Source: Anaerolineaceae bacterium
GTDB taxonomy: Bacteria; Chloroflexota; Anaerolineae; Anaerolineales; Anaerolineaceae
Direction of reading: 5' to 3'
NCBI GenBank assembly: GCA_002702705.1
Contig: PABH01000045.1
Coordinates: 1 to 64,000 of the forward strand
Length of the DNA: 64,000 nucleotides
In this document: in pieces, positions 1 to 64,000 of the stretch
Numbering within the stretch: the first letter of the stretch is position 1
How the letters are laid out: every line of letters starts with the position of its first letter
Notes under the pieces: model-generated
The model's input: only the letters and a program-made list of their open reading frames with translations
Told to the model about the DNA's origin: nothing
Databases searched by the model: none
Program-made: the position numbers and the translations under genes

Positions 1-1010
1 AAATGATTGCAACCACCGTAAATACCCCAATTATCATTGTTAACAAATCCACTGTACCCGTAGGCACAGGCGATTGGGTCCAAGACATTGTATTAAAATG
101 CAGAGAAGGGAATCATTTAGAGTTTAGTGTTGTTTCCAATCCTGAATTTTTACGAGAAGGTTCTGCAATTAATGATTTCATGGATCCGGACCGTGTTGTT
201 CTCGGTTCTGAAAATCAAGAAGCAGCCCAAAAAGTAGCTAAATTGTACGCCCCACTTCGCTGCCCAATCCAAATTACCGATATTCGTACAGCAGAAATGA
301 TTAAGTATGCCTCGAATGCTTTCCTGGCAACTCGAATCTCATTTATTAACGAGATTGCGAATATGTGTGAAGAGCTGGGTGCAGACGTAAAGGAAGTCGC
401 TTTTGGTATGGGTTTGGATAAACGAATTGGTCACTCGTTCTTGGATGCCGGATTAGGATGGGGCGGTTCTTGTTTCCCCAAAGATGTGAAAGCACTTGCC
501 CATATGGCTGTTCTGCACGGCACGCATCCCCAATTATTGCAAGCCGTGATGGAAATTAATCGAAATCAACGTCGTCGTGTCGTCGTTAAACTGCGAAAAG
601 CTTTAGGTGGTCTGAATGACAAAGTGATCGGCGTTTTAGGGCTTTCTTTTAAACCAAATACGGATGATATTCGAGAAGCACCCGCGATTGAAGTGATTCA
701 CTTGCTACAAAATGAAGGTGCGATTATTCAAGCTTATGACCCACAAGCAATGGAAAATGTAAATGAAGAACTTCATCGGGTCAACTTATGCGACAACGCC
801 TATGATGTTGCCAAAAATGCTGATGCGCTCTTATTAGCAACAGAGTGGAACGAATTTAAACAACTTGATTTTGACCGCATTAAAACCTTAATGAATACAC
901 CTGTTATCATGGATAGCCGAAATTTGTGGGACCCTGACCGTTTGACAGAATTAGGGTTCACCTATTTTGCCGTCGGTCGTGCTGCAAAAAATAATAAAAA
1001 CGGACAATAA
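1..1010 (+). CDS. UDP-glucose 6-dehydrogenase, 5' end outside window
   Basis: This enzyme oxidises UDP-glucose to UDP-glucuronate in two NAD+-dependent steps, supplying precursors for polysaccharide. The visible part begins inside the protein, just before the KSTVPVGT stretch at the end of the N-terminal Rossmann domain. The Rossmann GxGxxG start is therefore upstream of the window. The catalytic segment GGSCFPKD is present with its nucleophilic Cys at residue 157 of the visible part. The C-terminal UDP-binding domain ([15 protein letters not shown]) is intact to the stop. The Met at base 3 is internal, not the start. A strong hairpin follows, so the gene ends its transcription unit. A relative such as GDP-mannose dehydrogenase is less likely because DIREAP and the spacing fit the UDP-glucose enzymes. 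Confidence 0.9.
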
Positions 1011-1024
1011 AGAAATCTTATAGA

Positions 1025-1058
1025 AAAACAGCCTGGAAAATGTTATCCAGGCTGTTTT
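1025..1058. terminator. bidirectional terminator between ugd-like gene and uvrA
   Basis: A 13-bp perfect inverted repeat (AAAACAGCCTGGA and its complement) with an 8-base loop, flanked by A and T runs, lies between two convergent genes. It can work for both. Confidence 0.85.
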
Positions 1059-1062
1059 TATT

Positions 1063-3975
1063 TTAATCACTACTCATTACAAGTACTTTCTCCGGATGGT
1101 GCAAAGCAATATATTCTTTTAGGTAGATTCCGGTATACGAATTCGGATTTTCACATACTTCCTCTGGTGTTCCGGTTGCAATCAGCTGACCACCTCGATC
1201 TCCTCCTTCGGGACCGAGATCAATCAGATAATCTGCGACTTTAATGATATCTAAATTATGTTCAATGATCAAAACCGTGTTTCCGGCATCAACCAATCTT
1301 TGTAACACCTCAATCAGTCTATGAACATCTGCTGCATGTAAACCCACGGAAGGTTCATCCAACACATACAGTGTTTTTCCGGTTGATCGTTTTGATAATT
1401 CTTTTGCCAATTTGACACGCTGCGCTTCTCCTCCGGATAATGTGGGCGCAGGCTGGCCAATTTTGATATATCCTAAACCCACATCCATTAAGGTTTCCAA
1501 TCTTTTTGTGATCGACGGAAAAGCATCAAATAATTCCAAACCATTTTCAATGGTCGTATCCAACACATCGGCGATACTATAACCTTTAAATTTGACTTGT
1601 AATGTTTCTCTATTAAACCGTGATCCCTTACATACATCACAAGGCACATATACATCCGGCAAAAATTGCATTTCAATTCGCAGTTGACCTTGGCCCTGGC
1701 AGGCTTCACAACGTCCTCCATGGACATTAAAGGAAAAACGACCTACCTTATAACCACGCATTTTACTTTCTGGCAATTCTGCAAATAGTTTCCGAATGTC
1801 ATCAAACATACCGGTATATGTTCCTGGATTAGATCGGGGGGTACGGCCAATCGGAGACTGATCAATATTGATTACCTTATCCAATTCTTCGATACCATCA
1901 ATACGTTCATGTGCACCTGGTACCGTACGAGCACCCATAATATCGCGTGCCAGCGCATTATATAAAATATCATTCATTAAAGTCGATTTACCTGATCCGG
2001 AAACACCGGTAATACAAACCAATCTCCCTAAGGGAAATTTAACATCGATATTTTTTAAATTATTTTCCCTGGCTCCCACCACGGTTAATGTTTTTCCATT
2101 CCCATTTTTTCTTTTTTCCGGTAAAGGGACCTGTCTTTTTCCTGTCAAATACAAACCCGTTAAAGAGGTTTCAGAGGCTAGGATTTGTTCCAGTGGTCCA
2201 TTTTCAACGACCTCACCACCATGTTCGCCTGCACCAGGACCCAAATCAACGATCCAATCTGCGGTTCGAATGGTATCTTCATCATGTTCAACTACCAAAA
2301 CGGTATTTCCTAAATCGCGTAACCCCTCTAAGGTGTGTAATAATCGTGAATTATCGCGAGGATGTAAACCAATCGATGGTTCATCTAAAACATATAAAAC
2401 ACCCATTAAACGTGAACCAATTTGGGTAGCCAGGCGAATCCGTTGGGCTTCACCACCGGATAATGTAGCAGCAGAACGCTGTAGGGTTAGGTAGTCTAAT
2501 CCAACATCAACCAAAAAACCAAGCCTGGCTTGGATTTCTTTCAGAATTCGGCCAGCAATCATCTGATCACGATTAGAAAGTGGTGTATCTTCACTAGCCA
2601 AATAATTGGTCCATTCCAAGATTTTTAAAACATGCCAATTGGTAATATCCAAAATACTATGTCCGGCTACAGTAACAGCGATCGCTTCTTTATTTAATCG
2701 AGCACCTTTACAACTTGGGCAGGGACGATCTCCCATTAAGGCACCAATCTTATCCCGAATATAGTTAGAGTTTGTTTCTTTAAATCGCCGCTGCAGATTA
2801 TTAATCACACCTTCAAAATTGGCCTGATAACTCACCATCCGGTCATTTTTACCCTTCATCTCAACCGTAAATGATTCATCACCGGTTCCATACAATACCA
2901 AATGTAATTCTTTTTCAGTTAATTCGTTAACTGGTTTATCCAAATTGATACCATATGATTCCGCCATTGATTTTAACATTGCCCAATAATAACCACCCTG
3001 GTCTTTCGGTCCACCCCACTCAGTTGTGACAATTGCGCCATCTTTTAAGGACTTGCGTTTATCCGGAATAAGAATATCGGGATCAATTTCCATTTTTGTC
3101 CCTAATCCCTGGCAATCCGGACAGGCGCCGTGTGGGGTATTAAAGGAAAATGTTCTGGGCTCAATTTCAGGTACAGTAGAGCCATGTTCCGGACAGGCTA
3201 AATGTTCAGAAAAATAATAATCAACAGCAGGCTCAACGGATAAATTTTGAATAGTGACATATCCTTCGCCAACTTTTAATGCGGTTTCAATTGAATCTGT
3301 TAATCGTGATCTCGCTGCAACCTGTTCTTCTTGGGTCTCATGCGCTCGTAATACAAGCCGATCAACGACTGCTTCAATGGTGTGGATTTTGTACCGGTCA
3401 ATTTTAATCTCATCGTCCAGGTTAAAAACCTCTCCATCTACCCGCACACGGGCAAAACCCGCTTTTCGAATTTCTTCAAAAACAGCCTGGTAGGTGCCTT
3501 TTCGTGCACGAACAACTGGAGCTAATATCATCAATCTGGAATCTTCCGGTAATCGTTCCACCGCATCCACAATTTCTTGAGCAGATTGTTTGCTTACCTC
3601 TCTGCCGCATATTGGGCAGTGAGGAACACCGGCTCTGGCAAAAAGAAGACGTAAATAATCATAAACCTCCGTCACAGTACCAACGGTGGACCGTGGATTT
3701 CGTGAGGTAGCCTTTTGATCGATTGACACGGCCGGGGATAAACCTTCGATTGTATCCACATCAGGTTTATCCATCTGACCTAAAAATTGTCGGGCATATG
3801 CTGATAATGATTCAACATATCTTCTTTGCCCTTCTGCAAATATGGTGTCAAATGCCAGTGAACTTTTTCCGGAACCGGATAACCCGGTGATTACAACGAG
3901 TTTATCGCGTGGAATTTCAACAGTGATATTCTTTAAATTATGTGCTCGCGCACCAACCACCCGTATATGATTCAT
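1063..3975 (-). CDS. uvrA: excinuclease ABC subunit A (UvrA)
   Basis: UvrA is the damage-recognition ATPase of nucleotide excision repair and hands damaged DNA to UvrB. The 970-residue protein has normal family length. It shows two ABC ATPase modules with Walker [10 protein letters not shown] (about residue 31) and GVSGSGKST (about 660), and ABC signatures [12 protein letters not shown] and [12 protein letters not shown]. Zinc-binding CPxC/CxxC pairs are present, including CEACQGQGQ and CDVCKGS in the second half. The ATG opens directly on the conserved [16 protein letters not shown] start. It is transcribed alone and diverges from the MFS gene. No LexA-type box was recognised upstream. Confidence 0.98.
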
Positions 3976-4014
3976 AATACCTTACCTTAACTGTTACTAT
4001 AATCTCAACAAATA

Positions 4015-4023
4015 ATTATAGCA
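4015..4023 (-). promoter_or_regulatory. extended -10 promoter for uvrA
   Basis: On the minus strand TGCTATAAT (extended -10) lies about 40 bases before the uvrA ATG. A matching -35 is not obvious at 17 bp. The rest of the 214-bp gap is AT-rich with no other feature seen. Confidence 0.45.
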
Positions 4024-4189
4024 CAAATGTTTTATAATTTCTATTTTTATCGTACCCCCAATTATAACAAGCCTATACCTCATCTAAGTTATTTTGCAAA
4101 ACCTGGATAAATTTAATCAAATCATAACATTGTATTATTTGATACCATGTATAATTTTATTCATACTCCACAACCGATAGGAATCCCAT

Positions 4190-5494
4190 ATGAAAACAAA
4201 CGAACATAAACGCGCAATCACTGCCTGGACCATGTACGACTGGGCAAACTCTGCATTTGCCACTACCATTATGGCAGCCGTTTTACCGGTATATTATTCT
4301 TCCGTTGCATCGGAGGGATTAGCAGCAAGTAAAGCAACCGCCAATTGGGCTTTTACAACCACCATCGCTCTAATTATTGTGGCCGTTATGGGTCCAATTT
4401 TAGGAGCAATGGCAGATTTTAGTGGAGCCAAAAAAAAATACCTGACCATTTTTGTTATCGCAGGTGTAACCGGCACAGCCTTATTATATTTTGTTCGGGC
4501 TGGTGATTGGTTAATGGCTTCTTTATTCTTTATCATTGGTTCAATTGGATTTTCTGGTGCAAATGTATTTTATGATTCCTTACTTCCTCACGTAGCACAT
4601 GACGATGAAATCGATCAGGTATCTTCAAGAGGTTATGCGATGGGATATGCAGGTGGTGGTATTTTATTAGCAATTAACCTCGCTATGATCATGCTCTCTC
4701 CTGACAATCTAACGGAAATTATGACGCGATTATCTTTCTTATCCGTGGCATTATGGTGGCTGGTCTTTACCATTCCATTATGGAAGTGGGTGAAAGAACC
4801 AACAAGACGAATTTTAGCCAGTGAAGCTGGTTTTAATCCACTAAAAGCCAGTTTATCCCGCTTGAGCTCAACCTTTAAAGAAATCCGAAAATACAAAGAA
4901 TTATCAAAGTTTATTGTATCGTTTTGGTTATATAACAATGGCATTGGCACCATCATTGTGATGGCAACCATTTATGGTACTGAATTAGGTTTTTCTGCGA
5001 CTACTACGATTGGTACATTATTAATGGTTCAATTTGTTGCGGTCCCATTTGCATTTTTATTTGGTTGGTTGGCAAAAAAAATCGGCACCAAAACCGCAAT
5101 ATTTGTTTGTTTGGGAATTTATACTTTAATTGCAATTGCTGGTTACTTTTTGTACAGCGAAATCCATTTTTGGATTTTAGGGTTTATGGTGGCAACCGTT
5201 CAAGGCGGTAGTCAAGCGCTTAGTCGTTCCTTATGTGGACGGATGATGCCCCGTTCCAAATCAGCGGAATTTTTCAGTTTCTTCAGTGTTAGTGAAAAAA
5301 TCGCCGGCACGGTGGGTCCTTTGGTATTTGGACTGGTCAGCACCTTTATGGGCGGTAGTCGATTATCCATTGTTTCATTAATCATTTTCTTTGCCTTGGG
5401 TGGCATTTTATTATTGAATGTAAACGTAAAAGAAGGCATTCGTGTCGCCGATGAGGAAGAAAAAGATATTCTCTCTGCTGCGTTTACAATGTAA
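4190..5494 (+). CDS. MFS transporter, UMF1/Atg22-like family
   Basis: This is an integral membrane transporter of 434 residues with about 12 hydrophobic segments. The N-terminus AITAWTMYDWANSAFATT is the hallmark of the UMF1 (vacuole effluxer Atg22-like) branch of the major facilitator superfamily. Conserved Gly/Asp loop motifs such as GAMADFSGAKKKY follow helix 2. The substrate is unknown in bacteria, and yeast Atg22 exports amino acids from the vacuole. The gene stands alone, diverges from uvrA and is closed by a strong terminator. The start ATG is the first in frame before the conserved N-terminus. Confidence 0.85.
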   Translation: MKTNEHKRAITAWTMYDWANSAFATTIMAAVLPVYYSSVASEGLAASKATANWAFTTTIALIIVAVMGPILGAMADFSGAKKKYLTIFVIAGVTGTALLYFVRAGDWLMASLFFIIGSIGFSGANVFYDSLLPHVAHDDEIDQVSSRGYAMGYAGGGILLAINLAMIMLSPDNLTEIMTRLSFLSVALWWLVFTIPLWKWVKEPTRRILASEAGFNPLKASLSRLSSTFKEIRKYKELSKFIVSFWLYNNGIGTIIVMATIYGTELGFSATTTIGTLLMVQFVAVPFAFLFGWLAKKIGTKTAIFVCLGIYTLIAIAGYFLYSEIHFWILGFMVATVQGGSQALSRSLCGRMMPRSKSAEFFSFFSVSEKIAGTVGPLVFGLVSTFMGGSRLSIVSLIIFFALGGILLLNVNVKEGIRVADEEEKDILSAAFTM

Positions 5495-5532
5495 AAAATA
5501 TTCTTGAATAATTTATAATCCCCTTTAAAAAG

Positions 5533-5576
5533 AACACCTCATGTGAAAGAATATAAAACACATGAGGTGTTTTTTA
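5533..5576. terminator. bidirectional terminator
   Basis: A 13-bp perfect stem (AACACCTCATGTG / CACATGAGGTGTT) is followed by a T run, between the convergent MFS and epimerase genes. Confidence 0.85.
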
Positions 5577-5577
5577 T

Positions 5578-5982
5578 TTATATAATTTGATATAACTCTA
5601 CCAACACCCCGTTGGTACTTTTCGGGTGTATAAAAGCCATTTTCCTGCCGGGTAATTCCAATGCGGTTTCGTTAATCAATCGCACATTTTTTGCTTTTAA
5701 TTCAGACAACATTTCATCAATATCATCTACTTCAAAACATAAATGATGCATACCGCCACCATTTTTTTCAATAAACTTAGCTACTCCCGTATCTGCACTG
5801 GTTGGGTTAACTAGCTCAACCTCGCTGTCTCCAACAGGCATAAAAACCACTTTTGATTTTTGACTGGGGACATCTTCGATATGATCTACTTTTAAACCAA
5901 GGGCGTCTCGCCAAAAACCCAACGACGAATCAATATCACTGACAGCAATTGCAATGTGATTAATTTTTTTAATATGAGCCAT
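5578..5982 (-). CDS. mce: methylmalonyl-CoA epimerase
   Basis: This enzyme interconverts the (S) and (R) forms of methylmalonyl-CoA, linking propionyl-CoA carboxylation and the B12-dependent mutase. The 134-residue protein is a vicinal-oxygen-chelate (glyoxalase/bleomycin) fold. Metal-ligand candidates are visible in INHIAIAV (His near residue 8), MHHLCFEV and the C-terminal VELYQ. The start is set at MAHIKKINH because GGAGGA lies five bases ahead. A longer reading frame extends upstream into the mutase gene but lacks a ribosome site. The gene lies 13 bp after the mutase and is clearly co-transcribed with it. Confidence 0.93.
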   Translation of the reverse strand: MAHIKKINHIAIAVSDIDSSLGFWRDALGLKVDHIEDVPSQKSKVVFMPVGDSEVELVNPTSADTGVAKFIEKNGGGMHHLCFEVDDIDEMLSELKAKNVRLINETALELPGRKMAFIHPKSTNGVLVELYQII

Positions 5983-5995
5983 TATTCCTCCAATA

Positions 5996-7645
5996 TTAAA
6001 TCCAGGCTGGGGGCTGATATTCACCCCACACCTGACGTAAAACGCCATTAATTTCACCTAAGGTAATATCGTTTTCGACACATTCAATAAATAAAGGCAT
6101 TAAGTTATTTTCGGATTTGGCAGATTGTTCTAGCCGAGTTAATAATTCACTAACCTTACCAGCATCACGCCTTGCCCGTAATTTGGTTAATCGTTCAACC
6201 TGATTTTTCTCGATAGCCGGATCAACCGTTAATCGTTCCAATTCCATTTTCTCGTCCACTTCAAATGCATTAACACCAACGACGATATTTTCTTTATTTT
6301 CAATCGCTTGCTGGAATCTGTAGGCTGCGTCTTGAATTTCATTCTGCAAATAACCGTTTTCAATCGCTTTTAAAGCCCCGCCCAGGTCATCAATCTTCTG
6401 AATATATTCCATCGCCTGCCGTTCAATTTCATCGGTTAGCTGCTCAATCACATATGAACCGGCAAACGGATCAATCGTATCTGCTACACCGGATTCATAT
6501 CCAATGATCTGTTGAGTCCGTAAAGCGACTCGTACCGACTTTTCGGTGGGAAGCCATAATGCTTCATCCATACTGTTGGTGTGTAAGGATTGAGTTCCAC
6601 CCATAACCGCTGCCAACGCCTGAATCGTTACCCGCACAACATTGGTCTCCGGCTGCTGGGCTGTAAGTGTGGAGCCGCCAGTCTGAGTATGAAAACGCAA
6701 CATCCATGAGCGGGGATCCTTCGCTTGGAACCTTTCTTTCATTATTCTTGCCCACAAGCGCCGAGCTGCTCTAAATTTGGCAACTTCTTCCAAAAAATTA
6801 TTATGTGCTGCAAAAAAGAAAGAGAGTTGATTCGCAAATTCGTCCACTTCGAGTCCGGATTGGATAGCTGCATTAACATAAGCAATTGCATCGGCTAAAG
6901 TAAATGCTACTTCTTGAACGGCAGTAGATCCGGCTTCCCGGATGTGATAACCCGAAATGCTAATCGTATTCCAACGGGGAATGTTTTCTTTGCAAAACTT
7001 AAACGTATCCGTAATTAAACGCATGGAAGGGAGAGGTGGATATATGTAAGTTCCCCTCGCCACAAATTCTTTTAAGATATCATTTTGTATGGTGCCACGC
7101 AATTTTTTCGGATCAACACCCTGGCGTTTGGCAACCGCGATATACATTGCTAATAAAACAGAAGCAGGGGCATTGATGGTCATACTGGTTGATACCCGTT
7201 CCAATGGAATATCACGAAATAGGGTTTCCATATCATCCAAAGAAGAAATAGAAACACCGACTTTGCCTACCTCGCCCGTCGCCATTGGATCATCTGCGTC
7301 ATATCCAATTTGGGTGGGTAAATCAAAAGCGACTGATAAACCAGTCTGGCCCTGTGCTAATAAATAGCGATACCTGGCATTTGATTCTTCCGCTGTTGCA
7401 AATCCGGCATACTGCCGCATCGTCCAAAAACGACCTCGGTACATGGTTGGCTGCACACCACGGGTGTATGGATATTCACCGGGGAAACCGAGTTTTTCCA
7501 TATAATCAAATTCTTGTGGAATAGCCACGTTAGGTAAGGGTATATGTGAAGGGGTTAAAAATTCCTGTTTCCGTTCTGGATATTTATTGGTTAATGGATG
7601 CAGGGTATTTTCTTCCCATCGATTCTTTTGTTCATTTAAATCCAT
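5996..7645 (-). CDS. methylmalonyl-CoA mutase, catalytic (large) subunit
   Basis: This subunit provides the (beta/alpha)8 barrel that, with adenosylcobalamin, rearranges methylmalonyl-CoA to succinyl-CoA. It has 549 residues and family motifs such as [27 protein letters not shown] and [14 protein letters not shown]. There is no C-terminal cobalamin-binding domain (no DxHxxG), so it belongs to the split type that needs a separate small B12 subunit, which is not in this window. The start ATG has AGAGG eight bases upstream. It forms a two-gene unit with the epimerase, which argues for the methylmalonyl rather than the isobutyryl reaction, although related mutases share the fold. Confidence 0.92.
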
Positions 7646-7768
7646 AAATTCCTCTGTACTTTTTCGGATTAGGTCCAGTATACTAATTACACAATAATTT
7701 GTTCAGTGATTTATTATATGGTATCTTTCGACATATATCCTGATTTAGTGAGGAGTTAAACCACATCT

Positions 7769-8980
7769 ATGACCACATTTTTGCAGTTGGCCATTGTACT
7801 AGCCATCTTGTTGTTTTCCGCGAAAGCTGCCGGATATCTGACAACAAAAATCGGACAGCCCTCCGTTTTGGGTGAATTATTGGTAGGGGTGATTCTTGGA
7901 CCATCCTTAATTAATATCATTCACCTTCCATTTATAACAAGTCATGAAATCGGTTCTGTTGTTAAAGAACTAGGTGAAATTGGGGTATTGTTATTAATGT
8001 TTTTGGCAGGGTTAGAACTGCACCTCAATGAATTGGCACAAAACAAAAAAGCTTCCGCTTTGGGTGGTGTTTTTGGAGTGGCTTTGCCAATCTTGTTCGG
8101 ATTTTTAATTGGCACTTTTTATGATTACGGTATCGAACAATCTATGTTTTTAGGGCTGACACTCGGCGCAACGAGTGTGAGTATCAGTGCCCAAACATTG
8201 ATTGAATTAAAAGCTTTAAGAAGCCGAGTTGGCCTTGGTTTATTAGGCGCTGCAGTAATCGATGACATGTTGGTTATTTTGGTTCTATCCACATTCTTAG
8301 CCTTGCAAAGTGGAGGCAATGCCCTGCAAATTGTTGTTGTCTTCATAAAAATGATTGCCTTTTTGGCTGGTTCGGTTGCTTTTGGTCTCTGGATTCTCCC
8401 TCGCATATCGAGATATGTTTCCCGCCTCCCCATCAGTCAGGGACTGGTCACTTTAGCATTGATCATTATGTTGGTTTATGGCGTTTCTGCTGAACTATTT
8501 GGCGGAATGGCTGCCATAACAGGTGCTTTTATTGCAGGCCTCATGTTCTCCCGCACAAGAGAAAAAGTTGAGATAGAACGCGGTCTGCGTGCTGTAGCCT
8601 ATAGTTTTTTTGTGCCAATCTTTTTTGTCAATATTGGCTTAAGTGTAAATATCAGGGATCTGGATATTAGTGCATTGGTCATTATGCTCGTTATTTCAGT
8701 TGCAGCCATCCTAGGAAAATTGATTGGTTCAGGTCTAGGGGCAAAATTGGGAGATTTTACCTGGCGAGAATCCATCCAATTAGGAATCGGGATGATCAGC
8801 CGTGGTGAGGTTGGACTGATTGTTGCTGCTGTCGGTCTAGAAGCAGGTTTGATCAGCCCTAATTTATTTTCAGCCATAATCGGGATGGTGTTAATTACAA
8901 CGCTGGTAACCCCGCCCATGCTGCGGGCATCATTTGCGAAACCAGTAACACCCCATCAACCACCTGCAAATATTGCATAA
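7769..8980 (+). CDS. cation:proton antiporter (CPA2, KefB/NapA-like)
   Basis: This is a membrane antiporter for Na+ or K+ against H+. The 403 residues give about 12-13 hydrophobic helices. Family segments include GQPSVLGELLVGVILGPS near residue 30, LLLMFLAGLELHL, AAVIDDMLVILVLS (the ion-binding Asp-Asp pair) and a late GMISRGEVGLI. There is no C-terminal TrkA-N/RCK domain, so gating is not built in. It sits 23 bp upstream of a PII-like gene in the same direction, which suggests the small protein regulates it. GAGGAG lies a rather long 13 bases before the ATG. Confidence 0.92.
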   Translation: MTTFLQLAIVLAILLFSAKAAGYLTTKIGQPSVLGELLVGVILGPSLINIIHLPFITSHEIGSVVKELGEIGVLLLMFLAGLELHLNELAQNKKASALGGVFGVALPILFGFLIGTFYDYGIEQSMFLGLTLGATSVSISAQTLIELKALRSRVGLGLLGAAVIDDMLVILVLSTFLALQSGGNALQIVVVFIKMIAFLAGSVAFGLWILPRISRYVSRLPISQGLVTLALIIMLVYGVSAELFGGMAAITGAFIAGLMFSRTREKVEIERGLRAVAYSFFVPIFFVNIGLSVNIRDLDISALVIMLVISVAAILGKLIGSGLGAKLGDFTWRESIQLGIGMISRGEVGLIVAAVGLEAGLISPNLFSAIIGMVLITTLVTPPMLRASFAKPVTPHQPPANIA

Positions 8981-9003
8981 CAAAATTTTAACTTGGAGAC
9001 ACC

Positions 9004-9366
9004 ATGAAATACTTCGTTTTATTTGTCCTGAATGATACAAGTAAATGTGATGAATTGTTAGATAGTTGGGAAAGAGCCGGTGTAAAAGGAATAACCATTT
9101 TAGCCAGCACTGGTTTAGGACGAATTCGTCAAAAAATCGCCCTCCGGGATGATTTCCCAATCTTCCCAAGCTTAAGTGACATTATGGAACATACGGAAAC
9201 TTTAAGCCGGACATTTTTTACTATTGTGGAAGGCGATGAAATGGTCGAAACAATTCATAAAAATACGGAAACCGTTGTTGGCAACCTTAATTTGCCCAAT
9301 ACGGGTATTTTATTCGCCTTACCTGTCGCAAAAGCGTATGGATTAAACAAAATCAATTCGGACTGA
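9004..9366 (+). CDS. PII-like regulatory protein
   Basis: This small soluble protein of 120 residues appears related to the PII/GlnB fold, a trimeric ferredoxin-like sensor of nucleotides and metabolites. The N-terminal beta strand (MKYFVLFVLND), a helix, then AGVKGITILASTGLGR resemble the GlnB core. The C-terminal NTGILFALPVAKAYGL resembles the strand that ends GlnB. The classical uridylylated Tyr of the T-loop is not seen, and the middle is divergent. Assignment is by pattern only. The adjacent antiporter, 23 bp upstream, is the likely partner, as with other PII-like proteins coded beside transporters. GGAG precedes the ATG. The stop overlaps the start of the rplI promoter. Confidence 0.6.
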   Translation: MKYFVLFVLNDTSKCDELLDSWERAGVKGITILASTGLGRIRQKIALRDDFPIFPSLSDIMEHTETLSRTFFTIVEGDEMVETIHKNTETVVGNLNLPNTGILFALPVAKAYGLNKINSD

Positions 9367-9395
9367 TTGACACAGACCTTATGGTTTGGTAAAAT
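9367..9395 (+). promoter_or_regulatory. sigma-70 type promoter for rplI
   Basis: TTGACA (9367-9372) and TAAAAT (9390-9395) are separated by exactly 17 bp. The box begins on the base after the preceding stop codon and lies 60 bp before the rplI ATG. A short GAACG/CGTTC hairpin follows in the leader. Confidence 0.75.
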
Positions 9396-9455
9396 CCAGC
9401 CGATGTGAACGTAGTACCCTTCGTTCTAAAACCTATTTGAAAGGGCTTGTTAAAA

Positions 9456-9995
9456 ATGAAAGTTTTACTCTTAAAAGACGTCTATAAATTAGGACGCGCC
9501 GGTGATGTTAAAAAAGTTGCAAATGGATATGGCAGAAATTTCCTTATCCCGCAAGGTTTAGCTACATTGGCAACCCCTGGATCATTAAAACAAATTGAAA
9601 TGATCCAAAAACGTGCTGCTGAACAACGTGCCATATTAAACAACGAAATGAGCGGTGTTGCAGAAAAATTAGCACAATTAACGGTTACATTCGCCAGCAA
9701 AGCAGGCGAAACAGGGAAATTGTATGGTTCCATTACAACCCAGATGATTGCAGATGCGATTAATGAAAAATTGGGTTTGAATATTGACCGCCGCGATGTC
9801 GAAACCCAGCCAATCCGTTTATTGGGCGAACACAAAGCACTGGTTCGCTTAACTGTGGATCTCGTCCCTGAAATCAAAATTTTAGTCCATCGCGAAGGCG
9901 AAGCTGTATCAAGCCTTTATGAAGCTGTAACTGAAGTTCCTGTTGTGGAAGAAGTTGTAGTCGATGAAGAAGCTGAAGTTGCTTCTGAAGAATAA
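9456..9995 (+). CDS. rplI: 50S ribosomal protein L9
   Basis: This is a structural protein of the large ribosomal subunit that helps maintain reading frame. It has 179 residues. The N-terminal MKVLLLKDVYKLGRAGDVKKVANGYGRNFLIP is the diagnostic L9 motif, followed by the long connecting helix and the C-terminal rRNA-binding domain (GKLYGSITTQMIADAI). The last 25 residues are an acidic Val/Glu tail beyond the usual end. The start is placed at MKVLLL with GAAAGGG upstream, rather than at an in-frame TTG three codons earlier. It has its own promoter and terminator and is not linked here to rpsF, ssb or rpsR. Confidence 0.97.
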   Translation: MKVLLLKDVYKLGRAGDVKKVANGYGRNFLIPQGLATLATPGSLKQIEMIQKRAAEQRAILNNEMSGVAEKLAQLTVTFASKAGETGKLYGSITTQMIADAINEKLGLNIDRRDVETQPIRLLGEHKALVRLTVDLVPEIKILVHREGEAVSSLYEAVTEVPVVEEVVVDEEAEVASEE

Positions 9996-10014
9996 TTCTT
10001 AATTCGCGAAAAGT

Positions 10015-10053
10015 AAACAGGCCGTCTTTGTGTAAAAAGACGGCCTGTTTTTT
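10015..10053. terminator. bidirectional terminator after rplI
   Basis: A 15-bp perfect stem (AAACAGGCCGTCTTT and complement) with a six-base loop is followed by T residues. It lies between rplI and the convergent carbonic anhydrase gene. Confidence 0.88.
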
Positions 10054-10068
10054 ATTAAGTGTTAGAAA

Positions 10069-10683
10069 TTAATCAAAAAATTTTACTTCACCGGTACTTA
10101 CGTCGTACATTCCCCCTGATATTCCAATTTTTCCATTATCAAACATTTCCTTTAATACCGGACTGTTTTGTTTGATCTGTTCAATCGTCTGGTGTACGTT
10201 TTCTTCCGCGATCTGATCTATATCGATTTCCATCCAACCTGAGGAAGCATCCCTTACAACCTGGACAGCTGGCTTTATTTTTTCGACCAGACCTGTTAAA
10301 TTTCCCAGTTTGACATCATCATAAGCACCCTGAATTGCTCCACAGCTGGTATGTCCTAGAACCAGAATATGTTTTGAGCCAACAACATTACAGGCAAACT
10401 CCATGCTGCCTAAAATATCCTCATTCACAATATTTCCAGCTATTCGAATGCTGAAAATATCACCTACACCCTTATCAAAAACCAACTCTGGTGAAACACG
10501 AGAATCAACACATCCTAATACAACAGCAAATGGATATTGCCCTTCACTAGAATCTTGGATTTGCTGTTGAAAATTCTTCTCATTAAGTTTTCCTTTGACA
10601 AACCGTTGATTCCCTTCTTTTAACAACGCTAATGCTTTTGCAGGGCTTATCAAATCTAATGTATCCTTCGATTTGTTTTTCAT
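10069..10683 (-). CDS. beta-class carbonic anhydrase
   Basis: This enzyme reversibly hydrates CO2 to bicarbonate. The 204-residue protein has the beta-class zinc site: Cys58 and Asp60 in GCVDSR, His111 and Cys114 in GHTSCGA. The start is placed at the second ATG because the first ATG itself contributes GGAGGAT, an ideal ribosome site. There is no signal peptide, so it is cytoplasmic. It lies about 35 bp downstream of a SulP transporter on the same strand. A carbonic anhydrase beside a SulP protein is the usual arrangement for bicarbonate uptake, so the pair probably serves inorganic-carbon supply or pH balance. Confidence 0.94.
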   Translation of the reverse strand: MKNKSKDTLDLISPAKALALLKEGNQRFVKGKLNEKNFQQQIQDSSEGQYPFAVVLGCVDSRVSPELVFDKGVGDIFSIRIAGNIVNEDILGSMEFACNVVGSKHILVLGHTSCGAIQGAYDDVKLGNLTGLVEKIKPAVQVVRDASSGWMEIDIDQIAEENVHQTIEQIKQNSPVLKEMFDNGKIGISGGMYDVSTGEVKFFD

Positions 10684-10717
10684 TTTATCCTCCATTGATC
10701 TATTTATTCTAATTAAT

Positions 10718-11767
10718 TTATTTTTGTTTATTTTTTTCTTCTGTAACCAGGGTCTGTTTTACCCATTGAATACTTTCTTCAAATGTTTGAAATAATTGAT
10801 GTTCTGGAACCAAATCAGGAATAATGTCAATCCTGCGGAACATATCACATGGCTGATCATTCAATCCGGTAAACACAACCAGCACACCTTTTCTCCGCAA
10901 CTCCAGAATAACTTCTTCCATTGCATATAAACCAGACTGGTCTATATGTGGTACACGATCCATTCGAATGATCAGCACCCGGATTTTCTGATCCAGTTTT
11001 TTAACCAAATCCTGGAAATAAGATGTAAATCCAAAGAACATGGGCCCATACAAATGTTTAATATAAATACGATCCTTAAATTCCTCGTATAGGTTGATTT
11101 CATCATCCCAGGGCTTCTCTGCGACTACACCGGATAGGGTTAAGACGGATGTACCTTTTTCTGCCAAATCACTGGATCGTTTCATGAAAAGCAACGACGC
11201 CAACAAAACACCCACACCAACCGCCTGGATCAGGCTGCCAAATGTAGTAATCAATAATACGGCAATTAAAACAACCGCATCTGCTTTTGGAACATGACGT
11301 AAGTGTTTCAACCCCTTGGTGTCAACAATTGCAAAACCAATCGGGATTAGAATTCCTGCTAACACAGATAGCGGGATGAAAGCAGCTAGTTGACCAGCCC
11401 CTAACAGCACCAACAATAAAAATAAGCCATGAATGGTACCTGATAAGCGAGTTTTGCCGCCGGCATTAATATTTACCACCGTGCCTTTGGTTGCCCCAGC
11501 CCCAGGAATACCACCAAAAATAGCTGAGACAAAGTTAGCAATGCCCTGACCAATTAACTCACGATTACTGTTATGTTTGGTTTTGGTAATATTATCTGCA
11601 ATAACAGATGTAAGCAGCGAATCGATTGAACCAAGTACAGCCAACACTACAGCATATTCTAGAATTAAGAAGTAAACCTGAGGGTCAATAGAGAATATTC
11701 CACTAACCTGCAGTGTGGGTAAGCCTGATGGAATATCACCAATTAATGGGACGTCTAATCGTAAAAA
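10718..11767 (-). CDS. SulP anion transporter, C-terminal part (frameshifted)
   Basis: This is the second part of one SulP (SLC26-like) transporter gene. It carries the last membrane helices and a cytoplasmic STAS domain with the typical HIDQSG segment. It is open from the T7 run (A7 at 11763-11769 on the plus strand) and continues the conserved sequence DVPLIGDIPSGLP that belongs directly after the N-terminal part. The first Met available (11647) is inside a membrane helix, so this is not an independent start. Removing one T from the run joins both parts into one normal-length transporter. Bicarbonate is the likely substrate, given the neighbouring carbonic anhydrase. Confidence 0.85.
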   Translation of the reverse strand, partial: FLRLDVPLIGDIPSGLPTLQVSGIFSIDPQVYFLILEYAVVLAVLGSIDSLLTSVIADNITKTKHNSNRELIGQGIANFVSAIFGGIPGAGATKGTVVNINAGGKTRLSGTIHGLFLLLVLLGAGQLAAFIPLSVLAGILIPIGFAIVDTKGLKHLRHVPKADAVVLIAVLLITTFGSLIQAVGVGVLLASLLFMKRSSDLAEKGTSVLTLSGVVAEKPWDDEINLYEEFKDRIYIKHLYGPMFFGFTSYFQDLVKKLDQKIRVLIIRMDRVPHIDQSGLYAMEEVILELRRKGVLVVFTGLNDQPCDMFRRIDIIPDLVPEHQLFQTFEESIQWVKQTLVTEEKNKQK

Positions 11768-12407
11768 AATAACTTACTAAGGTCGCTGATATGAGCGCAA
11801 CTAATGAGCTAGGTACGAGTTTTGTTACCTTTGGGAAAAGATAATAAACAATAACTGTGAAAATCCCTAATCCCAATGCTGCCAGATTTAATTCTCCAAA
11901 TAATCGCGGCAGCTCTGTAAAAACATTGATCGTATTTTTAGGAGCTGAAACGCCAGCAAAAGGATAAATTTGAAGCAGCACGATAATGATTCCAACACCA
12001 CTCATAAAACCGGAAATTACGGGATATGGAAAATATTTTATATATCGTGCTATGTTCAAGAAACCAAAGACTATTTGAAGCAAGCCACCTAACATAAAAG
12101 TTACCACAATGATGCTCATCGCACTTTCAACACTGCCTGCAAAATCAATTGCTGCAGCCACCAATGTTGCGGAAACAACTGTCATTGGGCCTGTAGGTCC
12201 ACTGGCCTGGGTTGCGGTTCCACCAAAAATTGCAGCTAAAATACCAATAGCAATCGCCCCATACAACCCCGCTATTGCTCCCAATCCAGACTGTACACCA
12301 AATGCAAGTGCTAAAGGTAATGCAATCACACCAGCTACCAATCCACCTGTCAGGTCACCACGCAAATTTTTAATATCATAAATTTTTGTTTTCATAATTT
12401 TTTCCAT
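11736..12407 (-). CDS. SulP anion transporter, N-terminal part (frameshifted)
   Basis: This is the first part of the SulP transporter. It starts with the conserved LRGDLTGGLVAGVIALPLALAFG and GPTGPMTVVSATLVAAAI motifs and holds about six to seven membrane helices. It then leaves the family sequence at LVSYFF and ends 13 codons later in an unrelated tail. The shift falls in a run of seven T, so it may be a sequencing or assembly error, a real mutation, or slippage that restores frame. Translation could start at 12407 or 12395 (MKTKIYD); neither has a strong ribosome site. Confidence 0.85.
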   Translation of the reverse strand: MEKIMKTKIYDIKNLRGDLTGGLVAGVIALPLALAFGVQSGLGAIAGLYGAIAIGILAAIFGGTATQASGPTGPMTVVSATLVAAAIDFAGSVESAMSIIVVTFMLGGLLQIVFGFLNIARYIKYFPYPVISGFMSGVGIIIVLLQIYPFAGVSAPKNTINVFTELPRLFGELNLAALGLGIFTVIVYYLFPKVTKLVPSSLVALISATLVSYFFTIRRPINW

Positions 12408-12644
12408 TTTTTTGATTTGTGGAGAGTAAAATAAAAGTATCAGTAATCTTTTTGTTTTTTATTTTATTTATAAAAATTATAAATAATTTCCGAACCAAAA
12501 CAAAACTACAAAAACCCTGTTGTATAATGTTTGTATATTCTTTGCAGAATTTATGAATAGAACCCACATTGGGGAAAATTATTTGAAAAAAAACTCATAA
12601 ATACACATTTTTTACCAGCATGATTAAAAACCTTGCCCTGATGC

Positions 12645-14141
12645 ATGTCGTTTGTTAAACTTATGTCCATCATGCAGCAAACTTTAGGTACATATTTAAA
12701 AAAAATTAGAAAATCCAGGAATCTTTCTTTAGAGGAAGTATCTTTTTCAACAAAAATTAAAATCCATTATCTCGAAGCTTTGGAAGAAGATGAGCATTCG
12801 GTCTTACCTTCACGCGTCCAGGGAAAAGGTTTCTTAAGACTTTACGCAGACTTCTTAAACCTTGATGAAAAAAGGGTTATCACCGCTTGGGAAGCACCGG
12901 ATTTACTGATGCCAGGGGAAAAAGAAGTGCCATCTGAAGATTGGGAAAGCAAACAACAAACCAAGATTTCCGAACAACCACCAAAACAATCTGAAAATTT
13001 TCCTCTGCCACAACCACCAGAGTCGGATTTAATTCATATTGAAGAGGATGAAGAAACAACAGTAACAGAAGAAAAATACATCCACTTCGATCAAAAAACA
13101 GAACATAAAGACCAATTATCTTTCGAGGAAGATCAATCTCAACAAATGGTTACGGAATCAAAAGCCATTTTTATTGAAATTGGTCAAATTCTTCAGGAAA
13201 ACCGCCAATCCCTACATCTAACTTTAGAAGAGATTGAACAATATACCAATATTCGTGTGCACTATTTAAAAGCTTTGGAAAGCGGCAACCTCGAATCTTT
13301 ACCATCTCCTGTGCAGGGACGAGGTATGTTAAGTAACTATGCAAAATTCCTTAATCTTAACCATGAAGAGTTGTTATTAAAATTCGCAAACGGCCTCCAG
13401 CTCCGGCGAACAGAACAATTATCACCCGAACAGCGGGAAACCAAAACCAAACAGGACAAGTCTCCTTCTTCCCAGATTACAATACTTGCAAAAAAATATT
13501 TATCCTTGGACTTTATTTTAACCATTGTATTAATTATCGGTGTTTTTGGTATTATTATTTTCGCTGCCGCTCAAATAGCATCTCCCGCTTTGTCACCTGA
13601 AACCACTTCGCCGCCCTCAATTTCGGACGTATTATTAGAATCAACCGAAATGACGGCAGAAACAACACCCACGCCAACCCTCGCCCTAACCAGTTTGGCT
13701 GTTGTACCGGTGGAAAATGGCACGGAAGAAACAGGAGAAGAAACACCAATTCCAGAAGGAGACTTACCGCTGCAGTTGTATGTAATCTCAAGACAAAGAG
13801 CTTTTTTACGTATCACCGCAGATGATGAAATAGTGTTTGATGGCAGAACGATTCCAGGAAACGCTTATGAATTTTCTGCAGAAAATCAAATTGAATTATT
13901 AACCGGTAATGCGGGTGCATTGGAAGTTTATTTTAATCAAGAATCATTGGGCAGTTTGGGTTCTGACAGCGAGGTGGTATCGTTGTTATTTACCCTCGAT
14001 CAAGGTTTTGTGACACCAACCCCCAGGGTCAGCCCGACACCGACCAACACCCAAGTACCCACTGCCACAATTACCCCAACGCCAACCCCAACTCAGACCA
14101 TTGTCGTACCCACACCCACGGTGACCCCGTTTATCCCTTAA
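12645..14141 (+). CDS. RodZ-like membrane protein with two HTH domains
   Basis: This is a 498-residue protein resembling RodZ, the cytoskeleton-linked cell-shape factor. It has two copies of the Xre-type HTH_25 domain, near residues 12-80 and 175-245, each ending in a similar block (LPSRVQGKGFLRLYADFL and LPSPVQGRGMLSNYAKFL). An acidic linker joins them. One membrane helix lies near 287-307, followed by a Thr/Pro linker and a DUF4115-like beta domain near 375-445 (residues RAFLRITADDEIVFDG). The Thr-Pro repeat tail is probably extracytoplasmic. Three in-frame ATGs (12645, 12663, 12672) are possible starts, with none clearly favoured by a ribosome site. The gene is three bases upstream of rimO, suggesting co-transcription. 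Confidence 0.8.
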   Translation: MSFVKLMSIMQQTLGTYLKKIRKSRNLSLEEVSFSTKIKIHYLEALEEDEHSVLPSRVQGKGFLRLYADFLNLDEKRVITAWEAPDLLMPGEKEVPSEDWESKQQTKISEQPPKQSENFPLPQPPESDLIHIEEDEETTVTEEKYIHFDQKTEHKDQLSFEEDQSQQMVTESKAIFIEIGQILQENRQSLHLTLEEIEQYTNIRVHYLKALESGNLESLPSPVQGRGMLSNYAKFLNLNHEELLLKFANGLQLRRTEQLSPEQRETKTKQDKSPSSQITILAKKYLSLDFILTIVLIIGVFGIIIFAAAQIASPALSPETTSPPSISDVLLESTEMTAETTPTPTLALTSLAVVPVENGTEETGEETPIPEGDLPLQLYVISRQRAFLRITADDEIVFDGRTIPGNAYEFSAENQIELLTGNAGALEVYFNQESLGSLGSDSEVVSLLFTLDQGFVTPTPRVSPTPTNTQVPTATITPTPTPTQTIVVPTPTVTPFIP

Positions 14142-14144
14142 ATT

Positions 14145-15473
14145 ATGATGAAAAAAAACAACTTTTACCTACTATCGTTAGGCTGTGCAAAAAACCTGGT
14201 TGATTCCGAATCAATTGCAGGCTTGTTGGATCAATCCGGATTTATCAGTACAGATAAACCGGATCAAGCAGAGATTTTGATTGTTAATACCTGTGGTTTC
14301 ATTAAACCCGCAGTCGATGAATCGATCGCGGAATTACGCAATCTGGCTGAACAAAAAAAGAAAGGGCAAATGCTGATTGCCGCCGGTTGTTTGACTGAAC
14401 GGTATCGTCACCATGTTGCTGAACAGGTGCCCGGTTTAGACGGTATCATTGGAACCCGTCGATGGATGGATATTATCGATTTAATCCATGAAATCAGAAA
14501 AACACCCAATCAACCACGATATCACCTGCCGGAAGTTGCAACAATTGGTACCGATGAAAAAGGTATTTTGCGTGCGGCCGTTCAAGGTGCTTCTGCTTAC
14601 TTAAAAATTGCTGATGGCTGCCGCCGAACCTGTTCTTATTGTGCTATTCCAGCTATTAAAGGAACACAAGTCAGCCGCCCGGTGGATACCATTTTACAAG
14701 AAGCAAGTCTCTTAGATCAGGCTGGCATCAACGAACTGATTCTTATTTCACAAGATACCACCGATTATGGACATGATCTGGGTGTAAAAGATGGCCTGGC
14801 AAAATTACTTAAACAATTAGTGCAAACCGTTCCAGAAATGCCCTGGATTCGGCTTTTGTATGCTTATCCTGGATATGTAACCAATCAATTGATTGACGTT
14901 ATGGCCACGCACTCACAAATTCTGCCCTATCTCGATATACCTTTGCAGCATGCCCATCCGGATGTTTTACGCAGCATGCGCCGCCCATCCAATATTGATT
15001 GGGTTTATTCAACGATTGATAAAATGCGAACTGCGATGCCTGATCTGGCAATCCGCACAACATTTATTGTCGGTTACCCTGGTGAAACCGAAACCGAATT
15101 TCAGACTCTACTAGACTTTTTACGAGATTTAAAATTTGATCATGTGGGTGCTTTTGCCTATTTCCAAGAAAAGGGTACCCGCGCAGATCCTCTCGGTGAT
15201 CCCGTTCCCGAAGAAGAAAAACAAGACCGCTTAGACCGGCTAATGCAATTACAGGCTGATATTTCGTTACAAAAAAATCAGTCTTTCATTGGTAAAACTT
15301 TGGATATTCTGGTAGAAGGATTTAATGAAGGGATTTCGGTTGGGCGCTCCTACCGTGATGCACCGGAAATCGATGGTTTGGTATTTGTGGAAGGAGAATT
15401 GCCAATCGGCACCTTAAGCTCGGTGAAAATTACGGATGCTTTAGTACATGACCTGGTAGGCACATCTGTTTAA
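14145..15473 (+). CDS. rimO: ribosomal protein S12 methylthiotransferase RimO
   Basis: RimO is a radical-SAM enzyme with two iron-sulfur clusters that adds a methylthio group to an Asp of ribosomal protein S12. The 442 residues show the UPF0004 domain with its three Cys (LGCAKN, NTCGF, AAGCLTE), the radical-SAM CxxxCxxC in GCRRTCSYC, and a C-terminal TRAM domain. The LGCAKNLVDSE start and SYCAIPAIKG favour RimO over MiaB or MtaB. It lies three bases after the RodZ-like gene and five before the next gene. Adjacent ATGs at 14145 and 14148 are equivalent starts. Confidence 0.95.
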   Translation: MMKKNNFYLLSLGCAKNLVDSESIAGLLDQSGFISTDKPDQAEILIVNTCGFIKPAVDESIAELRNLAEQKKKGQMLIAAGCLTERYRHHVAEQVPGLDGIIGTRRWMDIIDLIHEIRKTPNQPRYHLPEVATIGTDEKGILRAAVQGASAYLKIADGCRRTCSYCAIPAIKGTQVSRPVDTILQEASLLDQAGINELILISQDTTDYGHDLGVKDGLAKLLKQLVQTVPEMPWIRLLYAYPGYVTNQLIDVMATHSQILPYLDIPLQHAHPDVLRSMRRPSNIDWVYSTIDKMRTAMPDLAIRTTFIVGYPGETETEFQTLLDFLRDLKFDHVGAFAYFQEKGTRADPLGDPVPEEEKQDRLDRLMQLQADISLQKNQSFIGKTLDILVEGFNEGISVGRSYRDAPEIDGLVFVEGELPIGTLSSVKITDALVHDLVGTSV

Positions 15474-15478
15474 AATCA

Positions 15479-16996
15479 ATGTCCCGATATGACCGGCTAG
15501 CCCTGCTTTTAACAGCGATATGTCTGATTTTGTCCAGTTGGGTTTCTTTACAAATATTTGAAGGAATCCCCCATCTGGAAGATGAAATCGCTTATGTTTG
15601 GCAAGCAAAAACGATCACCCATAATGATCTCAGCATCGAGTCTCCACCTTGCCCAACCTGTTTTTTGGTACCTTTTGTAGTCGATTACCAGGGGATTCGT
15701 TTTAGCAAATACCCTCCAGGCTGGCCGGCTGTTCTTTCTTTAGGATTGCGTTTGGATATCCGCCCGTATGTAAATCCGATTCTGGCAGCATTTTCCGCCT
15801 GGCTGATTTATTTATTAATAAAAAAAATAACAGACGAAAAAACCGCATTGCTGGCGGTTTTTTTGTTAATCATCAGTCCTTTCTTTTTATTAAATGCGGG
15901 GTCCTTATTATCCCATATCTGGTCCTTGTGGTTATTCTTCGTTTTCCTTCATGCCTGGTTTGATACATTTTATTTTTTTCCAAAACAAATTCCCGGCTGG
16001 TTAACCGCCTTGCTCGCCGGTCTGGCTTTAGGTCTGCTGGTATTAACCCGACCTTTAACCGCTGTTGGATTGGCTCTTCCATTCATTCTTCATGGATTGT
16101 TTTTGTTGTTTACAGCATCACCCGCTTTAAAAAAGCTGGCTTTATTAAGCGCAGGCAGTGCAGCATTACTGGCTGGTTTTATTCTGATTTGGCAGTTAGC
16201 CCTGACTGGAGAATTATCGGTCTCAACTTACCAGCTTTGGTGGCCTTATGACAAGGTTGGGTTTGGTTCTGATATTGGTTTACAGCCTGGTGGTTATCAA
16301 TGGAAATATGCCAAAGCCAATGCGAAATTCAGCCTACGAGCAGGATACGCCGATCTTTTCGGGTGGTTCCGTTATTCATGGATCTTTATTCCCTTTGGTT
16401 TGATTGCACTGCGAAAGAACATCAAAGCCTGGCTTATCAGCCTAACCATCCCCGCACTCGTAGGGGTTTATCTTTTTTATTGGATTGGATCCTGGTTGTT
16501 TGGACCTCGTTATTATTTTGAAGCAATTCTGGCTGCCGTGCTGTTGACCGCGGCTGGTTTTGTTTGGTTATTCCGTTTATTATCCGCACCTGCTTTTCAG
16601 ACAAAAAAATGGATGTGGGTACGGCGGCTTGGCTTTTTTCTGCTTTTCCTGGTAAGTACCAGCCTGGTGGTATTTAATCTGGTTTATTATTTACCGCAGC
16701 GGTTAGGAAATATGAAAGGGTTATATGGTGCCACCCGCAGCCAATTGGACCCGTTCCTGACCGAATCGGCAATGGATTTAACCCCAGCCATTATCGTAGT
16801 CCACATTCCGAACCACTGGATTGAATACGCAACCCTCTTAGAACTTTCATCCCCCTATCAAGATACACCTTTTATTTTCACCTTCACGCGCGGACCAATC
16901 ATAGATTATGATATGGCAAAGAACTTCCCTGAACGCAGCATGTGGTATTACTATCCAGAGGAACCCTATAAATTTTATTCAAATCCAAGGCAGTAA
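15479..16996 (+). CDS. GT-C-type membrane glycosyltransferase-like protein
   Basis: This is a polytopic membrane protein of 505 residues with about 10-11 hydrophobic helices. The first outside loop carries PHLEDEIAYVWQAK, resembling the acidic motif of GT-C (PMT/ArnT-like, GT39/GT83) enzymes that use lipid-linked sugars. The KYPPGWP segment in the same loop is also typical of this group. The C-terminal region has a soluble outside domain. The exact substrate cannot be read. It lies five bases after rimO with no clear ribosome site, so translational coupling is likely. It converges with the CopD-like gene with only two bases between stops. Confidence 0.65.
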   Translation: MSRYDRLALLLTAICLILSSWVSLQIFEGIPHLEDEIAYVWQAKTITHNDLSIESPPCPTCFLVPFVVDYQGIRFSKYPPGWPAVLSLGLRLDIRPYVNPILAAFSAWLIYLLIKKITDEKTALLAVFLLIISPFFLLNAGSLLSHIWSLWLFFVFLHAWFDTFYFFPKQIPGWLTALLAGLALGLLVLTRPLTAVGLALPFILHGLFLLFTASPALKKLALLSAGSAALLAGFILIWQLALTGELSVSTYQLWWPYDKVGFGSDIGLQPGGYQWKYAKANAKFSLRAGYADLFGWFRYSWIFIPFGLIALRKNIKAWLISLTIPALVGVYLFYWIGSWLFGPRYYFEAILAAVLLTAAGFVWLFRLLSAPAFQTKKWMWVRRLGFFLLFLVSTSLVVFNLVYYLPQRLGNMKGLYGATRSQLDPFLTESAMDLTPAIIVVHIPNHWIEYATLLELSSPYQDTPFIFTFTRGPIIDYDMAKNFPERSMWYYYPEEPYKFYSNPRQ

Positions 16997-16998
16997 AT

Positions 16999-17517
16999 TT
17001 ACATCACCGAACGTGCCAGGGCTGTAAACAACAAGACCAATATCGATAAAACGATATTGATTCGATTGATGGTAATTTCACTGCGTTCCAATTTTGAACG
17101 TTCGATGGGGTCTACTGCTTTACCCAGATTTTGAGCCATCGCCAGGCGTTTTAGCTTCGGTAAGGTAATCCAAGTCATTATGCCCATAAAAACAACCAAA
17201 ATTACAACGAGAATATGTTTTACAAACAGTGCAACCGCCCAATTGTTATGAATGCTTAAAAAACCTTCATACAAAGGGTGCTCACTCATCTGAAACATAC
17301 CCGTCGCTCCTAGAACAACAAGTGATAACCAGCCCACCGGCTGGAATTTTTGCTGCAAACCACTCAGAAATGATATCCGCTGTTCAGGTGTTAAATTCTT
17401 TTTTACATACGGCATTATTAAAACGGACAAAACAAACATACCGCCAATCCAAACAACCGTCGCCAACATATGCAGCCAATAAGCTAAAGAAAGCACCCAA
17501 TACGGAATTTCGGACAT
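16999..17517 (-). CDS. CopD-family membrane protein
   Basis: This is a small membrane protein of 172 residues with four hydrophobic helices. The N-terminal WLHMLATVVWIGGMF matches the CopD/DUF2269-type pattern in which a His in helix 1 and a later His (KHILVVI) could bind heme or copper. The role in copper handling is inferred from the family and is uncertain. It starts five bases after the TPR gene and is probably translated from the same message. Confidence 0.65.
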   Translation of the reverse strand: MSEIPYWVLSLAYWLHMLATVVWIGGMFVLSVLIMPYVKKNLTPEQRISFLSGLQQKFQPVGWLSLVVLGATGMFQMSEHPLYEGFLSIHNNWAVALFVKHILVVILVVFMGIMTWITLPKLKRLAMAQNLGKAVDPIERSKLERSEITINRINIVLSILVLLFTALARSVM

Positions 17518-17522
17518 AAAAC

Positions 17523-18653
17523 CTACAAATCTGGCGCTGGGGTTGCCGTGGCGGGTGGTGGTTCCGATCCTTGTGTCGGCGCAGGAGTAGGCTCGGTTCC
17601 CTCTGTAGGGGCAGGAGGAGTCGTCTCTCCAATGGTTGGCTCTACGGAAGGCGGTGGTGTCGGCGTAGCTTGCTGTGGTTTTTTGGTAGGTTCTTCTTCC
17701 GGTTTATGACATTCTTCGTACGCTTTAGTCGCTTTCGGGACAACGTTTTGATCATTCATCACAGCAAGCGCCATTTCGTATTTTTCGGATGCCAGACAAA
17801 ATTCTTCACTCAAGTTTAATAAATCACCCCAGTTTATCAGACCGACCCGATACCGTTCTGTTGTTGTCATACCGGAACTATCCCGAAGATAGGGCAAATA
17901 AGTATACAGATCACCAAAAATTGCAACAACCTGTGACCAATCCAAAGCCCAGTAACTGGCTCCATTTAAGTAATTTCTAGCCCACATACGGTAATTTTTT
18001 GCTTCCAAATCTAGCGGTGCAAAGGTTTCTGCTAAAGATAAGTCATAAATTCCTGGTTCCAAACTTCCTTCGTTTAATATTAATTCAACACCTCGATTCC
18101 GAAGTGCTAAATAATATAATCCATCAACATCCACCGTGCGATAATCTAGGTTTAATTCCCGTAATGAATCCAATGTAGCCATTGCATCTTGCCAATTTTC
18201 CTCTCGGACATAAACCATGGCCTGTTCAAACAGTTCCTCTTCACCACGCAAATCGGGAGTAGGCGTTAATGTTGGTGTTGGAGCTAAAGTTGGGGTAGCA
18301 ACCTGTGCTTTTGCCAGCATTACCTCCGTTAATTTTTCTTGGGCGCCGGGAAAGTTTGGCATAATTTGGATAACATATTCAAACCGTTTTTGGGCATTCT
18401 CATATTGTTTATTTGCTAACTCACTAACACCCAATTCAAATTGAACTGTAGCAGCATTAACAACACTTTTATCTTGTTCCTGTAAACGCAGTTGTTTGGC
18501 TTTTTCCAGGCCAAAATATCCTCCGATCGCGCTGCCAATCAGCACAATCAAAATACCTATTAATACCCAACGACCGCGGCGCGGTTTGGGCGATTTTTTT
18601 TGTTCCAAGTTTTCTTCATTTTGGAGTGGTTGTGTATTTTCTGTTGATTCCAT
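17523..18653 (-). CDS. membrane-anchored TPR-like protein
   Basis: No specific function is recognised for this 376-residue protein. It has a cytoplasmic N-terminus rich in charged residues, one membrane helix (RWVLIGILIVLIGSAIGGYF) near residues 28-47, helical repeats reminiscent of TPR (ANKQYENAQKRFEYVIQIMPNFPGAQEKL), a Thr/Pro spacer, more helical repeats, and a Pro/Thr-rich tail of about 70 residues. The start is placed at MESTENTQ. The frame stays open upstream for 37 more codons but would run over the promoter region of the divergent fur gene. It leads a two-gene unit with the CopD-like gene. Confidence 0.6.
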   Translation of the reverse strand: MESTENTQPLQNEENLEQKKSPKPRRGRWVLIGILIVLIGSAIGGYFGLEKAKQLRLQEQDKSVVNAATVQFELGVSELANKQYENAQKRFEYVIQIMPNFPGAQEKLTEVMLAKAQVATPTLAPTPTLTPTPDLRGEEELFEQAMVYVREENWQDAMATLDSLRELNLDYRTVDVDGLYYLALRNRGVELILNEGSLEPGIYDLSLAETFAPLDLEAKNYRMWARNYLNGASYWALDWSQVVAIFGDLYTYLPYLRDSSGMTTTERYRVGLINWGDLLNLSEEFCLASEKYEMALAVMNDQNVVPKATKAYEECHKPEEEPTKKPQQATPTPPPSVEPTIGETTPPAPTEGTEPTPAPTQGSEPPPATATPAPDL

Positions 18654-18747
18654 AGCGGCAATTATACACATTTTAGGGCAGAATAACCAGACCATTTGAT
18701 ACAATATGAAGTGGAATGAAATTCTGAATAAACGCAAAGGGAAATCA

Positions 18748-19197
18748 ATGACCAATTGGATCAACCAAGACTGGCTAAAAATCCTTCAAGAAAAAGGTTT
18801 TCGAATTACGAAACCTTTAAGAATTATTACGGACATTCTGGCATCGTCCAATCATATTTTGAATCCGACACAGGTCTATCTGGAAGCCCGGGAGGAATAT
18901 CCAAAAATCGGTTTAGTGACCGTTTATCGTACAATGGAAAAGCTGGAAGAAGCCGGATTAATTGAACGGGTTCACATGCCTGATGGCTGCCAATCTTTCT
19001 TCCAGGCTGCTGCGGGTCACCAACACCTGTTAATTTGTACCAAGTGCTCCAAAGCAGAATATTTTGAGGGTGATAACCTAGGCACATTATTTAACCGAAC
19101 CGGCCAATCATTCGGATATGAGATTACCAACCATTGGCTGCAGTTATTTGGTCTTTGCCAAGACTGTCAGTTAAAACATACCAACAACCCAACTTAA
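18748..19197 (+). CDS. Fur-family transcriptional regulator
   Basis: This is a metal- or peroxide-responsive DNA-binding repressor of 149 residues. The N-terminal winged helix (GFRITKPLRIITDIL, then LVTVYRTMEKLEEAGLI) is typical. The dimer domain has HQHLLICTKC and a later CQDC pair, the usual structural zinc site. Family branch (Fur, Zur or PerR) cannot be settled by eye. The HQHL without the full HHHD sensory motif leaves metal choice open. The start is placed at MTNWINQDW because AAGGGA precedes it; an in-frame ATG 14 codons upstream lacks a ribosome site. It is followed 11 bp later by rsmI. Confidence 0.85.
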   Translation: MTNWINQDWLKILQEKGFRITKPLRIITDILASSNHILNPTQVYLEAREEYPKIGLVTVYRTMEKLEEAGLIERVHMPDGCQSFFQAAAGHQHLLICTKCSKAEYFEGDNLGTLFNRTGQSFGYEITNHWLQLFGLCQDCQLKHTNNPT

Positions 19198-19208
19198 AAG
19201 GCAAATAA

Positions 19209-19892
19209 ATGGACTTCAACCCTGTTTTATATATTGTTTCTACCCCGATCGGCAATTGGGAAGATATTACACTACGCGCATTAAATATATTAAAAGAAAT
19301 TGATGTGCTGATATGCGAGGAATTCCGCCCAGCCAGCACTTTATTAAAAAAACTAGATCTGCCAAAAAAAGAAATGATCTCCTTAAACGAACACAATGAG
19401 AAAGAAGTAGCCAACGATATCATTCAACGTATCATATTGGGTGAAAAAATGGCACTCATTTCCGACTGCGGTACCCCCGTTTTTGCCGATCCCGGTCATT
19501 ATTTGATAAATCAGGCGGCTGAGTTTGGCATCAAGGTTATTCCAATTCCTGGCGCATCCTCTCTAATGGCAACCTTATCTATCCTCGATTTTAAACTGGA
19601 GCAGTTTTATTTTGCTGGTTTTTTACCACGTGAAAAACAAGACCGAGCTAAGGCGCTGCTTGCCTTGAAAGGATATAATGTTCCCATCGTGTTAATGGAT
19701 ACACCCTATCGGCTGGAAAAACTGCTGACAGAGGTGGGAAAAACATTCGGGCCAAATCGCAAAGCTACTCTGGCGATCAACATTACCCAAGAAAATGAAC
19801 AATATCTCCGGGGCAGTTTAAAAGACCTTCAAAGGCAGGTACAAGGTAGGAAAGCCGAGTTTATGCTGGTCGTCCACGCCGTAGATCGTTGA
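19209..19892 (+). CDS. rsmI: 16S rRNA 2'-O-ribose methyltransferase RsmI-like, short form
   Basis: RsmI uses SAM to methylate the 2'-OH of C1402 in 16S rRNA. The protein is a tetrapyrrole-methylase fold of 227 residues, with VSTPIGNWEDITLRAL at the start, ISDCGTPVFADPG in the SAM site, IPIPGASSLMATLS and FAGFLPREKQDR. It lacks the extra C-terminal domain of about 50 residues seen in many RsmI proteins, and the usual EDTR motif is EEFR. It could therefore be a specialised paralog. It ends one base from the convergent symporter gene. Confidence 0.82.
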   Translation: MDFNPVLYIVSTPIGNWEDITLRALNILKEIDVLICEEFRPASTLLKKLDLPKKEMISLNEHNEKEVANDIIQRIILGEKMALISDCGTPVFADPGHYLINQAAEFGIKVIPIPGASSLMATLSILDFKLEQFYFAGFLPREKQDRAKALLALKGYNVPIVLMDTPYRLEKLLTEVGKTFGPNRKATLAINITQENEQYLRGSLKDLQRQVQGRKAEFMLVVHAVDR

Positions 19893-19893
19893 T

Positions 19894-21471
19894 TTATAAT
19901 ACATCCTTTGGTTTTAACCAACCCAGCCGTTTATATAATATCAAAGGCTGATCGTCTACATCAAGCATTGGTTTTGGCGGGTCAGATTTTTGTGTTAAGA
20001 TCGAGACCGCAACCAATACCAATAGGGAGATGAAAAAACCAGGCACGGAGCCCATATAAGCCGCATCCCATAGGGCAGTTTCCAGGTCACCAGGGTTAGC
20101 AGGCATGGTAGTCTGGTAAAAAATAAACATACAGACCAACCAACCGACAAATCCTGCCAGATATCCCCACAAAGCACCTTTTTGGTTGGCTTTTTTCCAA
20201 TAAATACCCAAGACAAACGGAGCCACCTGCCCTACCAGCAAAACTGTCCAGGCAAAGATGGCCAATTTATAAATGGTGGCTGCAAACAATGCCAACCCCA
20301 GACTGAACAATCCGATTACAACCACCATCCCACGTGTCCAAAAGAGTTTTTGTTTTTCAGTTAAATTTTTACGAACGGAAGGCAGAATGTTCTCCGTTAC
20401 GATAGAAGCCCCCGCCAGAATGGAACTATCTGACGTACTCATTAAAGCCGAGGCTAGAGCCGCCACAAATAATGCTGCTAAAAGAGGATTCAAATAATTT
20501 ACCGCTGCTGAAACAATCAGATATTCCGTTTGTTGTGGTCCCAGTCCGGGAAGTAAATGATACATGGCGATTCCAACCAGCGGAGAGAGTATTCCAAATC
20601 CCCCATATAAAATAGCCGCTAAATAAGTGCCGTGGACAGCGGTAGCTTCGTTTTTCGCGGACATCGATCGCTGCATCAAGTCCTGTGCCGGTAAACTGCC
20701 CAAACCAATCGAGAATATGGCTGCTACCCAATAGATCCATCCATGAAAACCTTCGTAGCCTAAAAATCCCGAATCCGCGCTGGGCATTAATTGGAAAGGG
20801 TTGTCCACAAAAGCGGTCGAAGCGGTAGAGACAAAGACATCCCATCCGCCCACCTGACGCATTACAGCAAAAAAGATTAATAATATCCCCGCGGCACTGA
20901 AAAACATCTGCATAAAATCCAGCAGGGTATCAGCCCACATTCCACCCATTAAGGTATACAAAACCACCACCGTGGTCACAAATATCATCCCCCAGTAAAT
21001 AGGGATTCCCAATAAGGCATGCACAATGGCACCCCCAGCCACAATCTGAGCAGCCGTCCAACCAAAATACGCAATAATTTGAGCAATTGCGCCGGCCACT
21101 GCCATTTTTTTACCAAAACGTTTTTCGAAAAAATCAATGGCAGTCATATACCTGGCGCGCCTTAAAATACGGATGAAAAAAAATCCAGATAAAAACAAAC
21201 AGATAACCGCACCAAATGGATCGAACAAAACCCCTTGAAAACCCCATTGATAAGCGGTAGCAGAGGCACCCATCAGCGTTTCTGCGGCAAACCAGGTTGC
21301 CATAATTGAGGCACCGGTTAAATAAATCGGTAACCGTCTGCCTGCCACCACATAATCAGCAGCAGTTTGTACTTTCCGGGAAGCATAATAACCTACTGCC
21401 AACCGCACCATAAAAAATAAAATTACGACAAGAATAATTAACCAAAGATAGGGATAATCCGAAAAATTCAT
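19894..21471 (-). CDS. Na+/solute symporter (SSS family)
   Basis: This is a membrane symporter of 525 residues with about 13 hydrophobic helices. The family signature is visible: ADYVVAGRRLPIYLTGASIMATWFAAETLMG near residues 38-68 and the later ALMSTSDSSILAGASI sodium-site segment. The substrate is not readable. It is the last gene of the agmatine/putrescine unit, 57 bp after aguA and separated from it by an inverted repeat. It may bring in a polyamine-related or amino-acid substrate, or may be unrelated. Confidence 0.85.
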   Translation of the reverse strand: MNFSDYPYLWLIILVVILFFMVRLAVGYYASRKVQTAADYVVAGRRLPIYLTGASIMATWFAAETLMGASATAYQWGFQGVLFDPFGAVICLFLSGFFFIRILRRARYMTAIDFFEKRFGKKMAVAGAIAQIIAYFGWTAAQIVAGGAIVHALLGIPIYWGMIFVTTVVVLYTLMGGMWADTLLDFMQMFFSAAGILLIFFAVMRQVGGWDVFVSTASTAFVDNPFQLMPSADSGFLGYEGFHGWIYWVAAIFSIGLGSLPAQDLMQRSMSAKNEATAVHGTYLAAILYGGFGILSPLVGIAMYHLLPGLGPQQTEYLIVSAAVNYLNPLLAALFVAALASALMSTSDSSILAGASIVTENILPSVRKNLTEKQKLFWTRGMVVVIGLFSLGLALFAATIYKLAIFAWTVLLVGQVAPFVLGIYWKKANQKGALWGYLAGFVGWLVCMFIFYQTTMPANPGDLETALWDAAYMGSVPGFFISLLVLVAVSILTQKSDPPKPMLDVDDQPLILYKRLGWLKPKDVL

Positions 21472-21490
21472 GAGGTTCTTTCGATAATGC

Positions 21491-21520
21491 CGGTACTCAG
21501 GAATAAAATCCCGAGTACCG
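21491..21520 (-). other. intercistronic inverted repeat between aguA and symporter
   Basis: CGGTACTC and GAGTACCG form an 8-bp stem, extended by GGA/TCC around the loop. There is no following T run on either strand, so it is more likely an mRNA-stability or processing hairpin than a full terminator. Confidence 0.5.
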
Positions 21521-21527
21521 AATTTAA

Positions 21528-22619
21528 TTATTTACACTGTTGTTGGGTAATACAATGAATATTACCACCGCCTAATAAGATTTCTCGGGCTTTTACCGGC
21601 ACAACTTCCCGATCCGGAAATAACGACCGAACCTTACGAATGGCTTCTTCATCATTTGGGTCGTCAAACACTGGTAGAATAATTCCACCATTGGCCATAT
21701 AAAAATTAATATAAGAACCAGCCATACGATCACCTGCTTCACGTGGTAAGGTGCCATCCACTGCATCCACCCCTTCGCTTTCCTCCTGAGTCAGGTAAAT
21801 CGGGCCGGGCTGGATTATTTTATGAATTTCTAATTTTCTGCCTTTGGCATCAATTGCTTCACTTAATCTGCGGTAGGCATCTTGAGAAATTTCATATTGG
21901 GGGTCATCTTTATCCTCTGTCCAGGTTAAAGCAACCACCCCAGGCCGAATAAAGCAGCAAATATTATCGACATGCCCATTGGTTTCGTCATTATAAACAC
22001 CTTGACCCAGCCAAATGATCTTTTCGATGTTCAGGTATTCCCGCATGTAGTTTTCGATCTCTTCTTTGCTTAATGCCGGGTTTCGGTTCGCGTTTAACAA
22101 ACACTCTTCCGTGGTTAATAAAGTGCCTTCGCCATCAACATGAATGGACCCACCTTCTAATACCAACGGAGCTTTATATCGATCTAGATTTTCAATATTG
22201 ATCACTTTTTGCGCCACCAGATCATCCAGATCCCAGGGGAAGTACAAACCGCTCTCTAAACCGCCCCAGGCATTAAAATCCCAATCAATACCGCGAACTT
22301 CACCTTCTCCATTTTTAATAAAAGTAGGGCCGCAATCACGCATCCAGGAATCGTTAGAAGACATTTCAACCACACGAACCTGACTGGGCAATAGATGACG
22401 GGCGTTCAAGAACTGTCCGAGGGAAACACACATCGTAACGGGTTCAAATTTTGCGATAGCGGTCGCTACATCCACAAACGCTTTCTGAGCTGGTTTTGCC
22501 CCTAAACGCCAATTATCCGTTCGTTCCGGCCAGATCATCCAGGTTCCCGCATGGGGCTCAAATTCGCCCGGCATCCAAAACCCATCTTTTTTTGGCGTAC
22601 TATCGATTGTTTTTGTCAT
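21528..22619 (-). CDS. aguA: agmatine deiminase
   Basis: This enzyme hydrolyses agmatine to N-carbamoylputrescine and ammonia. The 363-residue protein is a pentein-fold guanidine-modifying enzyme. It has [18 protein letters not shown] at the start, [12 protein letters not shown] (substrate Asp), an ETNGHVDN His segment and the C-terminal GGGNIHCI with catalytic Cys356, close to the position in characterised AguA. The start is set at MTKTIDST with GAGGT upstream. The unit also holds a carbamoyltransferase and an antiporter, which is the agmatine-deiminase pathway and supports AguA over peptidyl-arginine deiminase. Confidence 0.95.
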
Positions 22620-22639
22620 ACTGTACCTCACTATTGTGT

Positions 22640-22673
22640 AAAGGGGATCAGGCTGCAAAACCCAATCCCCTTT
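22640..22673 (-). other. intercistronic hairpin upstream of aguA
   Basis: AAAGGGGAT and ATCCCCTTT form a 9-bp stem with a 16-base loop between the antiporter stop and the aguA start. It lacks a T run on the coding strand and could tune downstream expression. Confidence 0.5.
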
Positions 22674-22687
22674 TAACAATCCGCTTT

Positions 22688-24091
22688 TTATTTCTGTTTA
22701 TTCTTTTCAGCAACTTTTAATAAAACTTCGCCAACAATTAAGGTGAGAACCACACCAATCAAAACCGGTGCTGCATAAGCCCAATCAATCGGTTCACCTG
22801 GTACCCACACAAAAAACACAATGGCTTGCACAATAAACACCATACAAATTACAACCATCGCTGTCGCCAAACCATGACCACCAGGCACACGATAAGGGCG
22901 TACACGATCAGGATCAATTTTCCGCAGTTTTAAGAAAGCCGGGAATAATCCCAGGTAAGGCAGCAAAAAGACCATCGAGCTAAATGCGAACAATGTCCAG
23001 AACAAATCTTCAGCATTTCCAGCCATAAATCCGTACAAAATAATGACAACCGTAGAAACCACACCAGTGATAACGAATGCACTAACCGGGGTCTTATTTA
23101 CAGGATGGAGTTTTCCAAACACAGCCGGAAGCTCACCATCATCAGCCGCTTCAGCAGCAGTCCGGTTTGCGCCCATTGTCCAGGTAACCATATTTGCCAA
23201 GAAACTATACAATGCGCCAATGCCTAAGATCATCACCACCGCACCGCCAAATCCGCTGTCGCCAATCAGAATGCGGAGGGTGTCAATAATCCCTTCCACC
23301 AAACCCAGGTCTTCCAACGGCAAAGCCATTAACATCCCAACGGTACCGAGCAAATAAAAGACGGTGATTAAAAGACCGGCAGTAATAATCGAACGTGGAA
23401 TATCTTTACCGGGATTTTGCATTTCGTCACCCGCTCCGGACATGAGTTCAAAACCCATAAAGTTATACACAATCACAGGCAGGAAGAACAAACCGGCATC
23501 CCAGGTGGGTAATAAATTGGCAAAAGACAGATCATTTGCCACGCCATTTTTCCCAGCGTAAACAAAAGCAGCGATACCAATCACAACCATAATTAAGGCT
23601 TTCAGAATTGCGCCAATATTGGGAACCCATTTGGATGTTTCCAGAGAAACCACGCCAATCCAAACCGTTATCCAGGTCATTACTACACCGATAATGATTT
23701 GCCCCCATAATCCCATTTCGGGGAAAAATAATTGGGAGAACATACCGGCAAACAATACATAGACTGCCGGCATCCACAAAGCAACGTTGATCCAATATAA
23801 CCATGTCGTACGGGCAGCCCATTTTTCACCAAAGGCTCGTTTCACCCAAATATACAAACCACCTTGTTCAGGGTAAGTTGTGCCTAATTCAGCAGTGATC
23901 AAACCGTACGGAATAAAAAACAAAACCAAAGTGATCAACCACCAAGAAATGGAAGATGGTCCAATAGCAGCAGATGGAGCTAATGTATCAATTACAAGAA
24001 TTGCACATACAGTGAAGAGGGTCATATCCAACCCGCGCATCACTTTTTTGAATCCTTTTTGTTTTGGAGCAATTGCAGCTGTTCCAGCCAT
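22688..24091 (-). CDS. APC-family amino acid/polyamine antiporter
   Basis: This is a membrane permease of 467 residues with about 12 helices, with the APC core pattern ([29 protein letters not shown] in helices 2-3, then [25 protein letters not shown]). Position between the carbamoyltransferase and agmatine deiminase genes makes an agmatine/putrescine exchanger (AguD-like) the best inference. Relatives exchange glutamate and GABA, so substrate is not proven. GAGGAGAAAG lies just upstream of the ATG. It lies 18 bp after the carbamoyltransferase. Confidence 0.85.
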
Positions 24092-24109
24092 TTTTACTTT
24101 CTCCTCTGT

Positions 24110-25123
24110 TTATCGTTTTTCGTTTAAAAATGCTTCAATTTTGCCCTGATGATAGGCCTGTAAAGCCTGGGAAGGCCGTTTCAAATTGGGATAAACGAAC
24201 CAAACCAAAAGCCCCTTTTCCGTGTGCAGCCGGTTTTCCGCCTGGTCAAAAATTATGGATTGGGGAGAGTCTAACACTTCATCCGTTGCTTCCACACCCC
24301 GTGAGGCGGGTAAACAGTGCATAACCTTACAATTCGCTGGGGCTTTCGATAATAAATCCATTGTGACCTGATAATTCGGCATAAAGGCAGCCCGGCGTTC
24401 CGGAATTTCGTCTTCCTGGTCAACCCACCACCATAAATCGGTGTAAACAAAGTCCGCATTTTTAACAGCCTCGACCGGATCATCAGTAACACGCACGGTT
24501 CCACCGGAAACCTTACAATTTTCTTCAGCCATCTTTAACCAATCCGGTTTGGCCTGATATTTCTTGGGTGCAGCGTGGGTAAAGTTCATTCCCAGTTTGG
24601 TGCAGATAAACATCAGTGAACTCAATACATTGGTGGCATCCCCTACAAAGGTTACGTTCAGATCACTGAGAGATTTTCCAGCCGGCAAATGTTCGGACAT
24701 GGTAAATACATCACATACAACCTGCGTGGGATGGTTAAAATCGGTTAATCCATTAATCACAGGAACAGTGGCATATTCCGCAAAACTGGTGACGGTATGA
24801 TGTTTTAAAGCCCGGATCATAACTACATCGGTCATGCGTGATAACACCTGAGCTGTATCCCCAATCGATTCCCGAACACCGAGATGGATTTCCCCGGGTT
24901 TGAGATACAGGGCATGGCCGCCTAGTTCTGTCATTGCCACTTCAAAAGAGACCCGTGTTCGTGTGGAAGGTTCTTCAAAGATCATTGCCAAAGAAGCGCC
25001 GTCCAAAAGTTTTGGTGTGCAGCCTTGTTTATCAGCATCTTTAATCATTTTAATAGTATGAAGCATGTCCAGGAGCTCTTCTTTCGTAAAGTCCTGGACT
25101 CCGATAAAGTGTTTGGTTGTCAT
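24110..25123 (-). CDS. ptcA: putrescine carbamoyltransferase
   Basis: This enzyme phosphorolyses N-carbamoylputrescine to putrescine and carbamoyl phosphate. The 337-residue protein has the carbamoyl-phosphate motif STRTR (53-57), the HPTQ motif and HCLPASRG. The region after YTDLW is WWVDQEDE rather than the SMG loop of ornithine carbamoyltransferase. With aguA in the same unit this favours the putrescine enzyme. Carbamate kinase, usually the third step, is not in the window. The start is placed at MTTKHF with an ideal GGAGGT; a TTG four codons earlier overlaps that site. An ornithine enzyme is the main alternative. Confidence 0.85.
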   Translation of the reverse strand: MTTKHFIGVQDFTKEELLDMLHTIKMIKDADKQGCTPKLLDGASLAMIFEEPSTRTRVSFEVAMTELGGHALYLKPGEIHLGVRESIGDTAQVLSRMTDVVMIRALKHHTVTSFAEYATVPVINGLTDFNHPTQVVCDVFTMSEHLPAGKSLSDLNVTFVGDATNVLSSLMFICTKLGMNFTHAAPKKYQAKPDWLKMAEENCKVSGGTVRVTDDPVEAVKNADFVYTDLWWWVDQEDEIPERRAAFMPNYQVTMDLLSKAPANCKVMHCLPASRGVEATDEVLDSPQSIIFDQAENRLHTEKGLLVWFVYPNLKRPSQALQAYHQGKIEAFLNEKR

Positions 25124-25153
25124 TCGTACCTCCAAATTTTTATATAAAAAGGA

Positions 25154-25651
25154 TTATTTCTTATCCTTTGTTATGCCAAAATCTTCTGGTGGAGGCATCC
25201 ATTCATCAATATTACGAATGATACCCGGCACCATCGTGTAACCCGTCACACGTACCCCCGGAATGGAAGGCAGTGTCTGCCGTAAGAAAACACGCATTTC
25301 GGAATTGTCTTTAAATCTGGCTTCGATAGATATTGCACTGGTTCCCTCCCCATAAGCCAGATAAGTAATCTGGGGCATTTCGGTTAAAGTAGCCAAAATC
25401 TCATCTTCATGTGAAGTGGAAATTTCCAAAAAGATATCCACAGATATTCCATAACCCAACATTTTCGGGTCAACCACAGCCGTCAGGCGAATTAACCCCA
25501 AATCAACCAATCGGTCAATTCGTTTGCGCACTGTGCGTTCATTGGCATTAATAGATCGACCAATATCCGAGGCGGAAGCACGAGAATTTTTCTTTAATTC
25601 AACGATGATCTCATAATCCAAATCATCAAAGGGCAAAAACAAGTTATTCAT
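25154..25651 (-). CDS. Lrp/AsnC-family transcriptional regulator
   Basis: This protein has 165 residues: an N-terminal winged HTH (DLDYEIIVELKKNSRASASDIGRSINANERTVRKRI, about residues 10-45) and a C-terminal RAM-like ligand domain. Such proteins form octamers and sense amino acids or related small molecules. It is the first gene of the agmatine/putrescine unit and lies 30 bp ahead of ptcA, so it likely controls that unit and itself. Its promoter region carries three copies of a palindrome that are likely its own binding sites. Confidence 0.9.
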   Translation of the reverse strand: MNNLFLPFDDLDYEIIVELKKNSRASASDIGRSINANERTVRKRIDRLVDLGLIRLTAVVDPKMLGYGISVDIFLEISTSHEDEILATLTEMPQITYLAYGEGTSAISIEARFKDNSEMRVFLRQTLPSIPGVRVTGYTMVPGIIRNIDEWMPPPEDFGITKDKK

Positions 25652-25663
25652 AGGGATATCAAA

Positions 25664-25804
25664 TTCCGTTTCGGAACAAAACTATTCCGAAACAACACAT
25701 CAAATATATTAATATTTTAATCACTTTGAAACAATTTTATATAGGCAAAATTCCGATTCGGAATAATTAACCAGTTAATAAACGATCCAAATTCCGATTC
25801 GGAA
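25664..25804. promoter_or_regulatory. three-copy palindromic operator array
   Basis: TTCCGTTTCGGAA (25664-25676), TTCCGATTCGGAA (25751-25763) and TTCCGATTCGGAA (25792-25804) are near-identical 13-bp palindromes. The AA flank is also kept, and copies two and three share eight or more further bases. A half-site TTCCGA lies at 25685-25690. One copy is downstream of the -10 and two are upstream of the -35, as expected for DNA wrapped by an Lrp octamer. Confidence 0.75.
25706..25734 (-). promoter_or_regulatory. promoter of the Lrp-agmatine unit
   Basis: On the minus strand TTGTTT (25729-25734) and TAATAT (25706-25711) are separated by 17 bp. It is enclosed by the palindromes. Confidence 0.5.
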
Positions 25805-25930
25805 CAAAAATTGGGTTGTAATCAAATGCATCCTCCTAGATTAACCATCTGGAAGAAAATTGTCTTTGCAGGAAGTTGTTAACAGTCTCTCCTATTTGAA
25901 AAAGATGTCCCGCAGAAGTTCAGTTTTACT

Positions 25931-26665
25931 TTAAAACGAAGAATCTTCATCCCCATCTTTATCATCAAGCACAATCCATCCGGCGGCTTCTGCGCTGTTG
26001 ATCTGGTTTTCCTCGTTCAAGCCCATTCTCCCCCGCCATAAAGCTGGATAAGGTTGACGGTCCAAACACTCCGCTTTTATAACGTTGGCTGCATCCTGTT
26101 CCGTCAAACGCCCGTACCAGTTCCCGGAAGGATATACAACCGCCACACCCGCAAATTTATGACCACCCAGATGGCTGCTGCGGCTTACCAAAACCTGTTC
26201 AGTTAGATCAAATTGTTCGATTACGTTCATCATTTTTTGCATAACCCCAGGTGCAGCCAAGCCGCATCGATTATCCCGGTTTTGATGCCCACAAACCAGA
26301 ATCAAAAATTTCGGAAAGGATTCAATTTTCAAACCACGTTCAATTCCATCCCTTAAATAATTAATCAGGTTTTCCAGGTTATCTTCCGTCAAACCGGAAA
26401 TCCGCACCCGGTCGGGGAATACCAAAATCGTTTCCCCATCTCCCACTGCAGGCAAATCGCAGGCGGTTAATTTAATAGCATTCAATTCTGTTATTTTATT
26501 TATTGAGGATGATAAAGCCTTAATAAAACCACCCTCATCCTGTATTTTTGCAGGCCATTCAGAATGTCCGCTGCATACAATGATATGCCGGTTATAGTAC
26601 TTAACCGTCCCAGGCAGCTGACTTACGAAATCAATTTGATAAGGATCCAACGCGCGCTCATCCAT
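25931..26665 (-). CDS. Apd1/Aim32-like sucrase/ferredoxin-family [2Fe-2S] protein
   Basis: This is a 244-residue thioredoxin-like ferredoxin of the sucrase/ferredoxin-like family. The C-terminal half carries CGHQNRDNRC (Cys125 and Cys134) and HLGGH (His165 and His169), followed by KFAGVAVVYPSGNWYGRL. The nine- and four-residue spacings match the two-Cys two-His cluster site described for yeast Apd1 and Aim32, so a non-Rieske bis-His [2Fe-2S] cluster is likely. There is no signal peptide. The physiological role is unknown; the yeast proteins bear on redox and iron stress. It overlaps the upstream ywbE gene by eight bases and is translated with it. Confidence 0.8.
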   Translation of the reverse strand: MDERALDPYQIDFVSQLPGTVKYYNRHIIVCSGHSEWPAKIQDEGGFIKALSSSINKITELNAIKLTACDLPAVGDGETILVFPDRVRISGLTEDNLENLINYLRDGIERGLKIESFPKFLILVCGHQNRDNRCGLAAPGVMQKMMNVIEQFDLTEQVLVSRSSHLGGHKFAGVAVVYPSGNWYGRLTEQDAANVIKAECLDRQPYPALWRGRMGLNEENQINSAEAAGWIVLDDKDGDEDSSF

Positions 26666-26858
26666 TGTTTATTATCCACTGAACCCGGCCCACCGTCCCA
26701 TCTTGCAGCATCACCTTAATCCCGTGCGGATGGCTAGGGCTTTTGGTTAAAATTCGCTGAACTACCCCTTCGGTGAGAGCGCCGCTTTTTTGATTTTGTT
26801 TTTCAATTACCTGTACCCGTAAACCGGGTTGGATTTCACTTCGTTTGGGTGTTGGCAT
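26658..26858 (-). CDS. ywbE: YwbE family protein
   Basis: This is a 66-residue protein. The pattern KRSEIQPGLRVQVIEKQNQKSG, LTEGVVQRILTKS, HPHGIKVMLQDGTVGRVQ fills the whole length and is the DUF2196/YwbE family, a KOW-like small beta protein of unknown function. Its stop overlaps the start of the [2Fe-2S] gene by eight bases. Nothing in the sequence gives a specific role. Confidence 0.9.
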   Translation of the reverse strand: MPTPKRSEIQPGLRVQVIEKQNQKSGALTEGVVQRILTKSPSHPHGIKVMLQDGTVGRVQWIINNG

Positions 26859-26938
26859 TTGGTTTCTCTCTGTTTTTTAAGACAATACCCAATTCTTTCT
26901 GTTTAAGATACAAGTTGTAAAATGAACGAAAAACATTA

Positions 26939-27024
26939 AACGAAAAAACCGTCCCAATACGAGACGGTTTCTGTGAGGTGCCCCCTCGCGAAGCATGCTT
27001 TAGCAAGGGAGATCGAAGTCTTTA
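26939..27024. repeat. degenerate tRNA-Glu 3' end + terminator repeat, unit A
   Basis: After the hairpin, the plus strand reads GTGAGGTGCCCCC, the reverse complement of the tRNA-Glu acceptor end and its flank. Then comes a 20-base insert around the palindrome AAGCATGCTT, then AGGGAGATCGAA, a decayed T-arm. The insert is absent from the true tRNA. This unit cannot fold as a tRNA. Confidence 0.7.
26947..26970. terminator. terminator hairpin, repeat unit A
   Basis: AACCGTC / GACGGTT stem flanked by A6 and T3, the outermost of three similar hairpins downstream of tRNA-Glu. Confidence 0.7.
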
Positions 27025-27049
27025 GATATATAGTTTAATATAAACTGTT

Positions 27050-27145
27050 AACGAAAAAACCGTCCCAACAAGAGACGGTTTTTGTGAGTGTCCCCTCGCG
27101 AAGCATGCCTTGGCAAGGAAGATTCGAACTTGTTACACATCTTTT
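27050..27145. repeat. degenerate tRNA-Glu 3' end + terminator repeat, unit B
   Basis: This is a second copy of unit A with the same layout: A6 hairpin, GTGAG flank, CCCCTCGCGAAGCATGC insert and a T-arm-like AAGATTCGAACTT. Start-to-start distance from unit A is about 111 bp and to the true tRNA copy about 108 bp, so the three look like tandem duplications. Confidence 0.7.
27058..27083. terminator. terminator hairpin, repeat unit B
   Basis: AACCGTC / GACGGTT stem with flanking A6 and T5, nearly identical to unit A. Confidence 0.75.
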
Positions 27146-27163
27146 TAATTATGACTTAAAAAT

Positions 27164-27191
27164 AAAACCGCCTCTATTCGAAGCGGTTTTT
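27164..27191. terminator. terminator of tRNA-Glu
   Basis: AAAACCGC / GCGGTTTT stem. Read on the minus strand it follows the tRNA by 7 bp and ends in TTTTATTTTT. Confidence 0.8.
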
Positions 27192-27197
27192 GTGAGG

Positions 27198-27270
27198 TGC
27201 CCCCAGGGAGATTCGAACTCCCGTTTTAGCCTTGAAAGGGCTGCGTCCTGGTCCCCTAGACGATGGGGGC
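27198..27270 (-). tRNA. tRNA-Glu (anticodon TTC)
   Basis: The 73-base gene folds as a cloverleaf: acceptor GCCCCCA/TGGGGGC, D-arm with CTAGGGGACCAGG, anticodon loop CTTTCAA giving TTC, and T-arm CGGGAGTTCGAATCTCCC. The discriminator is A. The CCA end is not fully encoded (CCT follows). It is the only tRNA recognised in the window. Confidence 0.96.
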
Positions 27271-27342
27271 GCTCAACTCAACGAACGATATTCTATCAGT
27301 AACCTTTTGGATGGTCAAGGATTTTAATTAATTTGTTTTTGG

Positions 27343-30321
27343 TTATTTTTTAATTTCCTTTTTTAAAGCTTCTTTAAAGGTTTCAATCTCCGTATACAGC
27401 TTTCCCAGGTTTTGGTTTAGCCAATCCCCGTTCTGTTGGTTAGCGTAGTCTTCCATCTCATTTAATAAATTTATTAAGGCAACTGCACCTAAATTCGCAC
27501 TAGAACCTTTCATACGATGAAATAAATGTGCCAATTCCTTATAGTTCTTGTTCAATAACTCAACCTGAATTGTTGTTAAGTTTTGATCCACATCTCTTAA
27601 ATAGGTTGTAACCAATTCTTCCAATAAATGGGGTTCATCGTCATTTTGCAGACTCTTAATCCCATTTAAAATATCAAGCCGGAGAATTAATTGTCCATAA
27701 GATTGTGATGTGTTAGATTGGTATTTTTCATTATCCTGACCGCCTGGTAAACCAATCCATCGTTGAATCACTTGATTCAGTTGATCCAATTGGATCGGTT
27801 TGGATACATAGTCATCCATCCCAGCGCGCAGACATGTTTCTCGATCTCCTTGCATCGCATTGGCAGTCATGGCAATGATGGGTACATGGTGGCGGGAACT
27901 TATCAAAGCTTCGCGAATCAATCGGGTTGCTTCAAAGCCGTCCATCACGGGCATCTGGCAATCCATTAAAATCAAATCATACTGTTTTGGGTCCGCCAAT
28001 ACGGCATCAAGAACCTGTGTTCCGTCATCCGCCGTATCTACCTGATAACCCAATTTTTGCAATTGGATTTTGGCTAGACGCTGGTTTGTAACATCATCTT
28101 CAGCCAGCAGCAAGTGGTATCCATTCGCCTTAATTCTTTGGTCGGGCGATGAATTTTCGTTTGTTCGATTTGTTTGAAGCGGGGCTGTTTTTTTTCTTTT
28201 TATTTCTCCAACCAGGCCATCCGTTAATAATTTTGAAAACGCAGCTTGTTTTACCGGTTTTTCCATATACAAATCCGCCCCTGCATTTATTGCGATTTCT
28301 TCCAAACGGTCAAAATCATACGCACTCAGTAAAACCAATACCATCTCTTGATATGTCTCATGCTGACGAACATTTTTAATAAAATCTACGCCAGTTAGGT
28401 CTCCTGGCAAACTATAATCAATCAGTGCAATTTCAAACTGCTTTCCCAATTCTTTTTGAACGGCAATGCGGTGTTCAGCTTCTTGAATGGAATGTGCTAA
28501 TACGGGTTTCCCTCCCCATGCGGTGATATAACGTCCCAGAATTTCCGCTTGAAAAGGATGGTCTTCCAAAACCAAGACATTTACTCCATCCAAAAAAGTC
28601 AGAACTGGTGCCTCAAATCCAGTTGAATTCAAACGAACGGTAAAACTAAAGGTGGACCCCAATCGCTCTTGCGATACAAACCGGATACTTCCACCCATTA
28701 ATTCGACTAGTTTTCGAGAAATCGCCAAACCAAGCCCCGTACCGCCATATTTTCGGGTTGTGGATCCATCAGCCTGGGTAAATGGCTGAAATAACAGGTG
28801 TTTTGCCTTATCCGGTATACCTACCCCCGTATCTCGAATGGCAAACCGAATTTCATATTGCTCATCAATTTTTTTCCCCTCCACAGCGATGATAATTTCG
28901 CCACTTTCCGTAAACTTTATAGCATTGCCAATTAAATTAATCAAAATTTGTGAAATCCTAAGCGGATCTCCAATTAATTCTTTTGGAAGTGCAGGGGAAA
29001 TAAAAGACATGATCGCCAAGCCCTTTTCGCGTGCTTTTTGGGCAAACATTTCTACTGCACTTTCCACTACGGCGGTAAGATCAAAAGGCAAGTGTTCCAG
29101 CACTACTTTGCCAGCCTCGATTTTGGAAAAATCGAGGATATCGTTGATCAACCCCAATAGTAAATTTGCGGAATCCTTAACCGTTTGTGCATATTCCAAC
29201 TGTTCTTCATTCAAATCTGTATCTAAAAGCAGTTCGGTCATGCCAATCACAGCGTTCATCGGTGTGCGAATTTCGTGGCTCATAGTTGCCAAAAATTCTG
29301 ATTTTAAACGAGAAGCTTCCAATGCCTGGTCGCCACGTTTTAGAAGTTCTTCGTTCTTTTCCTTAATTTCTTGCGAATTCATTTGCAGTTTTTCAAAATA
29401 GAACTCTCTTTCAATCTCGGTCGCGACCCATCTAGCCATTAATTGTAATAAATCATCATCACTTGGGGGCAAACTCTCTGATTTTGTTTGAACGGAATAA
29501 AAACTTAATGTGCCGAATATCTGCCCATCCACGGTTAATGGCATGCCAAAATATGCACCAATCTGGACTGTTGGATTAAACGGAAAATACAAATTTAATG
29601 TTCGAAGGTCAATTTTCTCAACCGGTGCCGCTTCATTCAAGACTTGATTACAGATCGTTTCTTTTAATGGATATGCTTCTCCGATGGTGATTTTCCACCC
29701 TTCGGTATTAAATGCAGCAAAAATGGTAGAAGTTTCATTATTCACTCTAGAAACAATACCAACCTGATAACCAAAAATCTTACAACCAACAAACAACAGC
29801 GCTTCAATTTTTTCCATTGTGCCCAAATCTGTAGAAGCAGCGATATTAACAAGAGAACGCAGCGCTTCTTGGTTTTTTCGCAAGAGGTTTTCGGAAATAC
29901 GTCTTTTGGTTACATCTGTAAAAACAGCAATTGTTCCTAACCAGACGTCCTTTTGCCAAAATGGGACACTGGTTAATAAAGCAAAAACTTTTTGATTTTC
30001 TCTTGTATTGAGTTCCACTTCCAGGGTAAATCCTTCCTCCCCGGATCGCTCTTGAAAAATCTCTTCAACCTGCATCCCCCCAGCATAAATAATAGTTTCT
30101 GGTCGTTTGGTTACCAATTCAAAGGGGGAATAACCTAACATTTTTCCTAGAGCTGGATTGGCATACTCAAACTTCCCATTTGCATCAATGATACACAAAC
30201 CCTGTCCCATTTTATTCATAATCTGGATAGCTAAATCCCGTTGGGACTGAATTTCTTGATATGCCTGATCATGTGGTAATGATTCAGACGACGTAGTATT
30301 TTGATTTAATTGATTATCCAA
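27343..30321 (-). CDS. hybrid sensor histidine kinase (PAS-GAF-HisKA-HATPase-REC-REC-HPt)
   Basis: This is a 992-residue multi-step phosphorelay kinase. Domains in order: PAS about 28-140, GAF about 155-305, a short coiled coil, HisKA with phospho-His349 in MSHEIRTPMN, HATPase with NAIKFTESG and DTGVGIP/GGTGLGLAIS boxes to about 565, receiver 1 with Asp635, receiver 2 with Asp787, and an HPt domain with His935 in FHRMKGSSANLG. There is no membrane helix, so it senses a cytoplasmic signal. The start is TTG with AGGTGA six bases upstream. It lies 11 bp after the receiver-CpaE gene, so the two likely form one signalling unit. Confidence 0.95.
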   Translation of the reverse strand: MDNQLNQNTTSSESLPHDQAYQEIQSQRDLAIQIMNKMGQGLCIIDANGKFEYANPALGKMLGYSPFELVTKRPETIIYAGGMQVEEIFQERSGEEGFTLEVELNTRENQKVFALLTSVPFWQKDVWLGTIAVFTDVTKRRISENLLRKNQEALRSLVNIAASTDLGTMEKIEALLFVGCKIFGYQVGIVSRVNNETSTIFAAFNTEGWKITIGEAYPLKETICNQVLNEAAPVEKIDLRTLNLYFPFNPTVQIGAYFGMPLTVDGQIFGTLSFYSVQTKSESLPPSDDDLLQLMARWVATEIEREFYFEKLQMNSQEIKEKNEELLKRGDQALEASRLKSEFLATMSHEIRTPMNAVIGMTELLLDTDLNEEQLEYAQTVKDSANLLLGLINDILDFSKIEAGKVVLEHLPFDLTAVVESAVEMFAQKAREKGLAIMSFISPALPKELIGDPLRISQILINLIGNAIKFTESGEIIIAVEGKKIDEQYEIRFAIRDTGVGIPDKAKHLLFQPFTQADGSTTRKYGGTGLGLAISRKLVELMGGSIRFVSQERLGSTFSFTVRLNSTGFEAPVLTFLDGVNVLVLEDHPFQAEILGRYITAWGGKPVLAHSIQEAEHRIAVQKELGKQFEIALIDYSLPGDLTGVDFIKNVRQHETYQEMVLVLLSAYDFDRLEEIAINAGADLYMEKPVKQAAFSKLLTDGLVGEIKRKKTAPLQTNRTNENSSPDQRIKANGYHLLLAEDDVTNQRLAKIQLQKLGYQVDTADDGTQVLDAVLADPKQYDLILMDCQMPVMDGFEATRLIREALISSRHHVPIIAMTANAMQGDRETCLRAGMDDYVSKPIQLDQLNQVIQRWIGLPGGQDNEKYQSNTSQSYGQLILRLDILNGIKSLQNDDEPHLLEELVTTYLRDVDQNLTTIQVELLNKNYKELAHLFHRMKGSSANLGAVALINLLNEMEDYANQQNGDWLNQNLGKLYTEIETFKEALKKEIKK

Positions 30322-30332
30322 TAGTCACCTGA

Positions 30333-31529
30333 TTATTTTCCACGGGGATTTAAACGTAACCATGCTTGCGACGGATTTTCCGGTTTTGATTGTACATCTT
30401 CCTTTTTACTGATTTGATAAGCAATTTCTTCAAAAACTTCACCCAGGTCACTTTCCGGATCAGTAAACCAAACTGGTTTTCCTAAATTAATGGATTGAAC
30501 CATCTGTTCCGAAGCAAATGGGATTACAAAGTCAATTTTTCTTTTTAATACTCCTTCGATATCTTTTTTTGCTAATCCACGTCGCTCAAACACCCAATTT
30601 AATATAAGCTTACTGCTGTTCTCCGAGTAATTTAACCTCTTAAATGTTTCCAACAGCTCTGACATTGCTCGAATGGAAGCCAGATCAGGAGCAGATAAAG
30701 CCATAATCTCATCACTCACATCCAACCCTGCCAGGGTTGTTTCTCTGAAATCATGCGGTAAATCCAACACAATATAGGAAAAATGATGTTTTAAGACTTT
30801 TATTACCTTAGTCACCATCTCTGCGGTTACCATTTCTCCCTCTTCCACATGGCGCGGTGCCGCCAATACGGACACACCCGAATCATGAGTTAACATCACA
30901 TCTTTCAGCAATTCGTAATCAATTTCGTTAACCGGAATTCCTGCTAAATCCAACCATGTGTGTCGTAATGGGAGGTTTAATAAAAGGGCAGCCTGTCCCA
31001 TAGTAAGTGAAAGATCAATTATGGCAACGGGTTTTTCCCAAATACCAGCCAGACCACAGGCCAAATTGGTCACCAAAGATGAAACCCCAACCCCACCACG
31101 TAATGAAAATACGGATATCACCTTGGAAATTTCTGTTTGTTTTGGTGTCTCAATAGCAGCGCTGCGGCGTAAATGAACTTTAATGCGTGCCTGGAGTTCT
31201 GCAGGTTGGAACGGTTTAGTGAGGTAGTCATCGGCCCCAGCTTCAAAACCTTTAACCTTTTCGTCTAATGAATCGTGGGCTGTTAACATCATTACAGGCA
31301 CATGGGCTGTTTCAGGTTTGGCACGCAAACGGCGGCATACTTCGTATCCATCCATATCCGGCATCGTAATATCCAATAGAATGATATCCGGAACCATTTC
31401 TTCTAAAATTGCTAACGCTTCCAAACCATTGGAAGCAGTAAACACATCATATCCGGCGCGAATTAGCGTTGCCCGCACCACTTTTAAATTTACTGGATTA
31501 TCATCCACAGCTAAAATTCGTTCGGCCAT
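30333..31529 (-). CDS. response regulator receiver fused to CpaE/TadZ-like ATPase
   Basis: This protein has 398 residues. The N-terminal receiver (about 1-122) has acidic residues DD9-10, phospho-Asp53 and Lys105 in LTKPF. The C-terminal part is a MinD/ParA-type domain like CpaE or TadZ, which places pili or other surface machines at a pole. The P-loop reads RGGVGVSS (144-151), so Val149 replaces the usual catalytic Lys. The ATPase is therefore probably degenerate, as in some TadZ proteins. No Tad/Flp pilus genes are nearby. The start is at MAERILAVDD with GAGG upstream; it is coupled to the hybrid kinase. Confidence 0.88.
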   Translation of the reverse strand: MAERILAVDDNPVNLKVVRATLIRAGYDVFTASNGLEALAILEEMVPDIILLDITMPDMDGYEVCRRLRAKPETAHVPVMMLTAHDSLDEKVKGFEAGADDYLTKPFQPAELQARIKVHLRRSAAIETPKQTEISKVISVFSLRGGVGVSSLVTNLACGLAGIWEKPVAIIDLSLTMGQAALLLNLPLRHTWLDLAGIPVNEIDYELLKDVMLTHDSGVSVLAAPRHVEEGEMVTAEMVTKVIKVLKHHFSYIVLDLPHDFRETTLAGLDVSDEIMALSAPDLASIRAMSELLETFKRLNYSENSSKLILNWVFERRGLAKKDIEGVLKRKIDFVIPFASEQMVQSINLGKPVWFTDPESDLGEVFEEIAYQISKKEDVQSKPENPSQAWLRLNPRGK

Positions 31530-31591
31530 ACTAAACCTCAATTCGGATTAGGAATCTCCTGATTTAAAGTAGCATAAAAGATGAAATTAAG

Positions 31592-32266
31592 CTAATTTTC
31601 CTGAAAAGGAAGGATCATTTCCTTTTGGTCTATCTTTGCATTATTCACCAAACGGTTCACGGCGTAAACCGTTAAGTCTTCTTTTGGGTATGGTTTTAAC
31701 ATGTTTTTTACATTCGTTGGGGAATTTGGTTTTAACCAATCCCACATCACCTGTTGATCGAGAATAACGGGCATGCGATCATGAATGGGTGCTACCACTG
31801 GATTTGCTTTCGTGGTAATGATTGCAGCACTCCATAATTCGCCCCCATCTGGGGACTGCCAAATTTCCCAAATACCGGCAAAGGCAAATGGTCGTTTGTC
31901 CTTCATGTGGAAATAAAATGGGATGGAAGGCGCCTTTTTATCTCCTGTTTTTTTCCATTCATAAAAACCATCTGCCAGGATTAAGCACCGCCGTCTTTGA
32001 AATGCCGCCCGGAAAGAAGGTTTTTCATCAATCGTTTCACTACGGGCATTAATTAAACGGCTGCCTATCTGGATATCTTTCGCCCAACTTGGGACCAGCC
32101 CCCAATACAAAAATTCAACATTTCTTCGTTTTTCATCTAAAACCGCAGCCAACGGTTGAGAAGGTGCAATATTATATCGAGGCACAATTTCCTGGGGTAC
32201 TTCATTCAGACCCAGCGCTAATTGCAATTCATTGGCCTTATAGGATAATGTAAACCGTCCACACAT
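31592..32266 (-). CDS. SRAP domain protein (YedK/HMCES-like)
   Basis: This protein crosslinks to abasic sites in single-stranded DNA and so shields them from strand breaks. The 224-residue protein has Cys2 after Met removal (MCGRFTLS), the NARSET segment, Glu in DGFYEWKK and His in PIHDRMPVIL, which are the active-site set of the family. No LexA protein is in the window. It diverges from the FTCD gene; the two start codons lie 70 bp apart. Confidence 0.94.
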   Translation of the reverse strand: MCGRFTLSYKANELQLALGLNEVPQEIVPRYNIAPSQPLAAVLDEKRRNVEFLYWGLVPSWAKDIQIGSRLINARSETIDEKPSFRAAFQRRRCLILADGFYEWKKTGDKKAPSIPFYFHMKDKRPFAFAGIWEIWQSPDGGELWSAAIITTKANPVVAPIHDRMPVILDQQVMWDWLKPNSPTNVKNMLKPYPKEDLTVYAVNRLVNNAKIDQKEMILPFQEN

Positions 32267-32336
32267 GAGATTAATCCCTTTGGAATTGAATTTGGTTCGT
32301 TATAATAATATTATCTCATATTTGGAGAGGATTTTT

Positions 32337-33884
32337 ATGACAAGCCCCCTTGTAGAATGTATACCTAATTTTTCAGAAGCACGCAGACGAGAAGTGATCG
32401 AAACAATCCTGGAAAGTATTCGAAGTGTCCCCAACGTCCATATTTTAGATCACCATTCGGATGTAGACCACAATCGTACCGTTGTCACATATATTGGCAG
32501 TCCTGCGGAAGTGGAAGAAGCAGCATTTCAAGCCATTCAGACTGCTGCCAAGTTAATTAATCTCGATGAACATGAGGGAGAACACCCCCGCTTAGGTGCC
32601 ACTGATGTGGTGCCATTTGTCCCGATCAGTGAGATCACCATGCAGGAATGTGTGGAAATGGCTCGCCGTCTTGCCAAACGGGTAGGCAGTGAACTTAACT
32701 TACCTACTTTTTTATATGAAGAAGCAGCTACCATCCCGGAAAAACAAAACCTGGAGAGTATTCGCAAAGGTCAGTACGAAGCACTGAAAGAAGAGATTGG
32801 TTCCTCCCCCGTTCGTACTCCCGATTTTGGACCTTATCAACTCGGCCCAGCGGGTGCAACCGTGATTGGTGCCCGACAACCGTTAATCGCCTTTAATATT
32901 TATCTCACCACCAATGACGTCAGTATTGCCCAAAAAATTGGACGGGCGGTTCGTCATTCATCCGGTGGATTGAGGTATGTAAAAGCAATGGGGGTTTTAG
33001 TAGAAGGACGAGCACAAGTTTCAATGAACCTGACCAATTTTTCAAAAACCCCAATTGCCCGCGTGGTGGAATTTGTACGGCGCGAAGCAGAACGGTATGG
33101 GGTAGGGATCCATTCCAGCGAATTGGTTGGATTAATCCCCCAGGCGGCGTTAATTGACGCGGCTTTATGGTATGCTCAATTAGATGGTTTTGAGAACAGC
33201 CAGATTTTAGAGCAGCGTTTATTTGAAGCTGCTCGCACAAATAATGGAAATTCCGAAACAGAAGAACCTGGATTTCTAGATCAATTGGCTTCTGCAGCGC
33301 CTACCCCAGGCGGAGGCTCCGCAGCCGCTTATGCTTCCGCTTCAGCCGCTGCCCTGGTCGCAATGGTAGCACGCACTACCACCGGCAAAAAGAAATACGC
33401 CGATGTACAGGATAAAATGTGGGTTTTAATTGACCAGGCTGAAGAATTACGAGCAGCATTAACCGAAGGTGTAAAGAAGGATTCCGAAGCTTTTGATGGT
33501 GTGATGGCAGCGTTTAAATTACCGAAAAACTCAGAAGAAGAAATTGCAGCCCGAAGTACAGCTATTCAAAAGGCAACCTTAAGTGCCACAGATGTTCCCT
33601 TACAATCTGCGAAAAATTCACTATCTGTAATGGAATTAGCTCTCGAAGCGGCTACTTATGGCAACTTAAACGCCATCTCCGATGCCGGAGCTGCTTTTAA
33701 TATCGCAAAAGCTGGTCTCACAGCCGCTGGTTTAAATGTTCGCATCAATGTCCCTGGTTTAGAAAACCAAAAAGTTCAAGAGGATTTTCTTACCCAAATC
33801 AACCAACTTGAAAACAAAGGACGGGAATTAGAAGCTCAATTATTTACTATCTTAAAAGAACGCGGTAATTTCCAATTTGATTGA
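32337..33884 (+). CDS. bifunctional glutamate formiminotransferase / formiminotetrahydrofolate cyclodeaminase
   Basis: This fusion feeds one-carbon units from histidine breakdown into folate. The 515-residue protein joins an N-terminal formiminotransferase (about 1-300; VECIPNFSEAR, LGATDVVPFVP, RHSSGGLRYVKAMG) to a C-terminal cyclodeaminase (about 320-515; PTPGGGSAAAYASASAAALVAMVAR). The same fusion is found in vertebrates and some bacteria. The start is at MTSPLVECIP with GGAGAGG upstream. Other hut genes are not in the window. It overlaps the next gene by eight bases. Confidence 0.93.
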   Translation: MTSPLVECIPNFSEARRREVIETILESIRSVPNVHILDHHSDVDHNRTVVTYIGSPAEVEEAAFQAIQTAAKLINLDEHEGEHPRLGATDVVPFVPISEITMQECVEMARRLAKRVGSELNLPTFLYEEAATIPEKQNLESIRKGQYEALKEEIGSSPVRTPDFGPYQLGPAGATVIGARQPLIAFNIYLTTNDVSIAQKIGRAVRHSSGGLRYVKAMGVLVEGRAQVSMNLTNFSKTPIARVVEFVRREAERYGVGIHSSELVGLIPQAALIDAALWYAQLDGFENSQILEQRLFEAARTNNGNSETEEPGFLDQLASAAPTPGGGSAAAYASASAAALVAMVARTTTGKKKYADVQDKMWVLIDQAEELRAALTEGVKKDSEAFDGVMAAFKLPKNSEEEIAARSTAIQKATLSATDVPLQSAKNSLSVMELALEAATYGNLNAISDAGAAFNIAKAGLTAAGLNVRINVPGLENQKVQEDFLTQINQLENKGRELEAQLFTILKERGNFQFD

Positions 33885-34926
33885 TAGATTATTACGAGTG
33901 TGTTGGATTTTTATACTCCTTGCAGGTGGCTGTGTTTCGCCACCTGCAAGTCTTCATATACAGACCAAGACTCCACAACTCACCAGCGAACCCGCACCCA
34001 CCTTGGAAAATTTATCCCCTACGGAAACTAACCAACCAACAGCCGTTGCGACAACATTCTCGAAACCCACCGCAGAGCAACCCATTATTTCCATTAGCCC
34101 AACGCCAACGCTGATCCCCGCTTTATTTTCTGGTTGTGAGCAATCTGTTTGTTACACCCCGTTTAAAGGGATTCTAAAACTACCCGTACCGCAAGGGGAT
34201 AATCAAAACGTAGAACCCTCCTATCGTTACGGCACAACCCAAAATGGAGAACGAATCCCGCATGAAGGTGTCGAATTTTACGCTTTGTTTGGCAGCCCAG
34301 TTCTTGCCGCTCAAGATGGGGTTGTTTTGTATGCCGGTAATGATGAGAAAAACCAATGGGGGCGATTTACAAATTTTTACGGAAACTTGATTATTGTAAA
34401 ACATACGTTGAGCACTTTTTCCCAACCTGTATTCACTCTTTACGCACACCTCTCAGAAATTCTGGTAAATACCGGCGATTCTGTACAGGCAGGGGAAAAA
34501 ATTGGCGAGGTTGGTGCCAGTGGCAGCGCGATGGGCAGTCATCTTCATTTTGAAGTTCGGCTTGATCAATCCGGCTTACAAAACATACAAAACCCAGAAC
34601 TTTTTTTAGAGTTAAAAAATAATTCAAATAAAAAAACTGGTATACTGGTTGGCAGGGTTTTTAGCGAATTTACCTCACAAACCAGCCAAATATTAGTCAT
34701 TCAAAAAATTGAAAATGGCACACTCCAAACCAACCAGGCACTCTATTTGGAAACCTATGCTGCCAATATTCCATCCAACGCCCAATTAAATGAAAATTTT
34801 GTGATTAGTAATTTGCCAGCAGGTCAATATCGTATCAGTACTTTTATTGAAGAACGATTTTTTGAAAGCTATATTTTTATTGAAGAAAACACACTTACAT
34901 TCATCAATTTAAATTTGGAGGAATAA
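33877..34926 (+). CDS. M23 (LytM) metallopeptidase-like lipoprotein
   Basis: This is an exported protein of 349 residues. A signal peptide ends in the lipobox LAGGC, followed by a Thr/Pro-rich linker, then an M23 domain (about 105-235) with [21 protein letters not shown] and GSHLHFEVR. The first zinc motif is HEGVEF, so the usual Asp is replaced by Glu, and activity is uncertain. A C-terminal beta domain of about 100 residues resembles a carboxypeptidase-regulatory-like fold ([13 protein letters not shown]). The gene overlaps the FTCD stop and precedes dcd by two bases, so it is in the same message. Confidence 0.82.
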
Positions 34927-34928
34927 TA

Positions 34929-35483
34929 ATGGGATTAAAACCGGATCATTGGATTAGAAAAATGTCTCTGGAACAAGGCATGATTGAACCATTTCAAGAA
35001 GGTAAAAAACGGCCTGGTGTCATTTCCTATGGTTTATCATCATACGGTTATGATGTGCGGGTAGCGGATGAATATAAAATTTTTACCAATGTTTTTTCTG
35101 CAACTGTAGATCCAAAACAATTCGACACGCGGTCAATGGTAGATTTTAAAGGTGATGTTTGTATTATTCCACCAAATTCTTTTGCGCTGGCAAAAACCGT
35201 CGAGTACTTCCGCATTCCACGTGGTGTCATGACAATCTGTGTTGGTAAAAGCACCTACGCGCGGTGTGGCATTATCGTGAACGTCACGCCATTTGAACCG
35301 GAGTGGGAAGGGTATGTTACCCTAGAAATTTCCAACACGACACCATTACCAGCGAAAATATATTCCAATGAAGGCATTTCCCAGGTTATATTTTTAGAAG
35401 GAGACGAGGTCTGTGAGACCAGTTACGCCGATAAAAAAGGGAAATACCAAAACCAACAAGGAATCTTATTACCGAGATTATAA
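34929..35483 (+). CDS. dcd: dCTP deaminase
   Basis: This enzyme converts dCTP to dUTP for thymidylate synthesis. The 184-residue protein has [26 protein letters not shown], the catalytic [23 protein letters not shown] segment with its Glu, and ISQVIFLEG. Single-function dCTP deaminase is preferred over the bifunctional dCTP deaminase-dUTPase because of length and general fit, but this is not certain. It is the last gene of a three-gene unit and is closed by a long terminator. Confidence 0.92.
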
Positions 35484-35516
35484 AATAGAGGGCGCTTCTC
35501 GCGCCCTCTATTTTAT
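35480..35516. terminator. bidirectional terminator after dcd
   Basis: A 16-bp perfect stem (ATAAAATAGAGGGCGC and complement, loop TTCTC) begins in the dcd stop codon and overlaps the stop of the convergent gene. Confidence 0.92.
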
Positions 35517-37018
35517 AATCCAAAGTCCCAACCAATTTGATAATCCGGATTCATAAAATTATAGACCACTTGTGATAACTCCGCCGTCAATAAATTGGCG
35601 GTATCAAATAATAACTGGTTGGGTGAATAGATAAAAATACTCAACACAAAATCATTTTCTTCTGCATAAACAATGCCGACATCACTAAAAGTATGGATCA
35701 ATCCATCGCTTTCTTCACTCCAGCCATGTTTATGAGCAATTGGTGTTGCCTCCGGTAATCCACTCTCTATTAAAGCACCCATTTGATTTCGTTTTAAGGT
35801 CTCCACAGCCAATTGACATTTTTCCTGAGTCATATTTTCACCCAGTCTTGTGATTAATGGACCTCTGCCATTTTGCTCACATTCATATAACCAACTTAAT
35901 AAGGTACTGATATCAGCTACAGTGGTTTGATTATATAAATCTGCATTTAAATTAAGATCGCTTCTCTGATTAGCCGGTGTCTGATAAAGATCTAATAAAG
36001 GTGCACCCAGATAAAAATAACCAGCAATAAATGTATTATTCAAACCCAATGAATTCTGCATGTCCTCCGTGACCACTAATGGGCCCCGTACAGCATCAAT
36101 TTCCTCCATTAAACGATCTGCCGGATCGTTTTCGGAATAAATGATCATGTAATTTATCCAACCCTGCTCCAAGTCCGATAATGGCAAATCAAGGCGAGAC
36201 AATGAAGATAACAAAATTGGGATTTTCATCGTGCTGGCTGCCGTAAATGCCACATCAGGAGAAAATGGCTGCAAGTTATTGGAAGTGAAATGATAAATTG
36301 AATTGTCTGAAAGACGTTCGGCTTGCAGTTCCACCACGCCGGTAAAATTCTGCGACATCAAAACCTGATTCAGTTGGTAGATTAACATTTCATTTGTTAA
36401 TTGATTTGTTTCCCCAACTTCATAAGGGATTTCAATGATACGTTCTTGCGGTGATAAATAGGCATCAATTAATCCGTCTTGTAAAACAGGCAGATTTATC
36501 TGTTTGCTCTGTTGACCGGTTATAAATTGGGTTGTACCTTTTAGGGGATAGGAAGGAGTTCCAGGTATTTCATATCTTGGCAAAATTTCTGAAGACAAGA
36601 ATGCCTGTAAGACATCACCATCCAAATTCCACACCAATTCATTGGAAACCGAAAAATCTTCGTAATTATTCCACAAGTACTGTTTAAACCAAAACCAGGT
36701 AGATTGTTTCTCACAAAGTTCCAACCCCTTCTGCACCATTTTTTCTTCATCAATTGAAAAACCAAGTGATTGTGGATTTATCGCAAATTGATGATTTTCA
36801 ACTTGCATCAAAAACGGGGAATCATATACCAAAACCAAACGCTGTTTTGCTTCTTCGGCTGTTAACCCTCCTACCGGCACATGTGATAACTCAGTTCCAT
36901 CCGGAAAGCGGCATTCGACTGATTTAGCTCGCTGATAGGTAATATAAGTCAAATATAAACTGATCAAAATTAATATCAAACCGGGAATTAATAAAAACTT
37001 ATAAATTCGTTTGTTCAA
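35513..37018 (-). CDS. class A beta-lactamase-like serine hydrolase, membrane-anchored
   Basis: This is an exported protein of about 501 residues with an N-terminal membrane helix. A first region (about 40-230) contains a PG-binding/VanW-like beta segment (SHVPVGGLTAEEAKQRL). The second half is a penicillin-recognising fold with the nucleophile motif STMK, SEND in place of SDN, and HKHG in place of KTG. A cell-wall or unknown ester role is as likely as beta-lactam hydrolysis. A TTG start at 37018 is preferred because AGGAG lies six bases upstream; an ATG at 37048 lacks a ribosome site. Confidence 0.8.
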   Translation of the reverse strand: MNKRIYKFLLIPGLILILISLYLTYITYQRAKSVECRFPDGTELSHVPVGGLTAEEAKQRLVLVYDSPFLMQVENHQFAINPQSLGFSIDEEKMVQKGLELCEKQSTWFWFKQYLWNNYEDFSVSNELVWNLDGDVLQAFLSSEILPRYEIPGTPSYPLKGTTQFITGQQSKQINLPVLQDGLIDAYLSPQERIIEIPYEVGETNQLTNEMLIYQLNQVLMSQNFTGVVELQAERLSDNSIYHFTSNNLQPFSPDVAFTAASTMKIPILLSSLSRLDLPLSDLEQGWINYMIIYSENDPADRLMEEIDAVRGPLVVTEDMQNSLGLNNTFIAGYFYLGAPLLDLYQTPANQRSDLNLNADLYNQTTVADISTLLSWLYECEQNGRGPLITRLGENMTQEKCQLAVETLKRNQMGALIESGLPEATPIAHKHGWSEESDGLIHTFSDVGIVYAEENDFVLSIFIYSPNQLLFDTANLLTAELSQVVYNFMNPDYQIGWDFGL

Positions 37019-37189
37019 ATTTTTCTCCTGTTGTACTCCCGTCATCATAAAACATGTTTCAAAATTTTTCCAGGCTAAATTCAGTGCACGAAAACGCAGC
37101 GGAAGGGTTAAAATTCTAATACAATAAATTCATTATTGTTCACGAAACCCTGATAAAATTTAAAGCTCATTGAACCAATGGAGAACACA

Positions 37190-39559
37190 ATGCCTAATTA
37201 TGAAATAAGCTCAACCCATTATTCTTTTATATGTTCCCCGGAAGAAGGTTTATTCCATATCACTAGTAACCGCATCGGCTTAGCTAACTTAAAAAACTGC
37301 CGGTTAAAAGTCCGCTTACGAAAAAACAACAAAGAATATACCTTCCTCAACCAACATTGGTATACCTATCAGGTCATTAAAACCGCAAATGATACCAGTC
37401 AGGGTAAGTTAAAGCAGCTTGAATTTTCATCGTTTGTTGAAGAAGAAGGTCTCATCTTTCGAATAACATTTGCCGTCAGCGAAGATTATCCTTTATTTTT
37501 ATGGAAAATTATAGTTGAAAATCAATCGGATGTTCCGGTTTTTATTGAGGATATTTACTTATTAGAAACACGATCATCAAAAGTGGTAACTGAAAATTAT
37601 GTCCAGTTTGGGAATGAACTCATTAAACCGGATTTTTCATTTCACAGCCACGGCTGGCAATCCTGGTCATTTTCCGGTTCCTATCTCGAAGGAGAAAAAC
37701 AAGTTCAAACCAGACTTGGTTTTTTATTAGACCCAATGTTAAAAAATCCAGGCACACCTAGATTCAAAAAACCGGGAATGTTTAGCAGCGATTTCTTTGG
37801 AGTCCTGGCAGAAAGAACTACTCGTACCGGACTGGTCTTGGGTTTCCTTTCACAAAAACAACATTTTGGAACAATCACAGCTGATATACGTTCACGCCCG
37901 GAATTGAATCTATGGGCAAACGGAGACCAAACTCGTGTGGATCCCAGTAATCGAATGGAAACCGATTGGGCTGTATTTCACACGTTTTACCTGGATCAAA
38001 TCGATCCTTTGCAAGAATATTACACAGCTGTCCAACGCGAACACGATATCCATCTACCAAATGAAATGCCTGCCGGTTGGTGTTCCTGGTACTACTACTA
38101 TCAGGACATTTCTGAACAAAAAATTAAAGCAAATTTTGATGAAATTAAAAACCAAAAAAACAAATTACCCATTTCATTGGTGCAAATCGATGATGGGTTT
38201 GAAAAACAAGTTGGAGATTGGTATAAATTTGACAAAGGTTTCCCAAATGGAGTCAAACCTTTAGCAGAACAAATTTCAAAAGAGGGGTATACACCAGGTT
38301 TATGGTTAGCACCATTTATCCTCCATCCTCGAAGTGAATTTGTATTGGACCATCCGGAAATGATTTTACGAAATAGTTCTGGGGCAGCGGTATATGCAGG
38401 GTTTGTCTGGAATACCTTCACACAGGCTTTGGACCTTTCTTATCCGGATGCATTGGAATATGCCGTTTCCGTTGTGGAAACCGCCGCGAAAGATTGGGGG
38501 TTTCCATATTTGAAACTCGATTTTTTATACGCGGGAGCTTTACCGGGTAAACGATTCGACCAAACAAAGACCAGAGCACAAATCTTAAGGCACGCAATGG
38601 AAAAAATTCGTGAACGGGTAGGACCGGAAACCTTCTTATTAGGCTGCGGCGTTCCATTGGGTTCTGTATTAGGCTTGGTTGAAGCAAACCGGATCGGTGA
38701 AGATGTCAGTGGTGATTGGACACCGAAATATTTTGGGCTTTCATTTCCTTTTACTTATGAACGGGGCATGCCATCTGCCAGAAATGCGATCCAAAACGTT
38801 CTTACACGCGCGGAGCAGCACCAACGTTGGTGGATTAATGATCCCGATTGTTTGTTGGTTCGTGAAGAATCCAATCTGACGTTGGCAGAAATTCAATCCT
38901 TAGCTTCCGCCATTGCAATCACAGGCGGTTCATTATTAATTTCCGATGATCTCACGACTGTTTCACCGGAGCGCTTACGGATTGCGGAAGTTCTTATGCC
39001 GGTTATTGGTAAAAGAGCCTATGTTATGGATTGGTTAGATACAACAACGCCACATAATTTGAGGCTTGATTTGGAAAACCAAACTGGTTTCTGGCAAATT
39101 ATCGGCCGGTTTAATTGGAAAGAAATTGATCGTGAAATTTTTATATCATTTCCGGATTACTGTATGATTAAAAATGAGTATTGGGCTTATTCATTTTGGG
39201 ATGATCAGGTTTATTTTGTTAATGACGGTGATCCTCTTAACATCCCCAATATTCCAAAACACGGTGTCGCTATGATCGGCTTAAGGTCAGTAAATCCGGG
39301 AAAGCCCATTTATTTAGGTAGTAATTTACATATATCAATGGGTTTGGAAGTATCAAGCTGGACTGAAAAAAGAGATGGACTCGACTTTAAGATCAAATTA
39401 CCCCGTAGTACCAGTGGGCATATTACCCTTGCTTTGCCGAAAGAACCAAAAACAGCGTTCCACAATCAACATCCGCTTAAGTGGCAAACCATTCGGGATG
39501 GTGTTTATCGATTTGATATTATTGTCTCATTTGAAACGGAAATCTCAATAAGTTGGTAA
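37190..39559 (+). CDS. GH36 alpha-galactosidase
   Basis: This enzyme releases terminal alpha-galactose from oligosaccharides such as raffinose. The protein of about 789 residues has an N-terminal beta-supersandwich, the catalytic barrel (PAGWCSWYYYY, VQIDDGFEKQVGDW, GLWLAPF) and a C-terminal beta domain. The likely nucleophile is Asp444 in YLKLDFLY and the acid/base Asp505 in GEDVSGDW. There is no signal peptide, so it acts inside the cell. ATG at 37190 is favoured over 37178 because GGAG lies six bases upstream. It stands alone, with no sugar transporter nearby. Confidence 0.92.
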   Translation: MPNYEISSTHYSFICSPEEGLFHITSNRIGLANLKNCRLKVRLRKNNKEYTFLNQHWYTYQVIKTANDTSQGKLKQLEFSSFVEEEGLIFRITFAVSEDYPLFLWKIIVENQSDVPVFIEDIYLLETRSSKVVTENYVQFGNELIKPDFSFHSHGWQSWSFSGSYLEGEKQVQTRLGFLLDPMLKNPGTPRFKKPGMFSSDFFGVLAERTTRTGLVLGFLSQKQHFGTITADIRSRPELNLWANGDQTRVDPSNRMETDWAVFHTFYLDQIDPLQEYYTAVQREHDIHLPNEMPAGWCSWYYYYQDISEQKIKANFDEIKNQKNKLPISLVQIDDGFEKQVGDWYKFDKGFPNGVKPLAEQISKEGYTPGLWLAPFILHPRSEFVLDHPEMILRNSSGAAVYAGFVWNTFTQALDLSYPDALEYAVSVVETAAKDWGFPYLKLDFLYAGALPGKRFDQTKTRAQILRHAMEKIRERVGPETFLLGCGVPLGSVLGLVEANRIGEDVSGDWTPKYFGLSFPFTYERGMPSARNAIQNVLTRAEQHQRWWINDPDCLLVREESNLTLAEIQSLASAIAITGGSLLISDDLTTVSPERLRIAEVLMPVIGKRAYVMDWLDTTTPHNLRLDLENQTGFWQIIGRFNWKEIDREIFISFPDYCMIKNEYWAYSFWDDQVYFVNDGDPLNIPNIPKHGVAMIGLRSVNPGKPIYLGSNLHISMGLEVSSWTEKRDGLDFKIKLPRSTSGHITLALPKEPKTAFHNQHPLKWQTIRDGVYRFDIIVSFETEISISW

Positions 39560-39562
39560 AAA

Positions 39563-39591
39563 AATAAGGGCGAGGATCACTCGCCCTTATT
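39563..39591. terminator. bidirectional terminator
   Basis: A 12-bp perfect stem (AATAAGGGCGAG and complement, loop GATCA) lies between convergent genes. Confidence 0.87.
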
Positions 39592-39607
39592 GATTCAACA
39601 CAACTGA

Positions 39608-40576
39608 TTATTTTTCTACATCAACATTTTGTGGTAATCCCTTTTTTCTGCGATTTCTGCGTACCAACCCACGAATAATCAGGAAGAAAATCACCACTGG
39701 TATGGCTAATACGAGAAGAATGGGCAGAATAAATAGAATTATCCAGATTAGTCCATCCACAATCGCCTGAAAAGCGTTTACGAGAGATTGCAAGGCTTTA
39801 CTAATCGTAACGGAAGGTTTCCAACCAGCCACAGAAATCGGGTTAACCGCTTCATGTGCTTGAATTCGAACGCTTATAGCAGATAAGGCAGCCGATTCTT
39901 CATAATATTTGATCTGGCCTTTTATTACCTCAATTTCCTCTCGAACTTCTGTCAAACGATTAAATACTTCCAGAACCGCTTCCGTATCGGTGGCATTATC
40001 GAGTATCGTCCGAAGTTGTTCTTCCGCATCTTCAGAATTCCGTAAGCGGGCATTCAAATTTGTATATTGTTCTGTAACATCTTGACCGGATATATTTTCA
40101 TTGAGAACATCTTGGGTGGTGTTGTTAGTTAATGCTTTAATTTCATCCAAAGCCTGATTTAATAATTCAGCCGGAACCCGAACAGTAATATTCCCTTCAG
40201 GAACCTCAACACCATTATAATTTCGCGCTTTCCACATATTCGATGTGACAATAAAACCGCCCATTCGTTCCGCCATTCGCCCAATTGACGTCATCGCATC
40301 GGCAGGTTCATCAACTACAATTGATAAATCCGCATTACGAATGACAATTCGGTCCACAGCTGCAGGATTAACACCGGAATCAGTTGCTAATTCTTCATAT
40401 TCGAAGGAATCTCGCATCGATTCTTCCATTGCAAAATCCATCCCGGCTGCTTGTTCCATTGGGGCAGCTGCTGGAGATTCCATATAAAAATTCTCATCTG
40501 CTACTGATTTCGCAGATGCACAAGCTGAAATTAATAACATTAAAACTATCAAGCCAACGATCGAAACCTTCTTCAT
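39608..40576 (-). CDS. DUF4349 lipoprotein
   Basis: This is an exported lipoprotein of 322 residues with lipobox LISAC near residue 19. The central region matches the DUF4349 pattern: VIRNADLSIVVDEPADAMTSIGRMAERMGGFIV, then a long coiled coil (YTNLNARLRNSEDAEEQLRTIL) and ALSAISVRI. A C-terminal membrane helix (LIWIILFILPILLVLAIPVVIFFLII) is followed by a basic tail. Function is unknown; family members are membrane-attached coiled-coil proteins. The start is at MKKVSIVG with GGAGGA upstream. Confidence 0.82.
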   Translation of the reverse strand: MKKVSIVGLIVLMLLISACASAKSVADENFYMESPAAAPMEQAAGMDFAMEESMRDSFEYEELATDSGVNPAAVDRIVIRNADLSIVVDEPADAMTSIGRMAERMGGFIVTSNMWKARNYNGVEVPEGNITVRVPAELLNQALDEIKALTNNTTQDVLNENISGQDVTEQYTNLNARLRNSEDAEEQLRTILDNATDTEAVLEVFNRLTEVREEIEVIKGQIKYYEESAALSAISVRIQAHEAVNPISVAGWKPSVTISKALQSLVNAFQAIVDGLIWIILFILPILLVLAIPVVIFFLIIRGLVRRNRRKKGLPQNVDVEK

Positions 40577-40653
40577 CTTTTCCTCCAAGCCGATTATTTT
40601 TTAGCGTGTTTTAAAGACGCTGTAAAGATAACAAAAGTTCCCCAATCAAAAAA

Positions 40654-41382
40654 TTACCAACCACCTGATAATCGCTGAGCATGGCGGGTCGGCAATTTCT
40701 TCTTAATAATTTTATCTTGTGCTTTGGGAATATCATATTCAACACGATTAACCGTCCAAGATTTTGTTTCTGTGTTAAAAATCCCATAGGATGCCCTCGG
40801 ATCATAATCTCTCGGTTGTCCAACGGAACCAGGGTTCAAGATCGTTTTATCCTCAAAAATATATTCAAAACCAAACTTTGGTTGTTTCCATATCAATTGT
40901 TGATTGTCTTTTTTAAGTGAACAGATGATGGGTTGGTGGGTATGCCCAACAAAACAAAACTGTGTGGAAAAATGTTGAAAATTTCCTTTAGCAATATAAG
41001 GATCAAGGATATATTCCCAAACTGGGTTAAATGGGCTGCCATGTACCAAGGTGGCTACATCCAAAACCTCTTTTTCATGAATACTTTCCAAAAAATTTAT
41101 ACTTTCATCAGTTAAATTCGCTTTTAACCAAGTCATGGATTGTTGCGCTTCTTGATTAAACAATAACGTGTTTATTCTTCCCAGGGCAGCAGTATCATGG
41201 TTACCCAACACACATACCAAACCCGGTAAGTTTTTTACCACCTGGATGCACTCATTGGGTTCAGGTCCGTAGCCAATAATATCTCCCAAACACCAAACAG
41301 CATCAAAATCCTGGACATCCTTTAATACTGCAGTAAGTGCATCTAAATTTGCATGAATATCAGAAATCACAAGTACATTCAT
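40654..41382 (-). CDS. metallophosphoesterase (calcineurin-like)
   Basis: This protein has 242 residues and the dimetal motifs SDIHAN, GDIIGYG, GNHDTA, HGSP and GHTHQP, plus NPGSVGQPRD. It resembles the YfcE/ApaH-like group of small phosphodiesterases and Ap4A-type hydrolases, but the substrate cannot be read. It overlaps the stop of the upstream DUF3048 gene by four bases, so the two are coupled. Confidence 0.88.
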   Translation of the reverse strand: MNVLVISDIHANLDALTAVLKDVQDFDAVWCLGDIIGYGPEPNECIQVVKNLPGLVCVLGNHDTAALGRINTLLFNQEAQQSMTWLKANLTDESINFLESIHEKEVLDVATLVHGSPFNPVWEYILDPYIAKGNFQHFSTQFCFVGHTHQPIICSLKKDNQQLIWKQPKFGFEYIFEDKTILNPGSVGQPRDYDPRASYGIFNTETKSWTVNRVEYDIPKAQDKIIKKKLPTRHAQRLSGGW

Positions 41383-42638
41383 GATTCGTTATTTTCCCCC
41401 AATTGAAATTTAAAATCAACACTTTTTTGGTCACCAAAGACAACTGTTGAATGAATATCCATAATTACGATCCAGGTATTTCCCGGTTCCAAACTATAAT
41501 TCCGCCCCCATTGATCGTTAAATTGAATTGGTCGATCTTTATTTACCGCCCGCCAGGATCCTTCCATCATTAATCCATTCCTAAAAAAATATGCCTTTTC
41601 CCCATTAAAATTATCCCATAAATGAATATCGTGCAAAGAGGGTGAAAATGTTTCGTATTCAGCAAATAAGACAATAAGGTTATGAACCGAAATTTGCTGA
41701 CCAGTATTCCGATCAACCAACGGAATCATGGTCAGGGGCAAGCTGGCACTTGATTCAATCCAGCGTTGGTAAACTCCCATTTCTTTATTATAGATCCATT
41801 CGGCTCGATCTTCCACACCAAATTGGATTCCGATTTTATCGACCAAATCCCCTTGTTGCGGTATTCGTGGGTCAAAAATCATTCCACTTAAATCCGGTTT
41901 TTTATTATCCAGACCATTTTCTTGAATGTAGGTTTCCATTTCTTCCGTATTTCCAAAAGTGGAAGCCACAGAATATTCCCCAACATTACATAAAGGAGGA
42001 CATTCTGCATTCCAAATGGCTAAATCACCAAGTTTTTCTTGAATGCCTTCGTTCACATCCGGATCAACATTTCGGTAAAAAACAACAGCTTGATAAAGAC
42101 GTCCTAATTGACCATCTACTAATCTTCCAGACCGCATTGGTCCAACCATAGCTTCATTATTCTGATAATAAATGGCTGCAAACCGGTTTTGACCATAACC
42201 AATATAATAATCAAAAACAATATCCGCAGATGACAAACCGGCATGCGGCCTGCCAAAACGTGGGTAATTAGAAACTTTCACAATAATTGGTCGCCGGTTT
42301 AATAAGAAAAGATTTTGCACCTTTAATCCGGTTAAAGGATTAATATCATCTGGGAACTGACCAAAGCCAATAATCGGCGGGGTCAAGGTTGGTGTCGGGG
42401 TATCTTGCGGTACATAAGGCGTAACTGGCGTACCTGGTATTGTTGCTGTTGCTGTGAAAACTGGCGGTAAAGAGACAGGTGAAGATTTTGAATCGTAAAC
42501 CACGATCAGTTCCGGGGTTTGAACAGATCCATAGCCAATGGAATCAGGATTAAATAACCCCTGACATGAAGCTAGGGGAAACATTAAAAGGAGGGATAAA
42601 ATTAATAAAACGAATTTCCTTTTTCCCCGAATGATCAT
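41379..42638 (-). CDS. DUF3048 (YerB-like) lipoprotein
   Basis: This is an exported lipoprotein of 419 residues with lipobox PLASC near residue 25, a Thr/Pro linker and a DUF3048 region from about 100: INPLTGLKVQNLFLLNRRPIIVKVSNYPRFGRPHAGLSSADIVFDYYI, RFAAIYY and VGPMRSGR. Bacillus YerB belongs to this family, but its function is not established. It is the middle gene of a coupled set: it overlaps coaBC by four bases upstream and the phosphoesterase by four downstream. Confidence 0.88.
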   Translation of the reverse strand: MIIRGKRKFVLLILSLLLMFPLASCQGLFNPDSIGYGSVQTPELIVVYDSKSSPVSLPPVFTATATIPGTPVTPYVPQDTPTPTLTPPIIGFGQFPDDINPLTGLKVQNLFLLNRRPIIVKVSNYPRFGRPHAGLSSADIVFDYYIGYGQNRFAAIYYQNNEAMVGPMRSGRLVDGQLGRLYQAVVFYRNVDPDVNEGIQEKLGDLAIWNAECPPLCNVGEYSVASTFGNTEEMETYIQENGLDNKKPDLSGMIFDPRIPQQGDLVDKIGIQFGVEDRAEWIYNKEMGVYQRWIESSASLPLTMIPLVDRNTGQQISVHNLIVLFAEYETFSPSLHDIHLWDNFNGEKAYFFRNGLMMEGSWRAVNKDRPIQFNDQWGRNYSLEPGNTWIVIMDIHSTVVFGDQKSVDFKFQLGENNES

Positions 42639-43843
42639 AAGCGCTGTATGATCCTCTCAAGAATCACGACAGAAATATCATATTTTCCCATCAAATCAAA
42701 AGGTTCCACTTCTCCCCCCGCATATAAAATCGTGACTCGATTGAAATCAGGATCATAAGCTTCATCTTCAGTCAAAATATTATTCGCCACGATCATATCC
42801 AATCTTTTTGAGTTCAGTTTTTGATTGGCGTTATCCAACATATTTCTGCTTTCGGCAGCGAACCCTACGGTAACCAAGGGATAATCTGATTTGGATTTTA
42901 ATTCTGAAACAGCAGACAATATATCATCTGTAAATTCCAATTCAATATTTGGAAGATCTTTCCCTTTTTTAATTTTGTGTTTATGAATATTTTTCGGACG
43001 AAAGTCGGAAACATCCGCAGCCATGATCAATACATCCGCTTCATTCACCCTGTTTAATACAGCTTGTTTCATTTCTTCGGCGGTATTAACATGAATCACT
43101 TCCGCACCATATGGAACTTTTCGCGCCTCGATGGTTGTTATCAATATCACATCTGCACCCATATCCATCGCAGCTTGTGCTATTTCATAACCTTGCTGAC
43201 CTGTCGATCGATTGGTAATAAAACGAATAGGGTCGATATATTCCTTCGTACCGCCAACCGTGACAATAAATTTTTTTCCTTTCAATTTTTTATCCCGACT
43301 AAGGAAATACCGTGTGAAGTTTAATATTTCCGTGGTCTCCATCATCCGTCCAACAGCAGAAACTCCATAAGAAAGCTGCCCATCCAATGGTCCGAGTGTT
43401 TTTACCCCGCGGTTTACTAATTCTCTCAAATTTGATTGCAGCACTTTGTTATCATACATGGCAATATCCATCGCCGGGGCAATAAGAATTGGACAGGAGG
43501 CAGTGGTACAGACTAAGGTTAAAAGATTATCACTGATACCATGGTTTAGTTTGGCAATTGTGTTAGAAGTACATGGGGCAATAATAATCAAATCGGCATC
43601 ATGCCCAACCTCTATAGGGATCTCATGGCCAAATTCACCCCACAGATCAGCATCCGTGAAAGCTTTTCTTCCGGTTAATGTTTGAAAGGTCAAAGGGGTG
43701 ATAAATCGCTCGGCATTTTTTGTCAAAATTACATCAACGTTTGCACCATGTTGTTTTAAACTTGACGCAAACGCTGCTGCCTTATAAGCAGCAATTGAGC
43801 CGGTGACGCCTAGAACAATTCTTTTTTTGCGTAATACGTCCAT
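42635..43843 (-). CDS. coaBC: phosphopantothenoylcysteine synthetase/decarboxylase
   Basis: This bifunctional enzyme carries out two steps of coenzyme A synthesis: CTP-dependent joining of 4'-phosphopantothenate and cysteine, then FMN-dependent decarboxylation. The 402-residue protein has an N-terminal flavoprotein domain (GVTGSIAAYKA, LIIIAPCTSNTIAKLNHGISDNLL, PAMDIAMY) and a C-terminal synthetase domain (IVTVGGTKEYIDPIRFITNRSTGQQG, AADVSDFRP). The start is at MDVLRKKR with GAGGAG upstream. Confidence 0.95.
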   Translation of the reverse strand: MDVLRKKRIVLGVTGSIAAYKAAAFASSLKQHGANVDVILTKNAERFITPLTFQTLTGRKAFTDADLWGEFGHEIPIEVGHDADLIIIAPCTSNTIAKLNHGISDNLLTLVCTTASCPILIAPAMDIAMYDNKVLQSNLRELVNRGVKTLGPLDGQLSYGVSAVGRMMETTEILNFTRYFLSRDKKLKGKKFIVTVGGTKEYIDPIRFITNRSTGQQGYEIAQAAMDMGADVILITTIEARKVPYGAEVIHVNTAEEMKQAVLNRVNEADVLIMAADVSDFRPKNIHKHKIKKGKDLPNIELEFTDDILSAVSELKSKSDYPLVTVGFAAESRNMLDNANQKLNSKRLDMIVANNILTEDEAYDPDFNRVTILYAGGEVEPFDLMGKYDISVVILERIIQRL

Positions 43844-43937
43844 TTCACTCCTCAACAATAGAATTGGATATTAAGGTATTTTTATAATCCTTATAATGAA
43901 TTGTAATAAATTCAACTAATTATTTAAAAAACATCAC

Positions 43938-45788
43938 CTATCGAACTTGATCAATAATCTCCGCGGCATAATCAAATCGATTAAAAGGAGGCATTAAATA
44001 AATACCTTGCACAGAAGATTTTAATCCTTCAATTAATTCTACAGCAATTTTAATTCCTTCTTGTGGACTCTGGTCACCTGATTTTGTCATACGATCCATA
44101 ATTTTTGTTGGAATGTTAATTCCCGGAACTTCGTTATGCAAAAAAGTCGCATGGCGATCTGTTACCAAAGGCAAAATACCTACTAAAACATTTAATGGCT
44201 GGTCCAAGTGTGAACGAAACCAATTTAAAGATTTTTTCGCTGCTTCAACGTCATAAACGGGTTGAGTCAGAACAAAATCTGCCCCTGCGTTTAATTTTCG
44301 TTTCAAATTTTTTAATTCCGTTTCCATATTAGCGGGTGCTAAACTTAATGCACTCCCTACAAAAAACGAAGTGGGTTGACCTATCTGGGATCCTGCATGA
44401 TCATATCCTGCATTTAAGGACTGTTTGATCATTTTTACTAAGCCTGAGGGAACCAGGTCATAATTATCCATTGCTTCGGGGTAATCTCCAATTGCCGTTG
44501 GGTCTCCCATAACAACAAATACATTCCGCACACCCAAGGCATGAGCAGCCAGTAAATCACCCTGAACCCGAAGTAAATTCCTTCCGCGTGTTGGAAAGTG
44601 TAATACGGATTCTATGTTTACATTTTTTTGAATCAAACTGCATACAGCCCATGGGCTCATCCGCATACGTGCCATTGGACTATCTGCCACATTAATTACA
44701 TCAGCCCCGGCTTCCGCCAACAAGCTTGCCCCTGCCATTATTTTTTCTGTACTTAAACCTCGGGGAGGATCCATCTCTACCGAAATGATAAATTGACCTG
44801 CATTCATTTTTTCAGCCATATGGGAACAATCACAGTCTACCTCTTCTACCGGTTCAACATCCATCTGGCTTACTTCTAAACCGATAACCACTTCATCCAA
44901 CGGTGTATTTTGAATTTCTTTGGCCATCGCTCGAATATGGGCAGGCGTAGTTCCACAGCAGCCACCAATCACATTGGCTCCAGCCTGCCAGAAAGAAACA
45001 GCATACTGACCAAAATAATCAGCTCCGGCCGGATACATGATGCGCCCATCTTGTTGTTCCGGCCAACCTGCATTAGGCATCACAGAATAATAACCATCCG
45101 GTACCGCTTTTTTCATTTTCTTTAATAATCGAAGTAATTGCAGCGGGCCGCCCGAGCAGTTAATACCGATAATATCTGCTCCCGCTTCATGAATTTCTTT
45201 TGCGATTTTTTCCGGAGTATCACCTAATAAGGTGCGGTCATCTCTGGTAAATGTCATCGATGCTAAGACCGGGAGTTGGGGATTAACATCTCGCGTCGCC
45301 TTTATCGCTTCCCGGACTTCGTAAAAATCTGCCATCGTTTCAATAATAATAAGATCAACACCCGCTTCATTTAATGCTGAAATCTGCTCCCGAAAAGCTG
45401 TTCGTGCTTCATCCAACTGTACTCGCCCAAATGGTGCAATCCGCACACCCAATGGGCCGACATCTCCTGCAATAAAAACTTCCCGAAAGCTAGCTGAAAT
45501 GACTCGCTTTAATAATTCGACGCCGGCAATATTGATTTCAGCAACTTTTTGATCGAGGCCAAATTTTCCCAACTTGTAACGATTAGCGCCAAAGGTGTTG
45601 GTTTGGATGATATTAGCGCCAGCTTCAATATATTCTCTATGGACTTCAGCCACAATGGCTGGGTTTGATAAATTTAATTCCTCGAAACAATGATCAACCA
45701 CAAAATCACGATGGTGCAATACCGTACCCATCGCCCCATCGGAAAGTATTGGTTTTTGTTCTTTTAATAATTTTGTTAATAGACTCAT
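43938..45788 (-). CDS. homocysteine S-methyltransferase / methylenetetrahydrofolate reductase fusion (YitJ-like)
   Basis: This protein has 616 residues. The N-terminal half (about 1-300) is a zinc Hcy-methyltransferase with GINCSGGPLQL and GGCCGTTPAHIRAM, giving the three Cys ligands. The C-terminal half (about 320-616) is a MetF-type flavoprotein (FIISVEMDPPRGL, DVINVADSPMARM, FVLTQPVYD). The same fusion is known from Bacillus YitJ. It begins 12 bp after metH, so it is under the same SAM riboswitch. It may supply 5-methyl-THF to MetH and add a B12-independent or salvage route. Confidence 0.93.
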   Translation of the reverse strand: MSLLTKLLKEQKPILSDGAMGTVLHHRDFVVDHCFEELNLSNPAIVAEVHREYIEAGANIIQTNTFGANRYKLGKFGLDQKVAEINIAGVELLKRVISASFREVFIAGDVGPLGVRIAPFGRVQLDEARTAFREQISALNEAGVDLIIIETMADFYEVREAIKATRDVNPQLPVLASMTFTRDDRTLLGDTPEKIAKEIHEAGADIIGINCSGGPLQLLRLLKKMKKAVPDGYYSVMPNAGWPEQQDGRIMYPAGADYFGQYAVSFWQAGANVIGGCCGTTPAHIRAMAKEIQNTPLDEVVIGLEVSQMDVEPVEEVDCDCSHMAEKMNAGQFIISVEMDPPRGLSTEKIMAGASLLAEAGADVINVADSPMARMRMSPWAVCSLIQKNVNIESVLHFPTRGRNLLRVQGDLLAAHALGVRNVFVVMGDPTAIGDYPEAMDNYDLVPSGLVKMIKQSLNAGYDHAGSQIGQPTSFFVGSALSLAPANMETELKNLKRKLNAGADFVLTQPVYDVEAAKKSLNWFRSHLDQPLNVLVGILPLVTDRHATFLHNEVPGINIPTKIMDRMTKSGDQSPQEGIKIAVELIEGLKSSVQGIYLMPPFNRFDYAAEIIDQVR

Positions 45789-45799
45789 AAAAGACCTTT

Positions 45800-48700
45800 T
45801 TAAGCATTCATTAATTGATCAACTCGGCTTCCACCAACATGAAAATATTTTGCCAATGGATGGTGAACAATAATCGCCGCAGTAGACTGCTCCGGCACAA
45901 GCTGGTAAGCATCCGTTAATGTCATGTTTAATGCTTCTTCAACCGGCAGCAATTGAAATACTTTTTTATGGTCTTCCAATTCAGGTATGGCTGGGTAACC
46001 CCATGAATATCGTTTACCCTGCCCTTCAGGTAGACCTAGCTGTTTGAGAATATGGCGATGTAAATACTCTGCGCTGGCTTCAGCGGTTTGTACGGCAAGA
46101 CCATGCATAAAATATGCTTCCGTATAATCTCCATTTTTTTGTTTTTCATCAAAAAGTCGGGTCGCCTCTTCGCCCACCGTAACAACTTGAAACGTTACCA
46201 CATCCATTACGCCAGAGTTCACCGGGCTGAAATAATCTGCAAGACAAAGGTTTTCATTTCCATTCTGACGCGGAAAGGTCATTTCTTGAAGTATTTTGGG
46301 TGAGTCCGTGTTTAATGTAGAGGGATCATAAATTAACAACCGGTCACCATCGGCTTGCGCCGGGAAAAATCCGTAAACACCTTGCGGTTTTAACCATCCG
46401 GTTGATAGCGCTTCTTTTTTCATCTTTGCTAGGCGCTCCTCAAAAGAAGATTTAATCTCCTCCCATTCTTCGCCTCTGGCATTTTTCGCCCCCCAGGATA
46501 AACGGAACAACTCATTTTTGGATAAATAGGTAAACACTGATTCCAGCGGCATGCTTTCCACAATTTTTGCTCCCCACTCCGGTGGGGTTGGGATGTATTC
46601 TGCCGGAGTAATGGAATGTGTTGTTTGGTTTGAACGTTTTAGCTTTGGCGCTGCATTTTCTACTCGTTCTAACTCTTGTTCAGATTCTTTTCGATTGGCA
46701 TCGATAAACGAATCTTTCGTATCAGGATCGCTTAATTGATCCATTACAGCCAAACCCTCAAATGCATCTTTGCAATAAAAAACACCGCCTTCAAAAAATT
46801 CATCCTGATCGGTTAATAAAATTCTTCGCCCAAAACGACGGTTGATCGCTGCCCCGCCAATTAACACTGGAATATTAATTTTCCGTCGATGTAATTCATT
46901 AACAATCAATGGCATCTGTTTACTGGTGCTTACCAGTAAAGCACTTAACCCTATTGCATTTGCACCAACTTCAACAGCTTTTTGAATGATCGTTTCAGCA
47001 GGCACTTGTTTACCCAAGTCGATAACTTCATATCCATTATTAACCAGAATCGTTTTCACCAGGTTTTTGCCAATATCGTGAACATCACCATATACGGTTG
47101 CTAAAACCATTAAGCCTTTACTGACACCTTCTTTTTTCTCTAAGAAGTTTTCTAAATACGCTACCGCTTTTTTCATTACTTCCGCGGATTGTAAAACAAA
47201 GGGCAAGATCAATTCGCCAGAACCAAATTTATCACCAACTTCCTTCATTGCCGGTAATAAAACCTGGTTCAGAATGTAAACCGCTTGTTCATTTTGTGAA
47301 CGGTCTGGGTTTTCAATTAATAATAAATCGATATCCGTTTCGATGTCATCTTTAACCCGGTGAACAATCCGCCAATGCAGTCGTTGGGCTGTATTCATGG
47401 ATTTCAACAGTTCTTCTGTTTGATTTGCTTTTTGTTTTTTATTGCCGCCAAATTCTTCAAAATACGCCACCAACTCTTGAAGAGCTTCGGGATGTTTATT
47501 AAAAATCAAGTCTTCAGCAAGTTTTTTTTCTTTTTCCGGAATTTCCGCATACGGTGTTATTTGTGCTGGATTCACAATCGCCATGTCCAAGCCTGCTTGA
47601 ACACAGTGGTACAAAAATACACTATTTATTACTGCACGAGCCGGAGATGTTAATCCAAAGGAAACGTTACTAACACCTAAGGATGTTAAGACACCCGGAA
47701 TCTCCTGCTTAATAAGACGAATACCTTCAATCGTTTCTTGTGCAGAGTTCTTAAATTCATCTGAACCAGTCGCTAAAGTAAACACTAAAGCGTCTACAAC
47801 CAAATCACTTGGTTTTAAACCAAATTCCTCATCAGCTAATTTCACCAACCGTTTGGCGATCATTAATTTATTTTCTGCAGTTTTTGCCATCCCTTTTTCA
47901 TCAATCGTCAAAACAATCACTGCAGCATTATATTTTCTCGCAAGAGCAAATACCTTTTTGGCTTTCTCTTCACCTGATTCTAAATTTGTGGAGTTAATTA
48001 AACAGCGCCCAGGGGCAGTTTTTAATGCCATCTCTAAAACATCAAGTTCGGTTGTATCGATTACCAACGGTACTTTGACAATCGGAGAAAGTTTTTTAAT
48101 TACCTTACGAATCGTCTCTGATTCATCCTGCCGCTCTGTCAATGCCACACAAATATCCAAACCGTGTGCACCGCTGTCCATTTGCTGCTGGGCAATGCTG
48201 ATCACACTATCGTAATCCTCATCCAGGATTATTTGTTTAAATTTCCGGCTGCCTTGCGTGTTTAGTCGTTCTCCAATCAAAAAAGGCGCTGGTTCTTGCT
48301 GCATGTTCATTGCCTGTACCGATGAAGTTAATTGGGTATGATCCAATATAGGCCGAGGAGGGTGTTTTTTTCCACCCACCTTTTCCACTAGTTTTCTTAA
48401 ATGGGCTGGCGTAGTGCCGCAGCACCCACCCACCACACTAATCTGATTTTTTTCAACAAATATTTCTAGGGCTTCTGCGAAAGCATCAGGACCTAATGGA
48501 TATACGGCTTCTCCGTCCACGTTGAGGGGTAAACCAGCATTTGGAATACAAGAAACAGGTAAACGGGTCGATTCACCTAAAAAGCGAATTGGCTCACGCA
48601 TGTGTTCCGGTCCTGTCGAACAATTTAAGCCAATCACATCAATGGGCAGCGATTCTAAAATGACCATTGCAGCATTAATATCTGTCCCCAGCAGCATCCT

Positions 48701-49327
48701 ACCTGTTGTATCCAATGTTACCTGAGCTTGGATCGGTAGATAAACCCCGCTTTCCTCAAATGCAGTCTGGCAACCTAAAATAGCGGCCTTAACTTCCAAT
48801 ATATCCTGTGAGGTTTCAATTAATATTACATCTACACCTCCTTGGATAAGCCCAATCGCTTGCTCTTTAAATATATCAACAAGCTCATCAAAACTTACAT
48901 TCGATAATTCTGGGTCATCCATTGAAGGCAATTTTCCGGTTGGTCCGATGGAACCGGCAACAAAACGCTCCTGTCCAGTATTTTTTTCAAATTCATCCGC
49001 CACACTGCGGGCCAATTCCGCTGCGGTTCGGTTAATCTTTAAAACTTGATCCGCCAACCCATATTCAGCCAATGTTAGACGATTTGAACGAAAGGTATCT
49101 GTCTCTACGACGTCCACACCTGCTTCAAAAAATGAACGGTGAACTGCTTTTACCACCTCTGGATTGCTGATAACCAGATAATCATTACAGCCATTGGTTT
49201 TCTCACCACCAAAATCAGCTGCTGTGAGATTCATTGTTTGTAAGCTAGTTCCCATTGCACCATCAAATACTATGACCCGATCATTTACAGCATCCAAATA
49301 ACGGCGATTTGTATATTTTCTTTGCAT
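45800..49327 (-). CDS. metH: cobalamin-dependent methionine synthase
   Basis: MetH transfers the methyl group of 5-methyl-THF through cobalamin to homocysteine. The 1175-residue protein has the full domain order: homocysteine domain (GLNCSTGP, GGCCGTTPAHL), pterin domain (LIGERLNTQGSRKFK), cap, B12 domain with Asp748 and His750 in GDVHDIGKN, and C-terminal reactivation domain (RYSWGYPAIPE, VHHPLAKYF). A short spacer of Gln/Glu residues lies before the activation domain. The leader holds a SAM-I riboswitch, so expression falls when SAM is high. Confidence 0.97.
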   Translation of the reverse strand: MQRKYTNRRYLDAVNDRVIVFDGAMGTSLQTMNLTAADFGGEKTNGCNDYLVISNPEVVKAVHRSFFEAGVDVVETDTFRSNRLTLAEYGLADQVLKINRTAAELARSVADEFEKNTGQERFVAGSIGPTGKLPSMDDPELSNVSFDELVDIFKEQAIGLIQGGVDVILIETSQDILEVKAAILGCQTAFEESGVYLPIQAQVTLDTTGRMLLGTDINAAMVILESLPIDVIGLNCSTGPEHMREPIRFLGESTRLPVSCIPNAGLPLNVDGEAVYPLGPDAFAEALEIFVEKNQISVVGGCCGTTPAHLRKLVEKVGGKKHPPRPILDHTQLTSSVQAMNMQQEPAPFLIGERLNTQGSRKFKQIILDEDYDSVISIAQQQMDSGAHGLDICVALTERQDESETIRKVIKKLSPIVKVPLVIDTTELDVLEMALKTAPGRCLINSTNLESGEEKAKKVFALARKYNAAVIVLTIDEKGMAKTAENKLMIAKRLVKLADEEFGLKPSDLVVDALVFTLATGSDEFKNSAQETIEGIRLIKQEIPGVLTSLGVSNVSFGLTSPARAVINSVFLYHCVQAGLDMAIVNPAQITPYAEIPEKEKKLAEDLIFNKHPEALQELVAYFEEFGGNKKQKANQTEELLKSMNTAQRLHWRIVHRVKDDIETDIDLLLIENPDRSQNEQAVYILNQVLLPAMKEVGDKFGSGELILPFVLQSAEVMKKAVAYLENFLEKKEGVSKGLMVLATVYGDVHDIGKNLVKTILVNNGYEVIDLGKQVPAETIIQKAVEVGANAIGLSALLVSTSKQMPLIVNELHRRKINIPVLIGGAAINRRFGRRILLTDQDEFFEGGVFYCKDAFEGLAVMDQLSDPDTKDSFIDANRKESEQELERVENAAPKLKRSNQTTHSITPAEYIPTPPEWGAKIVESMPLESVFTYLSKNELFRLSWGAKNARGEEWEEIKSSFEERLAKMKKEALSTGWLKPQGVYGFFPAQADGDRLLIYDPSTLNTDSPKILQEMTFPRQNGNENLCLADYFSPVNSGVMDVVTFQVVTVGEEATRLFDEKQKNGDYTEAYFMHGLAVQTAEASAEYLHRHILKQLGLPEGQGKRYSWGYPAIPELEDHKKVFQLLPVEEALNMTLTDAYQLVPEQSTAAIIVHHPLAKYFHVGGSRVDQLMNA

Positions 49328-49355
49328 ACCTTACTCCACATATCGGTAATTTGTT

Positions 49356-49382
49356 AAAAAAAGCCTCTCTGATGTGAGAGGC
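49356..49382 (-). terminator. riboswitch-controlled terminator before metH
   Basis: On the minus strand GCCTCTC / GAGAGGC is followed by T7. It is the expression platform of the SAM riboswitch. Part of its 5' arm can pair instead with the 3' strand of riboswitch P1 (GATGAGAG). Confidence 0.85.
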
Positions 49383-49403
49383 ACCTGCTTTTTATAAAAT
49401 GCA

Positions 49404-49520
49404 CTCTCATCTTCCAAAAAACGAATTGATGCGTTTTTTGCCGGATTTGGCACCATCTGATCGTGGTTGCCGAGGATTCACAGGGCCGATCCCTCCACCT
49501 CTCTCGATGAGTTTCTTATT
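49404..49520 (-). promoter_or_regulatory. SAM-I (S-box) riboswitch
   Basis: Minus strand reads CTCATCGAGAGAGGTGGAGG, then GGCCCTGTGAATCC, CGGCAACC and GGTGCCAAATCCGGC, the conserved S-box core. It closes with GATGAGAG pairing to CTCATC to form P1. A terminator hairpin follows 22 bases later and metH starts 29 bases after that, so SAM binding should stop transcription. Confidence 0.95.
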
Positions 49521-49545
49521 AAGTTTTCTTGGTTAAACTTAGCCC

Positions 49546-49574
49546 ATGTTACCACAAAAGACCTTGACGGTCAA
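49546..49574 (-). promoter_or_regulatory. promoter of the metH riboswitch leader
   Basis: On the minus strand TTGACC (49569-49574) and TAACAT (49546-49551) are 17 bp apart, about 26 bp upstream of the riboswitch. Confidence 0.6.
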
Positions 49575-49645
49575 AAATAACGATTTACAAATAAACACCT
49601 CGAATGCTTTTTTTATTCCAGCATGTTACGATATAATTTAACCAG

Positions 49646-50062
49646 GTGAACCCATTGAAAAACAATACAATTACTGTCTTTCCTGTTTTAATAACGTCTT
49701 TTATTCTGGCACTTATTGGTTGGGCTGGTTTATATATTCTAATGGAAACCAGTCAACCTTATCTGGGTGCAAGATGGTTATGGTTCTTTCTATTTACGCT
49801 GGCAACAACCGGTACTGCTTTACCCATAGTCTATTTTTTAAATAAAAGATTTCCGAGTAAACCCGGTATCTCCACGCCTTCCCTAATTCGCCAGGCTTTG
49901 TGGGTAGCTGTATTTTTTGATTTATTAGCCTGGCTTCAACTTGGTAGAATTCTCAACCCCTTGCTTGCATTGGTTTTGGCAGTTGGGTTAATCATCATAG
50001 AAAACCTGATCCGTTTGGTAGAGAGAACACGCTGGCAGCCGGTAGATGAAGACAATGAGTGA
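49646..50062 (+). CDS. conserved four-helix membrane protein, function unknown
   Basis: This 138-residue protein is not assigned to a known function. Four hydrophobic segments lie near 12-32, 44-64, 83-100 and 102-120. It ends in an acidic tail. It has a GTG start at 49646; a TTG three codons later is a possible alternative with AGGTG ahead. A TATAAT lies at 49632-49637, close enough to give a very short leader. The stop overlaps the selA start, so the two genes are coupled. Confidence 0.6.
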   Translation: MNPLKNNTITVFPVLITSFILALIGWAGLYILMETSQPYLGARWLWFFLFTLATTGTALPIVYFLNKRFPSKPGISTPSLIRQALWVAVFFDLLAWLQLGRILNPLLALVLAVGLIIIENLIRLVERTRWQPVDEDNE

Positions 50063-51416
50063 TTTACGGCATTTACCCTCAGTAGACAGCTTATTAAATT
50101 CTCCATCCACGCTCAATTTGATAACTCAGTTTGGGAGACCCCAAACTATAAGCGTTTTTAGGGAAGTATTAGATCAAATCCGTAAAGAGCACTCATCAAC
50201 GAAAACCATTCCCACATCGGATGAAATTCTCGATTTCGCAGAAGAAAAACTTCAATCTCGATTTCGCTTAACTTTGTTACCGGTCATCAATGCAACCGGC
50301 ACCATTTTACATACTAACCTGGGAAGAGCACCGTTAAGCCAGTTTACATTAGAAACCTTGCAGGCCATATCCACCGGATATAATAATCTGGAATACGATC
50401 TCAAAAACGGCAAACGAGGTTCTCGATCCGTTCATGCTGAAGAATTATTAACCCGCCTAACAGGTGCGGAAGCAGCCACAGTAGTGAATAATAATGCAGG
50501 GGCGGTCTTAATCGTATTGAGCGCAATAGCAAACCGTCGGAAAGTGTTAATTCCCCGCTCTCAATTAATCGAAATTGGGGGTGGTTTCCGCATTCCGGAT
50601 GTAATGAAACAGTCCGGAGCAAAATTATTTGAAATTGGCACAACCAATCGTATACATCTTTCAGATTATGAAAATGCTTTATCTGAAGAATCAATTAAAT
50701 TGGTAATGCGTGCACATCAATCCAATTTTAAAATTATAGGGTTCACAACCGAACCGGATTTTGCAGAAATCATAAAAATTTCTCACCAATTCCAGGTTCC
50801 TGTTTTGGATGATCTGGGTTCTGGTACTTTCGTTGATACCACTCAATTTGGATTAACCCACGAACCAACCATCCAGGAAAGTGTAGTAGCGGGGGCAGAT
50901 CTGATCACTTTTTCTGGTGATAAATTATTAGGCGGCCCTCAAGCCGGGATAATCATTGGAAAAAAAGAACTCATCCAAAAAATCAAAAAACATCCGCTTG
51001 CCCGTGCGCTCCGCCCAGATAAACTGACGTTAGCCGGACTGAGTGCAACATTAATCCATTATCTGAAGGATGAGCACCTGACTGAAATACCCATCTGGCG
51101 TATGATATCCGCATCCATCGATTCAATTAAGATACGCGCAGCAGCATGGCAAAACCAGATTCCAAACAGTACGGTTATCCCTAATTTATCAACCATAGGC
51201 GGCGGAAGTATGCCAGAAGAAACCTTGGCAACCTTTGTGCTGGCTGTACAAGTAAACAAACCTGATCTATTTTTACATGCCCTCCGCGAAAATTCACCTG
51301 CCATCGTTGCCCGCGTTGAAAACGATCAGGTTTTATTTGACCCGCGCACCGTGCTGCCTGAACAGGATAATATTTTTATTCAAAATCTCAGCTTAACCGT
51401 TCAACAATTTCTATAG
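50055..51416 (+). CDS. selA: L-seryl-tRNA(Sec) selenium transferase
   Basis: SelA is the PLP enzyme that converts Ser-tRNA(Sec) to Sec-tRNA(Sec) using selenophosphate, so the organism should make selenoproteins. The 453-residue protein has LPSVDSLL, the conserved INATGTILHTNLGRAPL segment, ATVVNNNAGAVL and the PLP Lys in TFSGDKLLGGPQAG. selB, selC and selD are not in the window, and no in-frame TGA selenoprotein gene was recognised here. The start is placed at MSDLRHL with an ATGAGTGA overlap to the previous stop; ATG at 50046 is an alternative. Confidence 0.95.
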   Translation: MSDLRHLPSVDSLLNSPSTLNLITQFGRPQTISVFREVLDQIRKEHSSTKTIPTSDEILDFAEEKLQSRFRLTLLPVINATGTILHTNLGRAPLSQFTLETLQAISTGYNNLEYDLKNGKRGSRSVHAEELLTRLTGAEAATVVNNNAGAVLIVLSAIANRRKVLIPRSQLIEIGGGFRIPDVMKQSGAKLFEIGTTNRIHLSDYENALSEESIKLVMRAHQSNFKIIGFTTEPDFAEIIKISHQFQVPVLDDLGSGTFVDTTQFGLTHEPTIQESVVAGADLITFSGDKLLGGPQAGIIIGKKELIQKIKKHPLARALRPDKLTLAGLSATLIHYLKDEHLTEIPIWRMISASIDSIKIRAAAWQNQIPNSTVIPNLSTIGGGSMPEETLATFVLAVQVNKPDLFLHALRENSPAIVARVENDQVLFDPRTVLPEQDNIFIQNLSLTVQQFL

Positions 51417-51427
51417 AGGATAAAAAG

Positions 51428-52666
51428 ATGAAACATGAGATCGATGAACGAATGATTAATGAAGGGGTTGATGCCCTTTTGGTCGTTGGTCCTGCCCAGC
51501 ATAATCCGGCAATGGTTTACTTAACAGGTGGAGGACACCTGACCAATGCGGATGTTATAAAAAAACAAGGTCAGCCCCCTGTGTTATTTTTTAATACCAT
51601 GGAACGGGATGAAGCGGCGAAATCTGGCCTGAAATCCATTGGTTACGACCAATATCCCTTAAATAAATATATTAAAGAATGTAACGGTGATCTGGTGGAA
51701 GCAATGGCTGTCCGCTATGAATATATGTTAAAAGATTGCGATGTCACACATGGCAAAATCGCATTATATGGAACAATCGAGTTGGGGCCAAAATTTGCCG
51801 TGCTTTCTCGTTTACAACAAAGAATGCCAACCATCGAGTTTGTAGGATATGTCGTTGATCCAATCTTAATGCCCGCCATGATGACCAAAGACCAACACGA
51901 ATTGGCTCGCATTCGAAACATGGGCAAAATCACAACGCAGGTGGTACAAAAAACTGCGGACTTTTTACAACAACATAAAGCCAAAGATAACGTTTTGATA
52001 ACCGCAGAAGGCCGGCCGCTTACTATTGGCGATGTAAAAGCAAAAATCAATTTGTGGTTAGCAGAAGCCGGCGCTGAAAACCCACATGACACAATATTCG
52101 CGATTGGCCGGGATGCTGGTGTACCACATAGCTTGGGAACCCCCGGAGATGCACTTCGTCTGGGTGAAACGATCGTATTCGACATCTTTCCATGCGAAAC
52201 AGGCGGTGGATACCATTATGATTTTACGCGCACCTGGTCTCTGGGTTATGCCCCTCAACCAGTCCAAGAACTCTATGACCAGGTATATCAGGTTTACAAA
52301 ACATTGGTCAGTGAATTAAAGGAAAATTTACCATTTAAAGCAGTTCAAGACCGTACTTGTGATTTATTTGAAGCAGTAAACCATCCCACCATTCGATCCA
52401 AATCAAACAGCATGGAGGGATATGTTCACAGTATAGGACATGGATTAGGCTTACGAGTCCATGAAATGCCATTTTCTGGGGCTACAGCGGGCGAAAATGA
52501 AATTCTTTCAAAAGGCTCTGTATTTACAATCGAACCTGGTTTATATTATCCCGATCAAGGAATGGGCGTGCGTTTAGAAGATACTTTCTTTATTAATGAA
52601 AACGGTCAGGCTGAAAAATTTGTGGATTTTCCAATGGATTTGGTACTGCCAATTAATATGGTATAA
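51428..52666 (+). CDS. M24 aminopeptidase P-like protein
   Basis: This protein has 412 residues and the pita-bread fold of Xaa-Pro peptidases. Metal ligands are visible: Asp in VFDIFP, Asp in YHYDFTRTW, His in SIGHGLGL, Glu in FTIEPGLY and Glu in GVRLEDTF. The two Asp are 13 residues apart, where 11 is usual, because of an added CETGG segment. It probably cleaves X-Pro dipeptides or a related amide. GAGGA lies nine bases upstream of the start. It lies nine bases before tsaD in the same run of genes. Confidence 0.87.
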   Translation: MKHEIDERMINEGVDALLVVGPAQHNPAMVYLTGGGHLTNADVIKKQGQPPVLFFNTMERDEAAKSGLKSIGYDQYPLNKYIKECNGDLVEAMAVRYEYMLKDCDVTHGKIALYGTIELGPKFAVLSRLQQRMPTIEFVGYVVDPILMPAMMTKDQHELARIRNMGKITTQVVQKTADFLQQHKAKDNVLITAEGRPLTIGDVKAKINLWLAEAGAENPHDTIFAIGRDAGVPHSLGTPGDALRLGETIVFDIFPCETGGGYHYDFTRTWSLGYAPQPVQELYDQVYQVYKTLVSELKENLPFKAVQDRTCDLFEAVNHPTIRSKSNSMEGYVHSIGHGLGLRVHEMPFSGATAGENEILSKGSVFTIEPGLYYPDQGMGVRLEDTFFINENGQAEKFVDFPMDLVLPINMV

Positions 52667-52674
52667 CAGTTCGT

Positions 52675-53718
52675 ATGAGTAATTCCAAAAACAATTTTCC
52701 CCCAGCAAGAATCCTTGCTATTGAGTCGTCTTGTGATGAAACCGCTGCTGCTGTTTTAGAAAACGGTAGGGTGTTACTTTCTTCCGTTGTCGCCTCTCAG
52801 ATAGACCTGCATACGCAATATGGAGGTGTTTTTCCTGAGGTTGCTTCTCGCCAACATATCCGTACCATCTACGGCGTAGTAGATCAGGCATTGGAAAAAG
52901 CCCATATGAGCCTGGAAAATATGGATGCTGTCGCTGTCACTCGCGGCCCTGGATTAGCAGGGTCTCTGGTAGTGGGTATGAACATGGCAAAAGGTTTGGT
53001 CTTAGGTAACCAACTTCCATTAATTGGAGTAAACCATCTAGAAGGCCATATTTATTCTGCCTGGTTATATCCAGCGGAAACCCCGGTTCCACCACCCGCT
53101 CCGGAATTTCCAATCCTGGCATTACTGGTTTCGGGTGGCCATTCTGAATTAAACTTAATTACGAATCACCTCGAATACCAACGTCTCGGTTCCACGTTGG
53201 ATGATGCCGCGGGAGAAGCATTTGATAAAACTGCAAGATTAATTGGGCTTCCTTACCCCGGTGGACCGTCGGTTCAAAAAGCAGCGGTAAATGGTGATCC
53301 CAAACGTTTTAACTTTCCAAGGGCTTTACAGGATGGAAGTTATAATTTTTCTTTCAGTGGAGTTAAAACCGCTGTGCTGCGAACAGTCCGTGAATTGGAA
53401 ATACAAAATGCACCTCTTCCGGTAGAAGATTTAGCAGCCAGTTTTCAGACTGCTGTCATTGAGGTTTTATTTGATAAAACCATGAAAGCTGCCCAAGAAT
53501 ACAAGGTAAAAAGCATTGTGGTTGCAGGTGGAGTATCTGCAAATCAACAATTACGTGATACCTTTTTAAGCCAACAAAAATTTCCGGTCTTTATTCCACC
53601 GTTAAAATACTGCACAGATAATGCCGCGATGATCGCAGCAGCGGGTTATTATCGATTTGTTCATGGAAAAACGGATAACCTGGATATTGATGTTCTGCCC
53701 ACCTGGCCCTTATCATAA
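52675..53718 (+). CDS. tsaD: tRNA threonylcarbamoyladenosine transferase TsaD
   Basis: TsaD is the ASKHA-fold iron protein that finishes the t6A modification at position 37 of ANN-decoding tRNAs. The 347-residue protein has ILAIESSCDETAAAV, PEVASRQH, the iron His pair in VNHLEGHIYS, LVSGGHSEL and the C-terminal CTDNAAMIAAAGY. It is an essential gene. There is no strong ribosome site before the ATG, which fits coupling to the M24 gene eight bases upstream. Confidence 0.97.
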   Translation: MSNSKNNFPPARILAIESSCDETAAAVLENGRVLLSSVVASQIDLHTQYGGVFPEVASRQHIRTIYGVVDQALEKAHMSLENMDAVAVTRGPGLAGSLVVGMNMAKGLVLGNQLPLIGVNHLEGHIYSAWLYPAETPVPPPAPEFPILALLVSGGHSELNLITNHLEYQRLGSTLDDAAGEAFDKTARLIGLPYPGGPSVQKAAVNGDPKRFNFPRALQDGSYNFSFSGVKTAVLRTVRELEIQNAPLPVEDLAASFQTAVIEVLFDKTMKAAQEYKVKSIVVAGGVSANQQLRDTFLSQQKFPVFIPPLKYCTDNAAMIAAAGYYRFVHGKTDNLDIDVLPTWPLS

Positions 53719-53748
53719 ATGCAACTTTTTTACCGGAGAGTCATCTAA

Positions 53749-54363
53749 ATGAGTGAAGAACAAAATTTTGACGAACCTTTAAATATTGAAGCACTAAAAA
53801 CAGGTGACAGGCATGAGCTCGCAAAGATGGTTGAACTCTATTCAGACCAGGTTTACCGGGTAGCTTTAAAAATGCTGAATAATCCAAGTGATGCGGAGGA
53901 TGTCCTCCAGGAGACTTTCATCAAAGCAATGCGCGCCATCAAAAACTTTCAGGAACGCTCAACCATTTCCACCTGGTTATACCGCATCGCAGTGAACGAA
54001 TCATTAATGTTTTTGCGAAAACAAAAACCCGAAGCAGTTGTCATCGAAGAAGAACCGCAAAATAATGAGGACCAGGATTACAGTGCAATTCAAGTTGTAG
54101 ATTGGTGTTGTTTGCCTGAAAAAGAGTTTCTGAGCAGCGAATCACGCGCTCATTTGAATGAAGCCATTCAAAATTTGCCTGCAAAATTTCGCTCAGTTTT
54201 TATTCTTCGCGATATTGAAGGTTTATCGATTCGTGAAACCGCTGAAGCCTTAAACTTAACGGAAACCAATGTAAAAACCAGGTTATTAAGGGCCAGAATG
54301 CGGCTTCGGGAAGACCTCACCCAATATTATGGTGAGCGGATGGCAGAGGTGAAAAATGAATAA
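53749..54363 (+). CDS. ECF-type RNA polymerase sigma factor
   Basis: This is a 204-residue group IV sigma-70 protein. Region 2 is YSDQVYRVALKMLNNPSDAEDVLQETFIKAMRAI, with STWLYRIAVNESLMFLRK following. Region 4 is LPAKFRSVFILRDIEGLSIRETAEALNLTETNVKTRL. The linker between them is acidic. GGAG precedes the ATG. It overlaps the anti-sigma gene by eight bases, as usual for an ECF pair. Confidence 0.93.
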   Translation: MSEEQNFDEPLNIEALKTGDRHELAKMVELYSDQVYRVALKMLNNPSDAEDVLQETFIKAMRAIKNFQERSTISTWLYRIAVNESLMFLRKQKPEAVVIEEEPQNNEDQDYSAIQVVDWCCLPEKEFLSSESRAHLNEAIQNLPAKFRSVFILRDIEGLSIRETAEALNLTETNVKTRLLRARMRLREDLTQYYGERMAEVKNE

Positions 54364-54616
54364 AGTACACCATTGTAAAGAATTGGTCTCATCCTTATCA
54401 GATTATGTCGATGGCAGTTTAAGTGAAGAATTATGCTTGGAATTAGAAAAACACCTTTTAGACTGTGAAAACTGTACAGTTGTTGTCAATACCCTGAAAA
54501 AGACAATTGACATCGTACAAGAGCAAAAAACACAGGATAAAATCCCCTCGGATGTCAAACAAAGATTGTTTTATCGCCTCAACCTCGCAGAATTTGGAAA
54601 AGAAGAAACTCCCTAA
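54356..54616 (+). CDS. ZAS-type anti-sigma factor
   Basis: This is an 86-residue protein with the zinc anti-sigma motif HxxxCxxC at His33, Cys37 and Cys40 (HLLDCENC), plus an upstream HHC. It has no membrane helix, so it is a soluble, probably redox- or zinc-sensing partner of the sigma factor it overlaps. A terminator follows. Confidence 0.88.
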   Translation: MNKVHHCKELVSSLSDYVDGSLSEELCLELEKHLLDCENCTVVVNTLKKTIDIVQEQKTQDKIPSDVKQRLFYRLNLAEFGKEETP

Positions 54617-54623
54617 ATCAAAC

Positions 54624-54649
54624 AACACCCCGCCAGCCGGGGTGTTTTC
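54624..54649 (+). terminator. terminator of the sigma/anti-sigma unit
   Basis: AACACCCCG / CGGGGTGTT is a 9-bp perfect stem with a five-base loop, followed by TTT. Confidence 0.87.
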
Positions 54650-54690
54650 GACTCGTTTACGGGTGTTTACACTCGTTTACGGGTGTTTCT
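54641..54690. repeat. tandem 20-bp repeat after terminator
   Basis: GGGTGTTTACACTCGTTTAC is a 20-base unit. A slightly varied copy (GGTGTTTTCGACTCGTTTAC, 54641-54660) precedes it and a third partial copy (GGGTGTTTCT) follows. The first copy begins inside the 3' arm of the terminator, as if it arose by slippage there. Confidence 0.7.
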
Positions 54691-54749
54691 TATAGTTTTC
54701 TTATGCAAAATAAGCAACTTTTTCGTTTTTCTCACATCTAATTTAATTA

Positions 54750-54953
54750 ATGACCAACAAAAATAAAATAAACAACTTATTTTTTGAGAAAAAAGAGGAA
54801 ACAGCCCCACAAGGAGAAGAATCAAAACCCGCAATCGAAATTCGGTATGGCTCAATTTGCCCTAAGTGTTTAAAAGGAATTTTCGATTACGACGGATTAT
54901 TAAATTTGGTCTGCCCAAACTGTGGTTTCACCGCAGGAGGCTGTTTCACCTGA
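54750..54953 (+). CDS. small zinc-ribbon protein
   Basis: This is a 67-residue protein with a charged N-terminus and a C-terminal zinc ribbon (Cys37, Cys40, Cys55, Cys58) and a further Cys65 next to the end. Its function is not recognised. There is no ribosome site before the ATG, so it may be leaderless. It ends 59 bp before the PDO gene in the same direction. Family members with such ribbons may bind nucleic acid or act as redox-sensitive zinc sites. Confidence 0.55.
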   Translation: MTNKNKINNLFFEKKEETAPQGEESKPAIEIRYGSICPKCLKGIFDYDGLLNLVCPNCGFTAGGCFT

Positions 54954-55012
54954 TAAATATAATATTCAATCCCGTTGGGATAAAAACAGATAACAAAACT
55001 AGAGGAGAAAAA

Positions 55013-55690
55013 ATGGCTTCAAAATTATTAGATGAAAATATCATCAAACAGGTAAAAGAATTATTCACGGACTTAGACCATCCCGTCAAGGTGTTATTCT
55101 TTGGAAGTAATAAAGAAAATTGTGAATATTGTGAAGAAACCAAAGGATTATTATCCGAAATCGTGGCAATCGATGACCGTTTTTCGATGGAAACCTATGA
55201 CATTGAAACAGATTCGGATATTGCAAAACAGTATAATATTACAAAAGCACCGACCACGGTTATCGCAGCAGTAAAAGACGATGAGATCATTAACTATGGT
55301 GTACAATATGCTGGTATACCGGCTGGACATGAGTTTACATCTCTGGTGAACAGTATGTTGATGGTTTCCAAGCAGGACTCTGGATTAGCTCCTTCCATTC
55401 GTGAAGCTTTAGCAAAAATTGAAAGCCCGGTAAACTTAAAAGTTTTTGTTACCCCCACCTGTCCTTATTGCCCGCGTGCCGTTATTGTCGCTCACCAAAT
55501 GGCCATTGAAAGCCCATTTGTTGTTGGTGAGATGGTGGAAGCGATGGAATTCCAGGAATTATCAAATCAATTCCATGTATCAGGTGTGCCGCATACCGTA
55601 ATTAACGATGGCGGTGGTGATGTGGTTGGGGCTGTTCCAGAAGATCACTTAATGGAAGAAATTCAAAAAGTATTAGCAATCACTGTATAA
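55013..55690 (+). CDS. glutaredoxin-like protein disulfide oxidoreductase (PDO)
   Basis: This is a 225-residue protein with two thioredoxin folds in tandem. The first site is CEYC (37-40) and the second is CPYC (150-153), the classic glutaredoxin-type motif. KAPTTVIAA and SGVPHTVIN supply the cis-Pro loops. Such proteins reduce or form disulfides in the cytoplasm and can serve as reductants for peroxiredoxins. The start is at MASKLLDE with AGAGGAG; the longer frame is not used. Confidence 0.9.
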   Translation: MASKLLDENIIKQVKELFTDLDHPVKVLFFGSNKENCEYCEETKGLLSEIVAIDDRFSMETYDIETDSDIAKQYNITKAPTTVIAAVKDDEIINYGVQYAGIPAGHEFTSLVNSMLMVSKQDSGLAPSIREALAKIESPVNLKVFVTPTCPYCPRAVIVAHQMAIESPFVVGEMVEAMEFQELSNQFHVSGVPHTVINDGGGDVVGAVPEDHLMEEIQKVLAITV

Positions 55691-55713
55691 CTGATCAATA
55701 GAAAGGACATCGA

Positions 55714-56124
55714 ATGGACGCAAAAGTAACATGGCACAAAGGGTTAACCTTTACAGGAACAGCGGATTCAGGGTTCGTTTTACCCTTGGGGGGTAAAAAA
55801 GAAGTTGGTGGAGATGGGGACGGATTTTTACCAATGGAATTATTCGCAATGGGTTTGGCGGGCTGCACCGGGATGGATGTTATTTCCATTTTGACCAAAA
55901 TGCGCCAGGATGTCACCAGTTTCGAAGTTAAAGTACACGCTGAACGGGCAAATGAACACCCGAAGGTATTTACCGATATCCTGATTGAATACGTATTTAC
56001 TGGTAACGATTTGGATCTCAAAGCAGTTGAAAAAGCGGTACAGTTATCTGAAGAACGGTACTGCCCTGGTCAAGCGATGCTCGAAAAAGCAGCCAAGATC
56101 AGTCATAAAATAACAATTAATTAA
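55714..56124 (+). CDS. OsmC family protein
   Basis: This is a 136-residue protein of the OsmC/Ohr superfamily. The two redox Cys are Cys51 in GLAGCTGMD and Cys117 in RYCPGQAM. It probably reduces organic hydroperoxides or related thiol targets. It lies 23 bp after the PDO gene, which could serve as its electron donor, and is closed by a long terminator. Confidence 0.9.
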   Translation: MDAKVTWHKGLTFTGTADSGFVLPLGGKKEVGGDGDGFLPMELFAMGLAGCTGMDVISILTKMRQDVTSFEVKVHAERANEHPKVFTDILIEYVFTGNDLDLKAVEKAVQLSEERYCPGQAMLEKAAKISHKITIN

Positions 56125-56128
56125 GTTC

Positions 56129-56187
56129 CAGTAAGGGTGGCGTAACTTGTACCCTTTCGGGTAAACGCCATCCTTACTGTTTTTTTT
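56129..56187 (+). terminator. terminator after osmC
   Basis: A 15-bp stem with one mismatch (CAGTAAGGGTGGCGT with ACGCCATCCTTACTG), an inner ACCC/GGGT hairpin and T8. The T run overlaps the stop of the convergent ArsR gene. Confidence 0.85.
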
Positions 56188-57307
56188 ATTCTGGCAAGTC
56201 CAAAAAATCCTTAAGATCTGAAAACAAGCGGTGCACTTCATTTATATCAATTTGATGTTTTATTTCTCGTCCTTGTTTTTCACTGGTTATCAAGCCAGCT
56301 TCGCGTAATATTTTCGCATGAACACTTACAGTTGGTCTGGACAATCCCAAATAGGCAGCAATACTGGTATTATCCATACCAAAATTACGAATTAATCTCA
56401 AGATTAACAAACGGGTTGGGTCACCCAATGCGCTTGATCGTTTTGCTACATCCTCGGAAAAACTGATAAAACCTTCATAAACTGAACCCGCTTCAGCAAA
56501 AGAAATAAGAATATATTCATCTTCAAGCAGCCAGGAATCCATTAACCCAAATGGCTCTACCCAAAAACAAATTTTTCGTTTTCCATCTTCAACCGCTTTT
56601 GTTAACTCGGATTGCCGGATCAAAGCATTTTGTGCAGGCAGCCAGGATAAATTTTTCATTGTTATCTTCGTATCTAACAAAGTTAATACTTTGCGTTCTA
56701 GTTTCGTCATTTTTTCTTTTTGAGTTTCACGATACGAATTATAAAATTGGTAATAAAAACGATCAATTAACATCCAAAATCGGGCAGTTAAATCACCATC
56801 AGCCATAACACGCAAGGCATAACGAATATTATTTTTTAATGAGTTGGTTTGCCGATTTATTGTTTCGATTGGAAAACCAAGTGAGAGATAATTCTGTGTA
56901 TTAGCCTGAACAAAAAGGTTGATAATTTTTTCATCTACCGATAAATCAGACTTAATTTTAGACTGCAGATTTGGATAACGGATCACTAATTTTTCATATA
57001 AATCCGAATAAGTCATTTCACGTAAGAATAAACTAGCTTTCTGATAATCTTCCCCAAAAAGACATTCAGCCAATCGGGCAGCAGTTTCTAAAACATACTT
57101 TCTTTCAGAATTTTCTCCCCACATCAATTTCCATTCATAAATCCAATCTTCAGGTAATGACTTAATAAAAGTAATTTGCTCACTGGATAAACCGGCTGTC
57201 AACCGCGGATTGACACAAAAGTTGATTACAAAATCAATTTCCATCAAGATGGATTGCACTAAAAACCACTGCTTTGATTGGGATTTGATATCTGGTTCAA
57301 AAGACAT
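56186..57307 (-). CDS. ArsR-type transcriptional regulator with long N-terminal domain
   Basis: This is a 373-residue protein. The last 90 residues form an ArsR-like winged helix (RSSALGDPTRLLILRLI, TSIAAYLGLSRPTVSVHAKILREAGLI). The first 270 residues are a helical domain of unknown function without a recognised motif, much longer than ArsR itself. No clustered metal-binding Cys are visible. It overlaps the MFS gene stop by one base (TAATG) and probably represses that operon through the palindrome at 58592-58617. Confidence 0.8.
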   Translation of the reverse strand: MSFEPDIKSQSKQWFLVQSILMEIDFVINFCVNPRLTAGLSSEQITFIKSLPEDWIYEWKLMWGENSERKYVLETAARLAECLFGEDYQKASLFLREMTYSDLYEKLVIRYPNLQSKIKSDLSVDEKIINLFVQANTQNYLSLGFPIETINRQTNSLKNNIRYALRVMADGDLTARFWMLIDRFYYQFYNSYRETQKEKMTKLERKVLTLLDTKITMKNLSWLPAQNALIRQSELTKAVEDGKRKICFWVEPFGLMDSWLLEDEYILISFAEAGSVYEGFISFSEDVAKRSSALGDPTRLLILRLIRNFGMDNTSIAAYLGLSRPTVSVHAKILREAGLITSEKQGREIKHQIDINEVHRLFSDLKDFLDLPE

Positions 57308-58578
57308 TATTTCTCCAAAATGTTTTCTGCCGGGATTGGAATGGCAAGTTGTGTTCGTTTGATTTTAGTATAAAAAATCATCATCAAAAATAACATTATT
57401 AACAAAAAGGTCATCACCAAAAAAAATTCTGGCATCAACAATAAGTTTGGAACAATAATCGGTATCAAAATTAATCCGCATAATTGTCCAAAAATCGCTG
57501 TCGATTGAAACAAACCGCTTATTTTTCCCAGGTTTTCTCGAGGTGATAATAATTGGAGTAAGGTAGTCGCTTGGATCACCAAAAAACCGTTTCCAACCCC
57601 ACCAATAAAACAAGCCCCGAGTAATAGCCAGGTCGCAAATCGAAGGTCATTCACGATGGTGACAAGCACCAGTCCCACCGGAATAATTGCTAATAATCCA
57701 ATGCCCAAAATCAAGTCGTTCCAATATTTTTTTCTTTTTTTGTTCATCATCAGAATTATCGAGGCGGTTAATGTACCTAAGCCAATCATCCCAACGGAAA
57801 ACCCAAATATCTGTTCATTGCCTTGTAAAACATCGCGAATAAAAATTGGTGATAAAACATCAAACCCGATCACGACAAAAATCGCAAAAAAAGTGACAGT
57901 AAACAATAATTTTAATCCTGTAGAAGATTTAAAAATGGAAACGATTCGTTGATACCAATTTTGTTGGTTTTTTATTGGTTTATTTTGAATTGATTCTTTA
58001 TTGTTTTTTTCTGGAGGTAGTACGGGTAAACGGGTTAAGATCAAAGCTGATAAGAAAAAGCTTATTACATCAAATATGATCGCTGTATGTGGACTAACTA
58101 GGGATAACAAAAATCCAGCAAGTACTGGGGCAAATATTTTAAAGATTCCCGCCAATTGTTGTAAAAAAGCATTTGCCTGCGTTAATTGATCAGATGAAAC
58201 CAAAGCTGGCACAGAAGATTGTCTGGCAGGAGACATAATTGAAATTGTAACAGCCTGGATTGCTATCAAGCCGTAAATTAAGATTATGTTTTCGGTAAAC
58301 ACCAAACCTAAAATTACGGTACCTGATAGAACTTCACTTATTATCATCAGTATTTTCCGGTCATAACGATCACAAAAATGACCGGCAACCGGGCTAAACA
58401 AAAAAGCCGGGATCAAACCTGCCAAAAATACGCCACTCGAGGTTAATATTGTGCCATCCCCTTTAAAAATCAGGATAGCAAAAATCGCCATCATCGTGAT
58501 CCAATTACCCAGACCACTCACTGATTCGGAAATTCCAACAATAACCAAATTTTTATTAAAGTAATTTGTTTGCATCAT
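57307..58578 (-). CDS. MFS exporter
   Basis: This is a transporter of about 423 residues with about 12 hydrophobic helices. It contains FLFSPVAGHFCDRYDRKILM in the loop 2-3 A-motif region and SPARQSSVPALV, typical of the enterobactin-exporter/multidrug (MFS_3) group. The substrate is unknown. ATG is at 58578 or 58575; GGAG fits the second better. It is the first gene of a unit with its own ArsR-type repressor. Confidence 0.85.
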   Translation of the reverse strand: MMQTNYFNKNLVIVGISESVSGLGNWITMMAIFAILIFKGDGTILTSSGVFLAGLIPAFLFSPVAGHFCDRYDRKILMIISEVLSGTVILGLVFTENIILIYGLIAIQAVTISIMSPARQSSVPALVSSDQLTQANAFLQQLAGIFKIFAPVLAGFLLSLVSPHTAIIFDVISFFLSALILTRLPVLPPEKNNKESIQNKPIKNQQNWYQRIVSIFKSSTGLKLLFTVTFFAIFVVIGFDVLSPIFIRDVLQGNEQIFGFSVGMIGLGTLTASIILMMNKKRKKYWNDLILGIGLLAIIPVGLVLVTIVNDLRFATWLLLGACFIGGVGNGFLVIQATTLLQLLSPRENLGKISGLFQSTAIFGQLCGLILIPIIVPNLLLMPEFFLVMTFLLIMLFLMMIFYTKIKRTQLAIPIPAENILEK

Positions 58579-58591
58579 ATACTCCAAATTA

Positions 58592-58617
58592 AATGCGTAG
58601 TCATATAACTACGTATT
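58592..58617. promoter_or_regulatory. operator for ArsR-type repressor
   Basis: AATGCGTAGT, six bases, then ACTACGTATT: an inverted repeat with 9 of 10 positions matched, directly downstream of the -10 and covering the likely transcription start. Confidence 0.75.
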
Positions 58618-58618
58618 T

Positions 58619-58647
58619 AATATAGCGATTTAACTACTTGTTGTCAA
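58619..58647 (-). promoter_or_regulatory. promoter of MFS-ArsR operon
   Basis: Minus strand TTGACA (58642-58647), 17 bp, then TATATT (58619-58624): a near-consensus sigma-70 site. Confidence 0.82.
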
Positions 58648-58730
58648 GGGTTAATTTTTGCAAATAGAAATTCAAACCAAAATTTATTGTTTAAGGTTTT
58701 GTGTTCGAACTTTGAATTGTAATTAATTCG

Positions 58731-60236
58731 TTACTGAGTTGATCCGGCGGTAATTTGACTATTGCGATCCGAACAAACGCAGGCTCGTAATGTATATCCA
58801 TTCCGGTTTAATGTGCCAGTATAGGCATCCGGTCCTACCCCTACGATCCAACCTTCTAAATTAAACGCCAGCACCCCACCTGCTAAAATCCATTCCCCGT
58901 TATATTTTCTGGCAATATGCACATGGGTACCGGTCGATTTTCCACCTTCACAAGAAGGCAAACCGATCGGATCACCTTGTTTCAACTGCGTCCCTACCGG
59001 CGGAATGGACGCATTGGCCAGATGTAAATAGAACACACTCCAACCAGTCCGTTCATCGCCATCACCATCCAAATCCAAAACCGCAAACGCATTTCCTGTT
59101 CTGGAAATAATACCGTCTGCTACTGCCAGAGCAGGATCATCTGTCGGGGAACACCCTCCGACCACACTGCCGGGAGCAAAGTCAACCGCTGCAAAAGGAG
59201 CATCCAAACCCCAGGCCGTATGCGGGCCGCCTGTATAAGCCCAGGTATGACCGTAGGAAAAAGGCAAAATCATGGTCGGCTGATTTAAACTGCCGGGCAT
59301 AAAATCTGTCAGCCCTTCCCACGGTGGCCCAAAATATTGTTCGTAAACCGCAGCCAAACCATCACCACTGACAGCCAGTGTATATTTATCTCGATCATAA
59401 ATCTGTGAAAAATAAAATTGCAAAGCAGCCGTAGCCGCATTTTGCCAGGGATCAGGGCGTTCCAAACGGCCATCCTTGTGTTTATAAACCGTTAGTGAAC
59501 CATCCCGCCAGGTGTAATAACCATTATTTAACCGGTTCGCAGCCCATACCAACTGCTGAGCCAAACCTTGATGGAATATTTCTTCATATCCCAATACATA
59601 GGTATTAATATTGTCAGGAATTTGCGGATTACTTAACGCACTGGCCTGATATTCCAAAATAGCTAACAATAACTGTGGATCAATCGAAAACATTTCACTG
59701 ACGTAAATGACAATTTCTGCTCCGCTGCGTTCCAATTCGCCTACCACACCTCGCACAGATTTTAACCAACCTGGCTGCGAATTCACAAATTCCACAACAT
59801 CAAAACCAACTGCCGCCGGACCGTTTACGAAACGCTCATCCGGTAATATCTGATAAGGGCTGCTCCAAATCGGTTCATAATAAATTGGAATTTGCAAGGG
59901 CAAACCCGGAGGTAAGGTTGTTGTCACGGGGGGAATAATCGGGTTTGCTTCTAATATTTCTGCTGCTGTGGTGTTAAAATGACTTGCCAACGCAGCCACA
60001 TTATCACCGGTTTGAACGGTGTAATTTACCAATGTGCCAGGTACATACGGTGGTCGGGTCGGCAGCGGGGTTGGTAATATAACCTCTACTTCATCGGCCT
60101 GTAGGTCTTTTAATTCCGGTTGGAGTAAATCCGCACTATCCGCCCTGACTGGTGTACAACTGCTGATTAAAACCAGAATCAATCCCCATACTAAAAATTT
60201 ATATGCGTTTCTTAAAATAATATTCGGTCTTTTCAC
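58731..60236 (-). CDS. LysM / lysozyme-like / M23 lipoprotein, copy 1
   Basis: This is an exported lipoprotein of 501 residues with lipobox ISSC (Cys27). A LysM domain is near 70-115 (YTVQTGDNVAALASHF). A helical region near 160-320 carries LLLAILEYQ and GYYTWRDG, which resembles a lysozyme-like fold; this is inference. An M23 domain near 335-470 has zinc-type residues in GGPHTAWG, AAVDFAPG and GTHVHIA. A DLDGDGDERTG loop is inserted in the M23 part. The role is likely peptidoglycan remodelling. Translation starts at GTG with no clear ribosome site. Confidence 0.88.
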   Translation of the reverse strand: MKRPNIILRNAYKFLVWGLILVLISSCTPVRADSADLLQPELKDLQADEVEVILPTPLPTRPPYVPGTLVNYTVQTGDNVAALASHFNTTAAEILEANPIIPPVTTTLPPGLPLQIPIYYEPIWSSPYQILPDERFVNGPAAVGFDVVEFVNSQPGWLKSVRGVVGELERSGAEIVIYVSEMFSIDPQLLLAILEYQASALSNPQIPDNINTYVLGYEEIFHQGLAQQLVWAANRLNNGYYTWRDGSLTVYKHKDGRLERPDPWQNAATAALQFYFSQIYDRDKYTLAVSGDGLAAVYEQYFGPPWEGLTDFMPGSLNQPTMILPFSYGHTWAYTGGPHTAWGLDAPFAAVDFAPGSVVGGCSPTDDPALAVADGIISRTGNAFAVLDLDGDGDERTGWSVFYLHLANASIPPVGTQLKQGDPIGLPSCEGGKSTGTHVHIARKYNGEWILAGGVLAFNLEGWIVGVGPDAYTGTLNRNGYTLRACVCSDRNSQITAGSTQ

Positions 60237-60284
60237 GTATTTTCAAAATTATACCGTAAATCAAATTTTTCTGAAAAAACAACC

Positions 60285-60441
60285 GCATTAATGTCGATTT
60301 GCCACAACCATTCTCTCCCACAAAAAAGGTTACCGAGGAAGAAAACTCAAGTTGGGCCAGTGTTTAAATCACCGGCAAATTAAAAGGATATGTATCAGAT
60401 GGCTGCGATTTTCTATTTTGAATTGACCGTAATAAAAGCAT
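60285..60441 (-). pseudogene. broken 5' end of COG3910-like AAA ATPase
   Basis: On the minus strand an ATG opens a frame with YPFNLPVI, then an in-frame TAA, then LEFSSSVTFFVGENGCGKST in the same frame. This is the start of an AAA ATPase family whose members normally read YPFNLPAI and PVTFFVGENGSGKST. Similarity stops about three codons after the P-loop. Only about 52 codons remain of a gene that is usually about 240 codons. It sits between two LysM-M23 copies, and the -10 of copy 1 appears to lie just downstream. Confidence 0.7.
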
Positions 60442-60449
60442 ACTTCGTT

Positions 60450-62072
60450 TTACCGCTTAATCTGAGTCTCAAACGAACCATAACTACGGGCAGTGACAAT
60501 TTGATCCGCTTTGGTTAGTGTGCCCTCATACGCTTTAGAACCGTTATGGGCTGTCCAGCCGCTCAACACAAAAGGCAGCGGCCCATCAGCAGCAATCCAT
60601 TCCCCATTGTATTTTCTGGCAATATGCACATGGGTACCGGTGGATGATCCGCCTTCACAAGAAGGATGGCCGATTCGTTGGTCTACATCCAGCCAGGAAC
60701 CCACCAAGACCTTATCCGTTTTAGCAATGTGCAAATAAAACATGACCCATCCAGTTTGTTCGTATCCATCTCCATCCAAATCCACCACCACAATGCCGTT
60801 GCCGGTGCGCACCACCAGTCCTGGTGCAGAAGCGACCACCCATTCGGTAGATTCGTAACAGCCGTGAACCGTCGTTGCCGGAGCAAAATCCAAAGCAGCA
60901 TAAGCCCCCATTGGGCCCCAGGCAGCATGTGGGCCGCCGGTAAAACTCCAAATTTTATTGGGGTAAAAAGGAAGGTTCATTTCGGGCTGCTGCAAATGGG
61001 TCGGATATAACGGCTCTACACTTTGCGCCCTCACCCAGGGACTGCCAAACATGGTTTCATACAAAACCGGTAAACTATCCGGGCCATAAAGCGTACCCAG
61101 CCAGCGTTCCGAATCGTAAAAATTTGCAAAAAAGTATTGGATGGCTACGGATCCAGCATTCACGTTCGGAGCCAAACGCATACTCGTGCCGTCAGTAAAA
61201 TCAATATTAACCAGGCGGCCTTCTCGCCAACCATAATATCCAGCTGAGAGTTGTTTTACAGCTTGGGCTAATTGTTTATACAACCCATCTTTTTCAGGCA
61301 CAATTAAACCCATTGGGTATTTTTCGTCTGCCAGATTACCGGGATAACCATACACCCAGTGGCTTTGGTATTCCAATAAAGCCAACAATAACCTTGGATT
61401 AATTGAATCCTCTGTAGCAACTTTACGAATCACATCACCTGCATCGTACCAATCATCGACAATATATTCCCGGTACGAACTTAAATACCCTCCTGCTTCT
61501 CGGATAAACATGTCAATATCAAAATCCAAAGCAGAAGGTGAAAAAATAACTTCACTATCCGGCATAACCGGATCGGTTGCAATCAATTCGGATAAAATAT
61601 TCGGAATGATTAACAAGGTACCGGGGGTTATTAAACCTGTGAGTGGAACATCGGTGTTAAATTGAATTTCTTCCGGCTGCACTCCAAATCGGGCTGCAAC
61701 CACCGGTATGGTATCCCCGGCTTGGGTGTAATAGACAAATGGCGGCTGGGGTGTTTGGTTTCGGGTTGGCGTTAATGTTGGTTCTTGTGGAACGACGGTT
61801 TCTGATAGTGTCAGAATTGGATCATCTGGTGTAGATCCCCCACCAATTGATGCGCTATTTAATGTCGGCTGCGGGGTCACAAATAAAGTTGATTCTAAAG
61901 GATCTTGAATTTCGGAGGTGACTTGCGGTTTAGGAATGTTTTCAGCATGTTCGGATTGTGCGGTTGCCGTTAAATCTAAGGCGCTTACATAGACTCCGCG
62001 GGAGCAAGCACTGCTGATGAACAAAATTAATAACACGAGGGTTAAGATCGGTTTTTTAGCGGACAACGACAC
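60450..62072 (-). CDS. LysM / lysozyme-like / M23 lipoprotein, copy 2
   Basis: This is a lipoprotein of about 540 residues with lipobox SSAC (Cys23 from the chosen start). A long Thr/Pro-rich spacer precedes a LysM-like domain (YYTQAGDTIPVVAARFG), then the helical region with LLLALLEYQ and GYYGWREG. An M23 domain follows with GGPHAAWG, AALDFAPA and GTHVHIA, plus a DLDGDGYEQTG loop. The start is uncertain: GTG at 62072 overlaps copy 3 by 17 bases and fits the signal peptide. The frame remains open to 62168. Confidence 0.85.
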   Translation of the reverse strand: MSLSAKKPILTLVLLILFISSACSRGVYVSALDLTATAQSEHAENIPKPQVTSEIQDPLESTLFVTPQPTLNSASIGGGSTPDDPILTLSETVVPQEPTLTPTRNQTPQPPFVYYTQAGDTIPVVAARFGVQPEEIQFNTDVPLTGLITPGTLLIIPNILSELIATDPVMPDSEVIFSPSALDFDIDMFIREAGGYLSSYREYIVDDWYDAGDVIRKVATEDSINPRLLLALLEYQSHWVYGYPGNLADEKYPMGLIVPEKDGLYKQLAQAVKQLSAGYYGWREGRLVNIDFTDGTSMRLAPNVNAGSVAIQYFFANFYDSERWLGTLYGPDSLPVLYETMFGSPWVRAQSVEPLYPTHLQQPEMNLPFYPNKIWSFTGGPHAAWGPMGAYAALDFAPATTVHGCYESTEWVVASAPGLVVRTGNGIVVVDLDGDGYEQTGWVMFYLHIAKTDKVLVGSWLDVDQRIGHPSCEGGSSTGTHVHIARKYNGEWIAADGPLPFVLSGWTAHNGSKAYEGTLTKADQIVTARSYGSFETQIKR

Positions 62073-63564
62073 TTTCCGGCCGATATCGATCCCAGGCTTC
62101 CACATAAATCCCATTTTTCTCCAGATAACCATTATAGTGAACTCCCGAACTGCGCGCCGTATAACCACTTAACGTAAACGGTAATGCACCGCCAGCGGAA
62201 ATCCATTCTCCATTATACCTTCTTGCGATGTGTAAATGGGTTCCAGTAGAAATTCCACCCTCACAAGAAGGATGGCCAATTTTTTCACCGGCACGCACAT
62301 AGGTACCCGCTTCCACACGATCCCATGAACTGATATGCATATACAAAATCACCCAGCCAGTTTGCTCAAAACCATCTCCGTCCAAATCCTGAATGACAGC
62401 ACCATCTCCCACCCTGAGAATTTTTCCATCAGCCACAGCCGTTACCTGTTCACCAGCAGCTGCACAACCCACATTACCGGTCGGGGCAAAATCCAGCGCA
62501 GCCCAGGCTGCACCATCTCCCCATGCGGAATGCGGACCACCGGTAAATGACCAGGGTACATTTGCTTCCAATGGCAAAAGGAAAGCAGGCTGCGTTAGGT
62601 TTTCCGGGATCAACGGTTCCACCCCAAAATCAAAAGGATAACCATAAAACTGGTTATAGAGAGCAAAAATTCCATCTTCAGAAACAGCCCAGTTCCAATC
62701 CTCTTTGCCAAATACAGCCGCGGCCCAATACTGAACCGCCGCCGTACCTGCATTAATGGTGGCTCCCGCCGGAATATAGGTTCCATCTTGCAAAATAAAA
62801 TATCCTAAAGCCTCTGCCCGCCACAGGTAATATCCCCAATTTAAGCGATTAGCAATTCCTGATACCACAGAAAACAAACCGTTTTTCCAGGCATCCAGCC
62901 TGCCATCTGCATTTTCCATTTCTTCAGTGGGAATGGGGGCATTCAAATCAATCCGTTCTCCACGCAGCCACCCGGTTTGATATTCCAGCAATAGCAGTAG
63001 CAATCGCGGATTAACCGAATAATCTTGTGCAGCCCGTAAAATGACTTCATCAACATACTTCATCTGAGATAAACGCCCGTCAAAATGGGTTAAAAAACCA
63101 GGCAGGTCAAAACCAACACTGGCTGGGCCGTAAACCAATTCCGAATCCGGAATTATTTTAAATGTGGAAGGCTGCAAGGATAAATCCGGTGCAGGAATAT
63201 ATAGCGCCTGCCCAACCGCCAATAAATTGGGATTATTAATTTCATTTGCTGATAACAGTAAATTTAAATCAATTCCATACTGGCGAGCAATTTGGCTCAG
63301 TGAATCATTATATTGGACAACATAGGTTTCCGGTTCCGAGCGTAATGTGGGCATCACGCGGGGTGGATTGGGCGTAGGTGTTAAAATAGGTTGGTCAGGT
63401 GAACGGGTAACAGGCATAAATGGGGTGGAGATCGGCATCGGGGTTCCCGGCAGCATGGGTGTGTTTAACACCAACTGGTACGGTTCCTGATTTTTTGTAC
63501 TGCGTGTACAACCCACCAGAAAAATTACCAATATCATCACGCCCCAAAAAACCCGTTTGACCAT
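62056..63564 (-). CDS. LysM / lysozyme-like / M23 lipoprotein, copy 3
   Basis: This is a lipoprotein of 502 residues with lipobox LVGC (Cys19), a Pro/Thr spacer and a well-preserved LysM (YVVQYNDSLSQIARQYGIDLNLLLSANEI) near 82-125. The helical region contains LLLLLLEYQ and GYYLWRAE, and the M23 domain contains GGPHSAWG, AALDFAPT, DLDGDGFEQTG and GTHLHIA. AGGAGTG lies upstream of the ATG. It follows the HIT gene by nine bases and is the first of three paralogs in tandem. Confidence 0.9.
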   Translation of the reverse strand: MVKRVFWGVMILVIFLVGCTRSTKNQEPYQLVLNTPMLPGTPMPISTPFMPVTRSPDQPILTPTPNPPRVMPTLRSEPETYVVQYNDSLSQIARQYGIDLNLLLSANEINNPNLLAVGQALYIPAPDLSLQPSTFKIIPDSELVYGPASVGFDLPGFLTHFDGRLSQMKYVDEVILRAAQDYSVNPRLLLLLLEYQTGWLRGERIDLNAPIPTEEMENADGRLDAWKNGLFSVVSGIANRLNWGYYLWRAEALGYFILQDGTYIPAGATINAGTAAVQYWAAAVFGKEDWNWAVSEDGIFALYNQFYGYPFDFGVEPLIPENLTQPAFLLPLEANVPWSFTGGPHSAWGDGAAWAALDFAPTGNVGCAAAGEQVTAVADGKILRVGDGAVIQDLDGDGFEQTGWVILYMHISSWDRVEAGTYVRAGEKIGHPSCEGGISTGTHLHIARRYNGEWISAGGALPFTLSGYTARSSGVHYNGYLEKNGIYVEAWDRYRPESVVVR

Positions 63565-63573
63565 ATTTCACTC

Positions 63574-63924
63574 CTAACTTACGATGCGTCCCATCAGACG
63601 TCTTCCGCCAATCAGATGAAGATGTAAGTGAAATACCGTTTGCCGTCCATTCTCACCGATATTTGTCATCAAGCGGTAACCATCCTCATCAACACCATGT
63701 TCTTTTGCCAGATCTCTGGCAACAAACAGCATGTGTGCAAGTATCGGGCCATCCGCTTCGGAAATCTCATTCAGAGAATGAATATGTTTGTTGGGAATAA
63801 TCAAAATATGAACCGGAGCAATCGGTTTAATATCCCAAAAGGCTGTCACCATTTCATCCTGATAAACAATATTGGCGGGGTTCTCCCCGGATGAAATTCC
63901 GCAAAATAAACAAGTTTCACTCAT
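63574..63924 (-). CDS. HIT family hydrolase (HinT-like)
   Basis: This is a 116-residue nucleotide-phosphoramidate hydrolase-like protein. It has CLFCGI, the zinc-type Cys pair, IKPIAPVHILIIPNKHI and the histidine triad in FHLHLHLIGG. The start is at MSETCLFC with AGGAGG upstream. It overlaps the preceding gene by eight bases (ATGAGTGA), so they are coupled. Confidence 0.94.
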   Translation of the reverse strand: MSETCLFCGISSGENPANIVYQDEMVTAFWDIKPIAPVHILIIPNKHIHSLNEISEADGPILAHMLFVARDLAKEHGVDEDGYRLMTNIGENGRQTVFHLHLHLIGGRRLMGRIVS

Positions 63925-64000
63925 TAATGAATTCCTCCTCAAAATAATTAATCAGGGGTGGATAATCAGCACAAAACGCGGCATACCAGCGATATTCCTC
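63917..64000 (-). CDS. C-terminal end of an unidentified gene (partial)
   Basis: An open frame of 27 codons and a TGA runs in from the window edge on the minus strand and ends with an eight-base overlap to the HIT start. The visible residues are mostly acidic and aromatic (WYAAFCADYPPL). The family cannot be identified. Confidence 0.45.
   Translation of the reverse strand, partial: EEYRWYAAFCADYPPLINYFEEEFINE

Follow-up and report, generated by a model that had tools for sequence, protein, structure and literature searches.

How a single glutamate tRNA gene comes to be trailed by partial copies of its own 3' end, each with a terminator, is the question raised by this locus. The window, by which the whole 64,000-nucleotide stretch of DNA analysed is meant, contains only one tRNA according to both ARAGORN and Rfam, namely tRNA-Glu(UUC). 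Two tail units lie 3' of it on the same (minus) strand, and a repeat search returned start-to-start spacings of 108 and 111 bp, confirming the two tandem units of terminator, flank, acceptor end and T-arm-like stretch that were reported in the preliminary description of this DNA. The block running from terminator to acceptor strand was found three times by this search (at 26931, 27042 and 27150; copies 83% and 72% identical to the first), and a 36-nt block bearing the insert twice (at 26978 and 27088; 89% identity). Read along the tRNA strand, each unit comprises a T-loop remnant, the 3' strand of the T stem, a palindromic insert of ~20 nt, the 3' strand of the acceptor, a CTCAC flank and its own terminator (Table 1). 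The T loop is more decayed in the distal unit than in the proximal one. The inserts, previously taken to be the same 20 bases in both units, are palindromic in both but are not identical (AAGCATGCCT vs AAGCATGCTT). The genes adjoining the units encode a sucrase/ferredoxin-like protein and a hybrid histidine kinase, and a SAM riboswitch is located elsewhere in the window (49404-49513, minus strand; RF00162, 77.7 bits).

Table 1. Features of the tRNA-Glu(UUC) locus and of the two tail units behind it.
Feature	Position	Strand	Evidence
Parent tRNA-Glu, anticodon UUC, intact	27196..27270	-	ARAGORN; Rfam RF00005, 57.9 bits
Parent tRNA terminator, inverted repeat and T run on minus strand	27164..27190	-	Sequence; fold
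Proximal unit, T loop and T-stem 3' strand (AGTTCGAATCTTCCT)	27116..27130	-	Repeat, 93% to parent T loop
Proximal unit, palindromic insert CCTTGCCAAGGCATGCTTCGCG, between T stem and acceptor strand	27097..27118	-	18/21 letters as in Glu(CUC) insert
Proximal unit, acceptor 3' strand and flank, parent-derived	27084..27097	-	Repeat search; sequence
Proximal unit, own terminator	27056..27082	-	Sequence; fold
Distal unit, decayed T loop and T-stem 3' strand (ACTTCGATCTCCC)	27007..27019	-	Sequence
Distal unit, palindromic insert CCTTGCTAAAGCATGCTTCGCG	26987..27008	-	16/21 letters as in Glu(CUC) insert
Distal unit, acceptor 3' strand and flank	26973..26985	-	Repeat search; sequence
Distal unit, own terminator	26945..26970	-	Sequence; fold

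Taken whole, both units surpass their shuffles in folding (z -2.4 and -3.7). These scores are largely terminator-driven, since the terminator of the parent alone (27150-27203) already folds at z -4.6, and the insert pieces alone give no clear excess over shuffles (z -1.9 and -1.1). In the predicted structures, the insert would extend a hairpin between the T-stem and acceptor strands.

Comparable copies stand behind other tRNAs of the same genome. Each tRNA was tested for recurrence of its last 30 nt plus 2 within 620 nt downstream, against 200 shuffles. Five of 48 beat all 200 shuffles, and these represent four genes, Glu(UUC), Glu(CUC), Arg(UCG) and Ser(GCU), because Ser(UGA) precedes Ser(GCU) and scores only through the unit of the latter. 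Behind Glu(CUC), on contig C1, lies one complete unit. Its anticodon-arm copy contains the hairpin ATATC-ATCAA-GATAT, further inserts sit in the T loop and at the junction, and the acceptor strand and a duplicated terminator complete it. Its junction insert, GCCAAGGCGCGCTTCGCG, occupies the same place as those of the window and agrees with them in 18 and 16 of 21 letters; extending the comparison to the adjoining acceptor letters gives local scores of 18.5 and 17.5, against 14 and 13 for the best of 1000 shuffles. The Arg(UCG) unit shares the layout of the Glu units, in that hairpins stand between the 5' and 3' strands of the anticodon arm and are followed by a T arm with an insert, the acceptor strand and a terminator, and the core GCTTCGC is also present in the Ser(GCU) copy. 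A related insert is therefore found at several loci of this genome, those of Glu(UUC) and Glu(CUC) and, as the GCTTCGC core, that of Ser(GCU), and the earlier view of the window units as a copied tRNA 3' end bearing a palindromic insert was right, and the insert type recurs at other tRNA copies. When searched genome-wide as an exact 10-mer, AAGCATGCTT occurs once only, its relative behind Glu(CUC) being recognisable by the letter agreement given above. No window insert was found outside the tRNA tails of this genome; the search is weak, having failed to pick up the Glu(CUC) insert, and its one faint partial match (C38:121887) has the look of ordinary sequence.

The tail copies are genuine and extend far beyond a single locus. 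A search of 60 relatives revealed extra tRNA-Glu tails beside the parent in several genera. Of 29 tRNA-Glu(UUC) loci of relatives, each from a different genome and ordered by their resemblance to the window, 7 carry units (L028, L031, L032, L042, L044, L048 and L049); two of the 29 (L024 and L047) were judged by copy search only, and a third (L040) ends after a few hundred bases. Within the same genus, this locus has a unit in one of seven relatives (G005), four lacking it by eye and two by copy search. Comparison of the locus across relatives thus yielded tail units in several of them; an inserted island, the outcome envisaged in the preliminary description, does not accompany the change of copy number in Bellilinea. 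When the unit model R1 was searched over 147 genomes of the family, arrays were found at both tRNA-Glu genes in many genera (R1 matches in at least 140 of the 147 genomes include parent tRNAs and are not an array count). Units also occur in named strains held in culture, among them Anaerolinea thermolimosa IMO-1, Bellilinea caldifistulae GOMI-1, Longilinea arvoryzae KOME-1 and Leptolinea tardivitalis YMTK-2. A scan reaching named strains returned 22 loci, of which 11 belong to Anaerolineales, all with a tRNA-Glu adjoining the match, and 11 to unrelated organisms; the latter are about as many as chance would give by a hand estimate, and none of the five that were read is a tRNA tail. Across the class, R1 at E 1e-10 matched 4 of 396 genomes, all within the order. 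A strict tandem pattern matched none of the 396, probably because few family members were sampled and the inserts disrupt the pattern. At most one tRNA, the parent, was called by ARAGORN in the window and in the Glu array loci. Bellilinea genomes with a common downstream gene differ in their copies (4 units, 1 unit and a fragment), and several arrays end in a unit that is truncated or more decayed than the others. Orphan units or arrays, with no tRNA called in the retrieved stretch, were encountered at L123 (900-983) and L240 (from 1450). Contigs of metagenomes end in or beside arrays at L028, L101, L102, L107, L108 and L113, and short-read assemblies may hide part of them.

Tail copies are not exclusive to glutamate tRNAs. 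A pattern of two spaced T loops, applied to eight genomes, pointed to tail-like copies in G469 (behind Met(CAU) and Ser(GGA)), in G002 (behind Val(CAC)) and in the genome of the window (behind Ser(GCU)), and to arrays without a called tRNA in G016. For A. thermolimosa (G450), 51 tRNAs were found and 50 tested; 18 matched, and 15 genes with 12 anticodons have tail copies. Omitted from the latter count are one Arg(UCU) gene with a plain long duplication and two Ser(UGA) genes whose matches are owed to the Ser(GCU) arrays; some of the genes counted are themselves duplicated. In the control genome (G069; same class, other family), 1 of 45 tRNAs matched, inside a reading frame of at least 208 codons, and no array was present. 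The tRNAs that bear tail copies differ from genome to genome.

An insert in the T arm is common to the tails of many of these tRNAs, and was sought as CCCC, a loop of 3-6 nt, GGGG, RTGNTA and TTCGA. The pattern occurs in 18 of 37 genomes of the order as opposed to 1 of 359 outside it (396 genomes of the class; Fisher p 5e-20), and the reversed pattern, which served as control, in 0 of 396. The core of the insert is found behind 13 genes of A. thermolimosa, none of the control genome and one of the window's genome, where it is without the hairpin; the full pattern is absent from the window's own genome, which uses the junction insert type instead. Thirty loci were read among the 67 T-arm matches listed, 29 of them within the order, and as six overlap others these correspond to ~23 distinct arrays. 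A tRNA on the same strand (Lys, Arg, Glu, Met, Ser or Asn) ends 28-226 nt upstream in all 29 in-order loci, while the single out-of-order locus has no tRNA upstream. The sequence that follows the insert is an exact copy of the last 12 nt of that tRNA in 20 of the 29, and stands at chance level (6 of 12) in L362. The element TGNTATTCGA is conserved behind different tRNAs in two families, and the orientation is sense in all loci read apart from one inverted copy (L141).

A typical Glu unit consists of the anticodon 5' strand, an inserted hairpin, the anticodon 3' strand, AAAAC, the T arm, the acceptor strand and often a terminator. The anticodon 5' strand tracks the local anticodon in most Glu units read (CCCTTTC at UUC genes, CCCTCTC at CUC genes), and the T stem and acceptor likewise match the local tRNA. 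Inserts are placed in the anticodon loop, before the T loop, after TTCGA, at the junction of T stem and acceptor and, in one genus, in the D loop. Hairpin stems of at least 4 Watson-Crick pairs are formed by 35 of 37 anticodon-arm inserts and by 15.6% of letter shuffles, a null that does not preserve dinucleotides, the 37 having been hand-picked by eye with near-identical repeat units omitted. There are 15 stems among those 35 inserts and a small set of loops, ATCGA being the commonest, and loops such as this one recur across families. Taken singly, most units fold with unremarkable energies, z lying between -0.1 and -1.7 for five of six in one set and between -0.2 and -1.5 for four of five in another, and in the first 11-unit alignment two-sided changes were detected by RNAalifold only in the T stem. 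Twenty-one of 29 units pair more weakly with the tRNA 5' half than the native 3' half does, with a more stable mean fold, which suggests that the hairpins may insulate the spare tails from the 5' half, in a comparison confounded by the units being longer and picked for acceptor match. Against Rfam 15, nothing on the array loci rose above the gathering score but tRNA, and rRNA in L293; the far sub-threshold matches were SpF41 (E 0.96), AS-pc02 (E 0.36), sX4 (E 0.03 and 0.09) and plastid elements antisense to tRNA genes.

Two further sources of the inserts were tried and rejected. That the tRNA 5' half gave rise to the anticodon-arm hairpin was unsupported for four of the six hairpins tried, and unconvincing for L028 and L032 (19 and 13 of 1000 shuffles, with the UUC tRNA only). 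The anticodon-arm hairpin resembles a folded attC-type site; integron-like cassettes were dismissed, as inserts lie also in the T arm and, in one genus, in the D arm, and no tyrosine recombinase is linked to them.

Judged from the sequences, there is about an even chance that the window holds a worn member of an order-wide class of repeat, in which tandem arrays of tRNA tails would be built by duplication and recombination and furnished with hairpin inserts. The anatomy, recurrence and order-wide spread of the arrays, the similarity of units to their own parent, their strand and their patchiness are direct observations, and the process that may have produced them can be outlined as follows. 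A segment extending from the anticodon or variable region to the terminator or trailer would be duplicated directly downstream of the tRNA gene, the initial break falling near the anticodon loop. The copies are unable to form a tRNA, as they have no 5' half. Unequal recombination could then raise and lower copy number, and recombination with the parent would keep the T stem, acceptor strand and trailer of the copies parent-like. The insert types found at different tRNAs may have spread by conversion, for which the T loop common to all tRNAs could serve as anchor. Template switching during replication, which creates perfect stems and double substitutions according to the available portion of the source (PMC8794818), could both make and mend the insert hairpins. 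Since the copies are in sense orientation within the trailer of the parent, transcription running past the first terminator would be expected to yield hairpin tails. The arrays would on this account be mainly recombination-driven DNA, tolerated through self-folding, without an essential RNA role.

That the units are functional structured RNAs made from tRNA tails, whether decoys for tRNA-cleaving or -processing enzymes or trailers that tune maturation, is possible though not probable; the hairpins would then be selected, and the acceptor strand of the parent kept for pairing or mimicry. The persistence of hairpins through stem changes (35 of the 37 hand-picked inserts), together with the recurring loops, looks like constraint and favours an RNA role over the repeat reading. 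An RNA role also agrees with the strict sense orientation, seen behind the parent at every one of the 29 in-order loci, with the TGNTA conserved next to TTCGA and with the conservation of TGNTATTCGA behind different tRNAs of two families. The acceptor strand is still complementary to the parent's 5' strand, in units that were chosen for acceptor match, and in L097 and L114, by eye, the array separates the tRNA from a terminator-like hairpin and may therefore be transcribed. Yet units are patchy, occurring at only 7 of 29 tRNA-Glu(UUC) loci and in 1 of 7 same-genus relatives, the copy-bearing tRNAs vary between genomes, the folding energy of most units is unremarkable, covariation is limited to the T stem in the 11 units aligned by RNAalifold, and, as the accessible part of one report has it, hairpins can be obtained by template switching without functional selection (PMC8794818). 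A more elaborate proposal is an order-wide RNA system of read-through cassettes, in which 3'-half mimics would combine their own acceptor strand with a common hairpin/AUGNUA-UUCGA module and serve each tRNA as decoys or regulators, one example being defence against toxins that cut tRNAs; this proposal is unlikely, and that the arrays are an RNA system at all has a moderate chance. Type III toxin-antitoxin arrays were considered as a presumed parallel, and no consistent gene was seen downstream of the tail arrays.

The reading as a recombination-driven repeat has a difficulty of its own in the upstream 5'-half copies of one genus, described below, which need an extra step under tail duplication. 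A small mobile palindromic element had also been put forward for this locus; that such an element, moved for example by a HUH (REP-type) transposase, targets tRNA-tail copies is decidedly unlikely. Related inserts do occupy the same tRNA positions at different tRNAs of one genome, and the hairpin of L109 is tandemly duplicated inside one unit, but no mobilising enzyme was found in a search that covered tyrosine recombinases, neither target-site evidence nor a target duplication was seen, and the T-arm insert is found only behind tRNAs within the order, in 29 of 29 loci read. The window insert was likewise not found off tRNA tails, in the weak search that missed the Glu(CUC) insert. Attachment-site scars, left by serial integration and loss of tRNA-targeting elements, were the other origin first suggested. 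Unit ends fall near the anticodon loop, a known crossover region of integrases, transposase-like genes (by eye) follow some arrays, and the plain Arg(UCU) repeat of A. thermolimosa could be such a site; tandem islands are moreover described at ssrA in Dehalococcoides, of the same phylum, in the available text of PMC3146451. This origin is nonetheless very unlikely, as the units are ~60-130 bp, cargo-free and directly adjoining (in the window the repeats are ~100 bp apart), copy number shifts among sister species of Bellilinea with no island, and in nine array-bearing genomes no tyrosine recombinase (PF00589) lies less than 31 kb from located arrays, the nearest being at 31 and 42 kb (G016) and 36 kb (G010), on contigs of which some are short. 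The worn state of the window units might in itself be ascribed to ordinary local decay after a chance tandem duplication of one tRNA in one strain, an account that is barely credible, being refuted by the four genes of this genome, the 15 of A. thermolimosa and the 18 of 37 genomes of the order. No more believable is an assembly artefact of repeats: several short contigs do end in or beside arrays, but in the cultured strains A. thermolimosa and Longilinea arvoryzae arrays lie within scaffolds of 3.44 and 4.15 Mb, respectively, and others are found in the single-contig genomes G270 and G047.

As repeats, the order-wide tRNA-tail arrays apparently form a new and undescribed class; no description of them was found in the literature searched, most subscription journals lying outside that coverage. 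REP/RAYT and Rickettsia palindromic elements are small hairpins, one kind of which is present at many sites. The mobile DNA of yeast mitochondria is similar, comprising small hairpins of one kind at many sites in what the available text describes (PMC4478555). The tail-array inserts differ from such short palindromic repeats in their fixed loop positions within tRNA-tail copies, their sense strand in the loci read and their parent-specific flanks. Template-switch hairpins represent a mechanism and not a class of repeat, and could explain the inserts (PMC8794818, available portion). The ssrA islands of Dehalococcoides, as far as their accessible account goes, resemble the arrays in having tandem direct repeats of a tRNA-like 3' end downstream of the gene, in the same phylum, but those repeats bound kilobase islands, many with a serine recombinase (PMC3146451), whereas the tail units measure ~60-130 bp, have no cargo and no linked tyrosine recombinase, and contain hairpin inserts and often terminators. 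Repeats or clusters with tRNA genes are also known from the tRNA arrays of Entamoeba (PMC2652664) and the tRNA array units of Mycobacterium (PMC5966550), which consist of whole genes in the parts of those reports available; the present arrays hold tails only, unable to form tRNA, with at most one complete tRNA called. The tRNA-Other of Bacillus cereus is a tRNA-like gene outside translation, although it is a single pseudo-tRNA, with no tandem tails or hairpin inserts mentioned in the accessible text (PMC3399842).

Genes for tRNAs are among the most conserved parts of genomes, yet one order grows tail copies behind many of them and builds one hairpin module into the tails of different tRNAs. 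The arrays bear on how hairpins arise and persist in RNA genes, and allow template switching and selection to be weighed against each other in a natural setting. Should the tails be expressed, they would constitute an unrecognised family of tRNA-mimic RNAs. The arrays may also explain some of the contig breaks at tRNA genes in these metagenome genomes, and they caution against calling such repeats attachment sites.

Several loci depart from the common layout. In one genus (L199, L200, L201 and L202; G413, G507 and G508), tandem copies of the tRNA-Glu 5' half stand upstream of the gene as a mirror image of the tail arrays, with hairpins in the anticodon loop and, in G508, also in the D loop; G413 and G507 additionally have full-length tRNA-like copies downstream, in which the anticodon arm is extended. 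Behind Arg(UCU) in A. thermolimosa, a stretch of at least 127 bp recurs exactly, 615 bp away and without an insert (L291, copies at 105 and 720). The repeat starts inside the anticodon loop and encloses what appears, by unaided translation, to be a small heat-shock protein gene. It is possibly the fresh-duplication, or birth, stage of an array, and could alternatively be an ordinary attachment repeat. Larger duplications of tRNA-Ser genes together with their tail arrays are found in the same organism (L308, 15185-17012; L321, 61-732). Finally, behind tRNA-Glu(CUC) of Longilinea arvoryzae (L141, 3717-3737), a unit hairpin is inverted beside an apparent sense copy, and the two form a larger palindrome.
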